Below, piece after piece: positions 1 to 64,000 of a stretch of 64,000 nucleotides of DNA; the stretch's first letter is position 1, and each line of letters begins with the position of its first letter. Both the position numbers and the translations under genes were made by a program. The notes beneath the pieces were generated by a model. The model did no database searches. It worked only from the letters and a program-made list of their open reading frames with translations, and was not told the DNA's origin. Origin of the DNA: Roseobacter sp. (lineage in GTDB: Bacteria; Pseudomonadota; Alphaproteobacteria; Rhodobacterales; Rhodobacteraceae); assembly GCA_015665415.1 (NCBI GenBank), contig JADFAE010000005.1, positions 62,001 to 126,000 on the forward strand. The letters run 5' to 3'.

Positions 1-721
1 CTTGCAACAGACGCTCGGATTGGCCGCCCGCCGCGTGGCCGCGTGGCGCGGAACTGCCGACCACCACCGGGGTCTGCCCGGGACGGGACAGTGGCACCGC
101 ATAGCCGATGATACCGGGTTCGAACTCGCTGTCAGTGACCGAATAGCCCTGGGTGCGGGCCTGTTCGATCTGCTCCAGAATTGCGTCCGGGCGGGTCAGG
201 GAGTGTTCCGTGTGTTGTGGGATCTCGGCGGCGTTGATGAGATCCGCGGCTTCCTCGGCGGGCAGGCAGGCCATCAGCATGCGGCCCAGGCTGGTGTGCA
301 CCAGAGGGATATGGGCCCCTGCGGTAAACCCATAGGTCACCGGGCCATGTTCGGTGGTGGATTGCGCCAGCAGCAGAACCCGGCCCTGGTCCAGAATAGC
401 CAAGGTGACCTCTGTTTCCAGCTTGCGGGCGTGATGGTTCAACACTGGTTGGACCCGACGGCCAAATTGATTGGCCTGCAGAAAACCGCCCGCCAGGGCC
501 AGAACCCGCGGCGTGAGTGACAGCATGCGCCCCTGCTGGCGCAGATATCCGGCCTGAACCAGCGTTAGCGCGCCGCGCCTTGCTGTGGCGCGATCCTGGC
601 CGGTGCGACGGGCAATTTCGGCCAATGTCATGCTGGGGGTCTCAGCGTCGAAAACGGCCAGAACAGAGAGGCCCTTGGCAAAGCTGGAGGAAATGTTGCG
701 GTCTTGTTCGGTTTTGGTCAT
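1..721 (-). CDS. IclR-family transcriptional regulator (C-terminus off the left edge)
   Basis: Reading the minus strand from ATG at 721 gives an open frame to the window edge, 240 residues without a stop. The N-terminus carries the IclR-type winged helix (SFAKGLSVLAVFD, MTLAEIARRTGQDRATARR). The effector domain follows (LGRMLMACLP near the middle, YSVTDSEFEPGIIGYAVPL late). It is divergent from the Rieske oxygenase at 892 with about 170 bases between the starts, so local control of that oxygenase and the downstream ligase is a reasonable inference. The missing part is only the last residues of the effector domain. The IclR assignment is firm; the ligand is unknown. Confidence 0.9.
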   Translation of the reverse strand, partial: MTKTEQDRNISSSFAKGLSVLAVFDAETPSMTLAEIARRTGQDRATARRGALTLVQAGYLRQQGRMLSLTPRVLALAGGFLQANQFGRRVQPVLNHHARKLETEVTLAILDQGRVLLLAQSTTEHGPVTYGFTAGAHIPLVHTSLGRMLMACLPAEEAADLINAAEIPQHTEHSLTRPDAILEQIEQARTQGYSVTDSEFEPGIIGYAVPLSRPGQTPVVVGSSAPRGHAAGGQSERLLQ

Positions 722-891
722 TCGTCGCGCCGTTTTGCAATATCTGAAAAGAAGTCCTGGCCTTGACAACGACCGGCACACACAACAACAATTGATCGTA
801 TTTCAAATTCTTAGTACGCAAAGCGAACATCGTCAAGTGTGCTTATCAAATGCCACATGGCCCGTTTGGATGGCCTTGGAAAGGAACAGCC

Positions 892-2220
892 ATGATCAGC
901 CAGGACCTGAACGACTCCCTTACCAAGGTCGGCAAGGGCAGTGACGCAGGGGAGGTGCTGCGGCGCTATTGGCAGCCGGCCGCCTTGTCGGATGAGCTGG
1001 AGGGCAAGCGCCCGGTGGTGCCGCTGCGTCTGCTGGGCGAAGATCTGGTGCTGTTTCGTGACAGCGCAGGCGCGTTGGGGCTGATCGGGCGGCATTGCCC
1101 GCATCGCGGAGCCGACATGTGTTTTGGCCGCCTCGAGGACAACGGGCTGCGCTGCCCGTTTCACGGCTGGCATTTTGATCGCACAGGCCAATGCGTCGAA
1201 CAACCCGGCGAGCCCGAGGGCAGCCGCATGCATGAGCAGATCCAGGCCACGGCCTATCCGGTGGTCGAGAACAACGGCATCATCTGGGCCTATATGGGGC
1301 CGGGGCAGCCGCCAGAGTTTCCGGCCTTTGACTGTTTTCGTGCGCCTGCAACCCATGTCTTTGCCTTCAAGGGGCTGTGGCGGTGCAACTGGCTGCAGGC
1401 GATGGAGGTGGGGATCGATCCGGCCCATGCTTCTTTCCTGCATCGGTTCCTACAGGATGAGGACCCCTCAGAATCTTACGGCAAGCAGTTCCGCGACACC
1501 GCTGCCAATACGGAAATTCCGATGACAAAGCTGCTGCGCGAATTTCCCCGCCCTGAGATCCTGGCGGAAGAAGCGGATCATGGGCTCAAGATCACGGCGC
1601 TGCGTGATCTGGGAGATGGCCGGACACATGTGCGCATCACCAACCAGATTTTTCCCGGAGCAATCTGCATCCCGATGTCGCGTGAGATGACGATCACCCA
1701 ATGGCACGTGCCGATCGATGATGAAAATTGCTATTGGTATTCGATGTTCACCAGTTTCGATCAGCCGGTGAACAAGGCGCTGATGCGCGAACAGCGCCTC
1801 AAGGAACACAGCCTGCCGGACTATGCGCCTCTCAAGGGGCGGCACAACAATTACGGATTTGATCCGGAGGAGCAGGCGCGCGAGACCTATACCGGCATGG
1901 GGCTCGATATCAATGTGCACGACCAGTGGGCAGTCGAGAGCATGGGTGCGATACAAGACCGCACCCAGGAACATCTGGGCAAGACGGATGTGGCCATCAT
2001 CCGCTACCGCCGTCAGCTGCGCGCCGCCATTCAAGCGGTGAAAGAGGGGCGTGACGATGCGTTGCCGATGCACGGCGGGCTGGACCTCGCGGGTGTTTTT
2101 GGTCCAGTTTCCAATGACTCGCTGGCGCAGGACGGCAATTGGCAACGGGCCGCCCAAAAGGCTGACCAGGAGCGTCGCGGCACGTGTCCCTGGCCCGCCG
2201 AGGTGGATCGCAAGGCCTGA
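892..2220 (+). CDS. Rieske [2Fe-2S] aromatic ring-hydroxylating oxygenase, alpha subunit
   Basis: 442 residues, the usual size of a one-component-type oxygenase alpha subunit. The Rieske cluster ligands are complete: C69-P-H71 and C88-P-F-H91. The mononuclear iron site is visible as GIDPAHASFLH, with D176, H179 and H184. The family (phthalate/vanillate/carnitine-type oxygenases) inserts oxygen or demethylates using electrons from a separate reductase, and no ferredoxin or reductase gene is in view. ATG 892 is preferred over an in-frame start at 850 because AAGGA precedes it at good spacing. The next gene, a glutamine-synthetase-like ligase, starts 28 bases downstream, so they are probably co-transcribed. 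The substrate cannot be told from the sequence. Confidence 0.93.
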   Translation: MISQDLNDSLTKVGKGSDAGEVLRRYWQPAALSDELEGKRPVVPLRLLGEDLVLFRDSAGALGLIGRHCPHRGADMCFGRLEDNGLRCPFHGWHFDRTGQCVEQPGEPEGSRMHEQIQATAYPVVENNGIIWAYMGPGQPPEFPAFDCFRAPATHVFAFKGLWRCNWLQAMEVGIDPAHASFLHRFLQDEDPSESYGKQFRDTAANTEIPMTKLLREFPRPEILAEEADHGLKITALRDLGDGRTHVRITNQIFPGAICIPMSREMTITQWHVPIDDENCYWYSMFTSFDQPVNKALMREQRLKEHSLPDYAPLKGRHNNYGFDPEEQARETYTGMGLDINVHDQWAVESMGAIQDRTQEHLGKTDVAIIRYRRQLRAAIQAVKEGRDDALPMHGGLDLAGVFGPVSNDSLAQDGNWQRAAQKADQERRGTCPWPAEVDRKA

Positions 2221-2248
2221 CAGAGGTGGCAAAGACAAAGGACGAAAG

Positions 2249-3712
2249 ATGGTGATGGGGGAAGATCTGGCGACGGGACAACTGGCGCGCCAGGGGCTGC
2301 TCAGCCCGGCGGCCCTGGATCAGGCGCAACAGGTTCTGGCCCAGGCCCAAGAGGCCGGGATTGAGACTCTGCGCGTCCTGTTTGTCGACCAACACGGGAT
2401 CCTGCGTGGCAAGACTGTGGTGGCGGAGGCCATTGCCGGGGTGTTTCGCTCCGGGCTCAACGTGCCTTCTACGCTGTTGCTGAAAGATACCTCGCATCGC
2501 ACCGCCTTTGCGGTCTGGGATGCCCCAGGCGAGGGCGTGCGGGGCTTTGTGCCGATGCGCGGTGCGGGAGATGTGCTGCTGCTGCCGCGGCCAGAGACCT
2601 TCCGCATTCTGCCCTGGTCGCCACATTCGGCCTGGATCCTCTGTGATCCGGTGATGTCCGATGGCAGCCCGATCAGTTTTACCAGCGGTGAGGTGCTGCG
2701 CCGGGCCGAGGCCGGTCTGCAGGCGCAGGGGCTGCAGGCGATTTTTGGGCTTGAGGTGGAGTTCCAGATATTCGAGCGCTTGGACGGCGCCTGTACCCAT
2801 GATCAATGCAGCATGCCCGGCGCTCCGGTCGAGACCCGCAATCTGACCCAAGGCTATCAATACCTGACCGAGACCCGCTATTCCGAATGCGAAGCGGTGC
2901 TGGACAAGCTACGCCGCAATGCCCAGGGCCTGGGGCTGCAGGTGCGCTCGGTGGAGATCGAGATGGGCCCCAGCCAGGTGGAATTTACCTTTGCGCCCTT
3001 GCCTGCCCTGCAACAGGCCGATGCCATGGTGATGTTTCGCACCATGGTCAAAGAGGTCTGCGCCCGCTCTGGCTTTCATGCCAGTTTCATGGCTAAGCCC
3101 CGGCTAGAAAACGCCATGGCCAATGGCTGGCATCTGCATCAGTCCCTGGTCGAGCATAGCACCGGGCGCAACCTGTTCGAGCCCGCTCCCGACGGTCATC
3201 TCAGTGCCGCAGCCTCAGGGTGGATTGCGGGCCTGCTGACCCATGCCGATGCCGCTTCGCTGATGATCGCGCCGACGGTGAACAGCTACAAACGCTATCT
3301 GCCGTTCCAGCTGGCTCCAAACCGGATCCAATGGGGGCGTGACAACCGCGGTGCCATGCTGCGGGGGTTGATGCAGCCCGGCGATGCGGCCTCGCGGATA
3401 GAAAACCGCGCCCCGGACAGTTCGGCCAACCCCTATTTTGCCATCGCCGCACAGATCCTTGCGGGATCGGCTGGTCTGGCTTCCGGTCTGCAGGCCCCCG
3501 CTCCAACCCTGTCTCCCTACGAGGATGAGGCGGATCGGCTGCCGCGCTCTCTGGGGCAGGCGCTGACTGCTTTTGAGCGATCGGACCTGTTCCGCGATAC
3601 CCTGGGCGAAGAGTTTGTAAGCTACCTGTCGCAGCTCAAACGGTTTGAGTGGGAGCGCTATCTCGACACCGTCAGCGAGTGGGAACAGGCAGAGTATTTC
3701 AATCTGTTCTGA
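2249..3712 (+). CDS. Glutamine synthetase family protein (gamma-glutamyl amide ligase type)
   Basis: 487 residues. An N-terminal beta-grasp part (VLFVDQHGILRGK) is followed by the catalytic domain. Signatures include GLEVEFQIF (metal-binding glutamates), ENAMANGWHLHQSL in place of the classic GSGxHxHxS, NSYKRY, and ENRAPDSSANPYFAIA. Such GlnA-like proteins often ligate glutamate to amines (methylamide, ethanolamide, polyamine or anilide) rather than ammonia. The start at 2249 follows AAGGACG. The position directly behind a Rieske oxygenase suggests a catabolic role on an amine or aromatic substrate. That is inference; true glutamine synthesis in this group is normally done by the separate glnA. 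Confidence 0.88.
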   Translation: MVMGEDLATGQLARQGLLSPAALDQAQQVLAQAQEAGIETLRVLFVDQHGILRGKTVVAEAIAGVFRSGLNVPSTLLLKDTSHRTAFAVWDAPGEGVRGFVPMRGAGDVLLLPRPETFRILPWSPHSAWILCDPVMSDGSPISFTSGEVLRRAEAGLQAQGLQAIFGLEVEFQIFERLDGACTHDQCSMPGAPVETRNLTQGYQYLTETRYSECEAVLDKLRRNAQGLGLQVRSVEIEMGPSQVEFTFAPLPALQQADAMVMFRTMVKEVCARSGFHASFMAKPRLENAMANGWHLHQSLVEHSTGRNLFEPAPDGHLSAAASGWIAGLLTHADAASLMIAPTVNSYKRYLPFQLAPNRIQWGRDNRGAMLRGLMQPGDAASRIENRAPDSSANPYFAIAAQILAGSAGLASGLQAPAPTLSPYEDEADRLPRSLGQALTAFERSDLFRDTLGEEFVSYLSQLKRFEWERYLDTVSEWEQAEYFNLF

Positions 3713-3889
3713 CGGTTCCGGCTCGCCTCAGCGCCAATCTGTCTTGATGGGGCCGGGAGGCGCTGATAGCTTTGCCGCAGCCCTCCCATTGCGGAAGGTG
3801 CAGGCGGGGGCGATCCCCGCTCGACGCGAAAAATGAGCAAGCGCTCCGGCCAGGCACACCCGCCGAGAGAGAGAAACGGGAAGACAAGC

Positions 3890-4249
3890 ATGAAATTTAC
3901 CGAAGAACACGAATGGCTGGAGGTCGATGGCGATATCGTCACCGTGGGCATTACCGCCCATGCCGCCGAACAGCTGGGCGATGTTGTCTTTATCGAACTG
4001 CCAGAAGTGGGCGATGAATTTGCCAAGGACGATGAGATCGTGGTGATTGAATCGGTCAAGGCGGCCTCTGATATTCTGGCTCCGCTGGATGGCGAAGTGG
4101 TCGAGGTCAACGGCTCGCTGGCGGATAATCCCGGCAAGGTCAACGAAGACGCCCAGGGCGATGCCTGGTTCTTCAAACTCAAAGTCGAAGACATGTCGCC
4201 GATGGATGATTACATGGAAGAAGCCGCCTACAAGGACTTCATCAGCTGA
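3890..4249 (+). CDS. gcvH: Glycine cleavage system H protein
   Basis: 119 residues, the family's normal length. The lipoyl-lysine hairpin is intact at [10 protein letters not shown] (K57), with the flanking HEWLEV start and [13 protein letters not shown]. The H protein shuttles the aminomethyl group between the P, T and L proteins. gcvT and gcvP are not adjacent, although family members are often in a gcvT-gcvH-gcvP operon. It is followed by a strong terminator, so it appears to be a single-gene unit. It could serve the main glycine cleavage system or be a second lipoyl carrier. I saw no glycine riboswitch core in the 177 bases upstream. Confidence 0.93.
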
Positions 4250-4257
4250 TCGCCTTC

Positions 4258-4294
4258 AACCCGCCGCGCCTCAGGTCCGGCGGGTTTGCTTTTG
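4258..4294 (+). terminator. Rho-independent terminator after gcvH
   Basis: A 9-bp inverted repeat, AACCCGCCG ... CGGCGGGTT, with an 11-base loop is followed by TGCTTTT. It lies 9 bases past the gcvH stop and upstream of the next gene's preferred ATG (4334), which argues against the longer start at 4286. Confidence 0.8.
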
Positions 4295-4333
4295 CAGGCT
4301 GCGCTGCACCCGGTTGATCATGGGAGCTATCAA

Positions 4334-4789
4334 ATGGATCTGCCACAATCTCCCGCGGATATCGCGCATCACTTTGCTGCGGCCTGGGCGGAGCGTGACG
4401 CCGGGGCCTTGTCTGCGCTCTTTGTGGAGGATGCGGATTTTGTCAATGTTGTCGGGCTCTGGTGGCACAATCGCGGCGATATTGAACGGGCCCATGCCTA
4501 TGGGCTGCGTCGGATTTTCCAGCACTCCACCCTGACGGCGGGCGGGATCAAAACGCGCCTGCTGGGGCCTGATCATGCGGTTGTGCATTGTCGCTGGCAT
4601 CTGGAGGGGCAGACAGGGCAGGGCGGCGAAGTGCTGGGCCCGCGTCAAAGCGTGATGGTCTTTGTACTCGAACGTCAGGCAGCGGGCTGGCGCGCCGTTG
4701 CGGTGCAAAACACCGATGTCATCCCCGGGGCGGAAACCCTGGCGATCACCCCGCAGGGCGCCGAGGCGCGCAGCTATCGCTCCCCCTGA
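4334..4789 (+). CDS. NTF2-like (SgcJ/EcaC, SnoaL-type) small protein
   Basis: 151 residues in the alpha+beta cone fold pattern: an opening helix (PADIAHHFAAAWAERDAGAL), then SALFVEDADFVNVVG and the closing strands HAVVHCRWHL and GWRAVAVQNTDV. SgcJ/EcaC-type proteins are small ligand-binding or isomerase-like domains of mostly unknown role. ATG 4334 is chosen because GGGAG precedes it and the upstream in-frame start lies inside the gcvH terminator. It stands alone between gcvH and the amidohydrolase, and no partner is evident. Confidence 0.75.
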   Translation: MDLPQSPADIAHHFAAAWAERDAGALSALFVEDADFVNVVGLWWHNRGDIERAHAYGLRRIFQHSTLTAGGIKTRLLGPDHAVVHCRWHLEGQTGQGGEVLGPRQSVMVFVLERQAAGWRAVAVQNTDVIPGAETLAITPQGAEARSYRSP

Positions 4790-4931
4790 CAATTTTGGCC
4801 TTCGCCCTTGTCGATGCGATGTGGCCCTTCAGGGGCTGCGAAGGTTGAGCTGCGTTGCTCTCGTGACGTCAACCTTGTCGGGAATCGCATCTCCACCAAT
4901 GATCCGCAGCTAAACTGGGGGAGAGCGGGTT

Positions 4932-6668
4932 GTGCGAGGGCTGGTACGGGGACTGTTGTGGGGGCTGAAATGGCTGTTGGGGATCTTGTTGCTGGCGGGC
5001 GGTGTTGGCTGGTATCTGCTGCGACCTGAGGTGGTGCCCGCTCAGCTGGTGCTCACCGGGGGCGAGATCATCACCATGGCCCCAGGTGCAACAGATGCGC
5101 CCGAAGCGATCCTGATCACAGACGGGGTAATCACTGCAATTGGCAGCCTGGCGGAGCTCAGCGCCAGCGGTGCGCCGGTGCATGATCTCGGCGGCCAAGT
5201 GCTGACGCCTGGGTTGATCGAGCCGCATACCCATCCCATTGCCACGGCCTTGTTGGGTGCGGTGGTGGATATCAGCGGCTTTACCCATGCCAGCCGCGCA
5301 CAGGTGATGCAGAGCCTGCGGGATGCAGCGGACAGGACCGCGCTCACCCCCTGGCTGGTGGCCTATGGTTGGGATCCGGTGGCGATTGCCGATCTGGACC
5401 CGCCGACGCTGGCAGAGCTGGACGCGATTTCGCCCGACCGACCCCTGGTGGTGATCACCCAGATGCTGCATGAGGTCTATGCCAACAGTGCCGCCATGCG
5501 GGCGGCCGGCATTGCGCTGGTTTCAAACACATCGGTCGAAGGGGTGATCCGCGACGCCCAAGGACGCGCCACCGGAGGTTTTCGCGAGTTGGCGGCGGTC
5601 AACAGCATCCTGGGGGCGATGCCGACGGCAGATCCCGCTCTGGTCGAGCTGCTGGTGCGCAAGACCTATGCCGATTACGCCCGTGCGGGTTATACCAGTA
5701 TCGGCATCACCGGGGCTGTGGGCAAACATGCCGATCCGGTTGGCCTGTTGCGCCATATCGGCGCCAGCGATGCGCCGCTGCGGGCCTATCTCTATCTGTT
5801 GCCAGATCAGGAGGAACCGCTGGGCGGGAGTGATGATTTTCGCATTCTGGGCCGCAAATTCTGGATGGATGGCTCACCCTTTACCGGCGGCGCCGCTTTT
5901 GCCGCCCCCTATGAACACAGTGACCTGACCACCCAGCGGATGCATCTGCCCCATGGGCATATTGGGCCGCTGACCCATGCGGCGGAGGATTTTGCCAAAA
6001 ACCTTAGCCGCTTGCAGGCAGAGGGCCATCAGATCGCGGTTCATGTGCAGGGCGAACGTGCCATTGATCATGTTCTGGACGCCTTTGAGGCCGCAGGTCC
6101 CCCCAAAGGCCTATCGCATCGGCTGGAGCACAATGCCCTGATCACCGAAGCGCAGATTGTGCGGGCAAAAAACCTGGGCCTCAGCCTCGGTTTTTTTGTC
6201 GATCATATCTACTACTACGGTGATGCCTTGCCCGATATCGTCGGAGACCGCGCCAATCGCTACATGCCGGTGGGTACAGCGGTTGCGGCCGGGGTGGTGA
6301 CCACCCTTCATGGCGACCATCCCGCCTCTCCTATTGATCCGTTGCGCACATTGCGGGTGGCAGTGGAGCGCGGTTCGGTTTCTGGCCAGACCCGCACGGC
6401 ACCGGATCAGGCCATCAGCCGTGCGCAGGCCTTGAAGGCCATGACGCTGGATGCGGCGCGGCAATTGGGGCAGGGGGATCTGATCGGCTCGATCGAAGTG
6501 GGCAAACGCGCTGATTTCACCCTGTTTGAGGGCAACCCTCTGACAGGTGACTGGTCAGATCTGGCGGTGACAGGCACCTGGAAACAGGGCCAGCCCGTGC
6601 ATCTGGGGTTGACCAGCTGGCTGCGACTTGGCCCTGCCTGGGCCGCGGCCAAGGCCATGGTGTTCTAG
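4932..6668 (+). CDS. Membrane-anchored amidohydrolase (YtcJ-like)
   Basis: 578 residues with a GTG start preceded by GGGGGAGAG. An N-terminal hydrophobic segment (about residues 8-26, LWGLKWLLGILLLAGGVGWY) predicts a signal anchor, so the catalytic domain should be periplasmic. The amidohydrolase barrel follows: GGEIITMAPG, LTPGLIEPHTHP (metal-binding HxH), a Lys/Trp-rich region near WMDGSPFTGG, AVHVQGERAID, LEHNALI, LHGDHPASPIDP and the C-terminal GKRADFTLFEGNP. YtcJ-type enzymes hydrolyse amide-like bonds of unknown substrates. The gene ends in TAG, showing that TAG acts as a normal stop in this genome. Confidence 0.88.
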   Translation: MRGLVRGLLWGLKWLLGILLLAGGVGWYLLRPEVVPAQLVLTGGEIITMAPGATDAPEAILITDGVITAIGSLAELSASGAPVHDLGGQVLTPGLIEPHTHPIATALLGAVVDISGFTHASRAQVMQSLRDAADRTALTPWLVAYGWDPVAIADLDPPTLAELDAISPDRPLVVITQMLHEVYANSAAMRAAGIALVSNTSVEGVIRDAQGRATGGFRELAAVNSILGAMPTADPALVELLVRKTYADYARAGYTSIGITGAVGKHADPVGLLRHIGASDAPLRAYLYLLPDQEEPLGGSDDFRILGRKFWMDGSPFTGGAAFAAPYEHSDLTTQRMHLPHGHIGPLTHAAEDFAKNLSRLQAEGHQIAVHVQGERAIDHVLDAFEAAGPPKGLSHRLEHNALITEAQIVRAKNLGLSLGFFVDHIYYYGDALPDIVGDRANRYMPVGTAVAAGVVTTLHGDHPASPIDPLRTLRVAVERGSVSGQTRTAPDQAISRAQALKAMTLDAARQLGQGDLIGSIEVGKRADFTLFEGNPLTGDWSDLAVTGTWKQGQPVHLGLTSWLRLGPAWAAAKAMVF

Positions 6669-6738
6669 GAGCAGTACTGATCGATCCCAGGTCACTGAGA
6701 GGTCTGATTTTATCCCTGACGAGGCACGCAGCCGCGGC

Positions 6739-7674
6739 TCAATACCCCCGGCTGCGGTCCACCGCGTGCAACAGGGGCTCGCCCTGGCTCTGGCGGCGAT
6801 AATTCTCTACCACATCCTGCAGCGCATTGCCCAGATGCCAGCCAGAGACATGGGGGGTAATGATGACCCCGGGATGGTGCCACAAAGGATCATTCTGCGG
6901 CAGCGGTTCGGTGCACAGCACATCCAGCACCGCCTGTGCCGGTTGCCCCTGATCCAGGGCGGCAATCAGCGCGGGCTCGTCGATCAGGTCGCCGCGGCCT
7001 GCGTTGATCAGGGTGGCACCGGGTTTCATCTGCGCCAGTCGGTTGCGGTCGAACAGGCCGCGGGTTTCCGCAGTAGAGGGCAGGATGGAGCAGACATAAT
7101 CGCAGTGTCCCAGCAGCTCTGCCAGGGCGGCGTCACCGTGATGACAGATGACACCCTCGACGCGCTTTGGCGAGCGGCTCCAGCCGTGCACCTCAAAACC
7201 CAGGTCACGCATCAGTTCTGCGGTGAGGCCGCCGATATGGCCCATGCCCAGCACCCCGACGCGGGTCTTGTGGTTCTGCTTTGGTGCCAGCGGCTCCCAG
7301 GCGGCGCGGGCCTGGCTGGCAGCATGGGCAGCGACGTTGCGCTGACCGGCCAGCACATAGGTCAGGCAGAATTGGGCAATCTCGCGGGCGGGCTCCAGCG
7401 GCTTGAGCCGGGCCACCTGCACATGCGGGGCCAGGGCGGGGTGGGCGACGATGGTTTCCACCCCGGCCCCGAGTTTTTGCACCAGCGCCAGATTGGGCAG
7501 TTGCCCCGGCAGGTTGGCCCGCAGCTTTGATACCGCCAGCACCGTGATATCTGCCAGATCACCGGGGTTTTCGAGCGTGCGGATATCGGCACCAGGCATC
7601 AACCCGCGCAGCTCATCCGCCAGTTCGGTATCCGTGTACCAGCCGTCATGTCCGATATTGACCAACAGTGCCAT
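6739..7674 (-). CDS. D-2-hydroxyacid dehydrogenase (glyoxylate/hydroxypyruvate reductase type)
   Basis: 311 residues. The NAD(P)-binding Rossmann motif is VGVLGMGHIGGLTAEL. The catalytic Arg lies in INAGRGDLIDEPAL, a Glu in LDVLCTEPLPQNDPLW, and the catalytic His in ITPHVSGW. This set resembles the GhrA branch, which reduces glyoxylate or hydroxypyruvate. The ATG at 7674 (MALLVNIGHDG) is preferred; the 428-residue extension upstream overlaps the divergent acyl-CoA dehydrogenase and is not supported. It converges with the amidohydrolase and diverges from the acyl-CoA dehydrogenase. The exact substrate is uncertain. Confidence 0.9.
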   Translation of the reverse strand: MALLVNIGHDGWYTDTELADELRGLMPGADIRTLENPGDLADITVLAVSKLRANLPGQLPNLALVQKLGAGVETIVAHPALAPHVQVARLKPLEPAREIAQFCLTYVLAGQRNVAAHAASQARAAWEPLAPKQNHKTRVGVLGMGHIGGLTAELMRDLGFEVHGWSRSPKRVEGVICHHGDAALAELLGHCDYVCSILPSTAETRGLFDRNRLAQMKPGATLINAGRGDLIDEPALIAALDQGQPAQAVLDVLCTEPLPQNDPLWHHPGVIITPHVSGWHLGNALQDVVENYRRQSQGEPLLHAVDRSRGY

Positions 7675-7727
7675 CGGTGTTCCCTCCCGTCGTTTTTTCC
7701 TTCGCAGCCAATGACGTCCCGTCACTG

Positions 7728-7745
7728 CGCTGGACAGATCCAGCG
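7728..7745. promoter_or_regulatory. Inverted repeat in the divergent spacer (operator candidate)
   Basis: A perfect 7-bp inverted repeat, CGCTGGA-CAGA-TCCAGCG, lies between the divergent hydroxyacid dehydrogenase and acyl-CoA dehydrogenase starts. A second short repeat, TGACG-TCC-CGTCA, lies about 15 bases before it (near 7712). Placement suggests a shared operator; the binding protein is unknown. Confidence 0.35.
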
Positions 7746-7801
7746 CGACTAAGCCATGGTTTTGACAAGAGTGGAAGCGGCGTTTGGAGGAGATTTTAGA
7801 G

Positions 7802-9037
7802 ATGGATATGAATTTTGGCATGCGGGCGGAGAACCGCAAGCTTCTGGATCGTGTAGCAGCCATGGTGCGCGACGAGATCATGCCGCTGGAAGCTGAATAC
7901 CACAAAGAGATCAGCACCGGGGATCGCTGGCAGTTCACCGCCCGACAGACAGAGATTCTGGAGGGGCTGAAAGCCAAGGCCAAGGCCGAGGGGTTGTGGA
8001 ACTTCTGGCTGACGGACAGCGACAAGGGCTTTGGCCTGTCGACGGTGGAATACGCCTATTTTGCCGAGGAAATGGGTAAGACCCCGCTGGGGGCCGAGGT
8101 GTTCAACTGCGCCGCGCCGGATACCGGCAACATGGAAGTCTTTGAGCGCTACGGCACCGAAAAGATGAAGCAGGACTGGCTGGCACCGCTGTTGGAAGGG
8201 CAGATCCGCTCTGCCTATCTGATGACAGAGCCGGATGTGGCCTCTTCTGACGCCACCAATGTCTCGATGTCCTGCGTGCGCGATGGCGATGATTATGTCC
8301 TCAATGGCGAGAAATGGTGGGCCTCGGGGGCGGGGGATCCGCGTTGCAAGGTCTATATCGTCATGGTCAAGACCGGCGGTGAAGAACATCCCAAGCATCA
8401 GCGCCAGTCAATGATCGTGGTGCCTGCCGAAACGCCGGGGATCGAGGTGCTGCGCCCGATGGAGGTCTATGGCCACGATGACGCGCCCCACGGCCATATG
8501 CATATCCGGTTCACAGACGTGCGGGTGCCCGCAGATAGCATCCTGCTGGGCGAAGGTCGCGGCTTTGAAATTGCCCAGGGTCGCCTTGGGCCCGGACGCA
8601 TCCACCACTGCATGCGCGCCATTGGTCAGGCGGAATCGGCGCTGGACCAGATGTGCAAACGCGCGTTGCAGCGCGAGGCCTTTGGCAAGAAACTGGCGCA
8701 TCTGGGGGCCAACTACGACATCATTGCCGAATGCCGCATGGAGATCGAAATGGCGCGGCTGCTGTGCCTCAAGGCCGCCTGGTACATGGATCAGGGCGAT
8801 GGCCGCGCTGCCGCCCCCTGGATCAGCCAGATCAAGGTGGTGGCCCCGCGTGTCGCGCTTAAGGTGATCGACGAGGCGGTGCAGATGCATGGTGGTCAGG
8901 GTGTGAGCCAGGATACGCCACTGGCGATCGCCTGGACCCATGTGCGCACCCTGCGTCTGGCAGATGGCCCGGATGCGGTGCATCGCCGTCAGGTGGCCCG
9001 AGTCGAGCTGAAAAAGCACACCCAGGAAAAGATCTGA
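7802..9037 (+). CDS. Acyl-CoA dehydrogenase (ACAD10/11-like)
   Basis: 411 residues. Flavin and substrate signatures are AYLMTEPDVASSDATN, NGEKWWASGAGDP, LGPGRIHHCMRAIG, QREAFGKKLA and MHGGQGVSQDTPLA. Near the C-terminus, LADGPDAVH places an Asp where short-chain enzymes have the catalytic Glu of YEGT; this is the usual arrangement in the ACAD10/11 branch. It catalyses alpha,beta-dehydrogenation of an acyl-CoA, passing electrons to ETF. GGAGGA precedes ATG 7802. No thiolase or CoA ligase is adjacent, so the pathway is not identified. Confidence 0.92.
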   Translation: MDMNFGMRAENRKLLDRVAAMVRDEIMPLEAEYHKEISTGDRWQFTARQTEILEGLKAKAKAEGLWNFWLTDSDKGFGLSTVEYAYFAEEMGKTPLGAEVFNCAAPDTGNMEVFERYGTEKMKQDWLAPLLEGQIRSAYLMTEPDVASSDATNVSMSCVRDGDDYVLNGEKWWASGAGDPRCKVYIVMVKTGGEEHPKHQRQSMIVVPAETPGIEVLRPMEVYGHDDAPHGHMHIRFTDVRVPADSILLGEGRGFEIAQGRLGPGRIHHCMRAIGQAESALDQMCKRALQREAFGKKLAHLGANYDIIAECRMEIEMARLLCLKAAWYMDQGDGRAAAPWISQIKVVAPRVALKVIDEAVQMHGGQGVSQDTPLAIAWTHVRTLRLADGPDAVHRRQVARVELKKHTQEKI

Positions 9038-9052
9038 CCGGACCCAAGCAAC

Positions 9053-9080
9053 CGGACATGGGCCCTGGGGCCCATGTCCG
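9053..9080. terminator. Hairpin between convergent genes
   Basis: A perfect 12-bp inverted repeat, CGGACATGGGCC / GGCCCATGTCCG, with a 4-base loop sits 15 bases after the acyl-CoA dehydrogenase stop and before the end of the convergent regulator. There is no T-run, so it may be a processing or bidirectional terminator hairpin. Confidence 0.55.
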
Positions 9081-9161
9081 CCAGAGGCGCGAGATCTCTG
9101 TCTACCCGGCCAGTGCAGCCATCAATCAATGCGTCACAAAGCATGGCCGGGGCGGGCCAAC

Positions 9162-9854
9162 TCAGCTTTGATGACGCTTGGCCATTGCCTCTTCCCAGCC
9201 TTTCAACAAAACGGCCCGACGGCTGGGATATTTCTCGGCCAACATTCTCAGCTCTTGGACGCGCTGGGTTTTGAAGTGCCGGTAGTCAGCCTTTGTTTCG
9301 CACCAGCCAACCAGATACCGTGTGCGATCCAGAAAGGCGATCAGCAGCGGCCAGACGATCCGGTCGGTGGTGGCGCCGTCGCGGTCCGTATAGATCAATT
9401 GCAGTCGGTAGCGCTCGCGGATGGCGTGTCGCAGCAGGGCACTGTCAAAGCGTTCGGCAACGCGGGCCCGGGTCTGGATCGGCTTGGAACTGGCATCCAG
9501 CACAACCGGGCGCAGCTCTTTTGGCACCGCGGCCGAGAGTTTTGACACCAGATCCCGCGCCGCACGAGCCAGCGAAGGGTCAGCTTCTGCCGCCACCCAG
9601 GATGCCCCTAGGGCCGCAGCCTCCAACTCATCCGCTGTCAACATCAGCGGCGGCATGTCGTAGCCATCGTCAAGTATATAGCCGACCCCGGCCTCCCCGG
9701 TGATTGGGATGCGCTGGGCATGAAGCTCTGCCATGTCGCGATACAGGGTGCTGAGCGAGATTTCCAATTCATCTGCAAGGTCCCGTCCTGTTATCGGGGT
9801 CCGTGCGGACCGCAATATCTGGATAATCTGGAACAACCGTTCGGTGCGACGCAT
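9162..9854 (-). CDS. YafY-type HTH / WYL-domain transcriptional regulator
   Basis: 230 residues. An N-terminal DeoR-like helix-turn-helix (RRTERLFQIIQILR, ITGRDLADELEISLSTLYRDM) is followed by the WYL ligand-binding domain (RYRLQLIYTDRDGATTDRIV, AFLDRTRYLVGWCE, DYRHFKTQRVQEL). WYL regulators sense small molecules or nucleic acids. It is divergent from an SRPBCC gene at 9969. A perfect 11-bp inverted repeat lies just upstream of its start, the expected place for autoregulation. Confidence 0.92.
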   Translation of the reverse strand: MRRTERLFQIIQILRSARTPITGRDLADELEISLSTLYRDMAELHAQRIPITGEAGVGYILDDGYDMPPLMLTADELEAAALGASWVAAEADPSLARAARDLVSKLSAAVPKELRPVVLDASSKPIQTRARVAERFDSALLRHAIRERYRLQLIYTDRDGATTDRIVWPLLIAFLDRTRYLVGWCETKADYRHFKTQRVQELRMLAEKYPSRRAVLLKGWEEAMAKRHQS

Positions 9855-9862
9855 TTTTGCCT

Positions 9863-9899
9863 CCTGCTCTCACACTACTGTCATAACGGTGAGAGCAGG
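9863..9899. promoter_or_regulatory. Candidate operator of the WYL regulator
   Basis: Perfect 11-bp arms, CCTGCTCTCAC and GTGAGAGCAGG, are separated by 15 bases (core ACTGTCATAAC). The repeat starts 9 bases upstream of the regulator's ATG, between the two divergent genes. It probably controls both directions; this is inference from position and symmetry. Confidence 0.6.
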
Positions 9900-9968
9900 G
9901 CAGTTCTAGGAGTGGCTTTGAGACGATGAAATCACGCGCGACATGCGCAAATCGAACGGAGCCCGAAG

Positions 9969-10415
9969 ATGATCCACTTTGAACGCAGCCTGACCATGGA
10001 TGCAGCACCCGGCGCGGTATGGGCGGTTCTTAGCCGTTATATGCATATCGACGAATTCGCGCCGCAGATCAGCTCTGTAGAGGCTTTGACATCAGGCGAC
10101 GCCGGGGTGGGATCCAAACGCCGGAATCACTTTGAAAATGGCACCTCGCTGGTTGAAGAGGTGACCGAGTGGAAGCCGGGGACAGGCTATACGGTCAAGC
10201 TGTCTGACATGGCGGCCATGCCTTTGAAGGCGGCAAGTTCACAGATCCGCATCCAACCGGTTGACGGGCGGGCCCGGGTCACCTGGACCTTCGACTACGG
10301 TGTCAAATTCGGGCCTCTGGGCTGGGTTATAGGGCAAACTTTGATGAAAATGATGATGGGTAAAATCATCGCTGCAAACCTGCAGGGACTGGCTGAAAAG
10401 GCGCGCGCGGGGTGA
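9969..10415 (+). CDS. SRPBCC family protein (START/Bet v1-like)
   Basis: 148 residues with the SRPBCC pattern: an opening strand FERSLTMDAAPGAVWAVL, a WKPGTGYTVKL hairpin, RVTWTFDYGVKFGPLGW, and a long C-terminal helix. These domains bind hydrophobic ligands in a deep cavity. It is divergent from the WYL regulator across the palindromic operator, so it is the likely regulated target. No catalytic function can be assigned. Confidence 0.82.
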   Translation: MIHFERSLTMDAAPGAVWAVLSRYMHIDEFAPQISSVEALTSGDAGVGSKRRNHFENGTSLVEEVTEWKPGTGYTVKLSDMAAMPLKAASSQIRIQPVDGRARVTWTFDYGVKFGPLGWVIGQTLMKMMMGKIIAANLQGLAEKARAG

Positions 10416-10665
10416 TCCCGCAAAAGACAGGATATTGCTCAGCTGCCATACGTTCTCGTGACACGGATGGCAGCAAACCCCCAGCCTGATCCTTGCCCTC
10501 TACCGCCTTGAAGATCCATCGATACAGCGCGCAATTGTGACGATAGGACAGGCCCAACCACAGCGCCGGGGGCGCAGGCATCACAGAAAATTCTCCCATT
10601 TCGGAATCTGCTGTTAAGCTGGGCGCGTTGCCTTGTGAGATTTAACCAGTTGGAATGGAGACAAT

Positions 10666-11439
10666 ATGTTCCAGAATTGCCCATGTTCCCCCAAGCTTTT
10701 TCGCAGCTTGCTGGCCGCTTCGGCGGCCCTTTTTGTCAGCGCATGTCTGGAGACCACCACCGGATCTGTGACCAGAGACAGCGCAGAAAGCCAGATACGC
10801 CAGGCCCATGCGGTCTATAAATCGCGCGGGTTCACGGATGAGGCCGCCGCCAGCCTGATAGCGAATTCAACGGCCTATAGCACGATGCCGGAAGAGGAGG
10901 TCGAAACACTGTTTGTCGAACTCGGTCTGGCGGAGAAACGCGTCGATGATGAGATCTACGATCCACCGCTGGAATATGTCGACATGAAGATCACGACCAT
11001 GGTCTATTCGAATTTCGAGCCGGACACGGGCGCACCTATTGGTGCGGCGGACGCGGTTGAATACGCAGCCCGTGCCACTTCCTGTTTTGCCGGTGGCGAA
11101 CCCTGGCGCGATTGCACCTTGAACTATCATCCCGTCGATGGCTGCTTCCTGGAAGGCGCGGTTCTGCAAGAATGCAAGCGGGTGAGCCGTGCCATGTCAG
11201 GGCGCGGAACCCTAAAGCCAGCGGATGGTGAGAAATGCTGGAACTACGCCAAAGGCCCGTCGATCAATCTGCCCTATCAGGCGCAAACCCAATCGCAAAT
11301 CCGGCTGACACAGGCCTCTGCCCCGGCGGCGGCACCTGTTGCCCAGACACCGGTCCGGGTGAACACGTGGAACCGCCCGGTCTGTACCTCGGCCTTTTCC
11401 AATGGCCCTGCAATCTGCGATCCTGAAACGGGTTGCTAA
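10666..11439 (+). CDS. Putative secreted lipoprotein, partner of the caspase-like protein
   Basis: 257 residues. The signal peptide ends in a lipobox-like FVSAC (Cys27), predicting a lipid-anchored envelope protein. The mature part has paired cysteines (ATSCFAGGEPWRDC, VDGCFLEGAVLQEC) suggesting disulfides, then an Ala/Gln/Pro linker and a Cys-rich tail ending ICDPETGC. I do not recognise the family. The stop is 3 bases before the next ATG, so it is co-transcribed with the caspase-like gene and probably works with it in the periplasm. Confidence 0.75.
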   Translation: MFQNCPCSPKLFRSLLAASAALFVSACLETTTGSVTRDSAESQIRQAHAVYKSRGFTDEAAASLIANSTAYSTMPEEEVETLFVELGLAEKRVDDEIYDPPLEYVDMKITTMVYSNFEPDTGAPIGAADAVEYAARATSCFAGGEPWRDCTLNYHPVDGCFLEGAVLQECKRVSRAMSGRGTLKPADGEKCWNYAKGPSINLPYQAQTQSQIRLTQASAPAAAPVAQTPVRVNTWNRPVCTSAFSNGPAICDPETGC

Positions 11440-11442
11440 GCC

Positions 11443-12891
11443 ATGCAGAAGCGCCGTTTTTTTCCAGCCGTCCCCGGTCTGCTGGCAGTCCTCATTCTTG
11501 CGCTCGGCAGCCTGATGGCGCAGGCCGCGCCCAAGTCGGAGTTCATCAATTCCGGTGAAAAGCGTGTCGCCATGGTGATTGGCGTCTCGGACTATCTGCA
11601 TACCGATGGGCTCACCAATACCGGTACCGACGCCGAGGCGATGTCGGCAGCGCTGCTGCGGCTTGGCTTTGACGTGATCAAGCTGATCAATCCCAGCTAC
11701 CGTGACCTGCGCAACGCGGAGCTGGATTTTGTCGACAAGCTGATCAATGCGGATGTCGCCGTCTTTTACTATGCCGGCCACAGCATTCAGATGCAGGGGG
11801 GCAACTACCTGATCCCGCGCGATGCGGAGTATTCCTCAGTCCAGACATTTCGCGATCAAACCTTTGAGCTGGCCCGGCTGGCCAATCGCATGGACCAGCT
11901 GGCCAAGACCAAGATCCTGATCCTGGATGCCTGCCGCAACAATCCCTTTATCGAGTTGATCCGGACCAAAGCAGCCGAACGCGGGATCGATCTGAACATC
12001 GGGCTGGGGCTGGCGCAGATCGCCTCGCTTGTCGATGAGGGCGATCTGACGGCACAGGAGTTTGAGACCTATGGCACCATTGTCTCCTATGCGGCGGCAC
12101 CCGGGGCGGTGGCGCTGGATGGTCTGGGGCGGCACAGCCCCTATACGGCGGCACTGCTCAACCGGATCGAAGAGCCGGGGCTGGAGGTGGGGCAGCTGTT
12201 TCGCCAGGTGGCGGCGGATGTGATCAAGACCACCCATGGGCTGCAGAAACCCGAATATCTGGTCAAGCTGAGCAATGAGTTCTATTTTTCCAACCCCGAA
12301 GCCCATCAATGCGATATTCTGGCAGCAGACCCTTTGAACAACGCCAATGTGGATGGGGTGGGGTTCGACCTGATTGACGCCCCTGCAGCCATTGCGGCCT
12401 GTCGCGCGGCGCTGAGCGAGGCACCTGGTCATGCGCGCTATTCCCATAATCTGGCCCGCGCACTGGATGCGGACGGTCAGTTTGCCGCCTCGATCCCGCA
12501 TTACCGCACCGCCGCCGATCAGGGCTATATCCATGCCATCAACAATCTCGGCGTGATGTATATCAATGGCTTGGGGGTGGAGCAGGACTTTGCACAGGGC
12601 ACTGCGCTGCTGAAACGCGCGCGCGCACGCGGCAACAATCAGGCCAGGGTGAATCTGCAGGGCACCGATTTTTCGGTGCTGATGGGGCGGGATGAATTTC
12701 GCAAGGTACAGCAGCGTCTGGCGCGGCTTGGGATCTATGACGGGGCGCTCGACGGTGATTTCGGCCCGCGCAGCCGCGCAGCACTCAAGGATTTCACCTC
12801 CGCCAAGGGCTTTGCCGATAATGGCCTGACCCTGGAGACGCTGGACGGGTTGGAGCTGGTAGAGATCATCCCCAATTTCGAGCTGAACTGA
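11443..12891 (+). CDS. Periplasmic caspase-family (C14) protein with Sel1 and peptidoglycan-binding domains
   Basis: 482 residues. A signal peptide ends near AQAAP (about residue 29). The caspase-like domain has the His/Cys dyad in FYYAGHSIQ (H113) and LILDACRNNPF (C164). Residues about 365-405 form a Sel1-like repeat (NNLGVMYINGLGVEQDFAQG). Residues about 420-460 match a peptidoglycan-binding fold (VQQRLARLGIYDGALDGDFG). It should be an exported cysteine protease-like protein attached to the wall, cutting after basic residues if it behaves like orthocaspases. It follows its lipoprotein partner by 3 bases. The target is unknown. Confidence 0.88.
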   Translation: MQKRRFFPAVPGLLAVLILALGSLMAQAAPKSEFINSGEKRVAMVIGVSDYLHTDGLTNTGTDAEAMSAALLRLGFDVIKLINPSYRDLRNAELDFVDKLINADVAVFYYAGHSIQMQGGNYLIPRDAEYSSVQTFRDQTFELARLANRMDQLAKTKILILDACRNNPFIELIRTKAAERGIDLNIGLGLAQIASLVDEGDLTAQEFETYGTIVSYAAAPGAVALDGLGRHSPYTAALLNRIEEPGLEVGQLFRQVAADVIKTTHGLQKPEYLVKLSNEFYFSNPEAHQCDILAADPLNNANVDGVGFDLIDAPAAIAACRAALSEAPGHARYSHNLARALDADGQFAASIPHYRTAADQGYIHAINNLGVMYINGLGVEQDFAQGTALLKRARARGNNQARVNLQGTDFSVLMGRDEFRKVQQRLARLGIYDGALDGDFGPRSRAALKDFTSAKGFADNGLTLETLDGLELVEIIPNFELN

Positions 12892-13092
12892 AGCGAGGGG
12901 ACGTTGCCAAATCACCGCCTTGAACAGCATGAAAATTGCTCTGTCCTGCTGGGCGCGCGATGTGAAAAATTGAAGTCGTGCAAAAACAAAGAGTTATAGA
13001 TCATTCTCCCCTTGGTGAGCGCATTTGAAAAATTTGACGCAGGCGGGAGTTGCCTTCACTTCTTGTCTCCTGAGAGTTGTAGGAGACCTGAC

Positions 13093-13608
13093 ATGACCAA
13101 ATGCGATATCGTTGACCAATTGACCGGCAAGCACATCCCCGCTGTTGCCCTGCGCGCCACGGATGGCACAGAGGTCACCCTTGCCACCCTCAAGGGCAAA
13201 ACAGTGTTGTATGCCTATCCCCGCACCAGTCCGCCAAATGAGCCGCCGATCGAAGGTTGGGACCAGATCTCTGGTGCGCGAGGCTGCACCCCCCAATCCA
13301 AGGGGTTTGCGGCCCATCATGAGGCGATCTTGCAGGCCGGGGCCGAACGTGTCTTTGGGCTGTCGACACAAGACTCAGAGTATCAAAGGGAAGTGGTCAC
13401 GCGTCTTTCGCTGCCGTTTGCGATCCTGTCGGATGCGGGCCTGGCGCTGGCCGACACATTGGGTCTGCCCCGCTTTGAGGCAGGGGGCATGACCCTGCTG
13501 ACCCGGATTACCTTGGTGATTGAGAACGGTCAGGTTCAAAAGGTGTTTGCGCCGGTTTCAAATCCAGAGGAAAACGCAGCCGATGTGGCGGCCTATCTAG
13601 CTGGATAG
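13093..13608 (+). CDS. Peroxiredoxin (AhpC/TSA, BCP-like)
   Basis: 171 residues of thioredoxin-fold peroxiredoxin. The peroxidatic Cys is in ARGCTPQSKGF, preceded by YPRT and an insertion before the helix. Where many BCP-type members have a second Cys five residues on (CTPQSC), this one has Lys, so it looks like a 1-Cys enzyme. Later signatures include FGLSTQDSEYQREV and LPFAILSDAGLALADTLGLP. It reduces hydroperoxides using thiols. AGGAGA precedes ATG 13093. It ends in TAG and converges with truA. Confidence 0.88.
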   Translation: MTKCDIVDQLTGKHIPAVALRATDGTEVTLATLKGKTVLYAYPRTSPPNEPPIEGWDQISGARGCTPQSKGFAAHHEAILQAGAERVFGLSTQDSEYQREVVTRLSLPFAILSDAGLALADTLGLPRFEAGGMTLLTRITLVIENGQVQKVFAPVSNPEENAADVAAYLAG

Positions 13609-13737
13609 GGCCGCTGGTTGCAATCAACAGAACCAGATCCACGGGAGCAGATCAACAGGGCGGCAGGGCTGCCCGGTTGTCGGCCCAAACCGGTTTCCCG
13701 TGGCCGTGCTCACCTTGTCTGGCCATCCCGCAGGGCA

Positions 13738-14514
13738 TCACTCAGCGGCAGAAAAGGGATCTGACGGATATCCGACCCGTGCCAAATACAATCCGTGACC
13801 GGGACAGACCGGGCCACAGGCGGCGCGGTCGCGGGCTTCCAATGCGGTTTTCACATCCACCGGATCCCAGGCCCCGGCACCAACCCGCTCGAGCGTGCCA
13901 ACAAAACTGCGCACCTGGTTGTGCAGGAAACTGCGCGCGCGCACGTGAAAATGCACCTCCAGCCCAGAGAAACCCTGCACCTGTTCCACCCGCAGCTCGT
14001 CCAGGGTTTTCTGCGGGCTTTGCGCCTGACAGATGGAGGAGCGAAAGGTGGTGAAATCATGGTTGCCCAACAGGTGATTGGCGCCCTCCTGCATGGCGGC
14101 AACGTCCAGATCATGATTGATCTGCCAGACCTGGCCCGCGTCATGGCTGGCGGGCGCGCGGCGCATCAGAATGCGGAACAGATACTGCCGCTCGATGGCG
14201 GAAAACCGGGCGTGCCAGTCGTCGTCTACCCGAGTGCAGGCAACAATCGCCACCGGATTGGGTTTCAGGTGATGGTTCAGCGCTTCCGACAGGCGGAACG
14301 GATCCCAGGCCTTTTGCAAATCGCAATGGGCGACCTGACCCAACCCATGCACCCCGGTATCGGTACGCCCGGCGGCGGCAATGGTATGGGGCCCGGGTTC
14401 GAGCCGGGCCAGCGCCGTCTCGATCGCCCCCTGCACCGAGGGCTGATCCTTTTGCCTTTGCCATCCGGCAAACGGCTTTCCATGATATTCGACTTTAAGA
14501 GCAAAACGCGGCAT
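13738..14514 (-). CDS. truA: tRNA pseudouridine(38-40) synthase TruA
   Basis: 258 residues. The catalytic Asp is D52 in [17 protein letters not shown]. Other family motifs are [43 protein letters not shown] and [13 protein letters not shown]. It forms pseudouridine in the tRNA anticodon stem-loop. The start [10 protein letters not shown] at 14514 fits family N-termini; the longer 278-residue reading is unlikely. Confidence 0.96.
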
Positions 14515-14613
14515 AGGCGGGCAAGTAACCCGGCAACAGGGCTGAGGCAAGTGTCTCACTCCACTGGAAACCATTGCCGGGCCTGCCTATCTTGGAATTT
14601 GAACCAATAACGG

Positions 14614-16038
14614 GTGAGGCGCGTGGTACTATCAACAATGGCCGAGGGGGCCTTTCGCGGGCTGGATACGTTTGGCAGCAGTGTCTCGGCGCGGTTCTTT
14701 GAACCGACGCTACGTCTAGGTGTCACCGGGCTGGCGCGGGCGGGCAAGACCGTCTTTATCACCTCATTGGTGGCCAATCTGTTGAACCGGGGCCGCATGC
14801 TACAGTTTGAGGCCGCACGTCAGGGCCGGATCGACAGCGCCTATCTGCAGCCTCAACCCGATGACACCGTGCCGCGTTTCGCCTATGAAGATCATCTGGC
14901 GGCCCTGACCGGTCCCACGCCCCATTGGCCAGACAGCACCCGCGCGGTGTCTGAATTGCGGCTGTCGCTCACCCTGCGCCCCGCCGGGCTGCTGTCGGGA
15001 TTGCAGGGGCCGCGTCGCCTGCATCTGGACATCGTTGATTACCCGGGCGAGTGGCTGCTGGATCTGGCGCTTCTCGACAAGAGTTATAGCCAATGGTCGG
15101 CCGAGGTCTTGGCGCGTCTGCCCGCGCGCCAGATGGGCGCTGATGTGCTGCAATTGCTGACCACGCTCGACCCGCAATCCCCGCATGACGAACCCCAGGC
15201 GCAGAAATTGGCGGCGCAATTCACCCGCTATCTGCAGGCCGCCCGCAGCGCGGGGTTCTATGATTGCTCACCGGGGCGCTTTTTGCTGCCCGGCGCGCTC
15301 GAGGGCTCGCCGGTGTTGACCTTTGGCCCGCTGCCCGCGCCTGACAGGCCAGCACGTCGCAGCCTTTGGCGTGAGATGGAACGCCGCTATGAGGCCTATA
15401 AATCCAAGGTGGTGCAGCCCTTCTTTCGCGATCATTTCACCAAGATCGACCGGCAGGTGGTTCTGGTCGATGCGCTCAGCGCCATTCATTCGGGGCCACA
15501 GGCGGTCGAGGATCTGCGCCAGGCCATGGGCGACGTGCTGTCGGCCTTTCGCCCCGGACGCAACGGTTTTTTGACCTCACTTCTGCGCGGCAAGCGGGTG
15601 GAAAAAATCCTGTTTGCCGCCACCAAGGCCGACCATTTGCATCACCAGCAGCATCCCCAGATGAGTGCCATCATCGAGGCGCTGACGGCTGAGGCCCGCG
15701 ACCGGGCCCAGTTCGCCGGCGCCGAGACTGCAGCTCTGGCCCTTGCCTCGCTGCGGGCCACCACCGAGGAAATGCGCCCTCACGAGGGGGCGGATCTTCC
15801 CTGCGTACGCGGCAGGTTGCTGAAAACCGGTCGGCAGGCGGCCTTTTACCCTGGGGCCTTGCCCGAAGATCCCGCTCAATTGCTGGTGCCGGCCCGGCAG
15901 GGCGCACAAAGCTGGCTGGAGGGGGACTATCAGGCGATGCAGTTTGCCCCTGCCGCCTTCAGCCTCAAGCCCGGTGACGGCCCCCCGCATATCCGTCTGG
16001 ATCGGGCGGCAGAATTCCTGATCGGAGATCAGTTGTGA
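14614..16038 (+). CDS. YcjX family GTP-binding protein
   Basis: 474 residues from the GTG at 14614; an internal ATG at 14638 gives 466 and is also possible, as neither has a clear ribosome site. The Walker A motif is GLARAGKT, followed by VFITSLVANLLNRG. HLDIVDYPGEWLLDL is the Walker B-like region, and KILFAATKADHL looks like a G4-type specificity motif. In enterobacteria ycjX and ycjF form a stress-responsive operon of unknown function. Here the genes are in the same order with an acetyltransferase inserted between them. The GNAT start overlaps this stop by 4 bases. Confidence 0.9.
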   Translation: MRRVVLSTMAEGAFRGLDTFGSSVSARFFEPTLRLGVTGLARAGKTVFITSLVANLLNRGRMLQFEAARQGRIDSAYLQPQPDDTVPRFAYEDHLAALTGPTPHWPDSTRAVSELRLSLTLRPAGLLSGLQGPRRLHLDIVDYPGEWLLDLALLDKSYSQWSAEVLARLPARQMGADVLQLLTTLDPQSPHDEPQAQKLAAQFTRYLQAARSAGFYDCSPGRFLLPGALEGSPVLTFGPLPAPDRPARRSLWREMERRYEAYKSKVVQPFFRDHFTKIDRQVVLVDALSAIHSGPQAVEDLRQAMGDVLSAFRPGRNGFLTSLLRGKRVEKILFAATKADHLHHQQHPQMSAIIEALTAEARDRAQFAGAETAALALASLRATTEEMRPHEGADLPCVRGRLLKTGRQAAFYPGALPEDPAQLLVPARQGAQSWLEGDYQAMQFAPAAFSLKPGDGPPHIRLDRAAEFLIGDQL

Positions 16039-16532
16039 AAGACCTTTTACCCCTCACTCAGGATGACAAGGCGGATTTCCATATTCGAACATCGCGACCC
16101 ACAGATGCTGGGAGAGTTGGTTTCATCTTGCACCAATTCCAACAAAAAACGGCCTGGATGCCCAAGCTTTACGCCGAGGTGCAGGCAATCTCTTTCTGCG
16201 GTGTGATGATCGATCGGGGTTGGGTCACCGTGGCTGAAAACAAGGGTGGGGTGCTGGGCTTTCTTGCCCGTGATGGGGCAGAGATCTGCAGTCTCTATCT
16301 GGCACCGGGAACTTGCGGACAGGGGATTGGCAAGGCCCTTCTCAACAAGGCCAAGGCGGCAGAGCCGCAGCTCTGGCTCAGGGCTTTTGTTGCCAACAGG
16401 GGCGCGCGACGGTTTTACCAGCGCGAGGGATTCCAAGAGGTTGCGCGTGGCAATGGAAGTGACAATGAGGAAGGTCTGCCAGACATCCGGTTTGAGTGGT
16501 CGCGTGGCATGACAATAGGAGATCAGGCATGA
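16035..16532 (+). CDS. GNAT family N-acetyltransferase
   Basis: 165 residues. The acetyl-CoA loop is LYLAPGTCGQGIGKALLNKA, with the C-terminal NRGARRFYQREGFQEVARG and a closing strand ending IRFEWSRG. The GTG start overlaps the YcjX stop (GTGA) and its own stop overlaps the next ATG (ATGA), so it is translationally coupled within the ycjX-ycjF operon. The substrate is unknown; context suggests a link to the stress role of the operon. Confidence 0.9.
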   Translation: MKDLLPLTQDDKADFHIRTSRPTDAGRVGFILHQFQQKTAWMPKLYAEVQAISFCGVMIDRGWVTVAENKGGVLGFLARDGAEICSLYLAPGTCGQGIGKALLNKAKAAEPQLWLRAFVANRGARRFYQREGFQEVARGNGSDNEEGLPDIRFEWSRGMTIGDQA

Positions 16533-17566
16533 GCAAGAAGCCGATCCTGTTTGATCTGGAAGAGGGCGCGCCGAACGAGGTGCCAGATGTCGCCACCGCG
16601 CCCCCCGTTCCGGATCTGATCGCCACGGGCCAGCCTTCTGATGGGGCCGCCGATGGCACCGCAGCCATGGAACGCGCGGCAAGGCTGGCGGCGCGGCCCC
16701 CCTCGCGTTTGGCACGGTGGTTCTGGGGCCTGGTGCTGGCGCTGGTCACCAGCATGGCCAGCCTTGCGGCTTGGGATTTTGCCACCGCGCTGATATCCCG
16801 CCTTCCCGTCCTGGGCTGGGCCGTGAGCGCGGGGCTTGTTCTGACGCTTGTGCTTGCCCTTGTGATGGTCCTGCGTGAAGTGGCGGCGCTGGCGCGGCTG
16901 AAACGGGTAGAAGGCTTGCGTCAGGCCGGAGCCTCGGCGGCGCAAGATATCGCTGCGGCCCGGGCCCATGTGGCACGGCTTGATGGATTTTACGCCGGGC
17001 GTGCGGATCTGGCCTGGCAGCGCGCCCGGCTGGCGGAGCAGGGGGCTGAGGTGCTGGATGGCGATGCGCTGATGATGCTGGCCGAAGAGACCTTGCTGCT
17101 GCCCCTGGATCAGCGTGCACTGCAAGAAATTGAGGCGGCGGCACGGCAGGTGGCCACGGTGACGGCGCTGGTGCCGCTAGCGCTGGCGGATGTGGTGGTG
17201 GCACTGGTCGCCTCGGTGCGGATGATCCGGCAGGTGGCGCAGATCTATGGCGGCCGTTCAGGTCTGTTCAGCTCCTGGCGGCTGATGCGCGCGGTGCTGG
17301 CGCATCTGGCGGCCACAGGTGCGGTGGCGGCGGGAGATGATCTGCTGGAGTCGGTGCTGGGCGGGTCGGTGCTGTCGAAACTGTCGCGCCGCTTTGGCGA
17401 AGGCGTGGTCAATGGGGCGCTTTCGGCCCGTGTCGGCATCGCGGCGATGGAGGTCTGCCGACCGATGCCCTTCTCTGCGGTCCACCGTCCCTCGACCCGC
17501 AAGGTGATCAAGGGCGCGTTGACAGGTCTGTTTCGACGCGAGAAACCTGCTGCTGAGCGTGACTGA
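16529..17566 (+). CDS. YcjF/TIGR01620 family membrane protein (DUF697)
   Basis: 345 residues. An acidic N-terminus (KPILFDLEEGAPNEVPD, typical of the family) precedes two strong transmembrane segments (WFWGLVLALVTSMASLAAW and VSAGLVLTLVLALVMVLRE). A helical domain follows with ALADVVVALVASVRMIRQVAQIYGGR and the C-terminal DUF697-like part, then a basic tail. Its start overlaps the GNAT stop. It probably forms an inner-membrane partner of YcjX. Confidence 0.9.
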   Translation: MSKKPILFDLEEGAPNEVPDVATAPPVPDLIATGQPSDGAADGTAAMERAARLAARPPSRLARWFWGLVLALVTSMASLAAWDFATALISRLPVLGWAVSAGLVLTLVLALVMVLREVAALARLKRVEGLRQAGASAAQDIAAARAHVARLDGFYAGRADLAWQRARLAEQGAEVLDGDALMMLAEETLLLPLDQRALQEIEAAARQVATVTALVPLALADVVVALVASVRMIRQVAQIYGGRSGLFSSWRLMRAVLAHLAATGAVAAGDDLLESVLGGSVLSKLSRRFGEGVVNGALSARVGIAAMEVCRPMPFSAVHRPSTRKVIKGALTGLFRREKPAAERD

Positions 17567-18636
17567 GGTTCAGGGATGAGCATCAGGTCTACAGAAAGGG
17601 GCTAAGGCGGCAGTATCGCTGGCCCATTTATCAGGTCTTGTTGCAGTTGCGGGTTTGAGTCTTCGTGGATATTTGCCGCAGGCGTCTTTGAGTTTATTTG
17701 GGTATGCATGTCGATGCTGATGGGGCAACAGCGCCTTTGGCCTAGGTTACCTTTGCCCGACGAGCTGTTGAATTTCGGGTGTTTTTCCGTCTCAGCTACG
17801 ACCGCCTTGACGGTAGAGTTACAGGCTGAGGTCTTGGGCTTCCCCCTCGCTGCTGCGCTGTTTGCGCAATGCCTCCAGACTGGTGAGACCGTTCCCACCA
17901 AATTGCAGGAACACGGGAACCCTATCGCCGGGCCTCTGAGGCGGGCCCGTCAGAAAGTGTGCGGATAAGGCGGTGGGTAAACCAGTGGAAAACCCTGTGA
18001 TCAAGCTGTGGATGTGTTGTGGATATTCAGTAAGATTTTACCTTTTCAGGAGTTTAGGCGAATTGTTTTAACCTTTGCCTCGCGGGCCTGCCCTTGTGGC
18101 CTAGGGCAGATTGACTGCCAGTCTACAGCACATGTGCCTACCGAGGAGGCCGGTTCTGCGGGCGGTTGTGGCGACATCTGCACGTGGCGCTGCGCCATAT
18201 TTGAGGCCTGGGCGGCGTTGGGGACGGGGGACGGAAGTACATTCAATTTTGCCCACAAGACCAGCGGGTTTATCCACAGTCCACTCAGAGGTTTGTACAC
18301 AGGCAGAGGGCAAAATGACGCTGCCTTGATGCAGCTTGGTGTCACCCTGCAATATCATTTTACGATCTATTTCACCCTCAATAAGGGGATTTTGATAACC
18401 TAATGCTGTCTTATTGACACATTTTTGAGGTTTTGCTCTTGGCGGGAACGGCTCTGGGCTCAACCAGGGCCTCTTTTACTCGTGCCTCGTCGCCGGAGCC
18501 GGTGTCAGAAACCAGAATTCGATGGTATCTCGCCTCTCCCTCGGCAGGGTTGCGATTGTATCTTGGGAAGACTGCGCACCCACATCAAGGAAGCGGCCTA
18601 GAGCCTTGCGATTGCGGATCTTCTACGGCCGACGGC
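17567..18636. other. Gene-free 1.07-kb region with clustered DnaA-box-like sequences
   Basis: No credible ORF lies here, although the rest of the window is tightly packed. A perfect DnaA box, TTATCCACA, is at 18270-18278. One-mismatch boxes in the opposite orientation are at 17960-17968 (TGCGGATAA) and 18018-18026 (TGTGGATAT). Weaker relatives are at 18007-18015 (TGTGGATGT) and 18293-18301 (TTGTACACA). A TTAACC motif is near 18068. An AT-richer stretch at 18341-18440 follows. This looks origin-like or like a DnaA-titration site, but the usual alphaproteobacterial origin neighbours (hemE, parAB, gidA) are absent. Confidence 0.45.
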
Positions 18637-19071
18637 TCAAAACAGCTTGGGCGGGGCGTCCTTGGGTTGGCGCATGGCCACGATACCGGTGCGAAAGCCT
18701 TCACCAATGCGATCCGCCAGCGCGCCCCATTGCAGGGCAATTTGCGGCGACAGCTCCGCCTGCAACACCTGGTGAAACAGCGCCAGCCATTGGGGGAAAT
18801 GATCGGCCCTTATCTCGGGGCGGGAGACATGCACCCGCATCGGGTTTCCGTTGTAGCTCTTTTCACGCAGGATCGCATTGCGCCAGAACCGGGCGATCTT
18901 AGTCTCATGTGCGGGCCAATCGCCGTCTTGCACATAGAGCGCAAAGACCGGGCCCAATTCCGCATGGGCGCGCACGCAGATATAGAACAACTCCACCACC
19001 CGATCGATCTCAGTGCCGGTGATGTCAAACCGCTTCATCGGATGATCGCTGGTCGAAAGGGGCTGTGTCAT
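18637..19071 (-). CDS. Group III truncated haemoglobin
   Basis: 144 residues. It has the group III features: VELFYICVRAHAELGPVF, then KIARFWRNAILREKSYNG, a candidate proximal His in MRVHVSRP, and HFPQWLALFHQVL. These proteins bind O2 or NO at haem, with roles in NO detoxification or redox sensing. ATG 19071 follows AGGACA at good spacing; MKRFDITG 11 codons in is an alternative start. It diverges from the metal transporter at 19209. Confidence 0.85.
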   Translation of the reverse strand: MTQPLSTSDHPMKRFDITGTEIDRVVELFYICVRAHAELGPVFALYVQDGDWPAHETKIARFWRNAILREKSYNGNPMRVHVSRPEIRADHFPQWLALFHQVLQAELSPQIALQWGALADRIGEGFRTGIVAMRQPKDAPPKLF

Positions 19072-19208
19072 GGGCTGTCCTGTCTCACTCTTGTGTCAGC
19101 TCAGATAGGGACAAATCCGGCAATTGGGTAGAGGCAGCGTTGATCTGTCGCAAGGCACCGGCTGCAGCGCGCCCTAGAATTCTAGGCACCCAAACAGGAG
19201 AGCCCGCC

Positions 19209-19919
19209 ATGAGTGACCATGGTCACAGCCCGCAGGAGATCAGCGCCCGGATCGCTGCGCCACCGGGGCGCGGGGTGCTGCGCGATGTGATCTACGGCGG
19301 CATTGATGGGTCAGTCACCACTTTTGCCATTGTGGCCGGTGTTGCGGGCGCGGGGCTGTCGCCCTTTGTCATTGTGGCGCTGGGGCTGGCCAATGTGCTG
19401 GCGGATGGGTTCTCGATGGCGGCGGGGAATTATTCCGGCACCAAGGCAGAGCTGGACAATCTCAAGCGCCTGCGCCGGGTCGAAGAGCGCCATATCCGCG
19501 ACTACCCTGAGGGCGAGCGCGGCGAGGCGCGCGAGATCCTGCGTCTCAAGGGGCTGTCCGGGCCGGTGCTCGAGGCGGCCACCGATGCGATCTGCGCCGA
19601 TCAGGACGCCTGGATCAATCTGATGATGGAGGGCGAATATGGTGCCAGCGCGGTAGACCCGGACCCGATGCGCGCAGCCCTTGCCACCTTTGCGGCCTTT
19701 CTGGCTGCGGGCATGGTGCCGCTGCTGCCCTTCCTCTTGGGGTGGTCTTCGGCGTTTTCAGTGTCGGTCTGGCTGACCTTGGCGACCTTCTTTGGCATCG
19801 GCGCAATGAAGAGCCACTGGGCCCTGACCCCTTGGTGGCGATCCGGGGCGGAGACCCTGGTGATTGGCGGCGCGGCGGCGCTCTTGGCCTATGGCGTCGG
19901 CAGCCTGTTTCAGGCCTAA
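19209..19919 (+). CDS. VIT1/CCC1 family Fe/Mn transporter
   Basis: 236 residues. The family's first transmembrane motif is GVLRDVIYGGIDGSVTTFAI, with ANVLADGFSMAAGNYSGTKAE in the second. A cytoplasmic Glu-rich metal-binding helical region (RRVEERHIRDYPEGERGE, MMEGEYG) follows, then three more membrane helices. It moves ferrous iron or manganese across the membrane. AGGAG lies upstream of ATG 19209. The adjacent haemoglobin suggests iron or oxygen-stress physiology, but co-regulation is not shown. Confidence 0.92.
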   Translation: MSDHGHSPQEISARIAAPPGRGVLRDVIYGGIDGSVTTFAIVAGVAGAGLSPFVIVALGLANVLADGFSMAAGNYSGTKAELDNLKRLRRVEERHIRDYPEGERGEAREILRLKGLSGPVLEAATDAICADQDAWINLMMEGEYGASAVDPDPMRAALATFAAFLAAGMVPLLPFLLGWSSAFSVSVWLTLATFFGIGAMKSHWALTPWWRSGAETLVIGGAAALLAYGVGSLFQA

Positions 19920-20087
19920 CACTGGCGCGCAAAAGGTTTCGCGCGCGAAACGGATTAGAGGTTTGTAAATAATCCTGAATTTGGCCCTGTTGTGACGTGC
20001 GGCACAGGTGCATGCCGCGAGTTGCGTGCTGGACATCTGTCCTCTCGCATTCAATTCTAACCGTATTGAGTTCAGGGAATTGGAGCT

Positions 20088-21416
20088 GTGGTTCAGGTGG
20101 ATGCAGGCGATATGGATGGGGCGAAAGTCCTGGTTCTGGGGGCCTATGGCTTTATCGGCGCTGAGCTGGTGCAGGCCCTGGCCCGGGCCGGATATCAGGT
20201 GACGGGGTTTGGCCGCGACCCCGAGCAGGCCAGGCGCGTTTTGCCCGGTCTTGCCTTTGTCGCGGGAGATTTGCGCCAGATGTATGGGGCGCAGGATTGG
20301 ACCGCGGTGATCGAAGGCTTTGATCTGGTGGTGAACGCGGCTGGACAGTTGCAGGCGTCAGAGGCGGAGCTGACACAGGTTCAAAACCTATCAATCGCCG
20401 CTTTGGGCGAGGCTTGTGTTGCGACGCAGACCCGTCTCATTCAGATCTCGGCTGCGGGGGCTCGTCTGGACAGCAAAACGCCTTTTATGCGCAGCAAGGC
20501 CCAGGCGGATGCTGCGTTGATGCAGTTGACGGATCACGGCGATATCTGGGTGTTGCGACCGGGATTGGTCCTGGGGCAGGGCTCTTTTGGCGGCACGGCG
20601 CTGCTGCGTATGTTGGCGGCGGTGCCTGTGGTGCAGCCCCTGGCCTTGGGACAGGCCCAGATCCAATGCATTGGGCTGCAGGATCTGGCGCAGGTGGTGG
20701 TGCAGGCGGTGCAGGGGCGCCTGCTGCCCGGGAACTACGATCTGGTTGAGGACAGCCCGCATAGCCTGCAAGACATCCTGAGCCGGACGCGAAGTTGGCT
20801 TGGCTTTGCTCCGGCCCGGTGGGTGATCTCCTTTCCGGGGCCACTGGTGCAGCTGACTGCGAAAGTGGCGGATGCGCTGGGCCGACTTGGCTGGCGCTCG
20901 CCGCTGCGCTCGACTGCGATCGAGGTGCTTGCGGGAGGGGTGGCTGGAGACCCTGCCCCCTACCGCCGGGCCATGGGGCAGGGAGTGCCACCGTTGCCAA
21001 AAATCCTGGCCGCAATGCGCGCCGGGCGAGAGCACAGGCAGGAAGCGCGGATGCTGCTGGCAATGCCCTTTGCACTGGCGGTATTGTCAGTGTTCTGGCT
21101 GTTGTCGGGAGGGGTCGCACTTTGGCAGCTTGAGGCCGCAGCGCAGCATCTTGTCGCCGTTGGGTGGGGGGCGAACCTGGCCAAGATAAGTGTGGTTTTC
21201 TGGGCTCTGGTGGATATCGCCCTGGCGCTGGGGCTGCTGTGGCGGCCCTGGGCCAGACGGGCATGCCTGGGTATGGTTGCGGTGACCCTGTTCTATCTGG
21301 CCGCGGCCAGCCTGGTCACACCGATTATGTGGCTCGATCCCCTGGGGCCTTTGGTCAAGACCTTGCCGGGGCTGATGCTGGCCTTGATCACGCATCAATT
21401 GCTGCAGGAAAGATGA
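20088..21416 (+). CDS. NAD(P)-binding SDR fused to a DoxX-like membrane domain
   Basis: 442 residues. The N-terminal atypical SDR domain has KVLVLGAYGFIGAELVQAL (GxxGxxG), LVVNAAGQLQ and WVLRPGLVLGQGSFGG. The C-terminal third (from about residue 320) has four membrane segments resembling DoxX-like domains (MPFALAVLSVFWLLSGGVAL through LMLALITHQLL). GTG 20088 is preceded by GGAGCT; ATG 20112 is an alternative. The DUF2269 gene follows after 1 base. Such fusions are thought to couple redox cofactor binding to the membrane; the substrate is unknown. Confidence 0.85.
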   Translation: MVQVDAGDMDGAKVLVLGAYGFIGAELVQALARAGYQVTGFGRDPEQARRVLPGLAFVAGDLRQMYGAQDWTAVIEGFDLVVNAAGQLQASEAELTQVQNLSIAALGEACVATQTRLIQISAAGARLDSKTPFMRSKAQADAALMQLTDHGDIWVLRPGLVLGQGSFGGTALLRMLAAVPVVQPLALGQAQIQCIGLQDLAQVVVQAVQGRLLPGNYDLVEDSPHSLQDILSRTRSWLGFAPARWVISFPGPLVQLTAKVADALGRLGWRSPLRSTAIEVLAGGVAGDPAPYRRAMGQGVPPLPKILAAMRAGREHRQEARMLLAMPFALAVLSVFWLLSGGVALWQLEAAAQHLVAVGWGANLAKISVVFWALVDIALALGLLWRPWARRACLGMVAVTLFYLAAASLVTPIMWLDPLGPLVKTLPGLMLALITHQLLQER

Positions 21417-21417
21417 C

Positions 21418-21900
21418 ATGGAATATGATCTGATCCTGCGCTGGCTGCATGTTCTGGGCGCCTGCACCCTGTTGGGGACAGGGGCGGGCATCGCCTTTTT
21501 CATGCTGATGGCGCATCGCAGTGGAGATCCGCGCATTGTTGCGCATACGGCGGGAATCGTGGTCCTGGCAGATCTGGTTTTCACCACTTCTGCTGTGCTG
21601 ATACAGCCTGTGACCGGTGCCTTGCTGGCCTGGGAGCTGGGCTGGAGCCTCTGGGAGGGCTGGATCCTGCTGTCGCTGGTGCTCTATGTTCTGACCGGGG
21701 CATTTTGGTTGCCGGTGGTCTGGATCCAATTGCGCCTGCGCAATCTTGCACAGGCGGCCATGGCAGAGGGGCGAGAGCTGTGCCCAGGCTATCACCAGCT
21801 GTTTCGGATCTGGTTTGCCTGCGGGTTTCCCGCCTTTGCCGCCGTGCTGGCCATCGTCTGGCTGATGTTGGCGCGACCTGACATCGCCTGGTCGCCCTAG
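21418..21900 (+). CDS. DUF2269 family integral membrane protein
   Basis: 160 residues with four hydrophobic segments: WLHVLGACTLLGTGAGIAFF, IVVLADLVFTTSAVLIQPVT, GWILLSLVLYVLTGAFWLPV and FAAVLAIVWLMLARP. The start WLHVLGA is typical of DUF2269. It begins 1 base after the SDR-DoxX stop, so the two form an operon. Function is unknown. It ends in TAG followed by a strong hairpin. Confidence 0.88.
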   Translation: MEYDLILRWLHVLGACTLLGTGAGIAFFMLMAHRSGDPRIVAHTAGIVVLADLVFTTSAVLIQPVTGALLAWELGWSLWEGWILLSLVLYVLTGAFWLPVVWIQLRLRNLAQAAMAEGRELCPGYHQLFRIWFACGFPAFAAVLAIVWLMLARPDIAWSP

Positions 21901-21904
21901 GGTC

Positions 21905-21934
21905 GGTCGCAGCAGGGTTTATCCCGCTGCGACC
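21905..21934. terminator. Hairpin between convergent genes
   Basis: GGTCGCAGC pairs with GCTGCGACC, extended by GGG/CCC across a one-base bulge with a 5-base loop. It lies between the DUF2269 stop and the stop of the minus-strand amber-containing gene, so it may end transcription from both sides. Confidence 0.7.
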
Positions 21935-21946
21935 AAAGAGAAAGCC

Positions 21947-24226
21947 TCAGGCCGCCCGATTGACATACCAGCTTCTGAAGGTGTCGTGATAGGCGGACCC
22001 GACAAGAGTTTTGGCGGATTTCATGATCTCATCCCATATCTCGTCATCAATCTGTTGCGTCATTTCAAAGCACTGAGTGATTTGATTTCTCAACCCGTGA
22101 CTTAGATTGACTTCCAGATCGGCCCCGCGTCTGAGGAACTTGTTGTAAATGCCCGCCGTTCTTGTCGTCGGATGGGGGTCTTTTTCGAGGATCTCATAAA
22201 GAAAAACACTCTCCACAAAAAATTGCTCTTTTGCACATTGTTTGAATAAGGGGCCAAGTTCTTTGTCTTTGAGAACCTTGAACCCGGACGCTTTGGAATA
22301 TTTCGACAAAGCCTGTTTTCTGCGTTCTTGTTCCGCCTCAGGCACTTCTTTCGCACCAACAAGATTGGATCTGAATGCAGCATCTCTGTTTTCATATTCC
22401 TCGGTCTCGATGGTGCCGCCATCAGGCAGAACAAAGCTTCGGATCTTGGCGGCCTTGTCGCGCACGGCAGTCATCAGGTGTTTGGTCAGAAGATCCCTTG
22501 TGTCTTCCTGAAACATCGTCGACGAGCTGTCGAAGGTTTTGGTCGCAGCGGTGTGGATCTGTTTCAGATGCGTTAGAGACGTCTTGCGCGCAGCAGCGCC
22601 TTCTTCTTGCGACATGCCAACGCTCATCCAGTCCAGCGAGTCTTCGTAGTCCTGCAAAGCTTTTTCCAGGTTTCCGGTATCGCGGACAAAACGGCCCTTG
22701 TTTTTCTTCCACCAGGCTGCGGTCAAGGCAAAGCTGTCAACAACACGGCGCGGGATGATATGCGCGTCGGGATCGACCTCCTTGAACAGTTTTTCCAGCC
22801 CTGAGCGCTTGTTTTCCACCAGCCGGATCAAGGCCTTCAGGTTGGCCATGGATGTTTTTTGCGTCGCAGAGTTGCAGGCCTTATGCGAGTAGGTGGCGGC
22901 CTGGTGAACGTCGTCAATTTTCTTTGCGGCATTGTTCAGCTTAATCAGCCGGTCGCTGCGGTCATTGCCCTCGGCGCGACGGGCCTCTTCCCAGGCGGCC
23001 TCCCAGGCCAGCAGCGCGGCGTGCAGCTTGAACTTATCTTTGCCGACGTCTCCGGTTCTTGGCTTGTTTTTCTTCCACCAATCCGCACTGAGTTCTGCCT
23101 TGCCGCCGCTGCCGCTCTCTTCCTCTGCGCCGGGCGGGACTAGTCCGGCCGGAAAATCGGGGTTTGCCGGGAGCTCCTTGGCGACCGATTTTCTTTCCAG
23201 TTCCATTTTTTTGATCAACTCCTGGAGTAAGACTTTGGAGTGTTCGGTATCGGCAGAGGCGCAGATCTTCACGGTCAACCCGGCTGCTTCAATTGCCGTT
23301 TCCAGCTGATAGTTTAGGTAGCTAAAATACTCGAACCGTTTGGGATCCTTCTTGGGGGCCGCCTAGTTGTTCAATTCTTCAAATTGCGTCAGCGCCTCAA
23401 TCAACTTGCCTTGAGGCTTCACGCTTTCGTGCAGATTTTTCTTAGCCCAGACCGCGGAAATTTCCGGTGTGACCTTGTGCTTTTGCACCTTGCGATCATC
23501 CCCCACTGCCGTGTCCGGCGAGGCATAGCGGAGCTTGGCTTCTAAATCGATTTTCTTCTTCTTCGCCAGCAGAGCCAAGTCTTTCAGCTACGTCATCGTG
23601 CGTTTCTGTGTCACCGTGTTGGCGGATTTGATGTTCATTGCGGCGGCTCGGATCACCAGATCCAACGCTTTCAGCGTCTCATCAAGCCTGACAGCCAGGT
23701 CAGGGCCTTTGGTTGCGGCTGTCAGCTCAAGCTTCTTTTCATAGGCTTTCAAGCATAGATCCAGCTTGGCCTTGTCGGTGAAATGGTCGCCGTTGACGGC
23801 TTTCCACCACTTGGCGGAAATGAGCACTTTTGCCGTGTCGGCGGTATCCTCGAGCCGTTTCTTGATGATATTGACCGAAAGCGGGTATTGCTTTTGGGCC
23901 TGCACCTTTTCGGTTTTGACCGTGGAAATCAGCGTTTCCAGATCGCTCTTGGTTTCCTTGTGCAGCGGACCGCAGTTCTTTTGCAGTTTTTGCGCTGCAA
24001 TCATGACATCGTCGATGGCTCGATAAAGGCTCTCCGTCGCCTCCAGTGCCTGATCAAATCTGCGATCTTCCTGGTCGCTCAAGTGTCCTTTGAGCCTGTC
24101 AAAATCCTTCTTTTGAGTTTCGTAAAACTCCAGCGGCTATAAAAGATCCTTGGCACCCTTCAGCATTTTTGGCTGGTTGGTCTGCCACCACTTTTTTGTG
24201 ACGTCTACTTTGGTCCTCGCTGGCAT
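21947..24226 (-). pseudogene. Multi-module helical protein with an RGS-like C-terminus, interrupted by three in-frame TAG codons
   Basis: From ATG 24226 (AAGGAC upstream) a single frame runs 760 codons to TGA. It has TAG at codons 30 (24137-24139), 213 (23588-23590) and 288 (23363-23365), and no frameshift. About five degenerate 95-100-residue modules begin with TKKWWQTN, SAKWWKAV, SAVWAKKN, SADWWKKNK and TAAWWKKNK; each is helical and charged, with a TQK..M..LK-type motif near its end. The last ~115 residues resemble an RGS domain (IYNKFLRRGADLEVNL, YHDTFRSW). The second TAG aligns with Asn in a later module. The uninterrupted 3' part (codons 289-759) could still be made from an internal start such as ATG 23206. 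Base composition is visibly less GC-rich than the flanks, suggesting transfer. Either a recent pseudogene or amber readthrough; I cannot decide. Confidence 0.7.
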
Positions 24227-24633
24227 TTTATGTCCTTCAAATTGGCTGTCGTGTATGATTCCTGCTTTGAAAATTCAGTCTGAATCTGGTTGAGTGGTGT
24301 TAACGATTTGGAAACCAAATTTGATGTTTTCAAGTGTGTCGAACCAAATTTGGCTTCCAGCGGGGGTCAGTCCCAGCGCTAAATTGCTGTGGCTATTGCC
24401 GAAATATTCCGCATGCTTCAGGATTATTCGCGTTGATAATTTACTCTGTCGCGAGCGCTTTACCCCGGCGCAAGTGCAGCCTATAACGCTGCCATGTCCC
24501 ACCGTGCGGCCATCATTATTCGAATTATATCCCCGGCGCTCTGATAGCACGAGCCGCCGGGCAAAGGCGCTTGAGCCATCGCGCCGAACCGAATACTCCC
24601 AGATCTGAACCGAACATCCAAAGGACGCCACCC
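24227..24633. promoter_or_regulatory. Divergent spacer between the amber-containing gene and ileS
   Basis: A 407-base region with no supported ORF, AT-rich in its left half. It holds a direct repeat AACCAAATTTG at 24313-24323 and 24342-24352. The second copy lies within the palindrome CCAAATTTGG (24344-24353). Both are on the side of the minus-strand gene. No tRNA-sensing T-box is apparent for ileS. Confidence 0.4.
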
Positions 24634-27552
24634 ATGTGCGCCGACACTGCTGATACCCCTGAGTACAAACAGACCCTGAACCTGCCCAAAACCGACTTTC
24701 CGATGCGCGCGGGCCTGCCCAAGCGTGAGCCCGCCTGGCTGGAGCGTTGGGCCAAGATCGGCGTCTATGACCGGCTGCGCGAAACCAGCCAGGACCGCAC
24801 GCCCTTTGTGCTGCATGACGGACCACCCTATGCCAACGGTCATCTGCACATTGGCCATGCGCTGAACAAGACCATCAAGGACATGATCGTGCGCAGCCAT
24901 CAGATGATGGGGTTTGACGCGCGCTATGTGCCGGGTTGGGATTGCCACGGGCTGCCGATCGAGTGGAAGATCGAAGAGCAGTATCGCAAGAAGGGCAAAA
25001 ACAAGGACGCAGTGGATGTGGTGGAGTTCCGCCAGGAATGCCGCGCCTTTGCCGACAAATGGGTCGATATCCAGCGTGAAGAATTCAAACGCCTGGGCAT
25101 CACCGGCAACTGGGCCGATCCTTACCTCACCATGAACTACCACGCTGAGGCGGTGATCGCGGCTGAGTTCCAGAAGTTCCTGATGAACGGCACGCTGTAT
25201 CAGGGCTCCAAACCCGTCATGTGGTCGCCGGTTGAGAAAACCGCCCTGGCCGAGGCCGAGGTGGAATACAAGGACAAGGAAAGCTTTACCATCTGGGTGA
25301 AGTTTGCAGTCTCGGGCGCAGGTGATGACCTGAACGGGGCCAGCGTCGTGATCTGGACCACCACCCCCTGGACCATTCCGTCGAACCAGGCGGTGGTCTA
25401 CGGCGACAGCTTTGACTACGGCCTCTATGAGGTCACCGACACGCCGGAAGAATGCTGGGCCGCCAAGGGCGATCGCTTCCTTTTGGCTGACAAGCTGGCG
25501 GGCGATGTCTTCAAACGTGCCCGTCTGGATGAGGGGCAATATACCCGTGTCCGCGCCGTGCCTGCGGATGAATTGGCGACACTGCAGCTGAGCCACCCGC
25601 TGGCCGGGGCCGAAGGGTCTAACGGCGAATGGGATGCTCCGCGTGATTTCCGCGCCGCCCCTTTTGTGACCGACGAGGAAGGCACCGGATTTGTGCACTG
25701 CGCGCCGAGCCACGGGATGGAGGAATTCGAGCTCTACCGTGATCTGGGCATGTTGGAGCAGGTCATCACCTATAACGTCATGGATGATGGCGGCTTTCGC
25801 GCCGATCTGCCCTTCTTTGGCGGCACATACATCCTCAACCGCAAGGGCGGTGAGGGCGATGCCAACAAAAAGATCATCGACAAGCTGGTCGAGGTTGGCG
25901 GCCTTCTGGCGCGCGGCAAGATCAAGCACAGCTACCCACATTCCTGGCGCTCCAAGGCACCGATCATCTACCGCAACACGCCGCAGTGGTTTGCCTCTGT
26001 GGATCGCGCGGTGGGCGATGGTCAGGACGAGATGGGCACAACCATCCGCGAGCGCGCCCTGCGTTCCATCGACGAACTGGTGAAATGGACGCCCCAACGC
26101 GGCCGCAACCGGTTGCATTCGATGATTGAAAGCCGCCCCGACTGGGTGCTGTCGCGCCAGCGCGCCTGGGGCGTGCCGCTGACCTGCTTTGTCAAAAAGG
26201 GTCTGCTGCCCACGGATGAGGGCTTTATCCTGCGCGACGATGCCGTGAATGCGCGCATCGTTGCGGCCTTTGAGGTCGAGGGCGCTGACGCCTGGTATGC
26301 CGACGGGGCCAAGGAGCGCTTCCTTGGCGAGGGCTACAACGCCGATGAATGGGACCAGGTCTTTGACGTGCTCGACGTCTGGTTTGATTCTGGCTCCACC
26401 CATGCATTCGTGCTGCGCGACCGCGAGGATGGCACGGCGGACGGGATTGCCGATGTCTACATGGAAGGCACCGATCAACACCGTGGCTGGTTCCACTCGT
26501 CGCTGTTGCAGGCCTGTGGTACCAAAGGCCGCGCGCCTTATAAAAACGTTGTCACCCACGGCTTTACCCTGGATGGCAAAGGCAACAAGATGTCCAAATC
26601 CTTGGGCAACACCATCGTGCCAGAGGAGATCGTCAAACAATATGGCGCCGATATCCTGCGGCTCTGGGTGGCGCAGACCGACTATACCTCGGACCAGCGC
26701 ATCGGCCCTGAAATCCTGAAAGGCACCGCCGACAGCTATCGCCGGTTGCGCAATACCATGCGCTACATGCTGGGCTCTCTGCATGACTTCAGCGAAGATC
26801 AGCGCGTGGCTGCTGACGAGATGCCCGAGCTGGAGCAATGGGTGCTGCACCGTCTGGCGGAGCTGGATCACCAGGTGCGCGTGGGCTATCAGGCCTTTGA
26901 TTTCAACGGTGTCTGGCAGGCGATCTTTACCTTTGCCACCGTCGATCTCTCGGCCTTCTACTTTGATGTGCGCAAGGATGCGCTGTATTGTGATGGCGAT
27001 ACTGCCAATGCGCGTGCGGCGCGCACCGTGCTCGACATCCTGTTCCACCGCCTCACCACCTGGCTGGCACCAATCCTGGTCTTCACCATGGAAGAGGTCT
27101 GGCTGGAGCGTTTCCCCGGTGATGACAGCTCGGTACACCTGACCGATATCCCGGACACGCCCGCCGATTGGCTGAATGAGCCGCTGGCCGCCAAATGGAG
27201 CCAGATCCGTCAGGCCCGCCGGGTGGTGACTGCCGCGCTCGAGGTGCAGCGCACCGACAAGGTGATCGGGGCCTCGCTGGAGGCGCATCCGGTGGTGCAT
27301 GTGCGTGACGCGGTGGCGCTAGAGGCGCTGAAATCGGTGAATTTTGCCGATCTCTGCATCACTTCCGACATCACTCTCACCGGTGACCCGGCCCCGGATG
27401 AGGCCTTCCGCATGCCCGAGGTCGACGGCATTTCGGTGGTCTTTGAAAAGGCCGAAGGAGAGAAATGTCAGCGCTGCTGGAAGATCCTGCCCGATGTCGG
27501 CCAGCATGCCCATGCAGGTGTCTGCGGACGCTGTAATGACGCGCTGAGCTGA
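24634..27552 (+). CDS. ileS: Isoleucyl-tRNA synthetase
   Basis: 972 residues, class I synthetase. The HIGH motif is in PYANGHLHIGHALNK and the KMSKS motif in GKGNKMSKSLGN. The editing (CP1) domain is present (VIWTTTPWTIPSNQA, GTGFVHCAPSHGMEEF). The C-terminal zinc finger has CQRCWKILP and CGRCNDALS. It charges tRNA-Ile with isoleucine and edits valine. ATG 24634 follows AAGGACG. A strong terminator follows the stop. Confidence 0.98.
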   Translation: MCADTADTPEYKQTLNLPKTDFPMRAGLPKREPAWLERWAKIGVYDRLRETSQDRTPFVLHDGPPYANGHLHIGHALNKTIKDMIVRSHQMMGFDARYVPGWDCHGLPIEWKIEEQYRKKGKNKDAVDVVEFRQECRAFADKWVDIQREEFKRLGITGNWADPYLTMNYHAEAVIAAEFQKFLMNGTLYQGSKPVMWSPVEKTALAEAEVEYKDKESFTIWVKFAVSGAGDDLNGASVVIWTTTPWTIPSNQAVVYGDSFDYGLYEVTDTPEECWAAKGDRFLLADKLAGDVFKRARLDEGQYTRVRAVPADELATLQLSHPLAGAEGSNGEWDAPRDFRAAPFVTDEEGTGFVHCAPSHGMEEFELYRDLGMLEQVITYNVMDDGGFRADLPFFGGTYILNRKGGEGDANKKIIDKLVEVGGLLARGKIKHSYPHSWRSKAPIIYRNTPQWFASVDRAVGDGQDEMGTTIRERALRSIDELVKWTPQRGRNRLHSMIESRPDWVLSRQRAWGVPLTCFVKKGLLPTDEGFILRDDAVNARIVAAFEVEGADAWYADGAKERFLGEGYNADEWDQVFDVLDVWFDSGSTHAFVLRDREDGTADGIADVYMEGTDQHRGWFHSSLLQACGTKGRAPYKNVVTHGFTLDGKGNKMSKSLGNTIVPEEIVKQYGADILRLWVAQTDYTSDQRIGPEILKGTADSYRRLRNTMRYMLGSLHDFSEDQRVAADEMPELEQWVLHRLAELDHQVRVGYQAFDFNGVWQAIFTFATVDLSAFYFDVRKDALYCDGDTANARAARTVLDILFHRLTTWLAPILVFTMEEVWLERFPGDDSSVHLTDIPDTPADWLNEPLAAKWSQIRQARRVVTAALEVQRTDKVIGASLEAHPVVHVRDAVALEALKSVNFADLCITSDITLTGDPAPDEAFRMPEVDGISVVFEKAEGEKCQRCWKILPDVGQHAHAGVCGRCNDALS

Positions 27553-27582
27553 GCCCCTTAGACCAAGTGCATTGAAATCAAC

Positions 27583-27617
27583 AAAAAAGCCCCCCCATTT
27601 TTTGGGGGGGCTTTTTT
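27583..27617 (+). terminator. Rho-independent terminator of ileS
   Basis: GCCCCCCC pairs with GGGGGGGC around an ATTTTTT loop, flanked by A6 and T6, so it can act in both directions. Confidence 0.93.
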
Positions 27618-27955
27618 GTGCCGCAAGGGCACCTGCCCTGCGCATGCGGCACCCACGCCCTGCAGCGGGAGAACCTTGTGGAGCGGAGGAGTGGCCCATG
27701 GCCACGTGCTGGTACTTGTCTTCTGCGGGCCGGTCCTCTGTGGGCCTGGCCAATTGCAGAGCGTCTGCCATCACCCAGATATGGTTTCTGAGATCGGTTG
27801 TAGCACTCTTTTGACAAATCTCTGTGGCACCTTGGTTCAGGTCTGGGCCTCCTTGGCAGAGCGATCTATCCTAAAGGATGCGTCTTGCCGCGTTTCACCA
27901 GGATTTTGCCTGAAGACATGCGGGAGATTCGATTTACAGTCTGGGAGCCGCAAGG
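27618..27955. other. Spacer without a supported gene
   Basis: Between the ileS terminator and ogt. The ORFs here have no family resemblance and poor ribosome sites. A TTGACA at 27813-27818 could be a -35 box for ogt, but no good -10 follows at the right distance. Confidence 0.3.
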
Positions 27956-28411
27956 ATGCCGAGTGCAACATTATTGGACAGCCCTGTTGGACCTCTGAGT
28001 GTCACTGAGGAGGAGGGGGCCATTACTGCTCTTAGCTGGCAGGACAGCGGGCAGGGAGACAGCGCGCTGCTGCGACAGGCGATCGCTCAACTGCGCGCTT
28101 ACTTCGCCGGTGAGCTCGTGACCTTTGATCTGCCGCTTCAAGTCAAGGGCTCCGCTTTTCAGCGGGCCGTCTGTGACGCCATGCTGGCCATTCCTTTTGG
28201 CGAAACCCGCACCTATGGCGATCTTGCCCGCGACCTTGGCGCGGCCGCGCAGCCCGTCGGCAATGCCTGTGGAGCAAATCCAATCCCTGTGATCATTCCC
28301 TGCCATCGGGTGCTGGGCGCAACCGGGCTGGGGGGATTTTCTGGCAAGGGCAGGGTGGAGACCAAGGTGACCCTGCTCAAACACGAAGGCGCGGCCAGCC
28401 TGCTGATCTGA
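27956..28411 (+). CDS. ogt: Methylated-DNA--protein-cysteine methyltransferase
   Basis: 151 residues. The methyl-acceptor Cys is C116 in VIIPCHRVLGATG. The DNA-binding helix precedes it (FQRAVCDAMLAIPFGETRTYGDLA). It removes methyl groups from O6-methylguanine by suicidal transfer. The length fits the stand-alone Ogt/MGMT type without an Ada regulatory domain. AAGG directly precedes the ATG and GGGAG lies a little further upstream. Confidence 0.95.
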   Translation: MPSATLLDSPVGPLSVTEEEGAITALSWQDSGQGDSALLRQAIAQLRAYFAGELVTFDLPLQVKGSAFQRAVCDAMLAIPFGETRTYGDLARDLGAAAQPVGNACGANPIPVIIPCHRVLGATGLGGFSGKGRVETKVTLLKHEGAASLLI

Positions 28412-28511
28412 GCGCCTCGCGAGATCCCACATCGGTGCCAGGCCTCATGGGGCCGCCTGACACAGGATCAAAACGCGGTGGTTGATCCGAGACAGCCACC
28501 CGGCTCAGGTC

Positions 28512-28868
28512 TCAGGAAAAGAGGGCCTGAACCTGATTATAGAGTGGTGTGGTATCTGTGCCGGAGGTTTCAGAGAAATCTGCGATCAAGGACAAGATGA
28601 CGGATTCCATGTCTGCCTCTGAAGGGACGGGCATCTCTACAATGGGACCGGGAGCGGTTGTCGCTGTCGGCTCGGAGGCTCCCCCGACGGCGGTTTGCGA
28701 ACCGGCTTCCTGGGATGATACCTCGGTTGGTTGAACGGCTTCTGCGGCTGCCGCCTGTTTGGCGCGCCATCCCCAGGCCTTGGCATGGTCCGGCGGGCCG
28801 GGTTGCTTGGTGCCTGCCACTGCGTTGAGGGCGTTGTTCAGCCCGGCAGGGGCGGATAGGGCTTGCAT
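28512..28868 (-). CDS. Hypothetical protein, Ala/Pro/Thr-rich
   Basis: 118 residues from ATG 28868, preceded by GGAGATC. The N-terminal half (LNNALNAVAG, HAKAWGWRAKQAAAAEAVQ) is helical and basic. A low-complexity Thr/Ala/Pro linker follows, then an acidic tail with a possible short helix (ESVILSLIADFSETSG). No signal peptide or membrane segment. Family not recognised; its upstream 220 bases hold nothing else. Confidence 0.5.
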   Translation of the reverse strand: MQALSAPAGLNNALNAVAGTKQPGPPDHAKAWGWRAKQAAAAEAVQPTEVSSQEAGSQTAVGGASEPTATTAPGPIVEMPVPSEADMESVILSLIADFSETSGTDTTPLYNQVQALFS

Positions 28869-29088
28869 CTTGGATCTCCAATTCGTGCAACGTCTGGACG
28901 CGGGGTGGCAGCAAGTTTGCACACAAAGGGATTAATCTGGCTTTGCCTTGTGGTCAGAATACTGTCGCTGATTGGATTCAAGCTTGGCTCAAATCGGTAA
29001 GGGGCTGCCATGGTTGGCCAAAACCCATCGCTAGGCGCCCGCCATTTGGTCCAGGCTCCACAGGTTGTTGTCGCAATCGGGCTGAGGG

Positions 29089-29781
29089 TCAGCGTTTTTC
29101 CGGCAGGATCTGTTGTGCGATGCCGACAAAGACCAGGTAGATCGAGGTCACAACCAGACCCCAGTGGGCCCAGCTTTGCGGGTGGAAATCAACCCAGGCG
29201 GCCCAACCGGCAAAAAAGGTCCAGGCCAGGGCGATGGGCAAGGACACCCGGCGCCAGCGTTCAGTGCGCACCGGGTGGATGAACTTCAGCGGCAGGAACA
29301 TGGCGATCGACAGCAGGGTGACCAGAACAAGGCTGGTCCAATGGCTGGGCTCCAGCGCAAAGATCACCAGCACCAGCATGTTCCAGCAGCCGGGAAAGCC
29401 GGAAAAGGAATTGTCCTTGGTCTTCATTCTGGTGTCGGCAAAATACATCGCACTGGCAAAGGTGATGACGATGATGGCAAACCAGCCGGTCCAGCCCGCC
29501 ATCAACCCCGATTTGAACAGGGCAAATGCGGGGATGAAGACATAGGTGAGATAGTCGATGATCAGATCCAGCAACACCCCGTCGAATTGCGGCGCGTAGC
29601 GTTTCACGTGATAGTGCCGGGCCAGTGGCCCATCGATGCCATCCACGGCAAAGGCAACCACCAGCCAGACAAACATCAGGCTCCATTTGGCATCCACCGC
29701 GGCCAGCATGGCCAGCATGGCAAATACGGCACCGGTTGCGGTGAGAAGATGAACGGAGAGGGCGCGGATCTGAGGTGTCAT
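29089..29781 (-). CDS. pcs: Phosphatidylcholine synthase
   Basis: 230 residues with about eight hydrophobic helices. The CDP-alcohol phosphotransferase signature is DGPLAR followed by FDGVLLDLIID, with the extra spacing seen in bacterial Pcs. The enzyme condenses CDP-diacylglycerol with choline to make phosphatidylcholine in the inner membrane, a route typical of Alphaproteobacteria. The early sequence SVHLLTATGAVFAMLA also fits the family. Confidence 0.93.
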   Translation of the reverse strand: MTPQIRALSVHLLTATGAVFAMLAMLAAVDAKWSLMFVWLVVAFAVDGIDGPLARHYHVKRYAPQFDGVLLDLIIDYLTYVFIPAFALFKSGLMAGWTGWFAIIVITFASAMYFADTRMKTKDNSFSGFPGCWNMLVLVIFALEPSHWTSLVLVTLLSIAMFLPLKFIHPVRTERWRRVSLPIALAWTFFAGWAAWVDFHPQSWAHWGLVVTSIYLVFVGIAQQILPEKR

Positions 29782-29820
29782 AGGCCTCTGATGGCGAATT
29801 TTGCCTCCGCCTGCAAGGCT

Positions 29821-30054
29821 TCAGTGCAACCGGGTCGGGTATTCCTGACGCGGTGCTGTCTGGGCGGCGTTGCCATCGCCCCCCTGCATAGCGGTCAGAA
29901 AGATCATCTCGGCCCTGTGGTGGCTGCGATGGGGAAAGCCGGAAAAGGGGCGTTTGCCGGGTTGGCGGGGAAAGCGAATTTGTGAGGGGGCCGGGGCAGG
30001 CGCGGCTGGTGCCGGATGAAGGGCAAGCGCCTGCGAAGTCATCTGTGGTGTCAT
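29821..30054 (-). CDS. Small hypothetical protein
   Basis: 77 residues from ATG 30054, with GAAAGG about 8 bases upstream; ATG 30063 is an alternative. Ala/Pro-rich start (LHPAPAAPAPAPSQIRFP), then a basic, His-rich segment (GKRPFSGFPHRSHHRAEM). It overlaps no other gene and lies 39 bases past the pcs start. Family not recognised, so it may not be expressed. Confidence 0.4.
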   Translation of the reverse strand: MTPQMTSQALALHPAPAAPAPAPSQIRFPRQPGKRPFSGFPHRSHHRAEMIFLTAMQGGDGNAAQTAPRQEYPTRLH

Positions 30055-30241
30055 CTGCTGCATCCTTTCTGGAGCTATGGAGCATTCAGATAACGTTGCA
30101 AGGATTAACCGGTGGTGTTGTGGCGACGGGAAGTTGTTTCGAATTTTAACTGCTTTGCATGGGCGGGGGTGGCGCAAGTAGTTGTATTCCATATTTGGAA
30201 TGTTTGTGATACAACACGGGAGGTTCAGCAGGGGAAAGTGG

Positions 30242-30853
30242 ATGACGCAGCGGGCAGACCATTGGAACAAGGTCTATAAAACCAAAGAGACGGATCAGGT
30301 CAGTTGGTTTCAGGCCGACCCGGCCTCATCGCTGCGTGCCATCGCCCTGTGTGGTCCCAAGGCGCTCTCGGTCATAGATATTGGCGGCGGCGCTTCGCGT
30401 CTGGTTGGGGCCCTGCTGGATCAACGACGCAAGGACCTGACAGTACTAGATATTTCGCAACAGGCCCTGACCTTGTCGCGGCTCAGGCTTGGGGCGGGCG
30501 GCGATCGTGTTGCCTGGATTGCCGCTGATGTCACACAGTGGCAGCCGCAGCGTCAATGGGACATCTGGCACGATCGGGCGGTGTTTCATTTTCTGATCAA
30601 GGCAGAGGATCGCGCTGCCTATCTGCAGGCCCTGCGTGCCGCAGTGCCTATTGGCGGCTATGTGATTCTGGCCAGTTTTGCGCCCGAGGGACCGACCAGT
30701 TGCAGCGGCCTGCCGGTGCAGCGCTATGCGCCCGGGGATATGCATGCTGTTCTTGGCACGGATTTCGACCTGTTGCACAATTGGAGCGAAGATCATGCCA
30801 CCCCCGGTGGTGGGGCACAGGCCTTTACCTGGTGCCTGTTCCAGCGCAACTGA
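30242..30853 (+). CDS. Class I SAM-dependent methyltransferase
   Basis: 203 residues. Motif I is LSVIDIGGGASRLVGAL, motif II is LTVLDISQQAL, then VAWIAADVTQW and a post-motif WDIWHDRAVFHFL. The start (RADHWNKVYKTKETDQVSWFQ) matches a family of small methyltransferases, related to thiopurine/tellurite-type enzymes, of uncertain substrate. ATG 30242 follows GGGAAAG; the longer ORF start is not needed. Confidence 0.87.
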   Translation: MTQRADHWNKVYKTKETDQVSWFQADPASSLRAIALCGPKALSVIDIGGGASRLVGALLDQRRKDLTVLDISQQALTLSRLRLGAGGDRVAWIAADVTQWQPQRQWDIWHDRAVFHFLIKAEDRAAYLQALRAAVPIGGYVILASFAPEGPTSCSGLPVQRYAPGDMHAVLGTDFDLLHNWSEDHATPGGGAQAFTWCLFQRN

Positions 30854-30915
30854 CAGGTCTGGCGTGGCCAGGACCGGCCCAATTCTCTCAGACGGGGCCT
30901 TTGGACGTGGGGCCT

Positions 30916-31845
30916 TCAGGCCTTGGGGTGGCTGCGATTGTAGACCGCCATCAGATGCGCCGTATCCACCGCCGTATAGGCCTGGGTGGTCGAGAGCGAC
31001 GCATGACCCAACAGTTCCTGGATGGCACGCAGATCGCCGCCGGCTTCCAGCAGGTGGGTGGCAAAACTGTGTCGCAGCGCATGCGGCGTCGCTGTCGCCG
31101 GAAGGCCCAGCTGGGCGCGGGCGCGGGCCATTGCCCCCTGGATCTGGCGTGGGTTCAGCGCGCCGCCCCGAACCCCGCGAAACAGCGGCTTGTCGGGCGC
31201 TTGCGGGTGTGGCGACAGCTGCAGATAGTGATCCACGGCCTTGCGGGCGGCATCGATCACCGGCACCAGACGTTCCTTGCCGCCCTTGCCGCTGATCCGC
31301 AGACTGGCTGGCAGGGGGGCATGGCGCCCCTCAAGGCCCAGGGCTTCGGAGATCCGCAGCCCGCAGCCATAAAGCATCGTCACCACCGCGACATCGCGCG
31401 CGGCCACCCAATCCGTTTCGGATTGCCCTTCAACCGCTTCGATCACCGCACGGGCGGCTTCTTCCGCCAAAGGACGGGGTAGTTTCTTTTGAAATTTGGG
31501 TGCGCGGGCGGCCAAAACGGCAGTGGGCTCAAAGCCTTCTCGCTCGGCCAACCAGCGATAGAAGCTTTTGACCGCCGAGAGTTTGCGCGCCAAGGACCGC
31601 GCACCGGTGCCGCTCCTCCGCTCCCGTGCCATCCAGGCGCGCATGTCGGTGGTGGAAATCCGCGCCAGCGCCCCCAGCCCTTGGGGGGTGCCACTGTGTT
31701 CGGTCATGAAGATGAGAAAGCCCGCCAGATCGCCCTGATAGGCGCTGATGGTATGTGCGGCGGCACCGTTCAGCGCGCTGAGCCCCTGCAGCCAGGTTTG
31801 CAGCGCGTCCCGGCAGGCAGGGGATATCAATATGGCCTCGGTCAT
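30916..31845 (-). CDS. xerC: Tyrosine recombinase XerC
   Basis: 309 residues. All catalytic residues are visible: R164 (CGLRISEAL), K187/K190 (SGKGGKERLVP), H255 and R258 (HALRHSFATHLL), H281 (LLGHASLSTTQ) and Y290. The N-terminal SAM-like core-binding domain is present. XerC with XerD resolves chromosome dimers at dif. Directly upstream on the same strand is the DUF484 gene, its usual neighbour. Confidence 0.96.
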   Translation of the reverse strand: MTEAILISPACRDALQTWLQGLSALNGAAAHTISAYQGDLAGFLIFMTEHSGTPQGLGALARISTTDMRAWMARERRSGTGARSLARKLSAVKSFYRWLAEREGFEPTAVLAARAPKFQKKLPRPLAEEAARAVIEAVEGQSETDWVAARDVAVVTMLYGCGLRISEALGLEGRHAPLPASLRISGKGGKERLVPVIDAARKAVDHYLQLSPHPQAPDKPLFRGVRGGALNPRQIQGAMARARAQLGLPATATPHALRHSFATHLLEAGGDLRAIQELLGHASLSTTQAYTAVDTAHLMAVYNRSHPKA

Positions 31846-31900
31846 GATGCGGCGCGCGCATTGCGCGTGTTGATGCTTTGGCCCCTGTCAGGCCCGGGGC

Positions 31901-32611
31901 TCACGACAGCCAGCGGCGCATGGCGCGTTCAAAGACGCCGGCAAAGAAGGTCAGAAGATCAGTGCCGTGCTGGGGGGTGAATTGATGCGGGTCTTCGGAG
32001 CCGAGAACCAGAAGGCCCGGCAGGCGGCCAGCGCCGAGATCGAGCCGCAGACAGGCCTCGGAGCGGACCCATTCCGCCTTGTCGCCAAAAATCTGCGGGT
32101 TGCCGCCCTGCACCTGGCGCAGTGTCACCTGACGGGCAGGACCACCGCGTCCATTGGCGGCAAAACTGTCGATATAGCCGGGGGCAACCACCTTGAGCAT
32201 CTCCCCCATGCGGGCGGCGGCACTGCCGCCGTCATCCTGAACGGTCTCCAGCACCAGGGTGATGGCATCAATTCGCATGATTTCCGCCAGATCGCCGCTC
32301 AGCACCTGCAGGAAGCTCTCAAAATCGGTGGGGTCCAGCAGGCGCAGGATGGCGCGATGGATCTGATTCGTCCCGGCGAGGTTTTCATAGGCCGCAGCGA
32401 TCACCGAACGATGGGTGTCCTCGAGCCGGTCCAGACGGGCCTCCATCCGCTCCATGGCAATGCCGCGCAGGTCGACGATATTGGAACCCATGGCGCGTTC
32501 ATTGGCCGAAACCAAAGCGTTCATCAGGGCCTGATCGTCGAGGATGGCATCCGGCTTGGCCAGGATTGCGTCGCGCAGGGGCGTGTCGAGTTTGACGGAG
32601 TTGCTGCTCAT
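31901..32611 (-). CDS. DUF484 family protein
   Basis: 236 residues with the GAF-like DUF484 fold. N-terminal helices (LRDAILAKPDAILDDQALM, ERMEARLDRLEDTHRSVI) precede the sensor domain, which has the late motifs GLLVLGSEDPHQFTPQHG and DLLTFFAGVFERAM. DUF484 genes sit next to xerC in many Proteobacteria. Its role is unknown. Confidence 0.92.
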   Translation of the reverse strand: MSSNSVKLDTPLRDAILAKPDAILDDQALMNALVSANERAMGSNIVDLRGIAMERMEARLDRLEDTHRSVIAAAYENLAGTNQIHRAILRLLDPTDFESFLQVLSGDLAEIMRIDAITLVLETVQDDGGSAAARMGEMLKVVAPGYIDSFAANGRGGPARQVTLRQVQGGNPQIFGDKAEWVRSEACLRLDLGAGRLPGLLVLGSEDPHQFTPQHGTDLLTFFAGVFERAMRRWLS

Positions 32612-32739
32612 TCTTGAACCTCTATGGGGCTTTGAGCCCGGTTTATAACACGTGTTTTCGAGGATGCCGCTTAAAATTTTATGAGGATGTTCGAAACCGG
32701 TTCGTCAAAGTTGTTTCTGGTGACTGAATTTTGCCCAGA

Positions 32740-33246
32740 CTAGAGAAACGGATCGTGTGACCATTGCAGCAGGGCCTGTCTTTGCCGTGGCCGGCAACCA
32801 AGGTCGCCGGGAGCGCAATTTGCCCGAATCTGTCCGGCATGGCGAGAAAAAGCCCGCCAGCGGGAAATTTGTTGCTTGTCGACCTCAGGCAAGCGGCGAC
32901 CCAGGTAGAAGCGGCAATACCATTGAAACCAGCCACGCGGATCTGGCCCAAGGATCCAGCCTTTTTCCTGCCAGTGACTGAGGGGCTGGCGGCTTTTGAT
33001 GCCGAAATGGTTGAGGCTGGGGTCGGATGTATCGCTGATCCGTGCCTTTTCAAACCAGGCAGCGGGCAGTTCATCCCGGCAATCGTTGCAATACTTGCCC
33101 TCAAAGATGCCCAATTCCAGCATCTCTTGGGGGGTGAACTTCGGTTCGAAACCGTCGTGAAATATGTTTCCGGGGGCTGCGGTTAGGGAATAGCTATATC
33201 CCGTCTGCATTGTGTCATTGACGTGAATAAATCCGGGTGGAGACAT
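32740..33246 (-). CDS. Conserved-looking hypothetical protein with CxxC
   Basis: 168 residues from ATG 33246; ATG 33210 and an upstream TTG are alternatives. Features include a CxxC-type KYCNDCRDELPAAWF, LNHFGIKSRQPLSHW, GWFQWYCRFYLGRR and a basic tail with QALLQWSHDP. It is rich in Trp, Arg and Cys, which suggests a compact, possibly metal- or nucleic-acid-binding protein. I do not assign a family. It is the only gene between DUF484 and the transaldolase. Confidence 0.6.
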   Translation of the reverse strand: MSPPGFIHVNDTMQTGYSYSLTAAPGNIFHDGFEPKFTPQEMLELGIFEGKYCNDCRDELPAAWFEKARISDTSDPSLNHFGIKSRQPLSHWQEKGWILGPDPRGWFQWYCRFYLGRRLPEVDKQQISRWRAFSRHAGQIRANCAPGDLGCRPRQRQALLQWSHDPFL

Positions 33247-33330
33247 CAAAAGCGGCAACCTGTGTTTTTTGGGCCTGGATCTGCTTCATAGATAGAGGTG
33301 CAGTTGGCCATTGTTTGCAGACCGGGAAAC

Positions 33331-33360
33331 AAATGAAAAGGGGCCGCACAAGGCGGCCCC
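33331..33360 (-). terminator. Terminator of the transaldolase gene
   Basis: On the minus strand GGGGCCGC pairs with GCGGCCCC around a short loop and is followed by TTTTCATTTG, 45 bases past the stop at 33406. Confidence 0.8.
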
Positions 33361-33405
33361 GTAATAGTGCTTCGGTTCTGCTGGAGTGTCAGGCCCGCTC
33401 AGCAA

Positions 33406-34059
33406 TCAGAGGATCTTGATGTCCGCGGCTTTGATATCGGCGAGGAAGGTGGCCAGGCCCTTGTCTGTCAGCGGGTGGTTGACCATGGATTTGATCACGG
33501 CAGGTGGCGCGGTGATCACATCGGCACCGATACGGGCCGAGTCCAGCACATGGTTGGCGGAACGGATCGATGCTGCCAGGATCTGGGTGTCGAACCCGTA
33601 ATTGTCATAGATGGTGCGGATGTCTTCGATCAGCTCCATCCCGTCGAGGTTGATGTCATCCAGACGTCCGATGAAGGGCGAAATGAACGTCGCACCGGCC
33701 TTGGCGGCCAGCAGCGCCTGATTGGCCGAGAAGCAGAGCGTCACATTGACCATATGGCCCGCTTCGGAGAGGGTTTTACAGGCTTTCAGACCATCCCAGG
33801 TCAGCGGCACTTTGACGGCGATGTTTTCGGCGATCTCGACCAGTTTGCGGCCTTCGGCGATCATTGTCTCGGCGTCTGTGGCGGTGACCTCGGCGGAGAC
33901 AGGACCTGCGACCAGATCGCAGATCTCCTTGGTGACTTCGATGATGTCACGGCCGGATTTTTTGATCAGCGAGGGGTTGGTGGTCACACCGTCGACCATG
34001 CCCAGGTCGTTGAGCTCGGCAATGGCGTCGATTTCGGCGGTATCTACGAAGAATTTCAT
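33406..34059 (-). CDS. fsa: Fructose-6-phosphate aldolase / small transaldolase family
   Basis: 217 residues, the short TalC/Fsa class. The Schiff-base Lys is K83 in [16 protein letters not shown]. Other signatures are [10 protein letters not shown] at the start, [31 protein letters not shown] and [10 protein letters not shown]. Members act as transaldolase or fructose-6-phosphate aldolase and the sequence does not separate the two. It has its own terminator and diverges from priA. Confidence 0.92.
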
Positions 34060-34157
34060 CGGCGGGGATCCTTTTGCGGAAAGTTTGGCCTCGATTGCGC
34101 TAGCCTTTAGCGCATGGGGGAGGCATTAAAAAGCCCCGAGGTTTGGAGGCGACACAG

Positions 34158-36353
34158 GTGAGCGGGCAGGATTTCTTCCATCAGGGTGACAGGGTGGCGG
34201 TTCTGACCGCGCAACCGCTTGATCGGCTTCTGGATTATCGCGCCCCCGAAGGCGGCTGTTTTCGCGGTGCCTTTGTCGAGGTGCCGCTGGGCCCGCGCAA
34301 GGTTCTGGGGGTGATCTGGGGCAACGGCGGCGGTGATTTCGATTCGGCCAAGCTGCGCAGCGTGATCCGGGTGCTGGACGTGGCACCGATGCGCGAGGAG
34401 ATGCGCCAGTTTCTGGGCAAGGCGGGGGATTATACGCTGACGCCGATGCATGCGATGCTGCGACTGGCGACCCGTGCTCCGGGCCTGTCGGATCCGCCCT
34501 CGATGCGCAAGATCCTGCGGCTGGGCGACAATCCCCCTGAGAGGATGACTGACGCCCGCACCAAGGTTCTGGCGGTGATGGAAGAATTCGGCGGGCTGGC
34601 CTTTACCTCCAGAGAGCTGGCCGAGATGGCGGATGTGACGCCTTCGGTGGTCAAGGGCCTGGTGAAACAGGGGGCCCTGCGCGAAGAGGAAACACCGCGG
34701 GATCTGCCCTATCCGCATCTGGACCCTGATTTGCCCAGCAAGGATCTGACCCAGGATCAGGCTGCGGCGGCTGCCGCTTTGGCTGAGGGCGTGCAAAGTG
34801 GGGCCTATGGGACAACCCTGCTGAAAGGCGTGACAGGATCGGGCAAGACCGAGGTCTATCTGGAGGCGGTGGCCGCCTGTCTGCGCAAAGGGCGGCAAGC
34901 GCTGGTGCTATTGCCGGAAATCGCCCTGACGGCGGAGTTTCTGAAACGGGTGGAGCAGCGTTTTGGTGCCACCCCGGCGGAATGGCATTCGGGTGCCACC
35001 ATGACAGAGCGCCGCCGGGTCTGGCGCATGGTCGGCCAGGGCAATGCGCAACTGGTGATCGGCGCGCGTTCGGCGCTGTTCCTGCCTTTCCGCGACCTTG
35101 GCTTGATCATTGTCGATGAAGAGCACGACGGCTCTTACAAGCAGGACGAAGGGGTGCTGTACAATGCCCGCGATATGGCGGTGCTGCGTGCGGCCATGTG
35201 TTCGGCGCAAGTGGTGCTGGCCTCGGCCACTCCCAGTCTGGAAACCTGGGCCAATGCGGAAGCCGGGAAATACAAGCGTGTCGATCTGACGGCGCGCTTT
35301 GGCACCGCAGTGCTGCCACAGATGCGGGCGGTCGACATGCGGGCCGAGGATCTGGCCCCGGCGACCTGGATCTCACCCACTCTGAAACAGGCAATGAGGT
35401 TGCGGATGGAGCGCGGCGAGCAGTCGCTCTTGTTTCTGAACCGACGCGGCTTTGCGCCGGTGACCATCTGCCGGGCCTGTGGCTCCCAAGTGGCCTGCGA
35501 TCACTGTGACGCCCGCATGGTCGAGCATCGGTTCATGAAGCGGTTGATGTGCCATCAATGCGGCGAGACCAAGCCGGTCCCCGAGACCTGTCCCTCCTGC
35601 CAGGTGGAAGGCAAGATGGCCCCTGTGGGGCCCGGTATCGAGCGGCTGGGCGAAGAGGCGGCGGCGCTGTTTCCGCAGGCGCGGATCGCGGTGCTGAGTT
35701 CGGATCTGTTTGGCTCTGCCCGCGCATTGAAGGCGCGCATCGAAGACATCGCAGCCGGAGAGGCGGATATCATCCTGGGCACCCAGCTGGTGGCCAAGGG
35801 GCACAACTTTCCCCTGCTGACATTGGTTGGTGTGATTGACGCGGACCTCGGGCTGCAGGGCTCGGACCTGCGCGCAGGCGAGCGCAGTTTCCAGCTGATG
35901 CGGCAGGTGGCGGGACGTGCGGGGCGGGCCGAGCGTGCTGGTGAGGCCCTAATGCAGACCTTTCAGCCGGAGCATCCGGTGATCCGGGCCATCCTGAGTG
36001 GCGACGAAGAAAAGTTCTGGCGCGCTGAAGCCGAGCAGCGGCGTCAGGCTGGGGTGCCGCCCTTTGGACGCATGGCCGGGATCATTCTGTCGGGATCGGA
36101 TCTGGCGCAGGTCTTTGATCTGGGCAATGCGCTGGCGCGCAACGACGGGCCCCTGCGACAGGTGGGGGCGCAATTGTTTGGGCCCGCACCTGCGCCCATC
36201 GCCCGGGTCAGGGGACGGCATCGGGTCCGGCTGTTGATCAAGGCGGACAAAGGCGTTCCGCTGCAGGAGGCGCTGGCGCGTTGGACCGCACCGTTCAAGA
36301 TGAAGGGAGATCTGCGGCTGAATATTGACATCGATCCTCAGAACTTTTTTTGA
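34158..36353 (+). CDS. priA: Primosomal protein N' (replication restart helicase)
   Basis: 731 residues. The N-terminal DNA-binding domain (RVAVLTAQPLDRLLDY) is followed by the helicase core: Walker A GVTGSGKTEVY, DEEHDGSYKQDE, ASATPSLETW. The zinc-binding cysteines are CRACGSQVACDHCDARM and CHQCGETKPVPETCPSCQ. Motif V is GTQLVAKGHNFP and motif VI QVAGRAGRAERAG. It reloads the replisome at stalled forks. GTG 34158 is preferred because GGAGG lies just upstream of it, while the TTG at 34143 lacks a site. Confidence 0.97.
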   Translation: MSGQDFFHQGDRVAVLTAQPLDRLLDYRAPEGGCFRGAFVEVPLGPRKVLGVIWGNGGGDFDSAKLRSVIRVLDVAPMREEMRQFLGKAGDYTLTPMHAMLRLATRAPGLSDPPSMRKILRLGDNPPERMTDARTKVLAVMEEFGGLAFTSRELAEMADVTPSVVKGLVKQGALREEETPRDLPYPHLDPDLPSKDLTQDQAAAAAALAEGVQSGAYGTTLLKGVTGSGKTEVYLEAVAACLRKGRQALVLLPEIALTAEFLKRVEQRFGATPAEWHSGATMTERRRVWRMVGQGNAQLVIGARSALFLPFRDLGLIIVDEEHDGSYKQDEGVLYNARDMAVLRAAMCSAQVVLASATPSLETWANAEAGKYKRVDLTARFGTAVLPQMRAVDMRAEDLAPATWISPTLKQAMRLRMERGEQSLLFLNRRGFAPVTICRACGSQVACDHCDARMVEHRFMKRLMCHQCGETKPVPETCPSCQVEGKMAPVGPGIERLGEEAAALFPQARIAVLSSDLFGSARALKARIEDIAAGEADIILGTQLVAKGHNFPLLTLVGVIDADLGLQGSDLRAGERSFQLMRQVAGRAGRAERAGEALMQTFQPEHPVIRAILSGDEEKFWRAEAEQRRQAGVPPFGRMAGIILSGSDLAQVFDLGNALARNDGPLRQVGAQLFGPAPAPIARVRGRHRVRLLIKADKGVPLQEALARWTAPFKMKGDLRLNIDIDPQNFF

Positions 36354-36518
36354 ATTGGGGTCTGGTGAAACTAGGCCGGGCTACTTTGGGCTGGGGCTGT
36401 GCAATTAGGTATTTAGGGCAAAATGAAGAGGGGCGCCTTTTGCCATTTCAGCTTTCTATAAATACTTACAGCAAGTGGTTGCGACCCCAGGGATATCAAT
36501 TGTGGGCAGGGGGGTATT

Positions 36519-37595
36519 CTAGCTCCGGGGCTGGTCCACCAGGTGATCCGTGACAACGGCGCCAATCCACATGAATACCAGCGCCAGCCAGGCGGTGCCG
36601 GTGAAGATCGAGCCGCCGGTGACGCCAGCGCCGATGGCGCAGCCGCCCGCCAGCATGCCGCCAAACCCCATCAACACCGCTCCCACCATGGCCCTGCGCA
36701 TGGTCGCGGCATCGTCAAAGGCCTGAAGCTTCATCTCACCGCTGACCCAGGCGGCCATCATAGCACCGATAAAGACGCCGGGCACTAGGCCGATGTCGAA
36801 CTCCAACACGGCGTTGCGATCCAGAAAGAACATCAGGGTATGGGCGGAGGGACCGGTGAAAGTGGCGCTTTCGATTTGCATGGGGTCAAAACCCACCTGC
36901 GACAGCCCATAGGTCAGCACCCAGCCCAGGGCCACGGCAAAGCCAACGCCGGAGGAAAAGATCAGCCGGGAGGCTCCGATGTGATTGCGTTGTGACAGGA
37001 TCAGGGCCAGGGTGGCGATAGCCAGTCCAAGCGCCAAGCCGCCCCATTCGGGCCATCCAAATTGGGTGAGAAGATCCATATTGCGCCCGCCCGAAGTGAT
37101 CCAGAGACCTGCGATGCGGTCCCGCAGCGGCGACAGCAGGCCAGAGAGGCTCATTTGCGCCACCACCGCAAAGATCAGGCCTGAGACCAGAGAGCGCAGG
37201 TTGCCGGTTGCAGCCAGGACCAGCAGCCGTCCCGAACAGCCGCGAGCCAGCACCATTCCGGTGCCAAAGACCAAACCGCCAAGGATGGCGCCGGACCAGC
37301 TGCCGGGCACGGCCATCATACGCGCATCGGCACTGCGCATCAGGCCCAGCAGCTCTGCGCCCTGGACCCAGACCAGGGCGGTGGAAAAGGTCAGCAGCCA
37401 GACTGCCATCCGATCCCCCAGCTGTCCGCGGGCAAACTCCACCGTTGCTGCACGCAGGCAAAAGCGCGATCGCTGTGCTGCAATGCCAAAGGTGACACCG
37501 GTCACCAGGCCAAAGAGCGCGGCCAGGGGGGCTTCGCCCAGGCGCTCTGCCAGGGCTTCAAAGAGAGTGAGTAAATCCACGCGCGAAACCTCCAT
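36519..37595 (-). CDS. YeeE/YedE family membrane transporter (sulfur-related)
   Basis: 358 residues with about nine hydrophobic helices. The conserved Cys-containing pore motifs are present: RSRFCLRAATVEF, LARGCSGRLLVLAA and GGCAIGAGVTGGS. Family members take up thiosulfate or move other sulfur species, and this is the long, two-repeat form. The upstream divergent spacer has AT-rich TATATATACACATTCG, a plausible promoter/operator. No sulfur oxidation genes are adjacent. Confidence 0.9.
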   Translation of the reverse strand: MEVSRVDLLTLFEALAERLGEAPLAALFGLVTGVTFGIAAQRSRFCLRAATVEFARGQLGDRMAVWLLTFSTALVWVQGAELLGLMRSADARMMAVPGSWSGAILGGLVFGTGMVLARGCSGRLLVLAATGNLRSLVSGLIFAVVAQMSLSGLLSPLRDRIAGLWITSGGRNMDLLTQFGWPEWGGLALGLAIATLALILSQRNHIGASRLIFSSGVGFAVALGWVLTYGLSQVGFDPMQIESATFTGPSAHTLMFFLDRNAVLEFDIGLVPGVFIGAMMAAWVSGEMKLQAFDDAATMRRAMVGAVLMGFGGMLAGGCAIGAGVTGGSIFTGTAWLALVFMWIGAVVTDHLVDQPRS

Positions 37596-37795
37596 GGGAT
37601 GATGGTTCGGGATTTATATATACACATTCGTATTTTTGATTTGATCCAGGTCATGCCCAGGGGCGTGATCGACCAGGGGCGGTCTGCGACGGATAGTGTC
37701 GGGGACGGAGCAGCAACTCTGCGCGGCTGCGCAGGGGGGATGTGCGCTGCGCCTTTCCGCTCGCAACTTGTGGGGAATGGGCGTAGAGGGCAGGT

Positions 37796-39034
37796 ATGTT
37801 CAACCCTCTCTCTTTGGATGCGGCCCGTGACCTGCCGCGCTGGCGTCGCCCCACCACATTGCTGTTTGTGATGGCGATCTGCATGCCGATTGCCTTCAAT
37901 GCCTGGTTTGCCCTGCTCAATAACTTTGTCATCGAGGTGGCGCAGTTTGACGGGGCAGATATCGGTCTGCTGCATACAGTGCGGGAAATTCCGGGGTTTC
38001 TGGCGATCGGGGTCATCGCCGTGATCCTGTTCATACGCGAGCAGGTGCTGGGGCTGATTTCGCTGATGATGCTGGGCATAGCCACCATGCTGACGGCCTG
38101 GTACCCTTCGTTGGGCGGCATCCTGATGATCACGCTGCTCAGCTCCATCGGCTTTCATTATTATGAGACGGTGAACCAGTCGCTGCAGCTGCAATGGCTG
38201 CCCAAGGATCGCGCGCCGCAGATGCTGGGTTGGCTGATTGCCACCGGATCAGCCTCGACGCTGGTGGTCTATGGTCTGATCGTGCTGCTGTGGGAGAGTT
38301 TTGATCTCAGCTACAATCTGGTGTTCATGACAGCCGGGGCGGTGACCACGGTGATCGCATTGTTCTGCCTGCTGGCCTATCCGCAGTTCGACTCGCCGAC
38401 GCCACAGAACAAAAAGCTGATCCTGCGCCGCCGCTACTGGCTGTATTATGTGCTGCAATTCATGGCCGGTGCACGGCGGCAGATCTTTGTGGTCTTTGCC
38501 GGTTTCATGATGGTGGAGAAATTCGGCTTTGAGGTGCATGAGGTCACCGGCCTGTTTCTGATCAACCTGGTGGTCAACATCATCGTGGCCCCGCTTTTGG
38601 GGCGGTTTGTGGCCCTTTTTGGCGAGCGGCGCACCCTGATCTTTGAATATGCTGGGCTGGCTGTGGTTTTTGCGCTCTATGGCGGTATCTACTGGTTTGG
38701 CTGGGGCGTTGTGTTGGCGGCCTGTCTCTATGTCGTGGATCATGTGTTGTTTGCCTTGGCGCTGGCACTGAAGACCTATTTTCAGAAAATCGCCGATCCG
38801 GCTGATATTGCGCCCACTGCGGCCGTCGCCTTTACCATCAATCATATTGCCGCCGTGTTCCTGCCGGTGCTGTTGGGATTGCTGTGGGTGGTCTCCCCCG
38901 GGGCGGTCTTTGCGCTGGCGGCGGCAATGGCGCTGTGTTCGCTTGGGTTGGCCTGCCTGATCCCGCGCCATCCGGAGGCCGGCAACGAGACGGTGTTTTC
39001 CAAATATGCGGGCAGCCGCGCCGCCGCCGAATAG
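37796..39034 (+). CDS. MFS transporter
   Basis: 412 residues with about 12 hydrophobic segments (for example TLLFVMAICMPIAFNAWFAL, GVIAVILFIREQVLG, VVFAGFMMVEKFGFEV). The loop LFGERRTLIFEYAGL matches the MFS A-like repeat at the domain junction. The substrate is unknown. GAGGGCAGG precedes the ATG. It diverges from the YeeE/YedE gene and ends in TAG. Confidence 0.88.
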   Translation: MFNPLSLDAARDLPRWRRPTTLLFVMAICMPIAFNAWFALLNNFVIEVAQFDGADIGLLHTVREIPGFLAIGVIAVILFIREQVLGLISLMMLGIATMLTAWYPSLGGILMITLLSSIGFHYYETVNQSLQLQWLPKDRAPQMLGWLIATGSASTLVVYGLIVLLWESFDLSYNLVFMTAGAVTTVIALFCLLAYPQFDSPTPQNKKLILRRRYWLYYVLQFMAGARRQIFVVFAGFMMVEKFGFEVHEVTGLFLINLVVNIIVAPLLGRFVALFGERRTLIFEYAGLAVVFALYGGIYWFGWGVVLAACLYVVDHVLFALALALKTYFQKIADPADIAPTAAVAFTINHIAAVFLPVLLGLLWVVSPGAVFALAAAMALCSLGLACLIPRHPEAGNETVFSKYAGSRAAAE

Positions 39035-39142
39035 CAACCTGCAAGCCCAAAGCGGATTGGAAGATCCCGGCAGGGCGGGCTCTGCTCTTGACCTTATGCG
39101 CCCTTGCGCCTAGGCGCGGGGGAACCCTGCTGGAGATCCGAC

Positions 39143-40015
39143 ATGCCCACCTTTACCGCGCTGACCACCCTGACTGGCAAACCTCAGGCCACCGCCCTGG
39201 GCGAGGCAATGGAAAACCTGATGCCGGAGCCTACTGGCGTCGGGGTTTTTGAGATGGAAGATGGATCCGGTCTGTGGGAAGTGGGTGGCTATTTCACCGA
39301 AGCACCGGATCAGGCCGGGCTGGCCTTGCTTTCCAGCATGCACGGGGCCAAGGATTTTGTGGTCTCTGAGCTGCCGGAAACCGATTGGGTCGCCCATGTG
39401 CGCCGCGAGCTGGCTCCGGTCGAGGCGGGGCGCTTTTACGTCTATGGCAGCCATGATGCCGATACCGTGCCCGAGGGCAGCATCCCGCTGCTGATCGAGG
39501 CGGCGATGGCCTTTGGCACCGGCCACCACGGCACCACGCTGGGCTGTCTCAAGGCGCTGGACCATCTGGTTGATCAGGGCTTTGTTGGCACATCGGTTGC
39601 GGACATTGGCTGCGGCACCGCGGTGTTGGCCATGGCTGCCGCCCGCGTCTGGGACGGCAATTTTGTCGCCAGCGATATCGATGAGGTGGCCGTCGAGGTG
39701 GCCGAGGCCAATCTCAAGGCCAATGGCATGTCCGGGGCGGTGACCTGTCTCGAGGCGGCGGGCTTTGATCACCCAGGGCTGCAGGCGGCGGCACCCTATG
39801 ATCTGATCTTTGCCAATATCCTCAAAGGGCCGCTGGTGGCGCTGTCACCGGATCTGTGTGGCAACCTGCGGGACGGGGGATTCGCGATTCTGTCCGGGAT
39901 TCTCAATGAGCAGGCCGATAGCGTGATCGAGGTTTATGCACAGAACGGAACCAATCTTGTGCGACGCGATGAGATTGGTGAATGGACGACCCTGCTTTTG
40001 CAGCGGAAAGGCTGA
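39143..40015 (+). CDS. prmA: Ribosomal protein L11 methyltransferase
   Basis: 290 residues. The SAM motif is VADIGCGTAVLAMAAARVW, followed by VASDIDEVAVEVAEANLKAN and IFANILKGPL (the NxxxxP-like substrate motif). AFGTGHHGTTLGCLKAL is the PrmA signature. It trimethylates ribosomal protein L11. ATG 39143 gives the family-typical N-terminus MPTFTALTTL; the upstream ORF start has no site. Confidence 0.95.
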   Translation: MPTFTALTTLTGKPQATALGEAMENLMPEPTGVGVFEMEDGSGLWEVGGYFTEAPDQAGLALLSSMHGAKDFVVSELPETDWVAHVRRELAPVEAGRFYVYGSHDADTVPEGSIPLLIEAAMAFGTGHHGTTLGCLKALDHLVDQGFVGTSVADIGCGTAVLAMAAARVWDGNFVASDIDEVAVEVAEANLKANGMSGAVTCLEAAGFDHPGLQAAAPYDLIFANILKGPLVALSPDLCGNLRDGGFAILSGILNEQADSVIEVYAQNGTNLVRRDEIGEWTTLLLQRKG

Positions 40016-40114
40016 TTTCTCGACAGTTTGCTCCAGATTTTAGACAAGTGCTAAAGTGTTACTGTAAGGTTAACCCTAGATTTTAATGTAGTATGGCTAC
40101 GTCGGAGTTTGGGT

Positions 40115-40474
40115 ATGAGTATTCTTCAGCATCAGGAGTTCCGGGGTCGGGTGAACCGCCTGCAGAACAAACATGCCAAATATGCGCAGGGCTATTCCGC
40201 GCGGGTGCAGTCGGATGGGCTGATTGTTCTTGAGCCGCGTCGGATGCAGTCGCGTATTTCCGGCAAGGTCTTTGTGCTGGTGATCGTCTCCTTCCTGGGG
40301 TTCAAGGCCTTCTTGATGGCGGCGCTTGGCCTGGGCAACTATGAAGAACGCGTCGCCAGGTTGGCGGATGGGACCGCCGTGGAGCGTGTGGGCGCCCTGG
40401 TGATGCAGGCGGATCCGCTCTCTGTTTGGGCGGCCGAACAGATCGGCCCGATCCTGCGACAGGCGGTGTCCTGA
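40115..40474 (+). CDS. Hypothetical single-pass membrane protein
   Basis: 119 residues from ATG 40115, preceded by GGAG. A basic N-terminal region (RGRVNRLQNKHAKYAQGYSA) is followed by one transmembrane helix (about residues 50-70, KVFVLVIVSFLGFKAFLMA) and a periplasmic or cytoplasmic tail. Family not recognised. A terminator follows about 100 bases downstream. Confidence 0.65.
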   Translation: MSILQHQEFRGRVNRLQNKHAKYAQGYSARVQSDGLIVLEPRRMQSRISGKVFVLVIVSFLGFKAFLMAALGLGNYEERVARLADGTAVERVGALVMQADPLSVWAAEQIGPILRQAVS

Positions 40475-40574
40475 CCTCAATCCCTTCCAGATCTACTGCG
40501 AAATATCCAAAAACAAAAAATACCTGAACTTGCCAGTCTGACAGGGCGGCGCGGGATTTGTCGCAGGACGACAG

Positions 40575-40604
40575 CGCCGTCGGGACTTCCCGGCGGCGTT
40601 TTTT
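40575..40604 (+). terminator. Rho-independent terminator
   Basis: CGCCGTCGGG pairs with CCCGGCGGCG (one G-U) around ACTT, followed by T6. It serves the membrane protein gene at 40115. Confidence 0.88.
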
Positions 40605-40649
40605 GTGGTCTGGCCAGTAGGCAGGGTGCGAGGTCGCGGGGCAGAGACC

Positions 40650-40685
40650 AAAAAAAACGCCGCGGCCCATTTGGCGCGCGGCGTT
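40650..40685 (-). terminator. Terminator of the DUF1127 gene
   Basis: On the minus strand ACGCCGCG pairs with CGCGGCGT and is followed by a run of about 7 T, 48 bases past the DUF1127 stop. Confidence 0.85.
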
Positions 40686-40732
40686 AAAATCGGTTGGTCC
40701 TCAGGGAGGGGAGAACCTGCCGGAAATCTGTC

Positions 40733-40951
40733 TTAGAAGATCGGCTTGCCAGCGGCGACACCGTCGATATCGCCACGGCTGAGACCGATGTCTGCCAGTT
40801 CACGATCCGACAGCGCGGCCAGCGAGTTCTTGGTGGCGCGGGTGTCGTTCCAAGAGATCACGGCGGCAACAGCCGAGACAAAATAGGTGCCGATACGGCC
40901 AAACAGGCCGGTGGAGCCATAGGTGGTGCGGGTAGTGTCGAAAGCAGCCAT
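40733..40951 (-). CDS. DUF1127 family small protein
   Basis: 72 residues from ATG 40951, preceded by AGGATGAGGAT. The C-terminal DUF1127 motif is complete: LAALSDRELADIGLSRGDI. DUF1127 proteins are small Arg-rich alphaproteobacterial proteins, several of which affect RNA turnover and phosphate or stress responses. The upstream in-frame extension to 41149 is not supported. Confidence 0.9.
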   Translation of the reverse strand: MAAFDTTRTTYGSTGLFGRIGTYFVSAVAAVISWNDTRATKNSLAALSDRELADIGLSRGDIDGVAAGKPIF

Positions 40952-41311
40952 ATCCTCATCCTTTGTATCTGAGTGAACTGAGTGTTGCGCCAACATCATG
41001 TCGTTGCATAAAGCGCCATCTAGTCTCGAAAAATCGAGCCAGCAAGTAGAAAAAATGCATGTGTCATATGCGCTGTGCGCATAGCTTTGAGCCATAAAAA
41101 CAAGGGCCAATAGTCTATCTTTACCTGTGGATAAGAAATGTCGCGACACCGCTCGAAAACGGTCGCTTTTGGAACAGGTTTGGCGGGTTTTCCAGCTGGG
41201 GTTGTGGCTGGGGGTGTAGGGGGCATCTGGCGAAAGCAGTTGGCGGTGTTCGCCTTTTGTGCTATTTGCGGGAAAAATAATTCAAAAATTCAGGCAGAGG
41301 CCGGGCTGAAC
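40952..41311. promoter_or_regulatory. Divergent spacer between DUF1127 and ruvC
   Basis: 360 bases without a gene. It holds a perfect DnaA-box complement TGTGGATAA at 41126-41134. A near-match to the alphaproteobacterial SOS box GTTC-N7-GTTC lies at 41248-41262 (GTTC-N7-GTGC, one mismatch). A TCTCGAAAAATCGAG inverted repeat is near 41024. Confidence 0.4.
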
Positions 41312-41809
41312 ATGCGCATTTTGGGAATTGATCCGGGGCTTCGCAACCTCGGGTGGGGCATAATCGAATCGCAGGGCAGCCGGTTGAGCCATGTGGCCAA
41401 TGGGGTTTGCACCTCCGATGGCGATGATCTGGGCGAGCGGCTGTTGTCGCTGCACAATCAAGTGGGTGAGATCATCGAGGCCTATAGGCCGGATCAGGCC
41501 GCCATCGAACAGACCTTTGTCAATAAGGATGGGGCCGGCACGCTCAAGCTGGGGCAGGCCCGCGGGGTGGCGCTGTTGACCCTGGCCAAGGCCGGGCTGC
41601 CAACCGGGGAATATGCCCCCAACCGGGTCAAGAAGACCGTTGTCGGGGTTGGTCATGCCAGCAAGGAACAGGTGATGCATATGGTCAAGCTGCAGCTGCC
41701 GGGCGCTGTGCCCAAGGGGGCGGATGCGGCGGATGCGCTGGCGATTGCCATCTGCCACGCCTATTACGGTGGCACCAAACAGAGACAGCTGAAAGAGGTG
41801 CGGGCATGA
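41312..41809 (+). CDS. ruvC: Holliday junction resolvase RuvC
   Basis: 165 residues. The catalytic acids are visible in [10 protein letters not shown] (D7), [11 protein letters not shown] (E66) and [11 protein letters not shown]. It cuts four-way junctions with RuvAB. ATG 41312 gives the conserved N-terminus; the long upstream extension is not supported. Its last codons overlap the ruvA ATG (ATGA). Confidence 0.96.
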
Positions 41810-42498
41810 TTGGCAAGCTCACGGGACGTCTGGAGTATCGCACTGCGGATCATGTGCTGATCGATGTGCGTGGCGTTGGCTATCTGGTCTATTGCTCGGA
41901 GCGTACCATGATGAGCCTGCCGGGCGTCGGCGAGGCGGTGGCGCTTTATACTGATATGGTGGTGCGCGAGGATCTGATGCAGCTTTTTGGCTTTACTTCG
42001 CTGGTGGAAAAGGAATGGCACCGGTTGCTGTGTTCGGTGCAGGGGGTCGGGGCCAAGGTCTCTCTGGCCATCCTCGGCACTCTGGGGCCGGATGGGGTCA
42101 GCCGCGCCATCGCGCTGGGGGATTGGGGCAGCGTCAAGGCGGCCAAGGGCGTGGGTCCCAAGACAGCGCAGCGCATCGTGCTGGATCTGAAAGACAAGGC
42201 CCCCGGCGTCATGGCCATGGGCGGCATCCTGCCTGAGGCGATGGAAGGCCCCGGATTGGATGAGGTTGTGGAGGTAGACGCATCTGCTCCTGCACCCAAG
42301 AAGGCCTCCCGCAAAGCCAGCCCCAAGCCCCGCGGCGCAGCGGCGGCCTCTGCCGGGGCACTGTCCGCCCTGGGCAATCTCGGCTACAGCCCTTCGGATG
42401 CGGCCTCGGCGGTGGCAGAGGCTGCGGGGGATAATCCCGAGGCTGACGAATCCGCGTTGATCCGCGCGGCCCTGCGCCTGTTGGTCCCCAAGGGATGA
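41806..42498 (+). CDS. ruvA: Holliday junction branch migration protein RuvA
   Basis: 230 residues. The OB-fold N-terminus ([20 protein letters not shown]) and two helix-hairpin-helix motifs ([35 protein letters not shown]) are present. The C-terminal RuvB-binding domain follows a basic linker ([13 protein letters not shown]). It binds the junction and loads RuvB. It overlaps ruvC by 4 bases. Confidence 0.96.
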
Positions 42499-42596
42499 GC
42501 GGGATGACTGAATTCTTCCGTCTTGGCCGCGTTCTGGGCCGCGACCCAATGTCGGGTTCAACGCCTGAGACCTGCCGAACAAGAGGTGCCAGATGA
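42495..42596 (+). CDS. Possible 33-aa ORF bridging ruvA and ruvB
   Basis: ATG overlaps the ruvA stop (ATGA) and its own TGA overlaps the ruvB ATG (ATGATC). The peptide begins [17 protein letters not shown], is basic and has no known family. It may simply keep ribosomes moving from ruvA to ruvB, or be chance. The ruvB ATG also has its own AAGAGG site. Confidence 0.3.
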
Positions 42597-43624
42597 TCGA
42601 CGCTGACCCAACGCTGCGCCCAGAGCCGATCCCCGAAGACAGCTCGGCTGAGAATGACCGTGCCCTGAGACCGCAAGGTTTGGGCGAATTCATTGGCCAG
42701 GCCGAGGCTCGGGCCAATCTGCGCATCTTTATCGAAAGCGCGCGTCGTCGCGGCGAGGCGATGGACCACACCCTGTTTCACGGCCCGCCTGGATTGGGGA
42801 AAACCACCCTGGCGCAGATCGTGGCCCGCGAGCTGGGGGTGAATTTCCGCATGACCTCGGGGCCGGTGCTGGCCAAGGCCGGGGATCTGGCGGCGATCCT
42901 GACCAATCTTGAGGCGCGCGATGTTCTGTTCATTGATGAGATCCACCGGTTGAACCCGGTGGTGGAAGAGATCCTTTATCCGGCGATGGAGGATTTTGAA
43001 CTGGATCTGGTCATTGGCGAGGGACCGGCGGCGCGGACCGTGCGCATCGAATTGCAGCCCTTTACCCTGGTGGGGGCCACCACCCGCATGGGGCTGTTGA
43101 CCACGCCGCTGCGGGATCGTTTTGGCATTCCGACACGGTTGCAGTTCTACACCGTGGATGAGCTGTTTGAGATCGTGCGACGCAACGCCCGCAAGCTGGG
43201 CACCCCGGCAGATGACGACGGGGCCCGCGAGATCGCGCGGCGCGCGCGCGGCACCCCAAGGATCGCCGGGCGGCTCTTGCGCCGCGTGGTGGACTTTGCG
43301 GTGGTCGAGGGCGATGGCCGCATTACTCAGGCGTTGGCCGATGGGGCGCTGACCCGGCTTGGTGTTGATAACCTGGGGCTGGATGGCGCGGATCGGCGCT
43401 ATCTGCGGCTGATTGCGGAAAACTACAGCGGTGGTCCGGTGGGGATCGAAACCCTGTCGGCGGCGCTGAGCGAGAGCCGAGATTCACTGGAGGATGTGAT
43501 TGAGCCCTATCTGCTGCAACAAGGTCTGATCCAGCGCACCCCGCGCGGGCGAATGCTGGCGCAGAAGGCCTGGACCCATCTGGGGCTGGCGCCGCCAAAG
43601 CGTGCTTCGGATCTGTTTGGATAA
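42593..43624 (+). CDS. ruvB: Holliday junction helicase RuvB
   Basis: 343 residues. Walker A is [16 protein letters not shown], Walker [12 protein letters not shown], and sensor 1 [20 protein letters not shown]. The arginine finger region is present, and the C-terminal winged helix ends [18 protein letters not shown]. It is the AAA+ motor for branch migration. Confidence 0.98.
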
Positions 43625-43634
43625 GGGGAGCGGG

Positions 43635-43964
43635 ATGAGAGATGCCTCGCAGGAGAGTGGCGCACAGGATCTGGCAGCGCTGATCGATTTGGTGCGAGAG
43701 GTGGGCGATCTTTATGCCGCACGTTTTGACATCAGGCGGGATCCGGCCTGGTATCTGGGCAAGATGAGCGAAGAGCTGGGCGAAGTCAGCGCCGCCTATC
43801 TGAAGCTGCAGGGCCAGGGGCGCGGGGCGGCCTCGCGCCGGGATCTGGAGGATGAACTGGGGGATCTATTGGGCTTTGTACTGCTGTTTGCCGATTGGCA
43901 GGGGGTGGATATCGGCGCGGCCCTGAGGCGCAAATGGGGCGGATATCTGGAACCGGAGGGATAA
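43635..43964 (+). CDS. MazG-like nucleotide pyrophosphohydrolase
   Basis: 109 residues. The metal-binding helices are KMSEELGEVSAAYLKL (EExxE) and DLEDELGDLLGFVLLFAD (ExxD), matching the all-alpha NTP pyrophosphatase fold. It hydrolyses (d)NTPs to monophosphates in house-cleaning. ATG 43635 follows AGGGGAG, 10 bases after ruvB, so it is probably co-transcribed with ruvB. Confidence 0.82.
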   Translation: MRDASQESGAQDLAALIDLVREVGDLYAARFDIRRDPAWYLGKMSEELGEVSAAYLKLQGQGRGAASRRDLEDELGDLLGFVLLFADWQGVDIGAALRRKWGGYLEPEG

Positions 43965-43965
43965 G

Positions 43966-44133
43966 TTGCCATCAAAGACCTCCCGCCCGACCCGGCAGCA
44001 GTCCAGGACTGCCACCGCTTGGTTGGGCCAGGCGCCGCGCTGGGGCGCGGCGCGCCTCCGGTTGGAGGCGAAATTGGCTGAGATGGCGCTGAGGGGCAGG
44101 TCTGCCCTCAGCGCCGATGTCGATTTTAAATAG
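43966..44133 (+). CDS. Possible 55-aa basic ORF
   Basis: TTG start 2 bases after the MazG-like stop, with GGAGGG at good spacing. The product is Arg/Ala/Leu-rich (RPTRQQSRTATAWLG, ARLRLEAKLAEMALRGR). It contains a strong hairpin in its 3' half and has no recognised family. Low confidence. Confidence 0.25.
   Translation: MPSKTSRPTRQQSRTATAWLGQAPRWGAARLRLEAKLAEMALRGRSALSADVDFK
44085..44115 (+). terminator. Terminator-like hairpin
   Basis: GGCGCTGAGGG pairs with CCCTCAGCGCC, extended by CAG/CTG across a bulged G. It is followed by GATGTCGATTTT rather than a clean T-run. It may end the ruv-mazG transcript. Confidence 0.5.
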
Positions 44134-44291
44134 GCTTGCGCGTAAAGGACAAGCCGCTGACGCGGGGCCTGGCGGCCTCCTTGACCCGCGGGTCGGGGCG
44201 AGGTGGGCTTGTTGTTTGAGGTGATGCGGGGCATAGAGCGGCAGGCCAAGCCCGGTCTCTCATCTGTATCTTGATTGATGGAGCGCTCCTC

Positions 44292-44945
44292 ATGTCCCTG
44301 GATCTGACCCCGCAAGACATTCAATCCTTGTTCACCCGCCGTGACGGCAGCTATGGCTTTGCCCGCTGGGGGCGTCCGATCTCGCCGATTGTCTTTGGTG
44401 TCGAGGACGAGACCCTGAGGGTGGTCAAAGGGGCGATCGAAGCGGTGGCGACCCTGGCCGGGCACCAGATGGCGGAGACCGATCCGGAACTTGGCTCCAA
44501 TTTGATGTTCTTTTTCTTTCGCGATTGGGCTGAGCTGTTGGATGTGCCTGATCTGGAACGGCTGATTCCGGGGCTGGAGCCGCTGGTGGAGCGGTTGCAA
44601 GCGGGCGATGCCAGCCAGTATCGCGCCTTTCGCTTTGATGATCAGGGCGCGATCCAGGCCAGTTTTGTGTTTTTGCGCATGACCGGGGCCATGGCGGATA
44701 TCCCGGCCGAAACTCTGGCGCTGGCCCAGGCGGCGCAGGTGATCCTGCTCTGGGGTGATCAGGCTTTTGCCGAGACCTCCCCGCTGGCGGTCCTGCCCGA
44801 GACGGGTGCCACCATCCTGCGCCCTGAGATCGCCGGGATTATCGCGGCGGCCTATGACCGGATGATGCCGCCCTCTGCCATTGATGCCTCACATGCACTG
44901 CGGCTGTTTGCCCGGCTGCAGGCCCCGACCGCGCCACAGGGCTAA
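44292..44945 (+). CDS. Conserved hypothetical protein
   Basis: 217 residues from ATG 44292, preceded by GGAG. Soluble, no signal peptide. It opens SLDLTPQDIQSLFTRRDGSY and contains RWGRPISPIVFGVED, SNLMFFFFRDWAELLDVPDL and PETGATILRPEIAGIIAAAY. I do not recognise a named family. The stop is 4 bases from thpR, so they are co-transcribed. Confidence 0.7.
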   Translation: MSLDLTPQDIQSLFTRRDGSYGFARWGRPISPIVFGVEDETLRVVKGAIEAVATLAGHQMAETDPELGSNLMFFFFRDWAELLDVPDLERLIPGLEPLVERLQAGDASQYRAFRFDDQGAIQASFVFLRMTGAMADIPAETLALAQAAQVILLWGDQAFAETSPLAVLPETGATILRPEIAGIIAAAYDRMMPPSAIDASHALRLFARLQAPTAPQG

Positions 44946-44949
44946 GCGC

Positions 44950-45495
44950 ATGCGGGTCTTTCTGGGGGTGCCGCTGCCGGATCCGACGCTTGCGCTGCTA
45001 GAGCGGCTTCAGGGCGAGATCCCGGTCGGGCGTGCGGTCGATCCCGAGACCCTGCATATCACCCTGGCCTTTCTGGAGGAGCAGCCGTCTGTGCTGCTGG
45101 AGGCCCTGCACGAGAGGTTAAGCGAAATTTCGGTTCCGACTTTGCGGCTCAGGTTGCAGGGGCTGTGTCTGTTGGGTGGCAAAAACCCAAGGGTTCTGGC
45201 GGCGGAGATTGCGCCGAATCCAGAGCTTGGCCAGTTGCATCGCAAGATCCGCGCCCTGGCGCAGGAGGTTGGCATCGCGCTGCCCCGGACCCGCTTTCGT
45301 CCCCATGTGACCGTGCTGCGCTTTGCCCGCCGGATGGAGGCGCGCCAGTTGCAACAGATCGGTCAGGCCCTGCAGGCGCATGGGGATTTTTGTGCGCCTC
45401 CTTTTCAGGTCGATCATTTCAATCTCTATTCATCCACCCTGTTGCCGCAGGGGCCACGCTATGAGGTGCTGGCCCAGTATCCTTTGGTCGGGTGA
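44950..45495 (+). CDS. thpR: RNA 2',3'-cyclic phosphodiesterase
   Basis: 181 residues of the 2H phosphoesterase superfamily. Both HxTx motifs are present: H36 in LHITLAFLEE and H119 in FRPHVTVLRF. The enzyme opens 2',3'-cyclic ends of RNA. ATG 44950 (MRVFLGVPLP) matches the family N-terminus. Confidence 0.92.
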   Translation: MRVFLGVPLPDPTLALLERLQGEIPVGRAVDPETLHITLAFLEEQPSVLLEALHERLSEISVPTLRLRLQGLCLLGGKNPRVLAAEIAPNPELGQLHRKIRALAQEVGIALPRTRFRPHVTVLRFARRMEARQLQQIGQALQAHGDFCAPPFQVDHFNLYSSTLLPQGPRYEVLAQYPLVG

Positions 45496-45631
45496 CGGCA
45501 CTCGCCCTGTCGCGGCCTTTTGCGAAGGTCAAAGACCGGGCGCAAGCGGCGTCGCAGCGGAACATGGGGTGGGGCTTGTGGCGGCGGACAGCCGATTCTA
45601 GGGTGCGGCTGCAGCGCAGGAGAGCAGGCAG

Positions 45632-46021
45632 ATGATCCACACCTTCCCCGTCCGGGTGTACTATGAAGACACCGATATGGGCGGCATCGTCTATCACGCC
45701 AACTATCTGCGCTTTATCGAACGCGCCCGCAGTGACTGGGTGCGCAATCTGGGCAATGACCAGAATGCCATGCGCGATGCCGGGCTGATCTGGGTGGTGC
45801 AGCGTATCGAGGCCGATTACCTGGCTTCGGCCAAATATGACGACGAGCTGATGATCGAGACCGAAGTGCTGAAGGTCTCACCGGCGCGGCTCACCATGGG
45901 GCAGCTGGTCAAACGGGGCGAGACCGCGCTGTTTTGCGCCAAGGTCACGGCTGTTTGTGTCTCGGCAGAGGGCGGCCGTCCAACCCGGCTTCCGGCAGAG
46001 ATTCGCGCATTGATGCAATAA
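45632..46021 (+). CDS. ybgC: Acyl-CoA thioesterase YbgC (Tol-Pal associated)
   Basis: 129 residues of hotdog fold. The 4HBT-type active-site segment is VYYEDTDMGGIVYHANYLRF. It hydrolyses short acyl-CoA or acyl-ACP thioesters at the membrane. It heads the Tol-Pal cluster, its usual place. Confidence 0.94.
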   Translation: MIHTFPVRVYYEDTDMGGIVYHANYLRFIERARSDWVRNLGNDQNAMRDAGLIWVVQRIEADYLASAKYDDELMIETEVLKVSPARLTMGQLVKRGETALFCAKVTAVCVSAEGGRPTRLPAEIRALMQ

Positions 46022-46213
46022 ACCGGCCTTTTCCCGTTGTTTCATTGGCAATTGTTCTTGATCTCCGCTAGCCTCGCCCCAAATAAGGCCGCAACAGACG
46101 GCTGAAGGCTGAGCAGCAAGGGCCAGGCGAAAGCGGGCGCTTTGACAATTGAGAACCAGGCCGGGCAGGGCTCGGGCAAGGGGCATCTGCCCCGGCAAGG
46201 ATAGAGCAGGCAA

Positions 46214-46909
46214 ATGGAAGCAGAAACTCTGGCGCTGGCGCAGGAGATTGATTTCTCCATGTGGGGTCTTTTCGCGCGGGCCACTTTTACCGTGAAACTG
46301 GTGATGCTGATGCTGACCGCGGCCTCGATCTGGTCCTGGGGTATTATCTTGCAAAAACTGATCAACTACCGCCGTGCCCGCAGCCAGGCAGAGGCCTTTG
46401 ATCGCGCCTTTTGGTCCGGGGAGCCGCTGGACGGGCTGTTTGATCAATTGGGGCCGGATCCTGCGGGCCATTCAGAGCGGATCTTTGCCGCTGGCATGGC
46501 CGAGTGGCGGCGCAGCCATCGCAGTGATGGCGGGCTGATCCCCGGGGCCCAGGCCCGCATTGACCGTTCGATGGATGTGGCCATCGCCAAAGAGACCGAA
46601 AGCCTGCAGAGCGGGCTGTCGATCCTGGCCACCGTAGGCTCTACCGCGCCCTTTGTTGGATTGTTTGGCACCGTCTGGGGCATCATGACCGCTTTTATCG
46701 AGATTGCGCAGCAGCAAAGCACCAATCTGGCCGTGGTCGCCCCCGGCATTGCCGAAGCGCTGTTGGCCACCGGGCTGGGGCTGTTGGCGGCGATTCCGGC
46801 GGTGGTCTTTTACAACAAGCTGAGCGCTGACAGCGACCGTATCCTGGGCGGCTACGAGGCCTTCGCCGATGAATTTGCCACCATCCTCAGCCGCCAGTTG
46901 GATTCCTGA
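46214..46909 (+). CDS. tolQ: Tol-Pal system protein TolQ
   Basis: 231 residues. Three membrane helices: near residues 20-40 (TFTVKLVMLMLTAASIWSWG), then SILATVGSTAPFVGLFGTVW, and GIAEALLATGLGLLAAIPAV. With TolR it forms the proton channel that drives TolA for outer-membrane constriction at division. It begins 192 bases after ybgC; tolR follows after 3 bases. Confidence 0.96.
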   Translation: MEAETLALAQEIDFSMWGLFARATFTVKLVMLMLTAASIWSWGIILQKLINYRRARSQAEAFDRAFWSGEPLDGLFDQLGPDPAGHSERIFAAGMAEWRRSHRSDGGLIPGAQARIDRSMDVAIAKETESLQSGLSILATVGSTAPFVGLFGTVWGIMTAFIEIAQQQSTNLAVVAPGIAEALLATGLGLLAAIPAVVFYNKLSADSDRILGGYEAFADEFATILSRQLDS

Positions 46910-46912
46910 GCC

Positions 46913-47413
46913 ATGGGCGCTGCGGTGCAACAACCTACGCCTGGTGGCCGTCGTCGCGGCCGCCGCCGTAGCCGATCCAAGCCGATGGGCGAAATCAATG
47001 TGACGCCCTTTGTGGATGTCATGCTGGTGCTTTTGATCATCTTCATGGTGGCGGCACCGCTGACAACTGTGGGCGTGCCGGTGGATCTGCCCAAGACCGC
47101 CGCGGGTGCGCTGCCGGGCGAGCAGGAAGAGCCGCTGACGGTGACGATGATTGCCGGGGGCGAAATTCAGATCCAGACCACAACAGTTGCGCGCTCAGAG
47201 CTGATCGGCAAGCTGCGCGCCATTGCGGCGGAGCGTAGCTCTGACCGGGTGTATTTGCGGGCTGACGGGGCGATTTCCTACCGCGAGGTGATGCAGGTCA
47301 TGGGCGCGCTCAACGCGGGTGGCTTTGCCAATGTTGGCTTGGTGACCGACACTGGCGGACCAGCCTTTGGTGCGGGTCCTGGTCCGGCTGCTTCCAGCGG
47401 CACGGATCAATAG
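46913..47413 (+). CDS. tolR: Tol-Pal system protein TolR
   Basis: 166 residues. A single membrane helix carries the proton-relay Asp: EINVTPFVDVMLVLLIIFMV. The basic cytoplasmic N-terminus is RRRGRRRSRSKPMG. The periplasmic ExbD/TolR domain follows. It ends in TAG; tolA starts 15 bases on. Confidence 0.96.
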   Translation: MGAAVQQPTPGGRRRGRRRSRSKPMGEINVTPFVDVMLVLLIIFMVAAPLTTVGVPVDLPKTAAGALPGEQEEPLTVTMIAGGEIQIQTTTVARSELIGKLRAIAAERSSDRVYLRADGAISYREVMQVMGALNAGGFANVGLVTDTGGPAFGAGPGPAASSGTDQ

Positions 47414-47428
47414 GCGGGGGCACGCAGA

Positions 47429-48580
47429 GTGCAGACCGGAACCAAAATCTCACTTGCAGGGCACGGCCTTTTGGTCGGCTGGGCGGTCTTCGGGGCCTGG
47501 TTTCCTTCGGAGCCGTTGCCGTTGAAGGTGCAGGAGGTCTCGGTGATCTCAGCGGAGGAGTTTGCCCGTCTCTCCCCTCAGATCCAGGCCCCCGAGGTGA
47601 CCGAGACACCCAGCAGCCTGACCGCGCCGGAAACTGCGCCGGAAACCGAACCGGAGCCACCCGAAGTTTCCATTCGGCCAGAACGCCGTCCGGAGGTGAC
47701 CGCTCCCGAAGCGGTGATTGCGCCCGAGGTGGAGCCTGAGGTGACGGAGCTGCCAGAGCCGGAGCCCCAACCAGAACTCAGCGATACCCTGGCTGACCCT
47801 GTTGAAGCGCCACAAACACCAACCCTGTTGCCCAACCTGCCACAGCCTGAGCAGCTGCGCCCTGCAGATCGTGTGGCTCCGCTGCCAGTCGAGGCCCCGG
47901 AGGAAGAAGTTGCAGTTGACGATCTGGTCCAGCCGGAGGTTTCCGCCGATGAAGGTGCTGAAACCCAGGCCGAAGAGCAGGAGGCCACAGCCCCAGAGGC
48001 CGCCAGCGACCGCATCGTGACCGAGGTCAATGAGAGCGACGAAGCCGAACCGGCCCCAGCTGTGACAGCCCCCGCCAGCTCCTTGCGTCCCCGAACGCGC
48101 CCCCGGCGGCCTGAACCGGTGGAGACGGCTGAAACACCCCAACCTCAGCCCGCTGAGCCTGAGACATCGACAGCTGAGGACCAAAGCGAGGCCATCAACG
48201 ATGTTTTGGCGGATCTGATCGCAGGCGGGGAAGAGGTTGCGCCGGAACCCTCTGGCCCGCCGCTGACGCTGGGCGAGAAAGACGCGTTGCGCGTTGCGGT
48301 TTCAAGCTGTTGGAATGTTGGGTCTCTGTCGTCTGAAGCTTTGAAAACCACGGTCGAAGTGGCGGTTTCGCTGGAACAGGATGGGGTGCCCAAGGTGGCA
48401 ACGATTCGGATGATCTCCAGCACCGGCGGATCTGCCGGGGCTGCCAAGCAGGCCTTTGAGGCGGCGCGCCGCGCCATCATTCGCTGCGGTGCGCGCGGGT
48501 TTAACCTGCCCCAAGAAAAATACGACCATTGGCGCGACATCGTGATGACCTTCAACCCCGAGAAGATGCGAATCAAATGA
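47429..48580 (+). CDS. tolA: Tol-Pal system protein TolA
   Basis: 383 residues, GTG start. One N-terminal membrane helix (KISLAGHGLLVGWAVFGAWF) is followed by a long Pro/Glu/Thr-rich linker (about residues 50-275) spanning the periplasm. The C-terminal TolA domain has SSCWNVGSLS, VAVSLEQDGVPKVATI and the tail [11 protein letters not shown]. Its stop overlaps the ATG of a 45-aa ORF that carries a near-copy of that tail. Confidence 0.93.
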   Translation: MQTGTKISLAGHGLLVGWAVFGAWFPSEPLPLKVQEVSVISAEEFARLSPQIQAPEVTETPSSLTAPETAPETEPEPPEVSIRPERRPEVTAPEAVIAPEVEPEVTELPEPEPQPELSDTLADPVEAPQTPTLLPNLPQPEQLRPADRVAPLPVEAPEEEVAVDDLVQPEVSADEGAETQAEEQEATAPEAASDRIVTEVNESDEAEPAPAVTAPASSLRPRTRPRRPEPVETAETPQPQPAEPETSTAEDQSEAINDVLADLIAGGEEVAPEPSGPPLTLGEKDALRVAVSSCWNVGSLSSEALKTTVEVAVSLEQDGVPKVATIRMISSTGGSAGAAKQAFEAARRAIIRCGARGFNLPQEKYDHWRDIVMTFNPEKMRIK

Positions 48581-48714
48581 CACACCAAAAATTGACACTC
48601 CTCTCGGCAAGGATCAGCTATCAGAGGCGCGGGGCGCATTTTTCCCCTGCACAGATGTTTCAATGGTCTAATACTGACATGACATTCAATCCAGAAAGGA
48701 TGCGACGCAAATGA
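48577..48714 (+). CDS. 45-aa coupled ORF ending in a TolA-like tail
   Basis: ATG overlaps the tolA stop (ATGA) and its TGA overlaps the tolB ATG. The product ends [16 protein letters not shown], against [16 protein letters not shown] at the end of TolA, so the last 11 codons are a partial duplication. The N-terminal part ([19 protein letters not shown]) is not TolA-like. It may couple tolA and tolB translation, or be the remnant of a tandem duplication. Confidence 0.5.
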
Positions 48715-50048
48715 GGCGCAAACTGACCGCCCTTGTGGCAAGCCTTCTTCTTGCAGCGCCGCTGCTGACATTCGGCAGCCCTGCACAGGCCCAGAATGGC
48801 CCGCTGCGCATCGAGATCACCGATGGGGTGATCGAGCCCTTGCCCTATGCCGCGCCGACCTTCCTGGCGGACAGCGCCTCGGCCACCGAAATGGCAGCCC
48901 AGATCACCCGGGTGATTGCGGCCGACCTCAGCGGCACCGGGCTGTTTCGCGAAGTGCCCGCCTCGGCGCATATCTCCGGCATCAGCGATTTCAATGCTCC
49001 GGTAAAGTTTGCCGATTGGAAGGCGGTGAATGCGCAGGCGCTGATCACCGGAGCCGTGGCCGTCAACGGCAAGCAGCTGACGGTGCGCTTTCGTGGCTAT
49101 GACGTATTTGCCGACAAGGAACTGGGGTCGGGATTGCAGTTCACCGGCACCACCGATGGCTGGCGGCGCATGGCCCATAAGGTGGCCGACGCGATCTACA
49201 GCCGGATCACCGGCGAAAGCGGGTATTTCGACAGCCGGGTGGTTTTTGTCTCTGAAACCGGTCCCAAGAACGACCGTCGCAAGCGCCTGGCGATCATGGA
49301 TTACGACGGGGCCGGGGTGCAATATCTGACCAATAGCGCCGCGCTGGTATTGGCACCGCGCTTTTCGCCCACAGGCGACCGAGTGCTTTATACCAGCTAC
49401 GAGAGCGGCTTTCCGCAGATCCATGTGCTGGATGTGGGCCGCGTGCAACGCCGGGTGCTTTCGGCGGATCAGGGCATCATGAGCTTTGCCCCTCGCTTTG
49501 CCCCCGATGGCAATACGGTGGTCTATTCGCAGTCCGAAGGCGGCAATACCGACCTTTATACCATGGACATCAATTCAGGTGCCCGCACCCGTCTGACCCG
49601 CGCGCCCTCGATCGAGACCGCGCCCTCCTATTCGCCGGATGGCAGCCAGATCGTGTTTGAAAGTGACCGCTCTGGCACGCCGCAACTGTATGTGATGCCC
49701 GCAGCCGGAGGAGAGGCGCGCCGGATCAGCTTTGGCAAGGGGCGCTATGGTACTCCGGTTTGGTCACCGCGCGGCGATCTGATCGCCTTTACCAAACAAA
49801 GCAAGGGGCGGTTTCACATCGGGGTCATGCGGTTGGATGGCAGCGAAGAACGCCTGCTGACGGCCTCTTTCCTGGATGAGGGGCCAAGCTGGTCGCCCAA
49901 CGGGCGGGTGATCATGTTCACCCGCGAGACCCAGGGCGCCAATGGCCGCGCACTGCTGTATTCGGTGGATATTCTGGGCCGCAACCTCAAGCCGGTGCGC
50001 ACCCCGGATGGGGCCTCTGACCCGGCCTGGTCACCGTTGCAGAAATAG
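48711..50048 (+). CDS. tolB: Tol-Pal system beta-propeller protein TolB
   Basis: 445 residues. A signal peptide ends at SPAQAQ. The N-terminal alpha/beta domain is followed by six WD-like blades with repeated SPDG-type turns ([42 protein letters not shown]). It interacts with Pal and TolA in the periplasm. Its ATG overlaps the stop of the upstream 45-aa ORF. It ends in TAG. Confidence 0.96.
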
Positions 50049-50157
50049 CGGCTAGGCCGATAGGCTGTCAAAATTCAAGGGCTGGAAGACCCGCATAGAA
50101 CCGGCATCAGCCCTGTGATAGGCTGGAGCCAAGAAACGCAAAGGAATAGGCATAGTC

Positions 50158-50658
50158 ATGAGCGGTTTTAAAAAGGCATTTATGCTGGTTGCGGCCTTGG
50201 GCCTGGCAGCCTGTACCAACGCAGCCTGGGACGATACCGGGGCGGGCGGCACCGGTGGCACCGGATTGGGCGGCTCCAACCTTGATCCCGCCAGCCCGGC
50301 ATATTTTCAGCAGACCATTGGCGATCGGGTGCTGTTCTCCGTGGATCAGTCGACCCTGACCCCCGCAGCCGAAGCCACCCTTCAGGGGCAGGCGCGCTGG
50401 CTTACCTCCAATGCGGATTACACCATCCGCATCGAAGGCCATGCCGATGAGCAGGGCACGCGGGAATACAACCTCGCCCTGGGCGCGCGTCGGGCGAATT
50501 CGGCGCGCGAATATCTGATCTCGCAGGGGATCGCTGGCAACCGTATTCAGGTGGTGAGCTTTGGCAAGGAACGGCCGCTGGAAATTTGCTCTGCCGAAAG
50601 CTGCTATGCCAGCAACCGCCGCGCGGTCACCGTGCTGGCCGGTGGATTGACGGGGTAA
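50158..50658 (+). CDS. pal: Peptidoglycan-associated lipoprotein Pal
   Basis: 166 residues. The lipobox is LAAC (Cys19). The OmpA-like domain has VLFSVDQSTLTPAA, IRIEGHADEQGTREYNLALG and the peptidoglycan-binding ASNRRAVTVL. It anchors the outer membrane to the wall and binds TolB. Confidence 0.96.
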   Translation: MSGFKKAFMLVAALGLAACTNAAWDDTGAGGTGGTGLGGSNLDPASPAYFQQTIGDRVLFSVDQSTLTPAAEATLQGQARWLTSNADYTIRIEGHADEQGTREYNLALGARRANSAREYLISQGIAGNRIQVVSFGKERPLEICSAESCYASNRRAVTVLAGGLTG

Positions 50659-50662
50659 TCCG

Positions 50663-51508
50663 ATGCACCTGATGCGAGCTGCAATACTTACCGCCACCCT
50701 GCTGACAGTGTCGCATTTGGCTGCGCCAGTTGCAGCCCAGGACCAGCAGACCCTGGCCGACATCCGCCAGGAACTTACGGTTCTGCATGTGGATATCCAG
50801 CGCCTGAAACGGGAGCTGTCCACCACGGGGGGCGTTGGCTCTGGGGTGATTGCCGACAGTTCGGTTCTGGACCGTGTCGCCGCCATCGAGGCGGGATTGC
50901 AGCGATTGACCGCACAGAGCGAACAGCTGGAATACCGGATTAACCGTATTGTCAGTGATGGCACCAACCGCATTGGCGATTTGGAATTTCGTCTGGTCGA
51001 ACTGGAGGGCGGCGATATCGCGGCGCTGGGCGAGACCAGCACTTTGGGCGGCGAAGACACCTTGGGCGCGGCAGGAGCGGACCCTGGCGTGGCCCTGCCT
51101 GCCGGTGATGGCGGCAGCGAGCTGGCGGTGGGGGAACAGGCCGATTTCGATATTGCAGAACAAGCCCTGAGGGAGGGAAACCACCAGGTGGCGGTTGAAA
51201 AATTCACCGTGTTCTCGCAGGCCTACCCCGGCAGCCCACTGGCACCCAGGGCGGATTTCAACCGGGGCAAGGCGCTGGACGGGCTGGGCGACACCCGCGA
51301 GGCGGCCCGGGCCTACCTGGCCTCCTTTACCGGCAATGCCAATGGCGAGGTGGCCCCGCAGGCCCTGTTTGAACTGGGGGCCGCGTTGGGACGTCTGGGG
51401 CAGGTGGATCAGGCCTGCATCACCCTCTCGGAGGTAGAGGTGCGCTTCCCTGGGCAGGCCATGGTGGCGCAGGCCGCAGCGGAGATGGCTGCATTGGGGT
51501 GCTCTTGA
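50663..51508 (+). CDS. cpoB: Cell division coordinator CpoB (YbgF)
   Basis: 281 residues. A signal peptide ends near PVAAQ. A trimerising coiled coil follows (LADIRQELTVLHVDIQRLKR), then a Gly/Ala linker and C-terminal TPR repeats (FDIAEQALREGNHQVAVEKF, SPLAPRADFNRGKALDGLGD). It coordinates peptidoglycan synthesis with Tol-driven constriction. Its end overlaps tilS by 10 bases. Confidence 0.93.
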   Translation: MHLMRAAILTATLLTVSHLAAPVAAQDQQTLADIRQELTVLHVDIQRLKRELSTTGGVGSGVIADSSVLDRVAAIEAGLQRLTAQSEQLEYRINRIVSDGTNRIGDLEFRLVELEGGDIAALGETSTLGGEDTLGAAGADPGVALPAGDGGSELAVGEQADFDIAEQALREGNHQVAVEKFTVFSQAYPGSPLAPRADFNRGKALDGLGDTREAARAYLASFTGNANGEVAPQALFELGAALGRLGQVDQACITLSEVEVRFPGQAMVAQAAAEMAALGCS

Positions 51509-52776
51509 CCCAGCAAAGCGCAGAATCCGGGCGTGAGGCGCTTCTTGAGATCTTGCGATGCCAGTTTCACTTTGCCCTGCCGGCGCGGATCGGAGTCGCA
51601 GTCTCGGGCGGCAGTGATTCCCTGGCTCTCATGCACCTGCTGGACGAGTATTTTCGCGATAAACCTGTTGAATTGATGGTGGCCAGCGTCGACCATGATC
51701 TGCGCCCCGGATCGCGGCAAGAGGCGGAACAGGTTGCAGAGCTTGCAGCGGGGTTGGGCCTGCGCCACAAGATATTGACCTGGGCGGAAGGTCCATCGGA
51801 GGTCGGCAACCTGCAGGATCAGGCGCGGCAGGCGCGCTATCAATTGCTGACCCGATGGGCGCGACAAAACGGCATCCCGCTGCTGGCGCTGGGGCATACC
51901 GCAGACGATCAGGCTGAAACCGTGCTGATGCGGCTAAAGCGGGCCGCGGGGGTGAACGGGCTGGCCGGAATTCCGCAGCGGCGGACCCAGGATGGGATCT
52001 CCCTGATCCGGCCGTTGTTGGAGGCACGGCGCAGCAGTTTGCGTGCCTATCTGGAGCATCGCAATGTGGCCTGGATCGAAGATCCCTCCAATGAAGATGA
52101 GCGGTTTGAGCGGATCCGAACTCGCAAGGCGCTGGCCCTGCTGGACGAGTTGGGGCTCACCGTTGACGTGTTGGGGACCGTGGCACAGAACATGAGCAAG
52201 GCGCGCAAGGCGCTTGGCTGGTATGCTTTTCTCGAAGCCCGTGATATGATGCGATTTGACAGCGGTGCCATCGTCATCGAGCTGCGAAAATTCCGCACTC
52301 TGTCCGATGAAATCTCTCATCGCTTGATGTCGCAGGCCATTTTGTGGATTTCTGGCGGCCAATACCCGCCGAGACGTCAGGCAATGATTGATACGGTTGC
52401 ATTGGCTCAACGCGGCGGATCCGCGACCCTCGGGGGCTGCCGTATTCTGCGCCACAAAGATGATATCTGGGTCTGCCGCGAGCACGCAGCGGTGCAGGAG
52501 ACTACGGTATCTTCGGGAGAGTTTTGGGATCAGAGGTGGCGAATTTTTGCTGGTGACATAGGGGTTTGCGATGTGCGCGCTCTGGGCCCAGAGGGCTTGA
52601 AGCTCTGCCCGGACTGGCGTCGGCTGGGCGCACCTGCGGCGGCTTTGGAGGTCACGCCTGCCCTGTGGCGGGAGGGGGAATTCCTGGCGGCTCCGCTGGC
52701 TGGTTTTGCCAATGGAACAACGGCGGAACCGATAAATAGTGCAGAAGAGTTCTTTGCATCTCTTTTATCTCATTGA
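51499..52776 (+). CDS. tilS: tRNA(Ile)-lysidine synthase
   Basis: 425 residues. The ATP PP-loop is AVSGGSDSLALMHL (residues 36-41). Further family motifs are GHTADDQAETVLMRL and IRPLLEARRSSLRAYL. It makes lysidine at the anticodon of tRNA-Ile, allowing it to read AUA. GTG 51499 overlaps the end of cpoB; TTG 51505 is an alternative. ileS, which charges the same tRNA, lies about 24 kb upstream of tilS. Confidence 0.95.
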   Translation: MLLTQQSAESGREALLEILRCQFHFALPARIGVAVSGGSDSLALMHLLDEYFRDKPVELMVASVDHDLRPGSRQEAEQVAELAAGLGLRHKILTWAEGPSEVGNLQDQARQARYQLLTRWARQNGIPLLALGHTADDQAETVLMRLKRAAGVNGLAGIPQRRTQDGISLIRPLLEARRSSLRAYLEHRNVAWIEDPSNEDERFERIRTRKALALLDELGLTVDVLGTVAQNMSKARKALGWYAFLEARDMMRFDSGAIVIELRKFRTLSDEISHRLMSQAILWISGGQYPPRRQAMIDTVALAQRGGSATLGGCRILRHKDDIWVCREHAAVQETTVSSGEFWDQRWRIFAGDIGVCDVRALGPEGLKLCPDWRRLGAPAAALEVTPALWREGEFLAAPLAGFANGTTAEPINSAEEFFASLLSH

Positions 52777-52800
52777 ACCTGCCCGAATGTTCCTTATTTT
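52773..52800 (+). promoter_or_regulatory. Candidate promoter of ftsH
   Basis: TTGAAC (52773-52778) and TATTTT (52795-52800) are separated by 16 bases, a fair sigma-70-type match at the tilS stop. Transcription would start about 52807, downstream of the first in-frame ATG (52801), which favours the TTG start of ftsH at 52852. Confidence 0.45.
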
Positions 52801-52851
52801 ATGCGCAACGAGGGCGTCCTGCGCGGAGGCCCGGATAATGGGAGACTTTCC

Positions 52852-54777
52852 TTGGGAAACGCACGTAACATCGCATTCTGGGTTGTTCTGTTCGTATTGA
52901 TCCTGGCGCTGTTCAATTTGTTCAGCGGATCAGGCAGTTCGATGCAGAGCCATGAGCGCACTTTCTCCGACTTTGTCAGTTCCGTTGAGAATGGCCAGGT
53001 CAGCACCGTGGTTCTGGATGGAGAGCAGGTTCGCTTTACCACCACCGACAACCAGAGCTATGTGACCATCAGACCGGGGGATGCGGAGGTCACAGCGCTT
53101 CTGATCGAGAACAACATTCCGGTGCGGGCTGAAAAGCAGCAGCAATCCGGTTTCCAATCCTTTCTGATCACCCTGTTGCCCTTTGTGCTGCTGATTGGTG
53201 TCTGGATCTATTTCATGAACCGGATGCAGGGCGGCGGCAAAGGCGGTGCCATGGGCTTTGGCAAATCCAAGGCCAAGATGCTGACCGAAAAGCACGGGCG
53301 TGTCACCTTTGATGATGTGGCCGGTATCGATGAAGCCAAGGAAGAGCTGGAAGAGATCGTCGAATTCCTGCGCAACCCGCAGAAATTCTCGCGTCTGGGC
53401 GGCAAGATTCCCAAAGGCGCGCTGCTGGTGGGCCCTCCGGGTACCGGTAAAACCCTGTTGGCGCGTGCCATTGCGGGGGAGGCGGGCGTACCCTTCTTTA
53501 CCATCTCGGGGTCCGATTTTGTCGAGATGTTTGTCGGCGTTGGTGCATCGCGTGTGCGTGACATGTTCGAACAGGCCAAGAAAAATGCGCCCTGTATCGT
53601 CTTTATCGATGAGATTGATGCTGTTGGTCGCCATCGCGGCGCCGGCTATGGCGGCGGCAATGATGAACGCGAGCAGACCCTGAACCAGTTGCTGGTTGAG
53701 ATGGATGGGTTTGAAGCCAATGAGGGCGTGATCATTCTGGCGGCAACCAACCGCAAGGATGTGCTGGATCCGGCGCTGCTTCGTCCGGGCCGCTTTGACC
53801 GCAACGTCACCGTCGGCAATCCTGACATCAAGGGCCGTGAGAAAATTCTGGGCGTGCATGCGCGCAAGACCCCGCTGGGCCCGGACGTGGATCTGCGTAT
53901 TATCGCGCGCGGAACCCCGGGCTTTTCGGGTGCGGATCTGGCCAATCTGGTCAATGAGGCGGCGCTGATGGCCGCCCGCGTTGGTCGTCGCTTTGTCACC
54001 ATGGAGGATTTTGAATCCGCCAAGGACAAGGTGATGATGGGGGCCGAGCGCCGCTCGATGGTGCTGACCCAGGACCAAAAGGAAAAGACCGCCTATCACG
54101 AAGCCGGTCACGCCGTGGTTGGCCTGGCGCTGCCGCTGTGCGATCCGGTCTATAAGGCAACCATCATTCCGCGCGGTGGTGCGCTGGGTATGGTGGTGAG
54201 CTTGCCGGAAATGGACCGCCTGAACTATCACCGTGATGAATGTCAGGAAAAACTGGCGATGACCATGGCGGGCAAGGCGGCGGAAGTCATCAAATACGGT
54301 GAGGACCATGTTTCCAACGGTCCTGCCGGGGATATTCAGCAGGCCAGCCAGCTGGCGCGCGCCATGGTGTTGCGCTGGGGCATGTCGGATAAGGTCGGCA
54401 ATATCGACTACGCCGAAGCGCATGAAGGCTATTCCGGTAATACGGCGGGGTTCTCCGTCTCCGCAAATACCAAGGAGATGATCGAGGACGAGGTAAAGCG
54501 CTTTATCCAGGAGGGCTATGATCAGGCCCTGCAGATCCTCAAGGACAAGAATGAGGAATGGGAGCGCCTGGCCCAGGGCTTGCTGGAGTATGAAACACTG
54601 ACCGGTGATGAAATCAAACGTGTCATGGCGGGCAATCCTCCCAGTGAAGGGGGGGGGGATTCTGGCGATCTGGACGATGGTACCGCTTCGGTCACGGCGA
54701 TTCCAAAGGCCAAGCCAAAGAAAACCTCCAGTGATGGGGTTGGAGAAGGCGATATGGAGCCTGAACCCAGCACCTGA
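52852..54777 (+). CDS. ftsH: ATP-dependent zinc metalloprotease FtsH
   Basis: 641 residues from TTG 52852 (family-like N-terminus [19 protein letters not shown] 7 bases upstream); ATG 52801 would add 17 residues without a ribosome site. Two membrane helices ([18 protein letters not shown] and [18 protein letters not shown]) flank the periplasmic part. The AAA+ module has GPPGTGKT and [13 protein letters not shown], and the zinc site is HEAGHAVVG. It degrades membrane and regulatory proteins. The C-terminal tail is Gly/Asp/Pro-rich. Confidence 0.95.
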
Positions 54778-54806
54778 TTTGCAGCTCCGTAGTTGAGTTC
54801 GCAATC

Positions 54807-54842
54807 AAGCCCAACTGTCGGATTCGGCAGTTGGGCTTTTTG
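54807..54842 (+). terminator. Rho-independent terminator of ftsH
   Basis: AGCCCAACTG pairs with CAGTTGGGCT around a short CCG-rich inner stem and GATT loop, followed by T5. Confidence 0.93.
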
Positions 54843-54863
54843 CTGTGCGGTTAGTTTGGGGGT

Positions 54864-54959
54864 GGCGCCGGGGGCGCAGGCAGCGCGCTGCCTGCGCCCC
54901 CGGCGCCCGGGTCGGATCGCTTCTGCGATCCGACCCGATCAGGGGTTTCCCCCTGATCG
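54864..54959. repeat. Three back-to-back perfect hairpins (REP-like cluster)
   Basis: 54864-54907 is a 44-base perfect palindrome (arms of 22 bases, centre CAGCGCGCTG). 54908-54937 has 13-base arms CGGGTCGGATCGC / GCGATCCGACCCG around TTCT. 54937-54958 has 9-base arms GATCAGGGG / CCCCTGATC around TTTC. They sit just after the ftsH terminator and before a MOSC gene, so termination alone does not explain them. Confidence 0.75.
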
Positions 54960-55023
54960 TTTCGCGATATGGTCTGGCGGGACATGAGTATTGAATGCAG
55001 GATTGATTTCGAGGGGGCAAAAG

Positions 55024-55599
55024 ATGCCGGTATTGTTGGAAACAGAGTTTCAGGGAGAGATTGTCTGGCTGGGGGCAACACCGATTGATGCCGGGCTGTC
55101 TTCGACCGCACAAGAGAGTTTGAATTTTGGGTTCCATGGCCTGACGGGCGAGCGCCATTCCGGAGAGACTCGCGCCTCCTGTATGCGAGTGAAAAACCTG
55201 CACGCTGAAGGCACCGAGATTCGCAACACCCGGCAATTGACCATCCTATCGCAGGAGGAATTGCAACGGATCGCCGCCGAGATGGGAACAGAGCGGTTGG
55301 ATCCTTCGTATTTGGGTGCCAATGTCGTGCTCCGCGGCATTCCGGATTTCACCTTTGTGCCCCCGGCATCGCGTCTGCAGGGGCCGGACGGCCTTACGGT
55401 GACGGTCGATATCGAAAATCGCCCCTGCATATTTCCTGGCAAAGAGATCGAGAAAGATCACGCAGGTTTGGGCCCCAAATTCAAACCCGCAGCCAAGAAC
55501 CGGCGTGGTGTCACCGCCTGGGTCGAGCGCCCGGGACGCCTGAGAATCGGTGACCAGCTGCGGCTCTTGATCCCGGACCAGCGTGCCTGGGCCCCCTAA
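55024..55599 (+). CDS. MOSC domain protein
   Basis: 191 residues from ATG 55024, preceded by GAGGGGG. MOSC-type features are LNFGFHGLTGERHSGETRASC, EEIQ-like helix ILSQEELQRIAAEM, LGANVVLRGIPDFTFVPPAS and VTAWVERPGRLRIGDQLRLL. MOSC domains bind sulfur carriers and the molybdenum cofactor; here the domain is stand-alone. Substrate unknown. It reads towards fhs with its own spacer of 186 bases. Confidence 0.85.
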   Translation: MPVLLETEFQGEIVWLGATPIDAGLSSTAQESLNFGFHGLTGERHSGETRASCMRVKNLHAEGTEIRNTRQLTILSQEELQRIAAEMGTERLDPSYLGANVVLRGIPDFTFVPPASRLQGPDGLTVTVDIENRPCIFPGKEIEKDHAGLGPKFKPAAKNRRGVTAWVERPGRLRIGDQLRLLIPDQRAWAP

Positions 55600-55785
55600 A
55601 TTCGTGCTGCAAAGCAGCATAGGTTTCGTTTTGTAGACATTCGTATCCCAATCTTTTGGGCAACGCCGTTTCATGACCGGATAATGTCGGAAATCACGCG
55701 CGCATATTGACGCATACTGGCTAATTCTGTGTCGGAACCGGCGTTTTGGCGCCGGTAGTGTTTTCATTCATTCAGGAACCAGGCC

Positions 55786-57462
55786 ATGAGCTACAAGAGT
55801 GATATCGAGATCGCCCGTGAGGCGAACAAGCTCCCGATTCAGGAAATCGGTGCAAAGATCGGCATGTCAAACGACGACCTGCTGCCCTATGGCCACGACA
55901 AAGCCAAGGTCAGCCAGGAGTTCATCAACTCCGTGCAGGGCAAAGACGACGGCAAGCTGATCCTTGTGACCGCGATCAACCCCACACCTGCGGGTGAGGG
56001 TAAGACCACCACCACCGTTGGTCTGGGCGATGGCCTGAACCGCATCGGCAAAAATGCGATGGTCTGTATCCGCGAAGCGAGCTTGGGGCCGAACTTTGGC
56101 ATGAAGGGTGGCGCTGCAGGCGGCGGTTACGCCCAGGTTGTTCCGATGGAGGAGATGAACCTCCACTTCACCGGTGACTTCCACGCCATTACCTCTGCGC
56201 ATTCGCTGCTGTCGGCTATGATCGATAACCACATCTACTGGGGCAATGAGTGCGAAATCGACGTGCGTCGTGTTGCATGGCGTCGTGTGGTCGATATGAA
56301 CGACCGCGCCCTGCGTCAGATCACCGCTTCCCTGGGCGGCGTTTCCAATGGTTTCCCCCGCGAGACCGGCTTTGACATCACTGTGGCCTCCGAAGTCATG
56401 GCGATCCTCTGCCTGGCCACCGACCTGGCCGATCTGGAAAAGCGTCTCGGCGACATCATCGTGGCCTACCGCCGCGACAAGACCGCCGTTTACTGCCGCG
56501 ACATCAAGGCCTCTGGCGCCATGACCGTGTTGCTGAAAGACGCAATGCAGCCCAACCTGGTGCAGACTCTGGAAAACAACCCGGCCTTTGTGCATGGCGG
56601 TCCTTTCGCCAACATCGCACACGGCTGTAACTCGGTCATCGCCACCAAAACCGCACTGAAAGTGGCCGATTATGTCGTCACCGAAGCGGGCTTTGGTGCC
56701 GATCTGGGTGCCGAGAAATTCATGAACATCAAGTGCCGCAAGGCCGGTATCGCGCCTTCGGCCGTGGTTCTGGTTGCCACCGTGCGTGCGATGAAAATGA
56801 ACGGCGGCGTTGCCAAGGCGGATCTGGGCGGTGAAAACGTCGAAGCGGTCAACAACGGTTGCGCCAACTTGGGCCGTCACATCGAGAACATCAAATCCTT
56901 TGGTGTGCCCGTAGTTGTCGCCATCAACCACTTTGTCACCGACACCGATGCCGAAGTCGAGGCGGTCAAGGCCTATGCCGCCACCCACGGCGTTGAGGCA
57001 GTTCTGTCGCGTCACTGGGAGCTGGGCTCTGAAGGCTCTGCGCCGCTGGCCGAAAAGATTGTCGAAGTGGTCGACGCGGGTCAGGCCAACTTTGCCCCGA
57101 TCTATCCCGATGACATGTCGCTGTTCGACAAGATCGACACCATCGCCAAGCGCATTTACCGCGCCGACGAAGTGCTGGCTGACAACAAGATCCGCAACCA
57201 GCTGAAAGAATGGGAAGCCGCAGGCTACGGCAATCTGCCGGTCTGCATGGCAAAGACCCAGTACTCTTTCTCCACGGACCCGACCCTGCGTGGCGCCCCC
57301 ACCGGTCACTCGGTTCCGGTGCGTGAGGTTCGCCTCTCGGCGGGTGCGGGTTTCATCGTTGCAGTCTGTGGTGAGATCATGACCATGCCAGGTCTGCCGC
57401 GCAAACCTGCGGCAGAGAATATCTGCCTAAATGACGACGGCCAGATCGAAGGCTTGTTCTAA
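55786..57462 (+). CDS. fhs: Formate--tetrahydrofolate ligase
   Basis: 558 residues. The P-loop is [16 protein letters not shown], followed by [20 protein letters not shown] and [20 protein letters not shown]. It makes 10-formyl-THF from formate, ATP and THF. With FolD downstream it links formate to the one-carbon pool, as expected in Roseobacter-group bacteria that oxidise methylated compounds. Confidence 0.97.
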
Positions 57463-57481
57463 GACGCAAAATGCGCTTTCT

Positions 57482-57508
57482 GCGGCCCGAGACATTCTCT
57501 CGGGCCGC
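57482..57508 (+). terminator. Hairpin after fhs
   Basis: A perfect 11-bp inverted repeat, GCGGCCCGAGA / TCTCGGGCCGC, with a 5-base loop is followed by AAGAGTTTTT. It ends 14 bases before the chorismate mutase ATG, so it may be a partial terminator or RNA stabiliser between fhs and the next gene. Confidence 0.7.
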
Positions 57509-57522
57509 AAGAGTTTTTAGTG

Positions 57523-57828
57523 ATGACCAATCTGATCCCACCACAAGATTGCAGTGACATGACAGCACTTCGTCAACAGATCGACGATCTGGACGAAGAA
57601 CTGGTCGAGCTGCTAGCGATACGGGCGGGCTATATCGACCGGGCGGTTGAGCTCAAAAGCCACAATGGCTGGCCGGCGCGGATCCCAGCCCGCGTGGAAG
57701 AGGTTGTCACAAATGCCCGCGCCAAGGCGGGTCGGGCCGGTCTGGATCCGGATCTGATCGAGACCCTGTGGCGCCAGCTGGTGGAATGGTCGATTGCGCG
57801 TGAAGCCCGCGTGATCCACGAGACATAA
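57523..57828 (+). CDS. Chorismate mutase (AroQ type II)
   Basis: 101 residues; GTG 57520 adds one codon. The AroQ helix motifs are [44 protein letters not shown] and [17 protein letters not shown]. It converts chorismate to prephenate (or acts as an isochorismate-pyruvate lyase-like protein). It is placed between fhs and folD. Confidence 0.88.
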
Positions 57829-57866
57829 AGCGGGCCGGTCTGGTCTGCGGCAAAAGGAAGAATGCA

Positions 57867-58769
57867 ATGGCAGCAAACATCATTGACGGCAAAGCCTTCG
57901 CCGCCACAGTACGCGAAAAAGTGGCGGGCCATGTGGCGCGTCTGAAAGAAGAGCACGGCATTACCCCGGGCCTGGCCGTGGTGCTGGTGGGGGAAGATCC
58001 GGCCTCTCAGGTCTATGTGCGCTCCAAAGGCAAGCAGACGGTTGAAACCGGCATGAACTCCTACGAGCACAAGATGGACGCCGAGACCTCCGAGGCGGAT
58101 CTGCTTGCCGTGGTGGAAAAGCTGAACAACGACCCTGCGGTACATGGGATCCTGGTGCAGCTGCCGCTGCCGGGCCACCTGAACGAGGATCTGATCATCA
58201 ATTCGATCGCGCCGGAAAAAGACGTGGATGGCTTTCACATCTCCAACGTTGGTCTGTTGGGCACTGGTCAAAAGTCGATGGTGCCCTGCACCCCGCTGGG
58301 CTGCCTGATGATGCTGCGCGACTACCACGGCTCCCTGTCCGGCATGGACGCCGTGGTCATTGGCCGCTCCAACATCGTGGGCAAGCCGATGGCGCAACTG
58401 CTGCTGGGTGACAGCTGCACCGTGACCATCGCCCATAGCCGTACCAAGGATCTGCCCGATGTGGTGCGCCGTGCCGATATCGTGGTGGCGGCAGTGGGGC
58501 GTCCTGAAATGGTGCCTGGTGACTGGATCAAGGAAGGTGCTACCGTCATCGACGTGGGCATCAACCGCATCCCGGCCCCCGAAAAAGGCGAAGGCAAGAT
58601 GAAGCTGGTCGGGGATGTCGACTATGCCAGCTGTGCCGAGCGCGCCGGTGCGATCACTCCTGTTCCTGGTGGCGTTGGGCCGATGACCATTGCTTGCCTT
58701 CTGGCAAACACGGTCACCGCCTGTTGCCGCGCCAATGGTCTGGCAGAGCCGGAAGGCCTGACCGCCTGA
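57867..58769 (+). CDS. folD: Methylenetetrahydrofolate dehydrogenase/cyclohydrolase FolD
   Basis: 300 residues. Signatures are [20 protein letters not shown] (with the catalytic Lys in a KxK context), the NADP motif [17 protein letters not shown], and [12 protein letters not shown] as [12 protein letters not shown]. It interconverts methylene-, methenyl- and formyl-THF. A terminator follows at 58796. Confidence 0.97.
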
Positions 58770-58795
58770 TCCGGTTGGTTGTTTGTATCTGTGGA

Positions 58796-58823
58796 AAGGG
58801 GCCCCTTTGGGGCTCCTTTTTTG
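58796..58823 (+). terminator. Rho-independent terminator of folD
   Basis: GGGGCCCC pairs with GGGGCTCC (one G-U) around TTT, followed by T6. Confidence 0.82.
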
Positions 58824-58902
58824 TACCAAGGGGCGGTTTGGCATTTCACTTTCTTTGTCCGCCTATTCAATCCAACGGTTGAACTGCGCGGAGACATTTA
58901 AG

Positions 58903-58950
58903 GAGGGGGCTCTGCCCCCGTCGCTTTTGGCGACTCCCCCGGGATATTTA
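58903..58950 (+). repeat. Hairpin repeat element, copy A
   Basis: GGGGGCTCTGCCCCC hairpin, a second inverted repeat GTCGC-TTTTG-GCGAC, then CCCCCGGGATATTT. A second copy in inverted orientation lies about 50 bases away. Both sit between folD and a minus-strand membrane gene. This is a repeat type seen between genes of Roseobacter-group bacteria. Confidence 0.8.
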
Positions 58951-58986
58951 CCGCCAATTGAAATGCACGCGCTAGCGTTTGGGCTT

Positions 58987-59514
58987 TCATTTGGCCCCAA
59001 ATATCCTGGGGGTGAGCGCCTCGGCGCGAGGGGGCAAAGCCCCCTGTTGTCGTTTCCAGGTCAGGACCCGCAAGGGTCGCCCCAGAAAGCTGCCAGAGGC
59101 CAGGCCCAGAACAGTCGCCAGGATCCCGGCAAAGATCGCTGATCTGGTCACTTCCGGTGCAATTTCGCTCAGTAGGCCATTGGCGAAATTGGCCCAGAAC
59201 AAAACCATCATCACACTCAGGCTCAGCCATTCGCCGCTCACCCGCGCCCGCAAGCCCCGGCGCCAGACCATCCAGCGCGCCTGGAGACGAAAGCCGATGA
59301 ATGCACCGCTGATGTAGGCCAGTGCCCAGAGGCTTTGCTCCAGCAGGGGCAGAGCCTGCAAGGTGGGAAGGTTGGTGAAGGCAATCAGCGGCATCGCCAG
59401 GTAGGCCGGGATGAAAATGTCCTGCGTGCGGGTGGCCCGCAATCCCATGAGGACCAAGAACAGCAACAAGGGCCAGACCCAGACCGGGGCTCCAGAGAAA
59501 ATTCCTATGATCAC
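58987..59514 (-). CDS. Small integral membrane protein (DUF6622-like)
   Basis: 175 residues with four or five hydrophobic helices: WVWPLLLFLVLMGLRATR at the start, later WALAYISGAFIGFRL, LSLSVMMVLFWANFAN and IFAGILATVLGLASGSFLG. The C-terminal 20 or so residues (GALPPRAEALTPRIFGAK) are encoded by the repeat element, so the native end may have been replaced. Family assignment is by resemblance only. A DUF2306 gene lies 15 bases upstream. Confidence 0.7.
   Translation of the reverse strand: MIIGIFSGAPVWVWPLLLFLVLMGLRATRTQDIFIPAYLAMPLIAFTNLPTLQALPLLEQSLWALAYISGAFIGFRLQARWMVWRRGLRARVSGEWLSLSVMMVLFWANFANGLLSEIAPEVTRSAIFAGILATVLGLASGSFLGRPLRVLTWKRQQGALPPRAEALTPRIFGAK
59000..59046 (-). repeat. Hairpin repeat element, copy B (inverted)
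   Basis: On the minus strand it reads GGGGGCTTTGCCCCC, an inner inverted repeat (GCGCCGAGGCGC), then CCCCCAGGATATTT, matching copy A. It overlaps the 3' end of the membrane gene at 58987 and encodes part of its C-terminus. Confidence 0.8.
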
Positions 59515-59529
59515 CGTTTCACTCCTGTG

Positions 59530-59928
59530 TCAAAGCCCTAGGAGGACGGCGTTCATCAACCGACCCGGCAGCAGCGTGAAAACCCCGGCCCCTACCAGGG
59601 CCCCATAGGTGAGCCAGATCATGGCCTGACGGTGGCTGGAAATCTGGCCACGCCGCGCCGCATAGATCGCGAGGCAGAGCGTTCCCAAGGTTACGATGGA
59701 CAGCAGGTGGATGGGGCCAAAGCCGCCAACGAGACGGATGTCCTGGATCCAGAAACTGCTGAGTGCCACAAGAGACATGAGGCCTACCCAGCTCCAGCCG
59801 ATCCAGAGATGCAGGTGGGTGCCGCGGGGCAGGGCAAATTGAGCTATGGTCAGGGGGATCAGCGTGAGCGCGGCAAAGGCGTGTATCTGTATCGCCACCG
59901 GCGCGGTCAAAAGAGGGGTAAGGGTCAT
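59530..59928 (-). CDS. DUF2306-type membrane protein
   Basis: 132 residues with four membrane segments. Histidines occur near the membrane ends (AIQIHAFAALTLIPLTIAQF, RGTHLHLWIGWSW, SSHRQAMIWL). These could bind haem or metal, but that is inference. It is co-transcribed with the downstream membrane gene and diverges from the LytTR regulator. Confidence 0.8.
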   Translation of the reverse strand: MTLTPLLTAPVAIQIHAFAALTLIPLTIAQFALPRGTHLHLWIGWSWVGLMSLVALSSFWIQDIRLVGGFGPIHLLSIVTLGTLCLAIYAARRGQISSHRQAMIWLTYGALVGAGVFTLLPGRLMNAVLLGL

Positions 59929-60043
59929 GGGGGCTCCGCGGTTGAACTTGATGCCTCTGACGTGGCAGGTTCAGGAACCAAAGAGCAAAGAGGCTTGCGC
60001 CAATGGATTGGAAATTTCGTGAGTTACCCGGGGCCTGCAGCGG

Positions 60044-60793
60044 ATGTCATTGACGATACGCGAGCGACAGGGGGCTTTGAGGTTTGTTATTTTGTGGGCC
60101 TTGGTGTCCGTCTTTGCTGCCACCGCCGGACCCTTTGGCACCTTCGAAGGGCTTGGACTTTTGGAACGGCTTGGCTACTGGGGGGGAATCGTCGGGGCGT
60201 CGATTCTGCTGACACATGCGCAGCAGTGGCTGATACGGGGGCGGGCAGAGCACCTGAGGCTGTTGGCGCAATTGCCTTATGCCGGAATCCTGGCGCTGCT
60301 CGCCCACGGTATGAACTTGCTGATCTTTCCCCACTGGGGGGGCTGGCAGGATTTTGGATTTCTGTTGGTGGTCACGCTCTCGGTGGTTTTGCTGATCGAG
60401 ATTACCGTCTTTCTGTTGCGCAACTATGCGCTGCAACCCGCCGCTGAGGCAACGCAGCAAGAGGTTGCAGATACCGTCAACGCCGAGCAGCGCTTTTTGC
60501 GTCGTCTGCCCCTCGACAAGCGCGGGCCCCTGATCCGGCTTGAGGCGCAGGACCATTATTTGCTGGTGGTGACGGAGCGTGGTCAGGAGACCCTGCTGAT
60601 GCGGTTGGGGGACGCCGCAGCCGAACTGGCAGAGACCGGCCTGCGGGTGCATCGCTCGCATTGGGTAGCGCCGACGCAGGTGCGACGTCACGCACGGCAA
60701 AAGGGGCGCGATTTTTTGCAGATGAAGGACGAGAGCCTGGTGCCGGTCAGCCGCAGCTGCAGACCTGCCGCCCAGGCGGCCGGGTTGTTGTGA
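60044..60793 (+). CDS. Membrane-bound LytTR-domain transcriptional regulator
   Basis: 249 residues. Four membrane helices in the first 135 residues (RFVILWALVSVFAATAGPFG, GYWGGIVGASILLTHA, LPYAGILALLAHGMNLLIF, LLVVTLSVVLLIEITVFLL) are followed by a cytosolic LytTR DNA-binding domain (DKRGPLIRLEAQDHYLLVV, RVHRSHWVAPTQVRRH). Such membrane LytTR proteins act as one-component sensors. It diverges from the DUF2306 operon, a probable target. Confidence 0.87.
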   Translation: MSLTIRERQGALRFVILWALVSVFAATAGPFGTFEGLGLLERLGYWGGIVGASILLTHAQQWLIRGRAEHLRLLAQLPYAGILALLAHGMNLLIFPHWGGWQDFGFLLVVTLSVVLLIEITVFLLRNYALQPAAEATQQEVADTVNAEQRFLRRLPLDKRGPLIRLEAQDHYLLVVTERGQETLLMRLGDAAAELAETGLRVHRSHWVAPTQVRRHARQKGRDFLQMKDESLVPVSRSCRPAAQAAGLL

Positions 60794-60820
60794 TCGCGCC
60801 GGTGCGGGCAGGCGCCAGGA

Positions 60821-61228
60821 TCAAAGAGTGACCGGGATCATGGTGCCTTGCAGGACCGCGATCAGCTTTTCGTCTGTCCCGGTCACCGCATGGACCTCAG
60901 CGCTGACCACCATGAGACGACGTCCCGGTTTGATCACCCGGCCTGTGGCGCGCAGTTTGTCGCCGGCACCAGGTGCGAGCAGGTTCACCTTGATCTCGGC
61001 GGTCATCACCTCTTGGTCCTCTGGCAGCATGGTCAGGGCGGAATAGCCCGCGGCACTGTCGCCAATGGCAAAGGTCAGCGCCGCATGGGCAAATCCCTGC
61101 TGCTGGAGGCTGCCGGGCAGGATCGGGGCCTCGATGACCACTTCGCCGGCTTTGATGCGGCTGATCGAAGCGCCAAGAGTTTCCATCATGCTCTGGCGGG
61201 CAAAACTGTCGCGAATGCGTTGTTCCAA
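60821..61228 (-). CDS. PaaI-family thioesterase
   Basis: 135 residues from TTG 61228, preceded by AGGACTT; Met codons at 61198-61195 are alternatives. The hotdog features are FARQSMMETLGASISRIKAG, the active-site GFAHAALTFAIGDSAAGYSA and EVMTAEIKVNLLAPG. It likely hydrolyses aryl- or acyl-CoA thioesters. The long upstream reading to 61609 overlaps pdeM and is rejected. Confidence 0.85.
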   Translation of the reverse strand: MEQRIRDSFARQSMMETLGASISRIKAGEVVIEAPILPGSLQQQGFAHAALTFAIGDSAAGYSALTMLPEDQEVMTAEIKVNLLAPGAGDKLRATGRVIKPGRRLMVVSAEVHAVTGTDEKLIAVLQGTMIPVTL

Positions 61229-61326
61229 ATCAGAAGTCCTTTGTGATCGGTTTTCTGAACCTAGTGCAGTTCGCGCGCCCTGCGCAGGTGACGCAGCGCC
61301 ACATCTTCTATGGGTGCCGCAGCGAT

Positions 61327-62073
61327 CTACCTGCGGCGGCGGGGCATTGGCATCGCCAGCGTGCGGGGGCCTGTCAGGATGGCCAGTGCCTGGGGATGCA
61401 TCAAGGTGGAAAGGGCGGGATCCCTGCTGTGCAGCCCCCCAGTATAGGTGCCAAAGGCGGGTAGGATCAGCCGCTGCTGGTCCAACAGAAAGGCGGGACG
61501 GTTGATCCCGCGCAGGCCTGCCTTTGGATGGTAGTGGCCGGAGATTTCGGCCTGCAGCTGTGCTGTTTCCTGTCTCGATGTCCGCTTCTCTATCCGCGGC
61601 GCGGCGCAAAAATCAGGCGCGGCGATGTGGCGAAAGCAGATCCCGTCACGCGCAAGCTCTGCCAGATATCTGCCGCCAAAGCCATTGGGCTGCGGGTCGT
61701 GATTGCCCTCGATCCAGATCCAGTTGCTACGCTGCACCAACTGGCTGATCCGGTCCTTTTGCTCAACCGGCAGGACCTGTGCGGCGGCGGTGTCGTCAAA
61801 ACTGTCGCCCAGGCAGATCACGGTGTCAGGCTGCAAGGCAGTGATCAACACCTCGAGCCGGGACAGGGTGTCCTCTCCCTCGTAGGGGGGCAGGGGGCTG
61901 CCGCCACGTCGCAGGTGGCGTTCGGATTTGCCCAGATGCAGATCCGAAACACAGAGCAGGGATTGCTGCGCCCACCAGAGTGCGCGCTGCGGCAAGGCGG
62001 TGAGCCGCGCCCCTGCCAGGGTGAAGTCATATCCAAACATCTTTGCTGGGGCCTGCGATGGCGTATGGGTCAT
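61327..62073 (-). CDS. pdeM: Ligase-associated DNA damage response endonuclease PdeM
   Basis: 248 residues. The calcineurin-like phosphoesterase motifs are in order: SDLHLGKSERHLRRGG, CLGDSFDD, IEGNHDPQ and ISGHYHPK. PdeM is encoded with an Lhr-like helicase and, in many genomes, an ATP-dependent ligase and an exonuclease, a DNA repair set. Its ATG overlaps the helicase stop. Confidence 0.93.
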   Translation of the reverse strand: MTHTPSQAPAKMFGYDFTLAGARLTALPQRALWWAQQSLLCVSDLHLGKSERHLRRGGSPLPPYEGEDTLSRLEVLITALQPDTVICLGDSFDDTAAAQVLPVEQKDRISQLVQRSNWIWIEGNHDPQPNGFGGRYLAELARDGICFRHIAAPDFCAAPRIEKRTSRQETAQLQAEISGHYHPKAGLRGINRPAFLLDQQRLILPAFGTYTGGLHSRDPALSTLMHPQALAILTGPRTLAMPMPRRRR

Positions 62074-64000
62074 GTCAGACCTTCGAGGCCCGATTGGCGC
62101 ATCAGCGCTTCGGTCTCACGTTGCAGCAACTTCTCTTCGGCGCGGCCTTTGATCGGCACCTTGCCCATTTCCAGCAGCATCGGTGCTGCAAGGGGAGAGA
62201 TCCGATCCAGTCTTTGCAGGGTAATATGGCCTGCACAGCGCTGGATCATCTCTTCGATGCGGGAAAAATCCACCAGCCCGCGCAGGGCTTCTTCGCGGGT
62301 GATCTCCAGCAGCAGATGGCCCGGATCATATTTGCGCAGGGTGTCATAAAGGATATCCGAGGAAAACGTCGCTTGGCGTCCGTTCTTGCGCCCGCCGGGC
62401 AGGTTTCGGTCAATCAGCCCGGCAATGGTGGCGGACCCGCGAAAGGCGCGTTTCATCACCGCATTGCCCGCCAGCCAGCCGTCCAGCCCGTCGCGCAGGG
62501 CGTTGATTTCAAATAGGGGGTCGGGGTTTTGCAGGGGCTCCAGCCCCCAGATCAGGGTGGCGTAATCGGTGGCAACAAAGCCCAAAGGATCGAGCCCCAG
62601 CTCCTCCATGCGTTTGGTCAGCAGCAACCCCAGTGTCTGCTGGGCATTGCGGCCGGCAAAGCCGTAGATACAGCTGTATTCACGGGCCTCATGCGGGAAG
62701 CTTTCGATCAGCAAATGTCCAGCGCAGGGCAGCTGTGAACTGCCGCGCTGCAGCGCCAGCCAATCGGCAGTATGTTTGGGCAGCTCCGGCCAGGAATTTT
62801 GCGAAAAGATTTCCAGGATACGCGCCGAGAGCTCGGTTGAGGTGGCGAATTTGGTGCCGGAGAACACGGCGATCTTGGGTTTTTTGCTGGCGTTGCGGCT
62901 GACCTGCACGGTCATCTCTCGCAGGGCCTCGTAGCGCACGATCCGCCCGCCAATGAGAAAGGTATCGCCGGGGGTGAGGGTGGCGGCAAAGGCCTCTTCG
63001 ACTTCGCCCAGGGGTTTGCCACCGCGGCTGTTTTTCAGCCGCACCTTTAGAAGATCCGCATCCTGGATGGTGCCAAGATTCATGCGAATGCGCTGCCTGG
63101 CGCGCGGATCGCGCAGCTGCCAGTGGCCATCGGCCCGTTGTATCAAGCGTTGCCACTGATCGTAACGTTGCAAGGCATAGCCACCATTGGCACAGAATTG
63201 CAGGCAGGCGTCGAACTGGTCCTTGCTGAGGCTGGCATAGGCCCCCGCTGTGATCACTTCCTGGTACAGTGTCTGCGCATCAAAGGCCCCGGCGCAGGCC
63301 CGGATCAGGATATGCTGGCACAGGACGTCGCGCGGGCCGGGGCCCTTGGGGCTGGCATCCAGATCGTCGGCCAAAACGGCCTGCAAGGCGGCGTGGCACT
63401 CGACCACCTCAAAGCGGTTGGCGGGCACCAGCAGGGCTTTGGAGGGGGCGTTGTAGCGATGATTGGCGCGGCCAATGCGCTGCACCAGACGTTTGACATT
63501 CTTGGGTGCGCCGATCTGGATCACCAGATCCACATCGCCCCAGTCGATGCCCAGATCCAGCGAGCCGGTGCAGACGATGGCGCGCAGCTCACCGCGCTGC
63601 ATGGCGCCCTCGACCCGTTCGCGCTGGACCCGATCAAGCGAGCCATGGTGAATGCCGATGGGCAGGGCCTCCTCATTGGCCAGCCAGAGGTTGTGAAAGA
63701 AGATTTCGGCCTGGGCGCGGGTGTTGTGAAAGATCAGCGTGGTCTTGTGGGCCTTGATCTGAGCCAGCACGGCGGGGATGGCATGGGCAGCCCCACCTCC
63801 GGCCCAAGGGGGGGCTTTGGCTGTGTCCAACATGGCGATCTGCGGAGCGGGACCGGGGTCAGCCTCCAACACGGTGCAGGGGGTGGGATGGCGGGCAAGG
63901 TAGCTAGCGATGGCGTCAGGATCATCTACCGTGGCCGAGAGGCCGACGCGGCGCAGATTAGGGCAGAGCGCTTGCAACCGGGTGAGCGCCAGCATCAGCT
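62070..64000 (-). CDS. Ligase-associated DNA damage response DEXH box helicase (N-terminus off the right edge)
   Basis: 643 residues in view. It starts within the helicase core: RVGLSATVDDP (motif III SAT), then TLIFHNTRAQAEIFFHNLWL (motif IV), ICTGSLDLGIDWGDVDLVIQ (motif V) and LVQRIGRANHR (motif VI). A winged-helix and Lhr-type C-terminal domain follow. The DEXH and Walker A motifs lie beyond the edge. The stop overlaps the pdeM start by 4 bases, giving the usual repair pair. Confidence 0.94.
   Translation of the reverse strand, partial: LMLALTRLQALCPNLRRVGLSATVDDPDAIASYLARHPTPCTVLEADPGPAPQIAMLDTAKAPPWAGGGAAHAIPAVLAQIKAHKTTLIFHNTRAQAEIFFHNLWLANEEALPIGIHHGSLDRVQRERVEGAMQRGELRAIVCTGSLDLGIDWGDVDLVIQIGAPKNVKRLVQRIGRANHRYNAPSKALLVPANRFEVVECHAALQAVLADDLDASPKGPGPRDVLCQHILIRACAGAFDAQTLYQEVITAGAYASLSKDQFDACLQFCANGGYALQRYDQWQRLIQRADGHWQLRDPRARQRIRMNLGTIQDADLLKVRLKNSRGGKPLGEVEEAFAATLTPGDTFLIGGRIVRYEALREMTVQVSRNASKKPKIAVFSGTKFATSTELSARILEIFSQNSWPELPKHTADWLALQRGSSQLPCAGHLLIESFPHEAREYSCIYGFAGRNAQQTLGLLLTKRMEELGLDPLGFVATDYATLIWGLEPLQNPDPLFEINALRDGLDGWLAGNAVMKRAFRGSATIAGLIDRNLPGGRKNGRQATFSSDILYDTLRKYDPGHLLLEITREEALRGLVDFSRIEEMIQRCAGHITLQRLDRISPLAAPMLLEMGKVPIKGRAEEKLLQRETEALMRQSGLEGLT

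What the first reader, a model, noticed from the sequence alone, without database searches (positions are those of the whole stretch)
21947..24226. A 760-codon gene interrupted only by three in-frame TAG codons
The three TAGs (codons 30, 213, 288) lie in one unbroken frame with no frameshift and no internal TGA or TAA, and the gene ends in TGA. The sequence on either side of each TAG continues the same repeat modules. TAG ends several normal genes here (the genes ending at 6668, 13608, 21900, 39034, 47413 and 50048), so whole-genome recoding is unlikely. Possible explanations are recent C-to-T nonsense mutations at CAG codons, or local amber readthrough.
Basis: partly seen in the sequence, partly recalled or inferred. 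Interest (0 to 1): 0.85.

Follow-up and report, generated by a model that had tools for sequence, protein, structure and literature searches.

The report
Broken foreign gene with secretion-linked repeats
A bacterium carries an acquired gene, probably broken by three stop codons, built from five copies of an uncatalogued domain whose relatives often sit beside genes for a molecular syringe, and ending in what looks like a eukaryotic signalling domain.

Summary
In detail: on the MINUS strand, 24226 to 21947, one frame of 759 codons is cut only by TAG at codons 30, 213 and 288. Recoding is unsupported: release factor 1 is present and no CUA-anticodon tRNA was found (tRNA set incomplete, pyrrolysine genes not searched). 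The gene fills a roughly 2.4 kb low-GC insertion between DUF2269 and ileS and was not found in the 11 other held genomes of its genus. Best reading: a gained gene, now a pseudogene; its last 471 codons stay open. What it was is the news: five tandem copies of a ~105-aa "WWKKNK" domain with no convincing Pfam or NCBIfam match, then an RGS-like C-terminus just at Pfam's cut-off. Relatives usually carry one copy near the N-terminus, directly behind clpV of type VI secretion clusters in 4 of 8 other carriers of the family; 9 of 9 carrier genomes have TssF, against 11 of 48 controls (p = 1.9e-5). In one planctomycete a domain gene neighbours two RasGAP-like genes. So it looks like a decayed T6SS-linked protein, perhaps an effector aimed at eukaryotes; secretion and RGS function are inferred, not shown.

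The parts
21947..24226 (-). the interrupted gene, ATG to TGA, 759 codons
24233..24237 (-). AAGGA ribosome-binding-site-like sequence, 6 nt before the ATG
24137..24139 (-). TAG, codon 30 (inside module 1)
23588..23590 (-). TAG, codon 213 (inside module 2)
23363..23365 (-). TAG, codon 288 (inside module 3)
23882..24208 (-). WW module 1 (WW at residues 13-14 from the ATG)
23513..23824 (-). WW module 2
23156..23464 (-). WW module 3 (WA in place of WW)
22766..23095 (-). WW module 4
22421..22732 (-). WW module 5
21983..22198 (-). RGS-like stretch (PF00615 positions 37-106 of 117)
   Evidence: E 5.8e-5, 23.9 bits against a cut-off of 23.9 on the isolated 151-aa piece; 20.9 bits in the 471-aa context
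21947..23362 (-). last uninterrupted piece, 471 codons plus stop: end of module 3, modules 4-5, RGS-like region; possible internal ATG at codon 341
21901..24455 (.). lineage-specific insertion (outer limits) between DUF2269 gene and ileS; GC 51.7% against 61.2% for the rest of the window
21418..21900 (+). left neighbour, DUF2269 membrane protein, ends in TAG, convergent with the gene
24634..27552 (+). right neighbour, ileS (class-I tRNA synthetase domains and the IleRS/FPG zinc finger by Pfam)

Best explanation
This is a horizontally gained gene, now most likely a pseudogene. It entered between the DUF2269 gene and ileS in this lineage and encoded a T6SS-linked, probably helical repeat protein: five tandem copies of a domain that elsewhere mostly stands once, near the N-terminus, in genes beside or co-occurring with type VI secretion systems, followed by an RGS-like C-terminal domain. 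By analogy with MIX, FIX, RIX and WHIX proteins, the likely original role was as secreted cargo or adaptor: WW domains dock to the T6SS tube or spike and the C-terminal domain acts in the target cell, an RGS-like domain pointing to eukaryotic G-protein signalling in a predator or host. In this genome, translation from the natural start stops after 29 residues. Shown: frame, stops, insertion, module homology, T6SS co-occurrence. Inferred: gain rather than loss elsewhere, loss of function, secretion, docking, RGS activity, target.
For: Three in-frame TAGs, the first after 29 residues. RF1 present; no CUA tRNA seen. Insertion: DUF2269-ileS distance 276 and 331 bp in the two of five genus relatives with DUF2269 that show ileS within the fetched flank, 2733 bp here. 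Gene GC 52.4%, below every other 2.28-kb slice of the window sampled (minimum 57.2%). Homologues of the domain are open: no internal stop in any listed match outside this gene. T6SS link: family carriers found with profile A1, built before any T6SS context was known; gene directly behind clpV in 4 of 8 other carriers of the family (G381, G440, G316, G280), on the T6SS contig in a fifth (G315); TssF in 9 of 9 carriers against 11 of 48 non-carriers tested, p = 1.9e-5, and 8 of 8 without the own genome, p = 5.3e-5. The own genome has a T6SS of the same type. RGS: E 5.8e-5; a reversed copy and seven shuffles gave no RGS match and nothing better than 0.044; the only PDB sequence match up to E 10, weak (E 0.15), is EhRGS-RhoGEF. 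Two RasGAP-like genes lie beside a WW gene in planctomycete G735, with a TssF gene about 16 kb away.
Against: No intact full-length orthologue was found in what was searched, so decay is not shown by comparison. No frameshift, TGA or TAA has accumulated and all stops lie in the first 38% of the gene, leaving a 471-codon 3' part open, which could mean it is still used. The RGS match only just reaches Pfam's cut-off as an isolated piece cut by hand and falls below it in context; the AlphaFold model of the last piece was poor (mean pLDDT 46; 10-residue means of 28-44 over the RGS part) and says only that it is helical. This gene is on another contig than the T6SS cluster, and three of the eight other family carriers also have it elsewhere. 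Carriers are related to one another, and only 48 of 385 family non-carriers were tested, so the p-value overstates independence.
Confidence: 0.62

Rival explanations
1. The gene was split rather than killed: the last 471-codon open piece (modules 4-5 plus the RGS-like domain) is still expressed from an internal start and works as a shorter protein.
For: All stops fall before codon 289 of 759; an in-frame ATG at codon 341 has GGAG 12 nt upstream, ahead of module 4; one-module relatives are common.
Against: The spacing is long for a ribosome site, and it is the only start after the third TAG that passed the scan (at least 4 nt of the ribosome-site core, codons 32-500); no promoter evidence (3 promoter-like sites in the region against 1.4 by chance); the distance from start codon to WW seen in many relatives would be lost.
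Confidence: 0.15
2. Local amber readthrough or a suppressor tRNA makes the full-length protein.
For: Only TAG interrupts the frame and no indel has accumulated.
Against: RF1 present; no CUA tRNA among those found; TAG ends six normal genes of the window; the homologous domains use no TAG in the listed matches; three TAGs by chance has p about 0.10. The tRNA list is incomplete (no Tyr or Ile tRNA seen in this 40-contig assembly) and pyrrolysine genes were not searched.
Confidence: 0.05
3. Sequencing or assembly error: the gene is intact in the real organism.
For: Assembly errors do create false internal stops (PMC11017572, abstract seen).
Against: Three separate substitutions, all TAG, in one gene without indels; the flanking genes scanned are open; completeness 100 and contamination 0.58. 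Raw reads were not available.
Confidence: 0.07
4. The WW domain is not a delivery domain but an accessory or structural part of this T6SS type, and the window gene was an offshoot of such a part with no target-cell role.
For: The four clpV-adjacent WW proteins are alike beyond the WW domain (37-47% identity to the L086 protein over 271-523 residues), which fits a conserved part as well as an effector; the own T6SS has at that place a 415-aa gene that resembles the later, not the WW, part (23-37% over 75-252 residues).
Against: Six other loci aligned with the L086 protein only over 29-104 residues and the carrier proteins run from 239 to 1552 aa, so the rest of the protein varies; the domain is sporadic (9 of 394 family genomes) and was not found in the 20-kb stretch of the own, colinear T6SS cluster, so the machine seems not to need it.
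Confidence: 0.3

Closest known systems
FIX, RIX and WHIX marker domains of T6SS cargo (PMC6688995 abstract and section 10 read; PMC10435454 and PMC12135965 passages seen); MIX as named in PMC10435454
   Same: Domain mostly near the N-terminus in front of unlike later parts; found in T6SS-positive genomes; genes often beside T6SS genes
   Different: No convincing Pfam or NCBIfam match, and not compared directly with these domains; found here in the window's family and in planctomycetes, whereas RIX is arginine-rich and confined to Vibrionaceae and Moritellaceae; five tandem copies in this gene; secretion untested
Eukaryotic RGS domain proteins (PF00615; EhRGS-RhoGEF, PDB 4gou, is the only PDB sequence match, E 0.15)
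   Same: Sequence match over profile positions 37-106 of 117
   Different: Bacterial, fused to WW modules, score only at the cut-off; structure and activity unknown
Bacterial pseudogene made by nonsense mutations
   Same: Low-GC, lineage-specific gene with several internal stops
   Different: No frameshift or deletion seen; long 3' frame open; no intact orthologue to compare with

Membership tests
T6SS marker/delivery domain (MIX/FIX/RIX/WHIX kind) | domain at or near the N-terminus of its proteins | tested here: met
   an ATG or GTG lies exactly 12 residues before WW in 11 of 19 homologous genes, as in the window gene; the others have one at 8-20 except L072, where the domain is internal. Starts are not annotated: in 10 of 19 the frame opens within about 35 codons of the domain, in the rest it runs further upstream (one weak match, L122, left out of the 19)
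T6SS marker/delivery domain (MIX/FIX/RIX/WHIX kind) | confined to genomes with a T6SS | tested here: met
   family carriers 9 of 9 against 11 of 48 controls; planctomycetes 3 of 4 carriers (the fourth, G497, is a weak match judged spurious) against 2 of 19
T6SS marker/delivery domain (MIX/FIX/RIX/WHIX kind) | encoded next to T6SS genes | tested here: inconclusive
   directly behind clpV in 4 of 8 other family carriers, same contig in a fifth, elsewhere in three and in the window
T6SS marker/delivery domain (MIX/FIX/RIX/WHIX kind) | necessary and sufficient for T6SS secretion | not testable with these tools
   needs a secretion assay
RIX domain | arginine-rich, 55 residues, Vibrionaceae/Moritellaceae only | tested here: not met
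   WW/Lys-rich domain of about 105 residues outside those families (definition from PMC10435454 passages)
RGS domain (PF00615) | score at or above Pfam's gathering cut-off | tested here: inconclusive
   23.9 against 23.9 as isolated 151-aa piece, 20.9 within the 471-aa piece
RGS domain (PF00615) | RGS helical fold | tested here: inconclusive
   model helical but low confidence (mean pLDDT 46); a second job for the domain alone never got a slot
RGS domain (PF00615) | stimulates GTP hydrolysis by a G-alpha protein | not testable with these tools
   needs a biochemical assay
TAG-recoded or amber-suppressed gene | tRNA with CUA anticodon | tested here: not met
   of 47 tRNA matches 44 typed by ARAGORN, two truncated ones read by eye, one weak match untyped; none of the 46 is CUA; pattern search negative; assembly lacks some tRNAs
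TAG-recoded or amber-suppressed gene | RF1 missing (whole-genome recoding) | tested here: not met
   prfA found at 481.5 bits, cut-off 423.25
TAG-recoded or amber-suppressed gene | pyrrolysine genes | not tested
Pseudogene | coding frame interrupted relative to intact relatives | tested here: inconclusive
   listed domain relatives are open, but no full-length orthologue was found to compare with

The most novel reading that the evidence does not exclude
The WW modules define an undescribed T6SS cargo/adaptor domain, shared by the Phaeobacter/Leisingera family and planctomycetes, that delivers GTPase-activating (GAP) domains of eukaryotic type, RGS here and perhaps RasGAP in planctomycetes, into eukaryotic cells; the window holds a five-module member caught in early decay, possibly still making its last two modules and RGS-like domain.
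Probability: 0.2. Interest if true: 0.85.

Novelty: new variant of a known kind. Interest (0 to 1): 0.5.

Why it matters
The stop codons themselves are probably ordinary decay. The domain they interrupt has no convincing match in Pfam or NCBIfam, is tied to type VI secretion in two phyla, and could be used, as FIX and RIX were, to look for unknown T6SS substrates. An RGS-like domain in a bacterium, and RasGAP-like genes beside a relative, would suggest that bacteria aim at eukaryotic GTPase signalling through T6SS; no paper on this appeared in the searches made here (listings and abstract starts only).

Tried and rejected
Whole-genome recoding and suppressor tRNA: rejected on RF1, tRNA and TAG-terminated genes. 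Phage or plasmid origin: no match of the whole frame in phages and plasmids, of the last piece in viral contigs, of the RGS-like piece in plasmids, nor of a relative's WW protein in plasmids. Weak Pfam hits to PEPcase, BAR, IFT57 and TT21 set aside as chance. A planctomycete hit in G497 (E 1.5e-4) sits in a protein that by eye has a signal peptide and TPR-like repeats; judged spurious, kept in the 3-of-4 count, and its genome has no TssF. T6SS genes near the window gene: none among the three neighbours scanned. The own T6SS stretch (L109) and those of nine genus relatives (L110-L118; 12.4-19.9 kb each) hold no WW domain. AlphaFold on the last piece with a three-row alignment: too poor for a fold search, so none was run. 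Controls: the 48 genomes G012-G059 are 48 of the 385 family non-carriers (G012-G030 are printed there as without match, the rest inferred from its tally and handle numbering); the 19 planctomycetes are 19 of 388 non-carriers. Seven of the eight shuffles made were given.

Full report
Observation. The gene lies on the minus strand, 24226 to 21947. Its 759 codons contain three TAGs (codons 30, 213, 288), no TAA, no TGA before the end, and no frameshift. It starts with ATG behind AAGGA. GC at codon positions is about 0.55, 0.38 and 0.65, similar in the three longer pieces. Its GC, 52.4%, is lower than any other 2.28-kb slice of the window sampled at 200-base steps (57.2-64.9%). A profile of homologue rows alone hits all four pieces of this gene and nothing else among 1587 six-frame pieces of the window (E 1.5e-22, 8.2e-12, 0.0026 and 0.0046), so each piece was once part of such a protein.

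Are the TAGs read? Nothing found supports it. The genome (40 contigs, 4.47 Mb) has RF1. Of 47 tRNA matches, ARAGORN typed 44, two truncated ones read as CAT by eye, and one weak match stayed untyped; none of the 46 is CUA. A pattern for a CTA-anticodon tRNA hit five places, of which one coincides with a tRNA, an Arg(tct) gene. The list is not complete: no Tyr or Ile tRNA was seen, and pyrrolysine genes were not searched. Six genes of the window with known family matches end in TAG. Three TAGs among three nonsense changes has a chance of about 0.10 given this gene's codons, so the all-TAG pattern needs no special cause.

Origin. The gene was not found in any of the other 11 held genomes of the genus or in the other 99 of 100 relatives searched (the sets overlap). 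Five genus relatives have DUF2269; two of them show the order DUF2269-ileS within the fetched flank, with 276 and 331 bp between the genes; here it is 2733 bp. So about 2.4 kb was gained in this lineage, or lost in the others; the base composition favours gain. No match in phages, plasmids or viral contigs for the queries tried.

Anatomy. The protein is five tandem copies of a domain of about 105 residues with the motif LSAxWWKKNK. Modules 2-5 are 18-26% identical to module 1, so the array is old and was presumably long kept in frame, while the stops must be younger. The C-terminal 151 residues match the RGS domain of Pfam (E 5.8e-5, 23.9 bits, exactly the cut-off; 20.9 bits in the longer piece). 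A reversed and seven shuffled versions gave no RGS match and nothing below E 0.044. The only PDB sequence match up to E 10 was EhRGS-RhoGEF at E 0.15. AlphaFold gave a helical but low-confidence model (mean pLDDT 46), which neither confirms nor excludes the RGS fold.

Relatives. A pattern-seeded search of 84,980 species genomes with the last piece gave a single relative, in a Planctomycetia MAG. A profile of the five modules and the two of that relative (A1) found 9 places in that genome, eight at E 1.7e-4 or better and a ninth at 0.04, and carriers in 9 of 394 genomes of the window's family, the own included. A wider profile (A2) found 4 of 392 genomes of the planctomycete's phylum, one of them judged spurious. 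The listed matches outside the window gene are in open frames. In 11 of 19 genes an ATG or GTG lies exactly 12 residues before the WW pair, as in the window gene; starts are not annotated, and in 9 of 19 the frame extends further upstream. The domain has no convincing Pfam or NCBIfam match (16 of 16 members of A2 scanned, at most one member per family, best E 0.0023 and 0.0033) and no PDB match better than E 0.029.

T6SS link. Annotating neighbours showed Hcp, ImpE, TssF, TssG and a ClpV-type ATPase followed directly by the WW gene in G381. The same place, directly after clpV, holds the WW gene in G440, G316 and G280. In G315 a 1552-aa WW protein lies near a phage-sheath-like gene, on the contig that also carries the T6SS about 22 kb away. 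Three other carriers have the gene elsewhere. TssF is present in 9 of 9 family carriers and 11 of 48 non-carriers tested (of 385; Fisher p = 1.9e-5; 5.3e-5 without the own genome), and in 3 of 4 planctomycete carriers against 2 of 19 tested non-carriers (p = 0.02; 3 of 3 and p = 0.006 if the spurious one is dropped). Relatedness was not corrected for. The own T6SS (L109) is colinear with these clusters, but behind clpV it has a 415-aa gene that resembles the later part of the WW proteins and lacks the WW domain.

GAP-type neighbours. In planctomycete G735 one WW gene lies in a row with a patatin-like gene, a 1289-aa gene without Pfam match, and two genes with RasGAP matches (E 4.5e-9, above the cut-off, and 7.1e-5, below it), with a TssF gene about 16 kb away. 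RGS and RasGAP are both GTPase-activating domains of eukaryotic signalling (recalled). No listed paper joined RGS domains with bacterial T6SS or described a bacterial RGS effector (listings and abstract starts only), nor RasGAP domains of bacteria with secretion (one listed paper, on another subject); subscription journals and preprints are not held.

Reading. By the logic used for FIX (more than 96% of carriers with T6SS, neighbours of T6SS genes; PMC6688995 section 10), the WW domain is a candidate T6SS marker domain. Secretion was not tested. The window gene is best read as a five-module, RGS-ended member of this set, acquired by a strain with a matching T6SS and then inactivated. Whether the 471-codon 3' piece is still used is open: all stops lie in the first 38% of the gene, and one ATG (codon 341) has a distant GGAG.

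Noticed in passing
L109 14768-16015 (own genome C18, T6SS cluster): The gene directly behind clpV in the own T6SS (415 aa) resembles the later part of the WW proteins at the same place in relatives but lacks the WW domain: apparent domain gain or loss at a fixed T6SS position.
   Followed up: partly
L133 13437-16531 (planctomycete G735): Two adjacent genes with RasGAP matches (one above, one below Pfam's cut-off) beside a WW-domain gene and a patatin-like gene, about 16 kb from a TssF gene.
   Followed up: partly
L086 10493-11353, L091 11422-12279, L109 16018-16938: Ion-channel genes (PF00520 in L086 and L091; the L109 gene is 75% identical to that of L086) lie within T6SS clusters, just after the clpV-adjacent genes.
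   Followed up: no
L088 4367-9025 and 185-2806 (G315): A 1552-aa WW-domain protein lies near a phage-tail-sheath-like gene and a BTAD regulator, hinting at a second contractile system on the same contig as the T6SS.
   Followed up: no
window 21907-21936: Inverted repeat GGTCGCAGC...GCTGCGACC between the convergent ends of the DUF2269 gene and this gene, seen by eye in the sequence.
   Followed up: no
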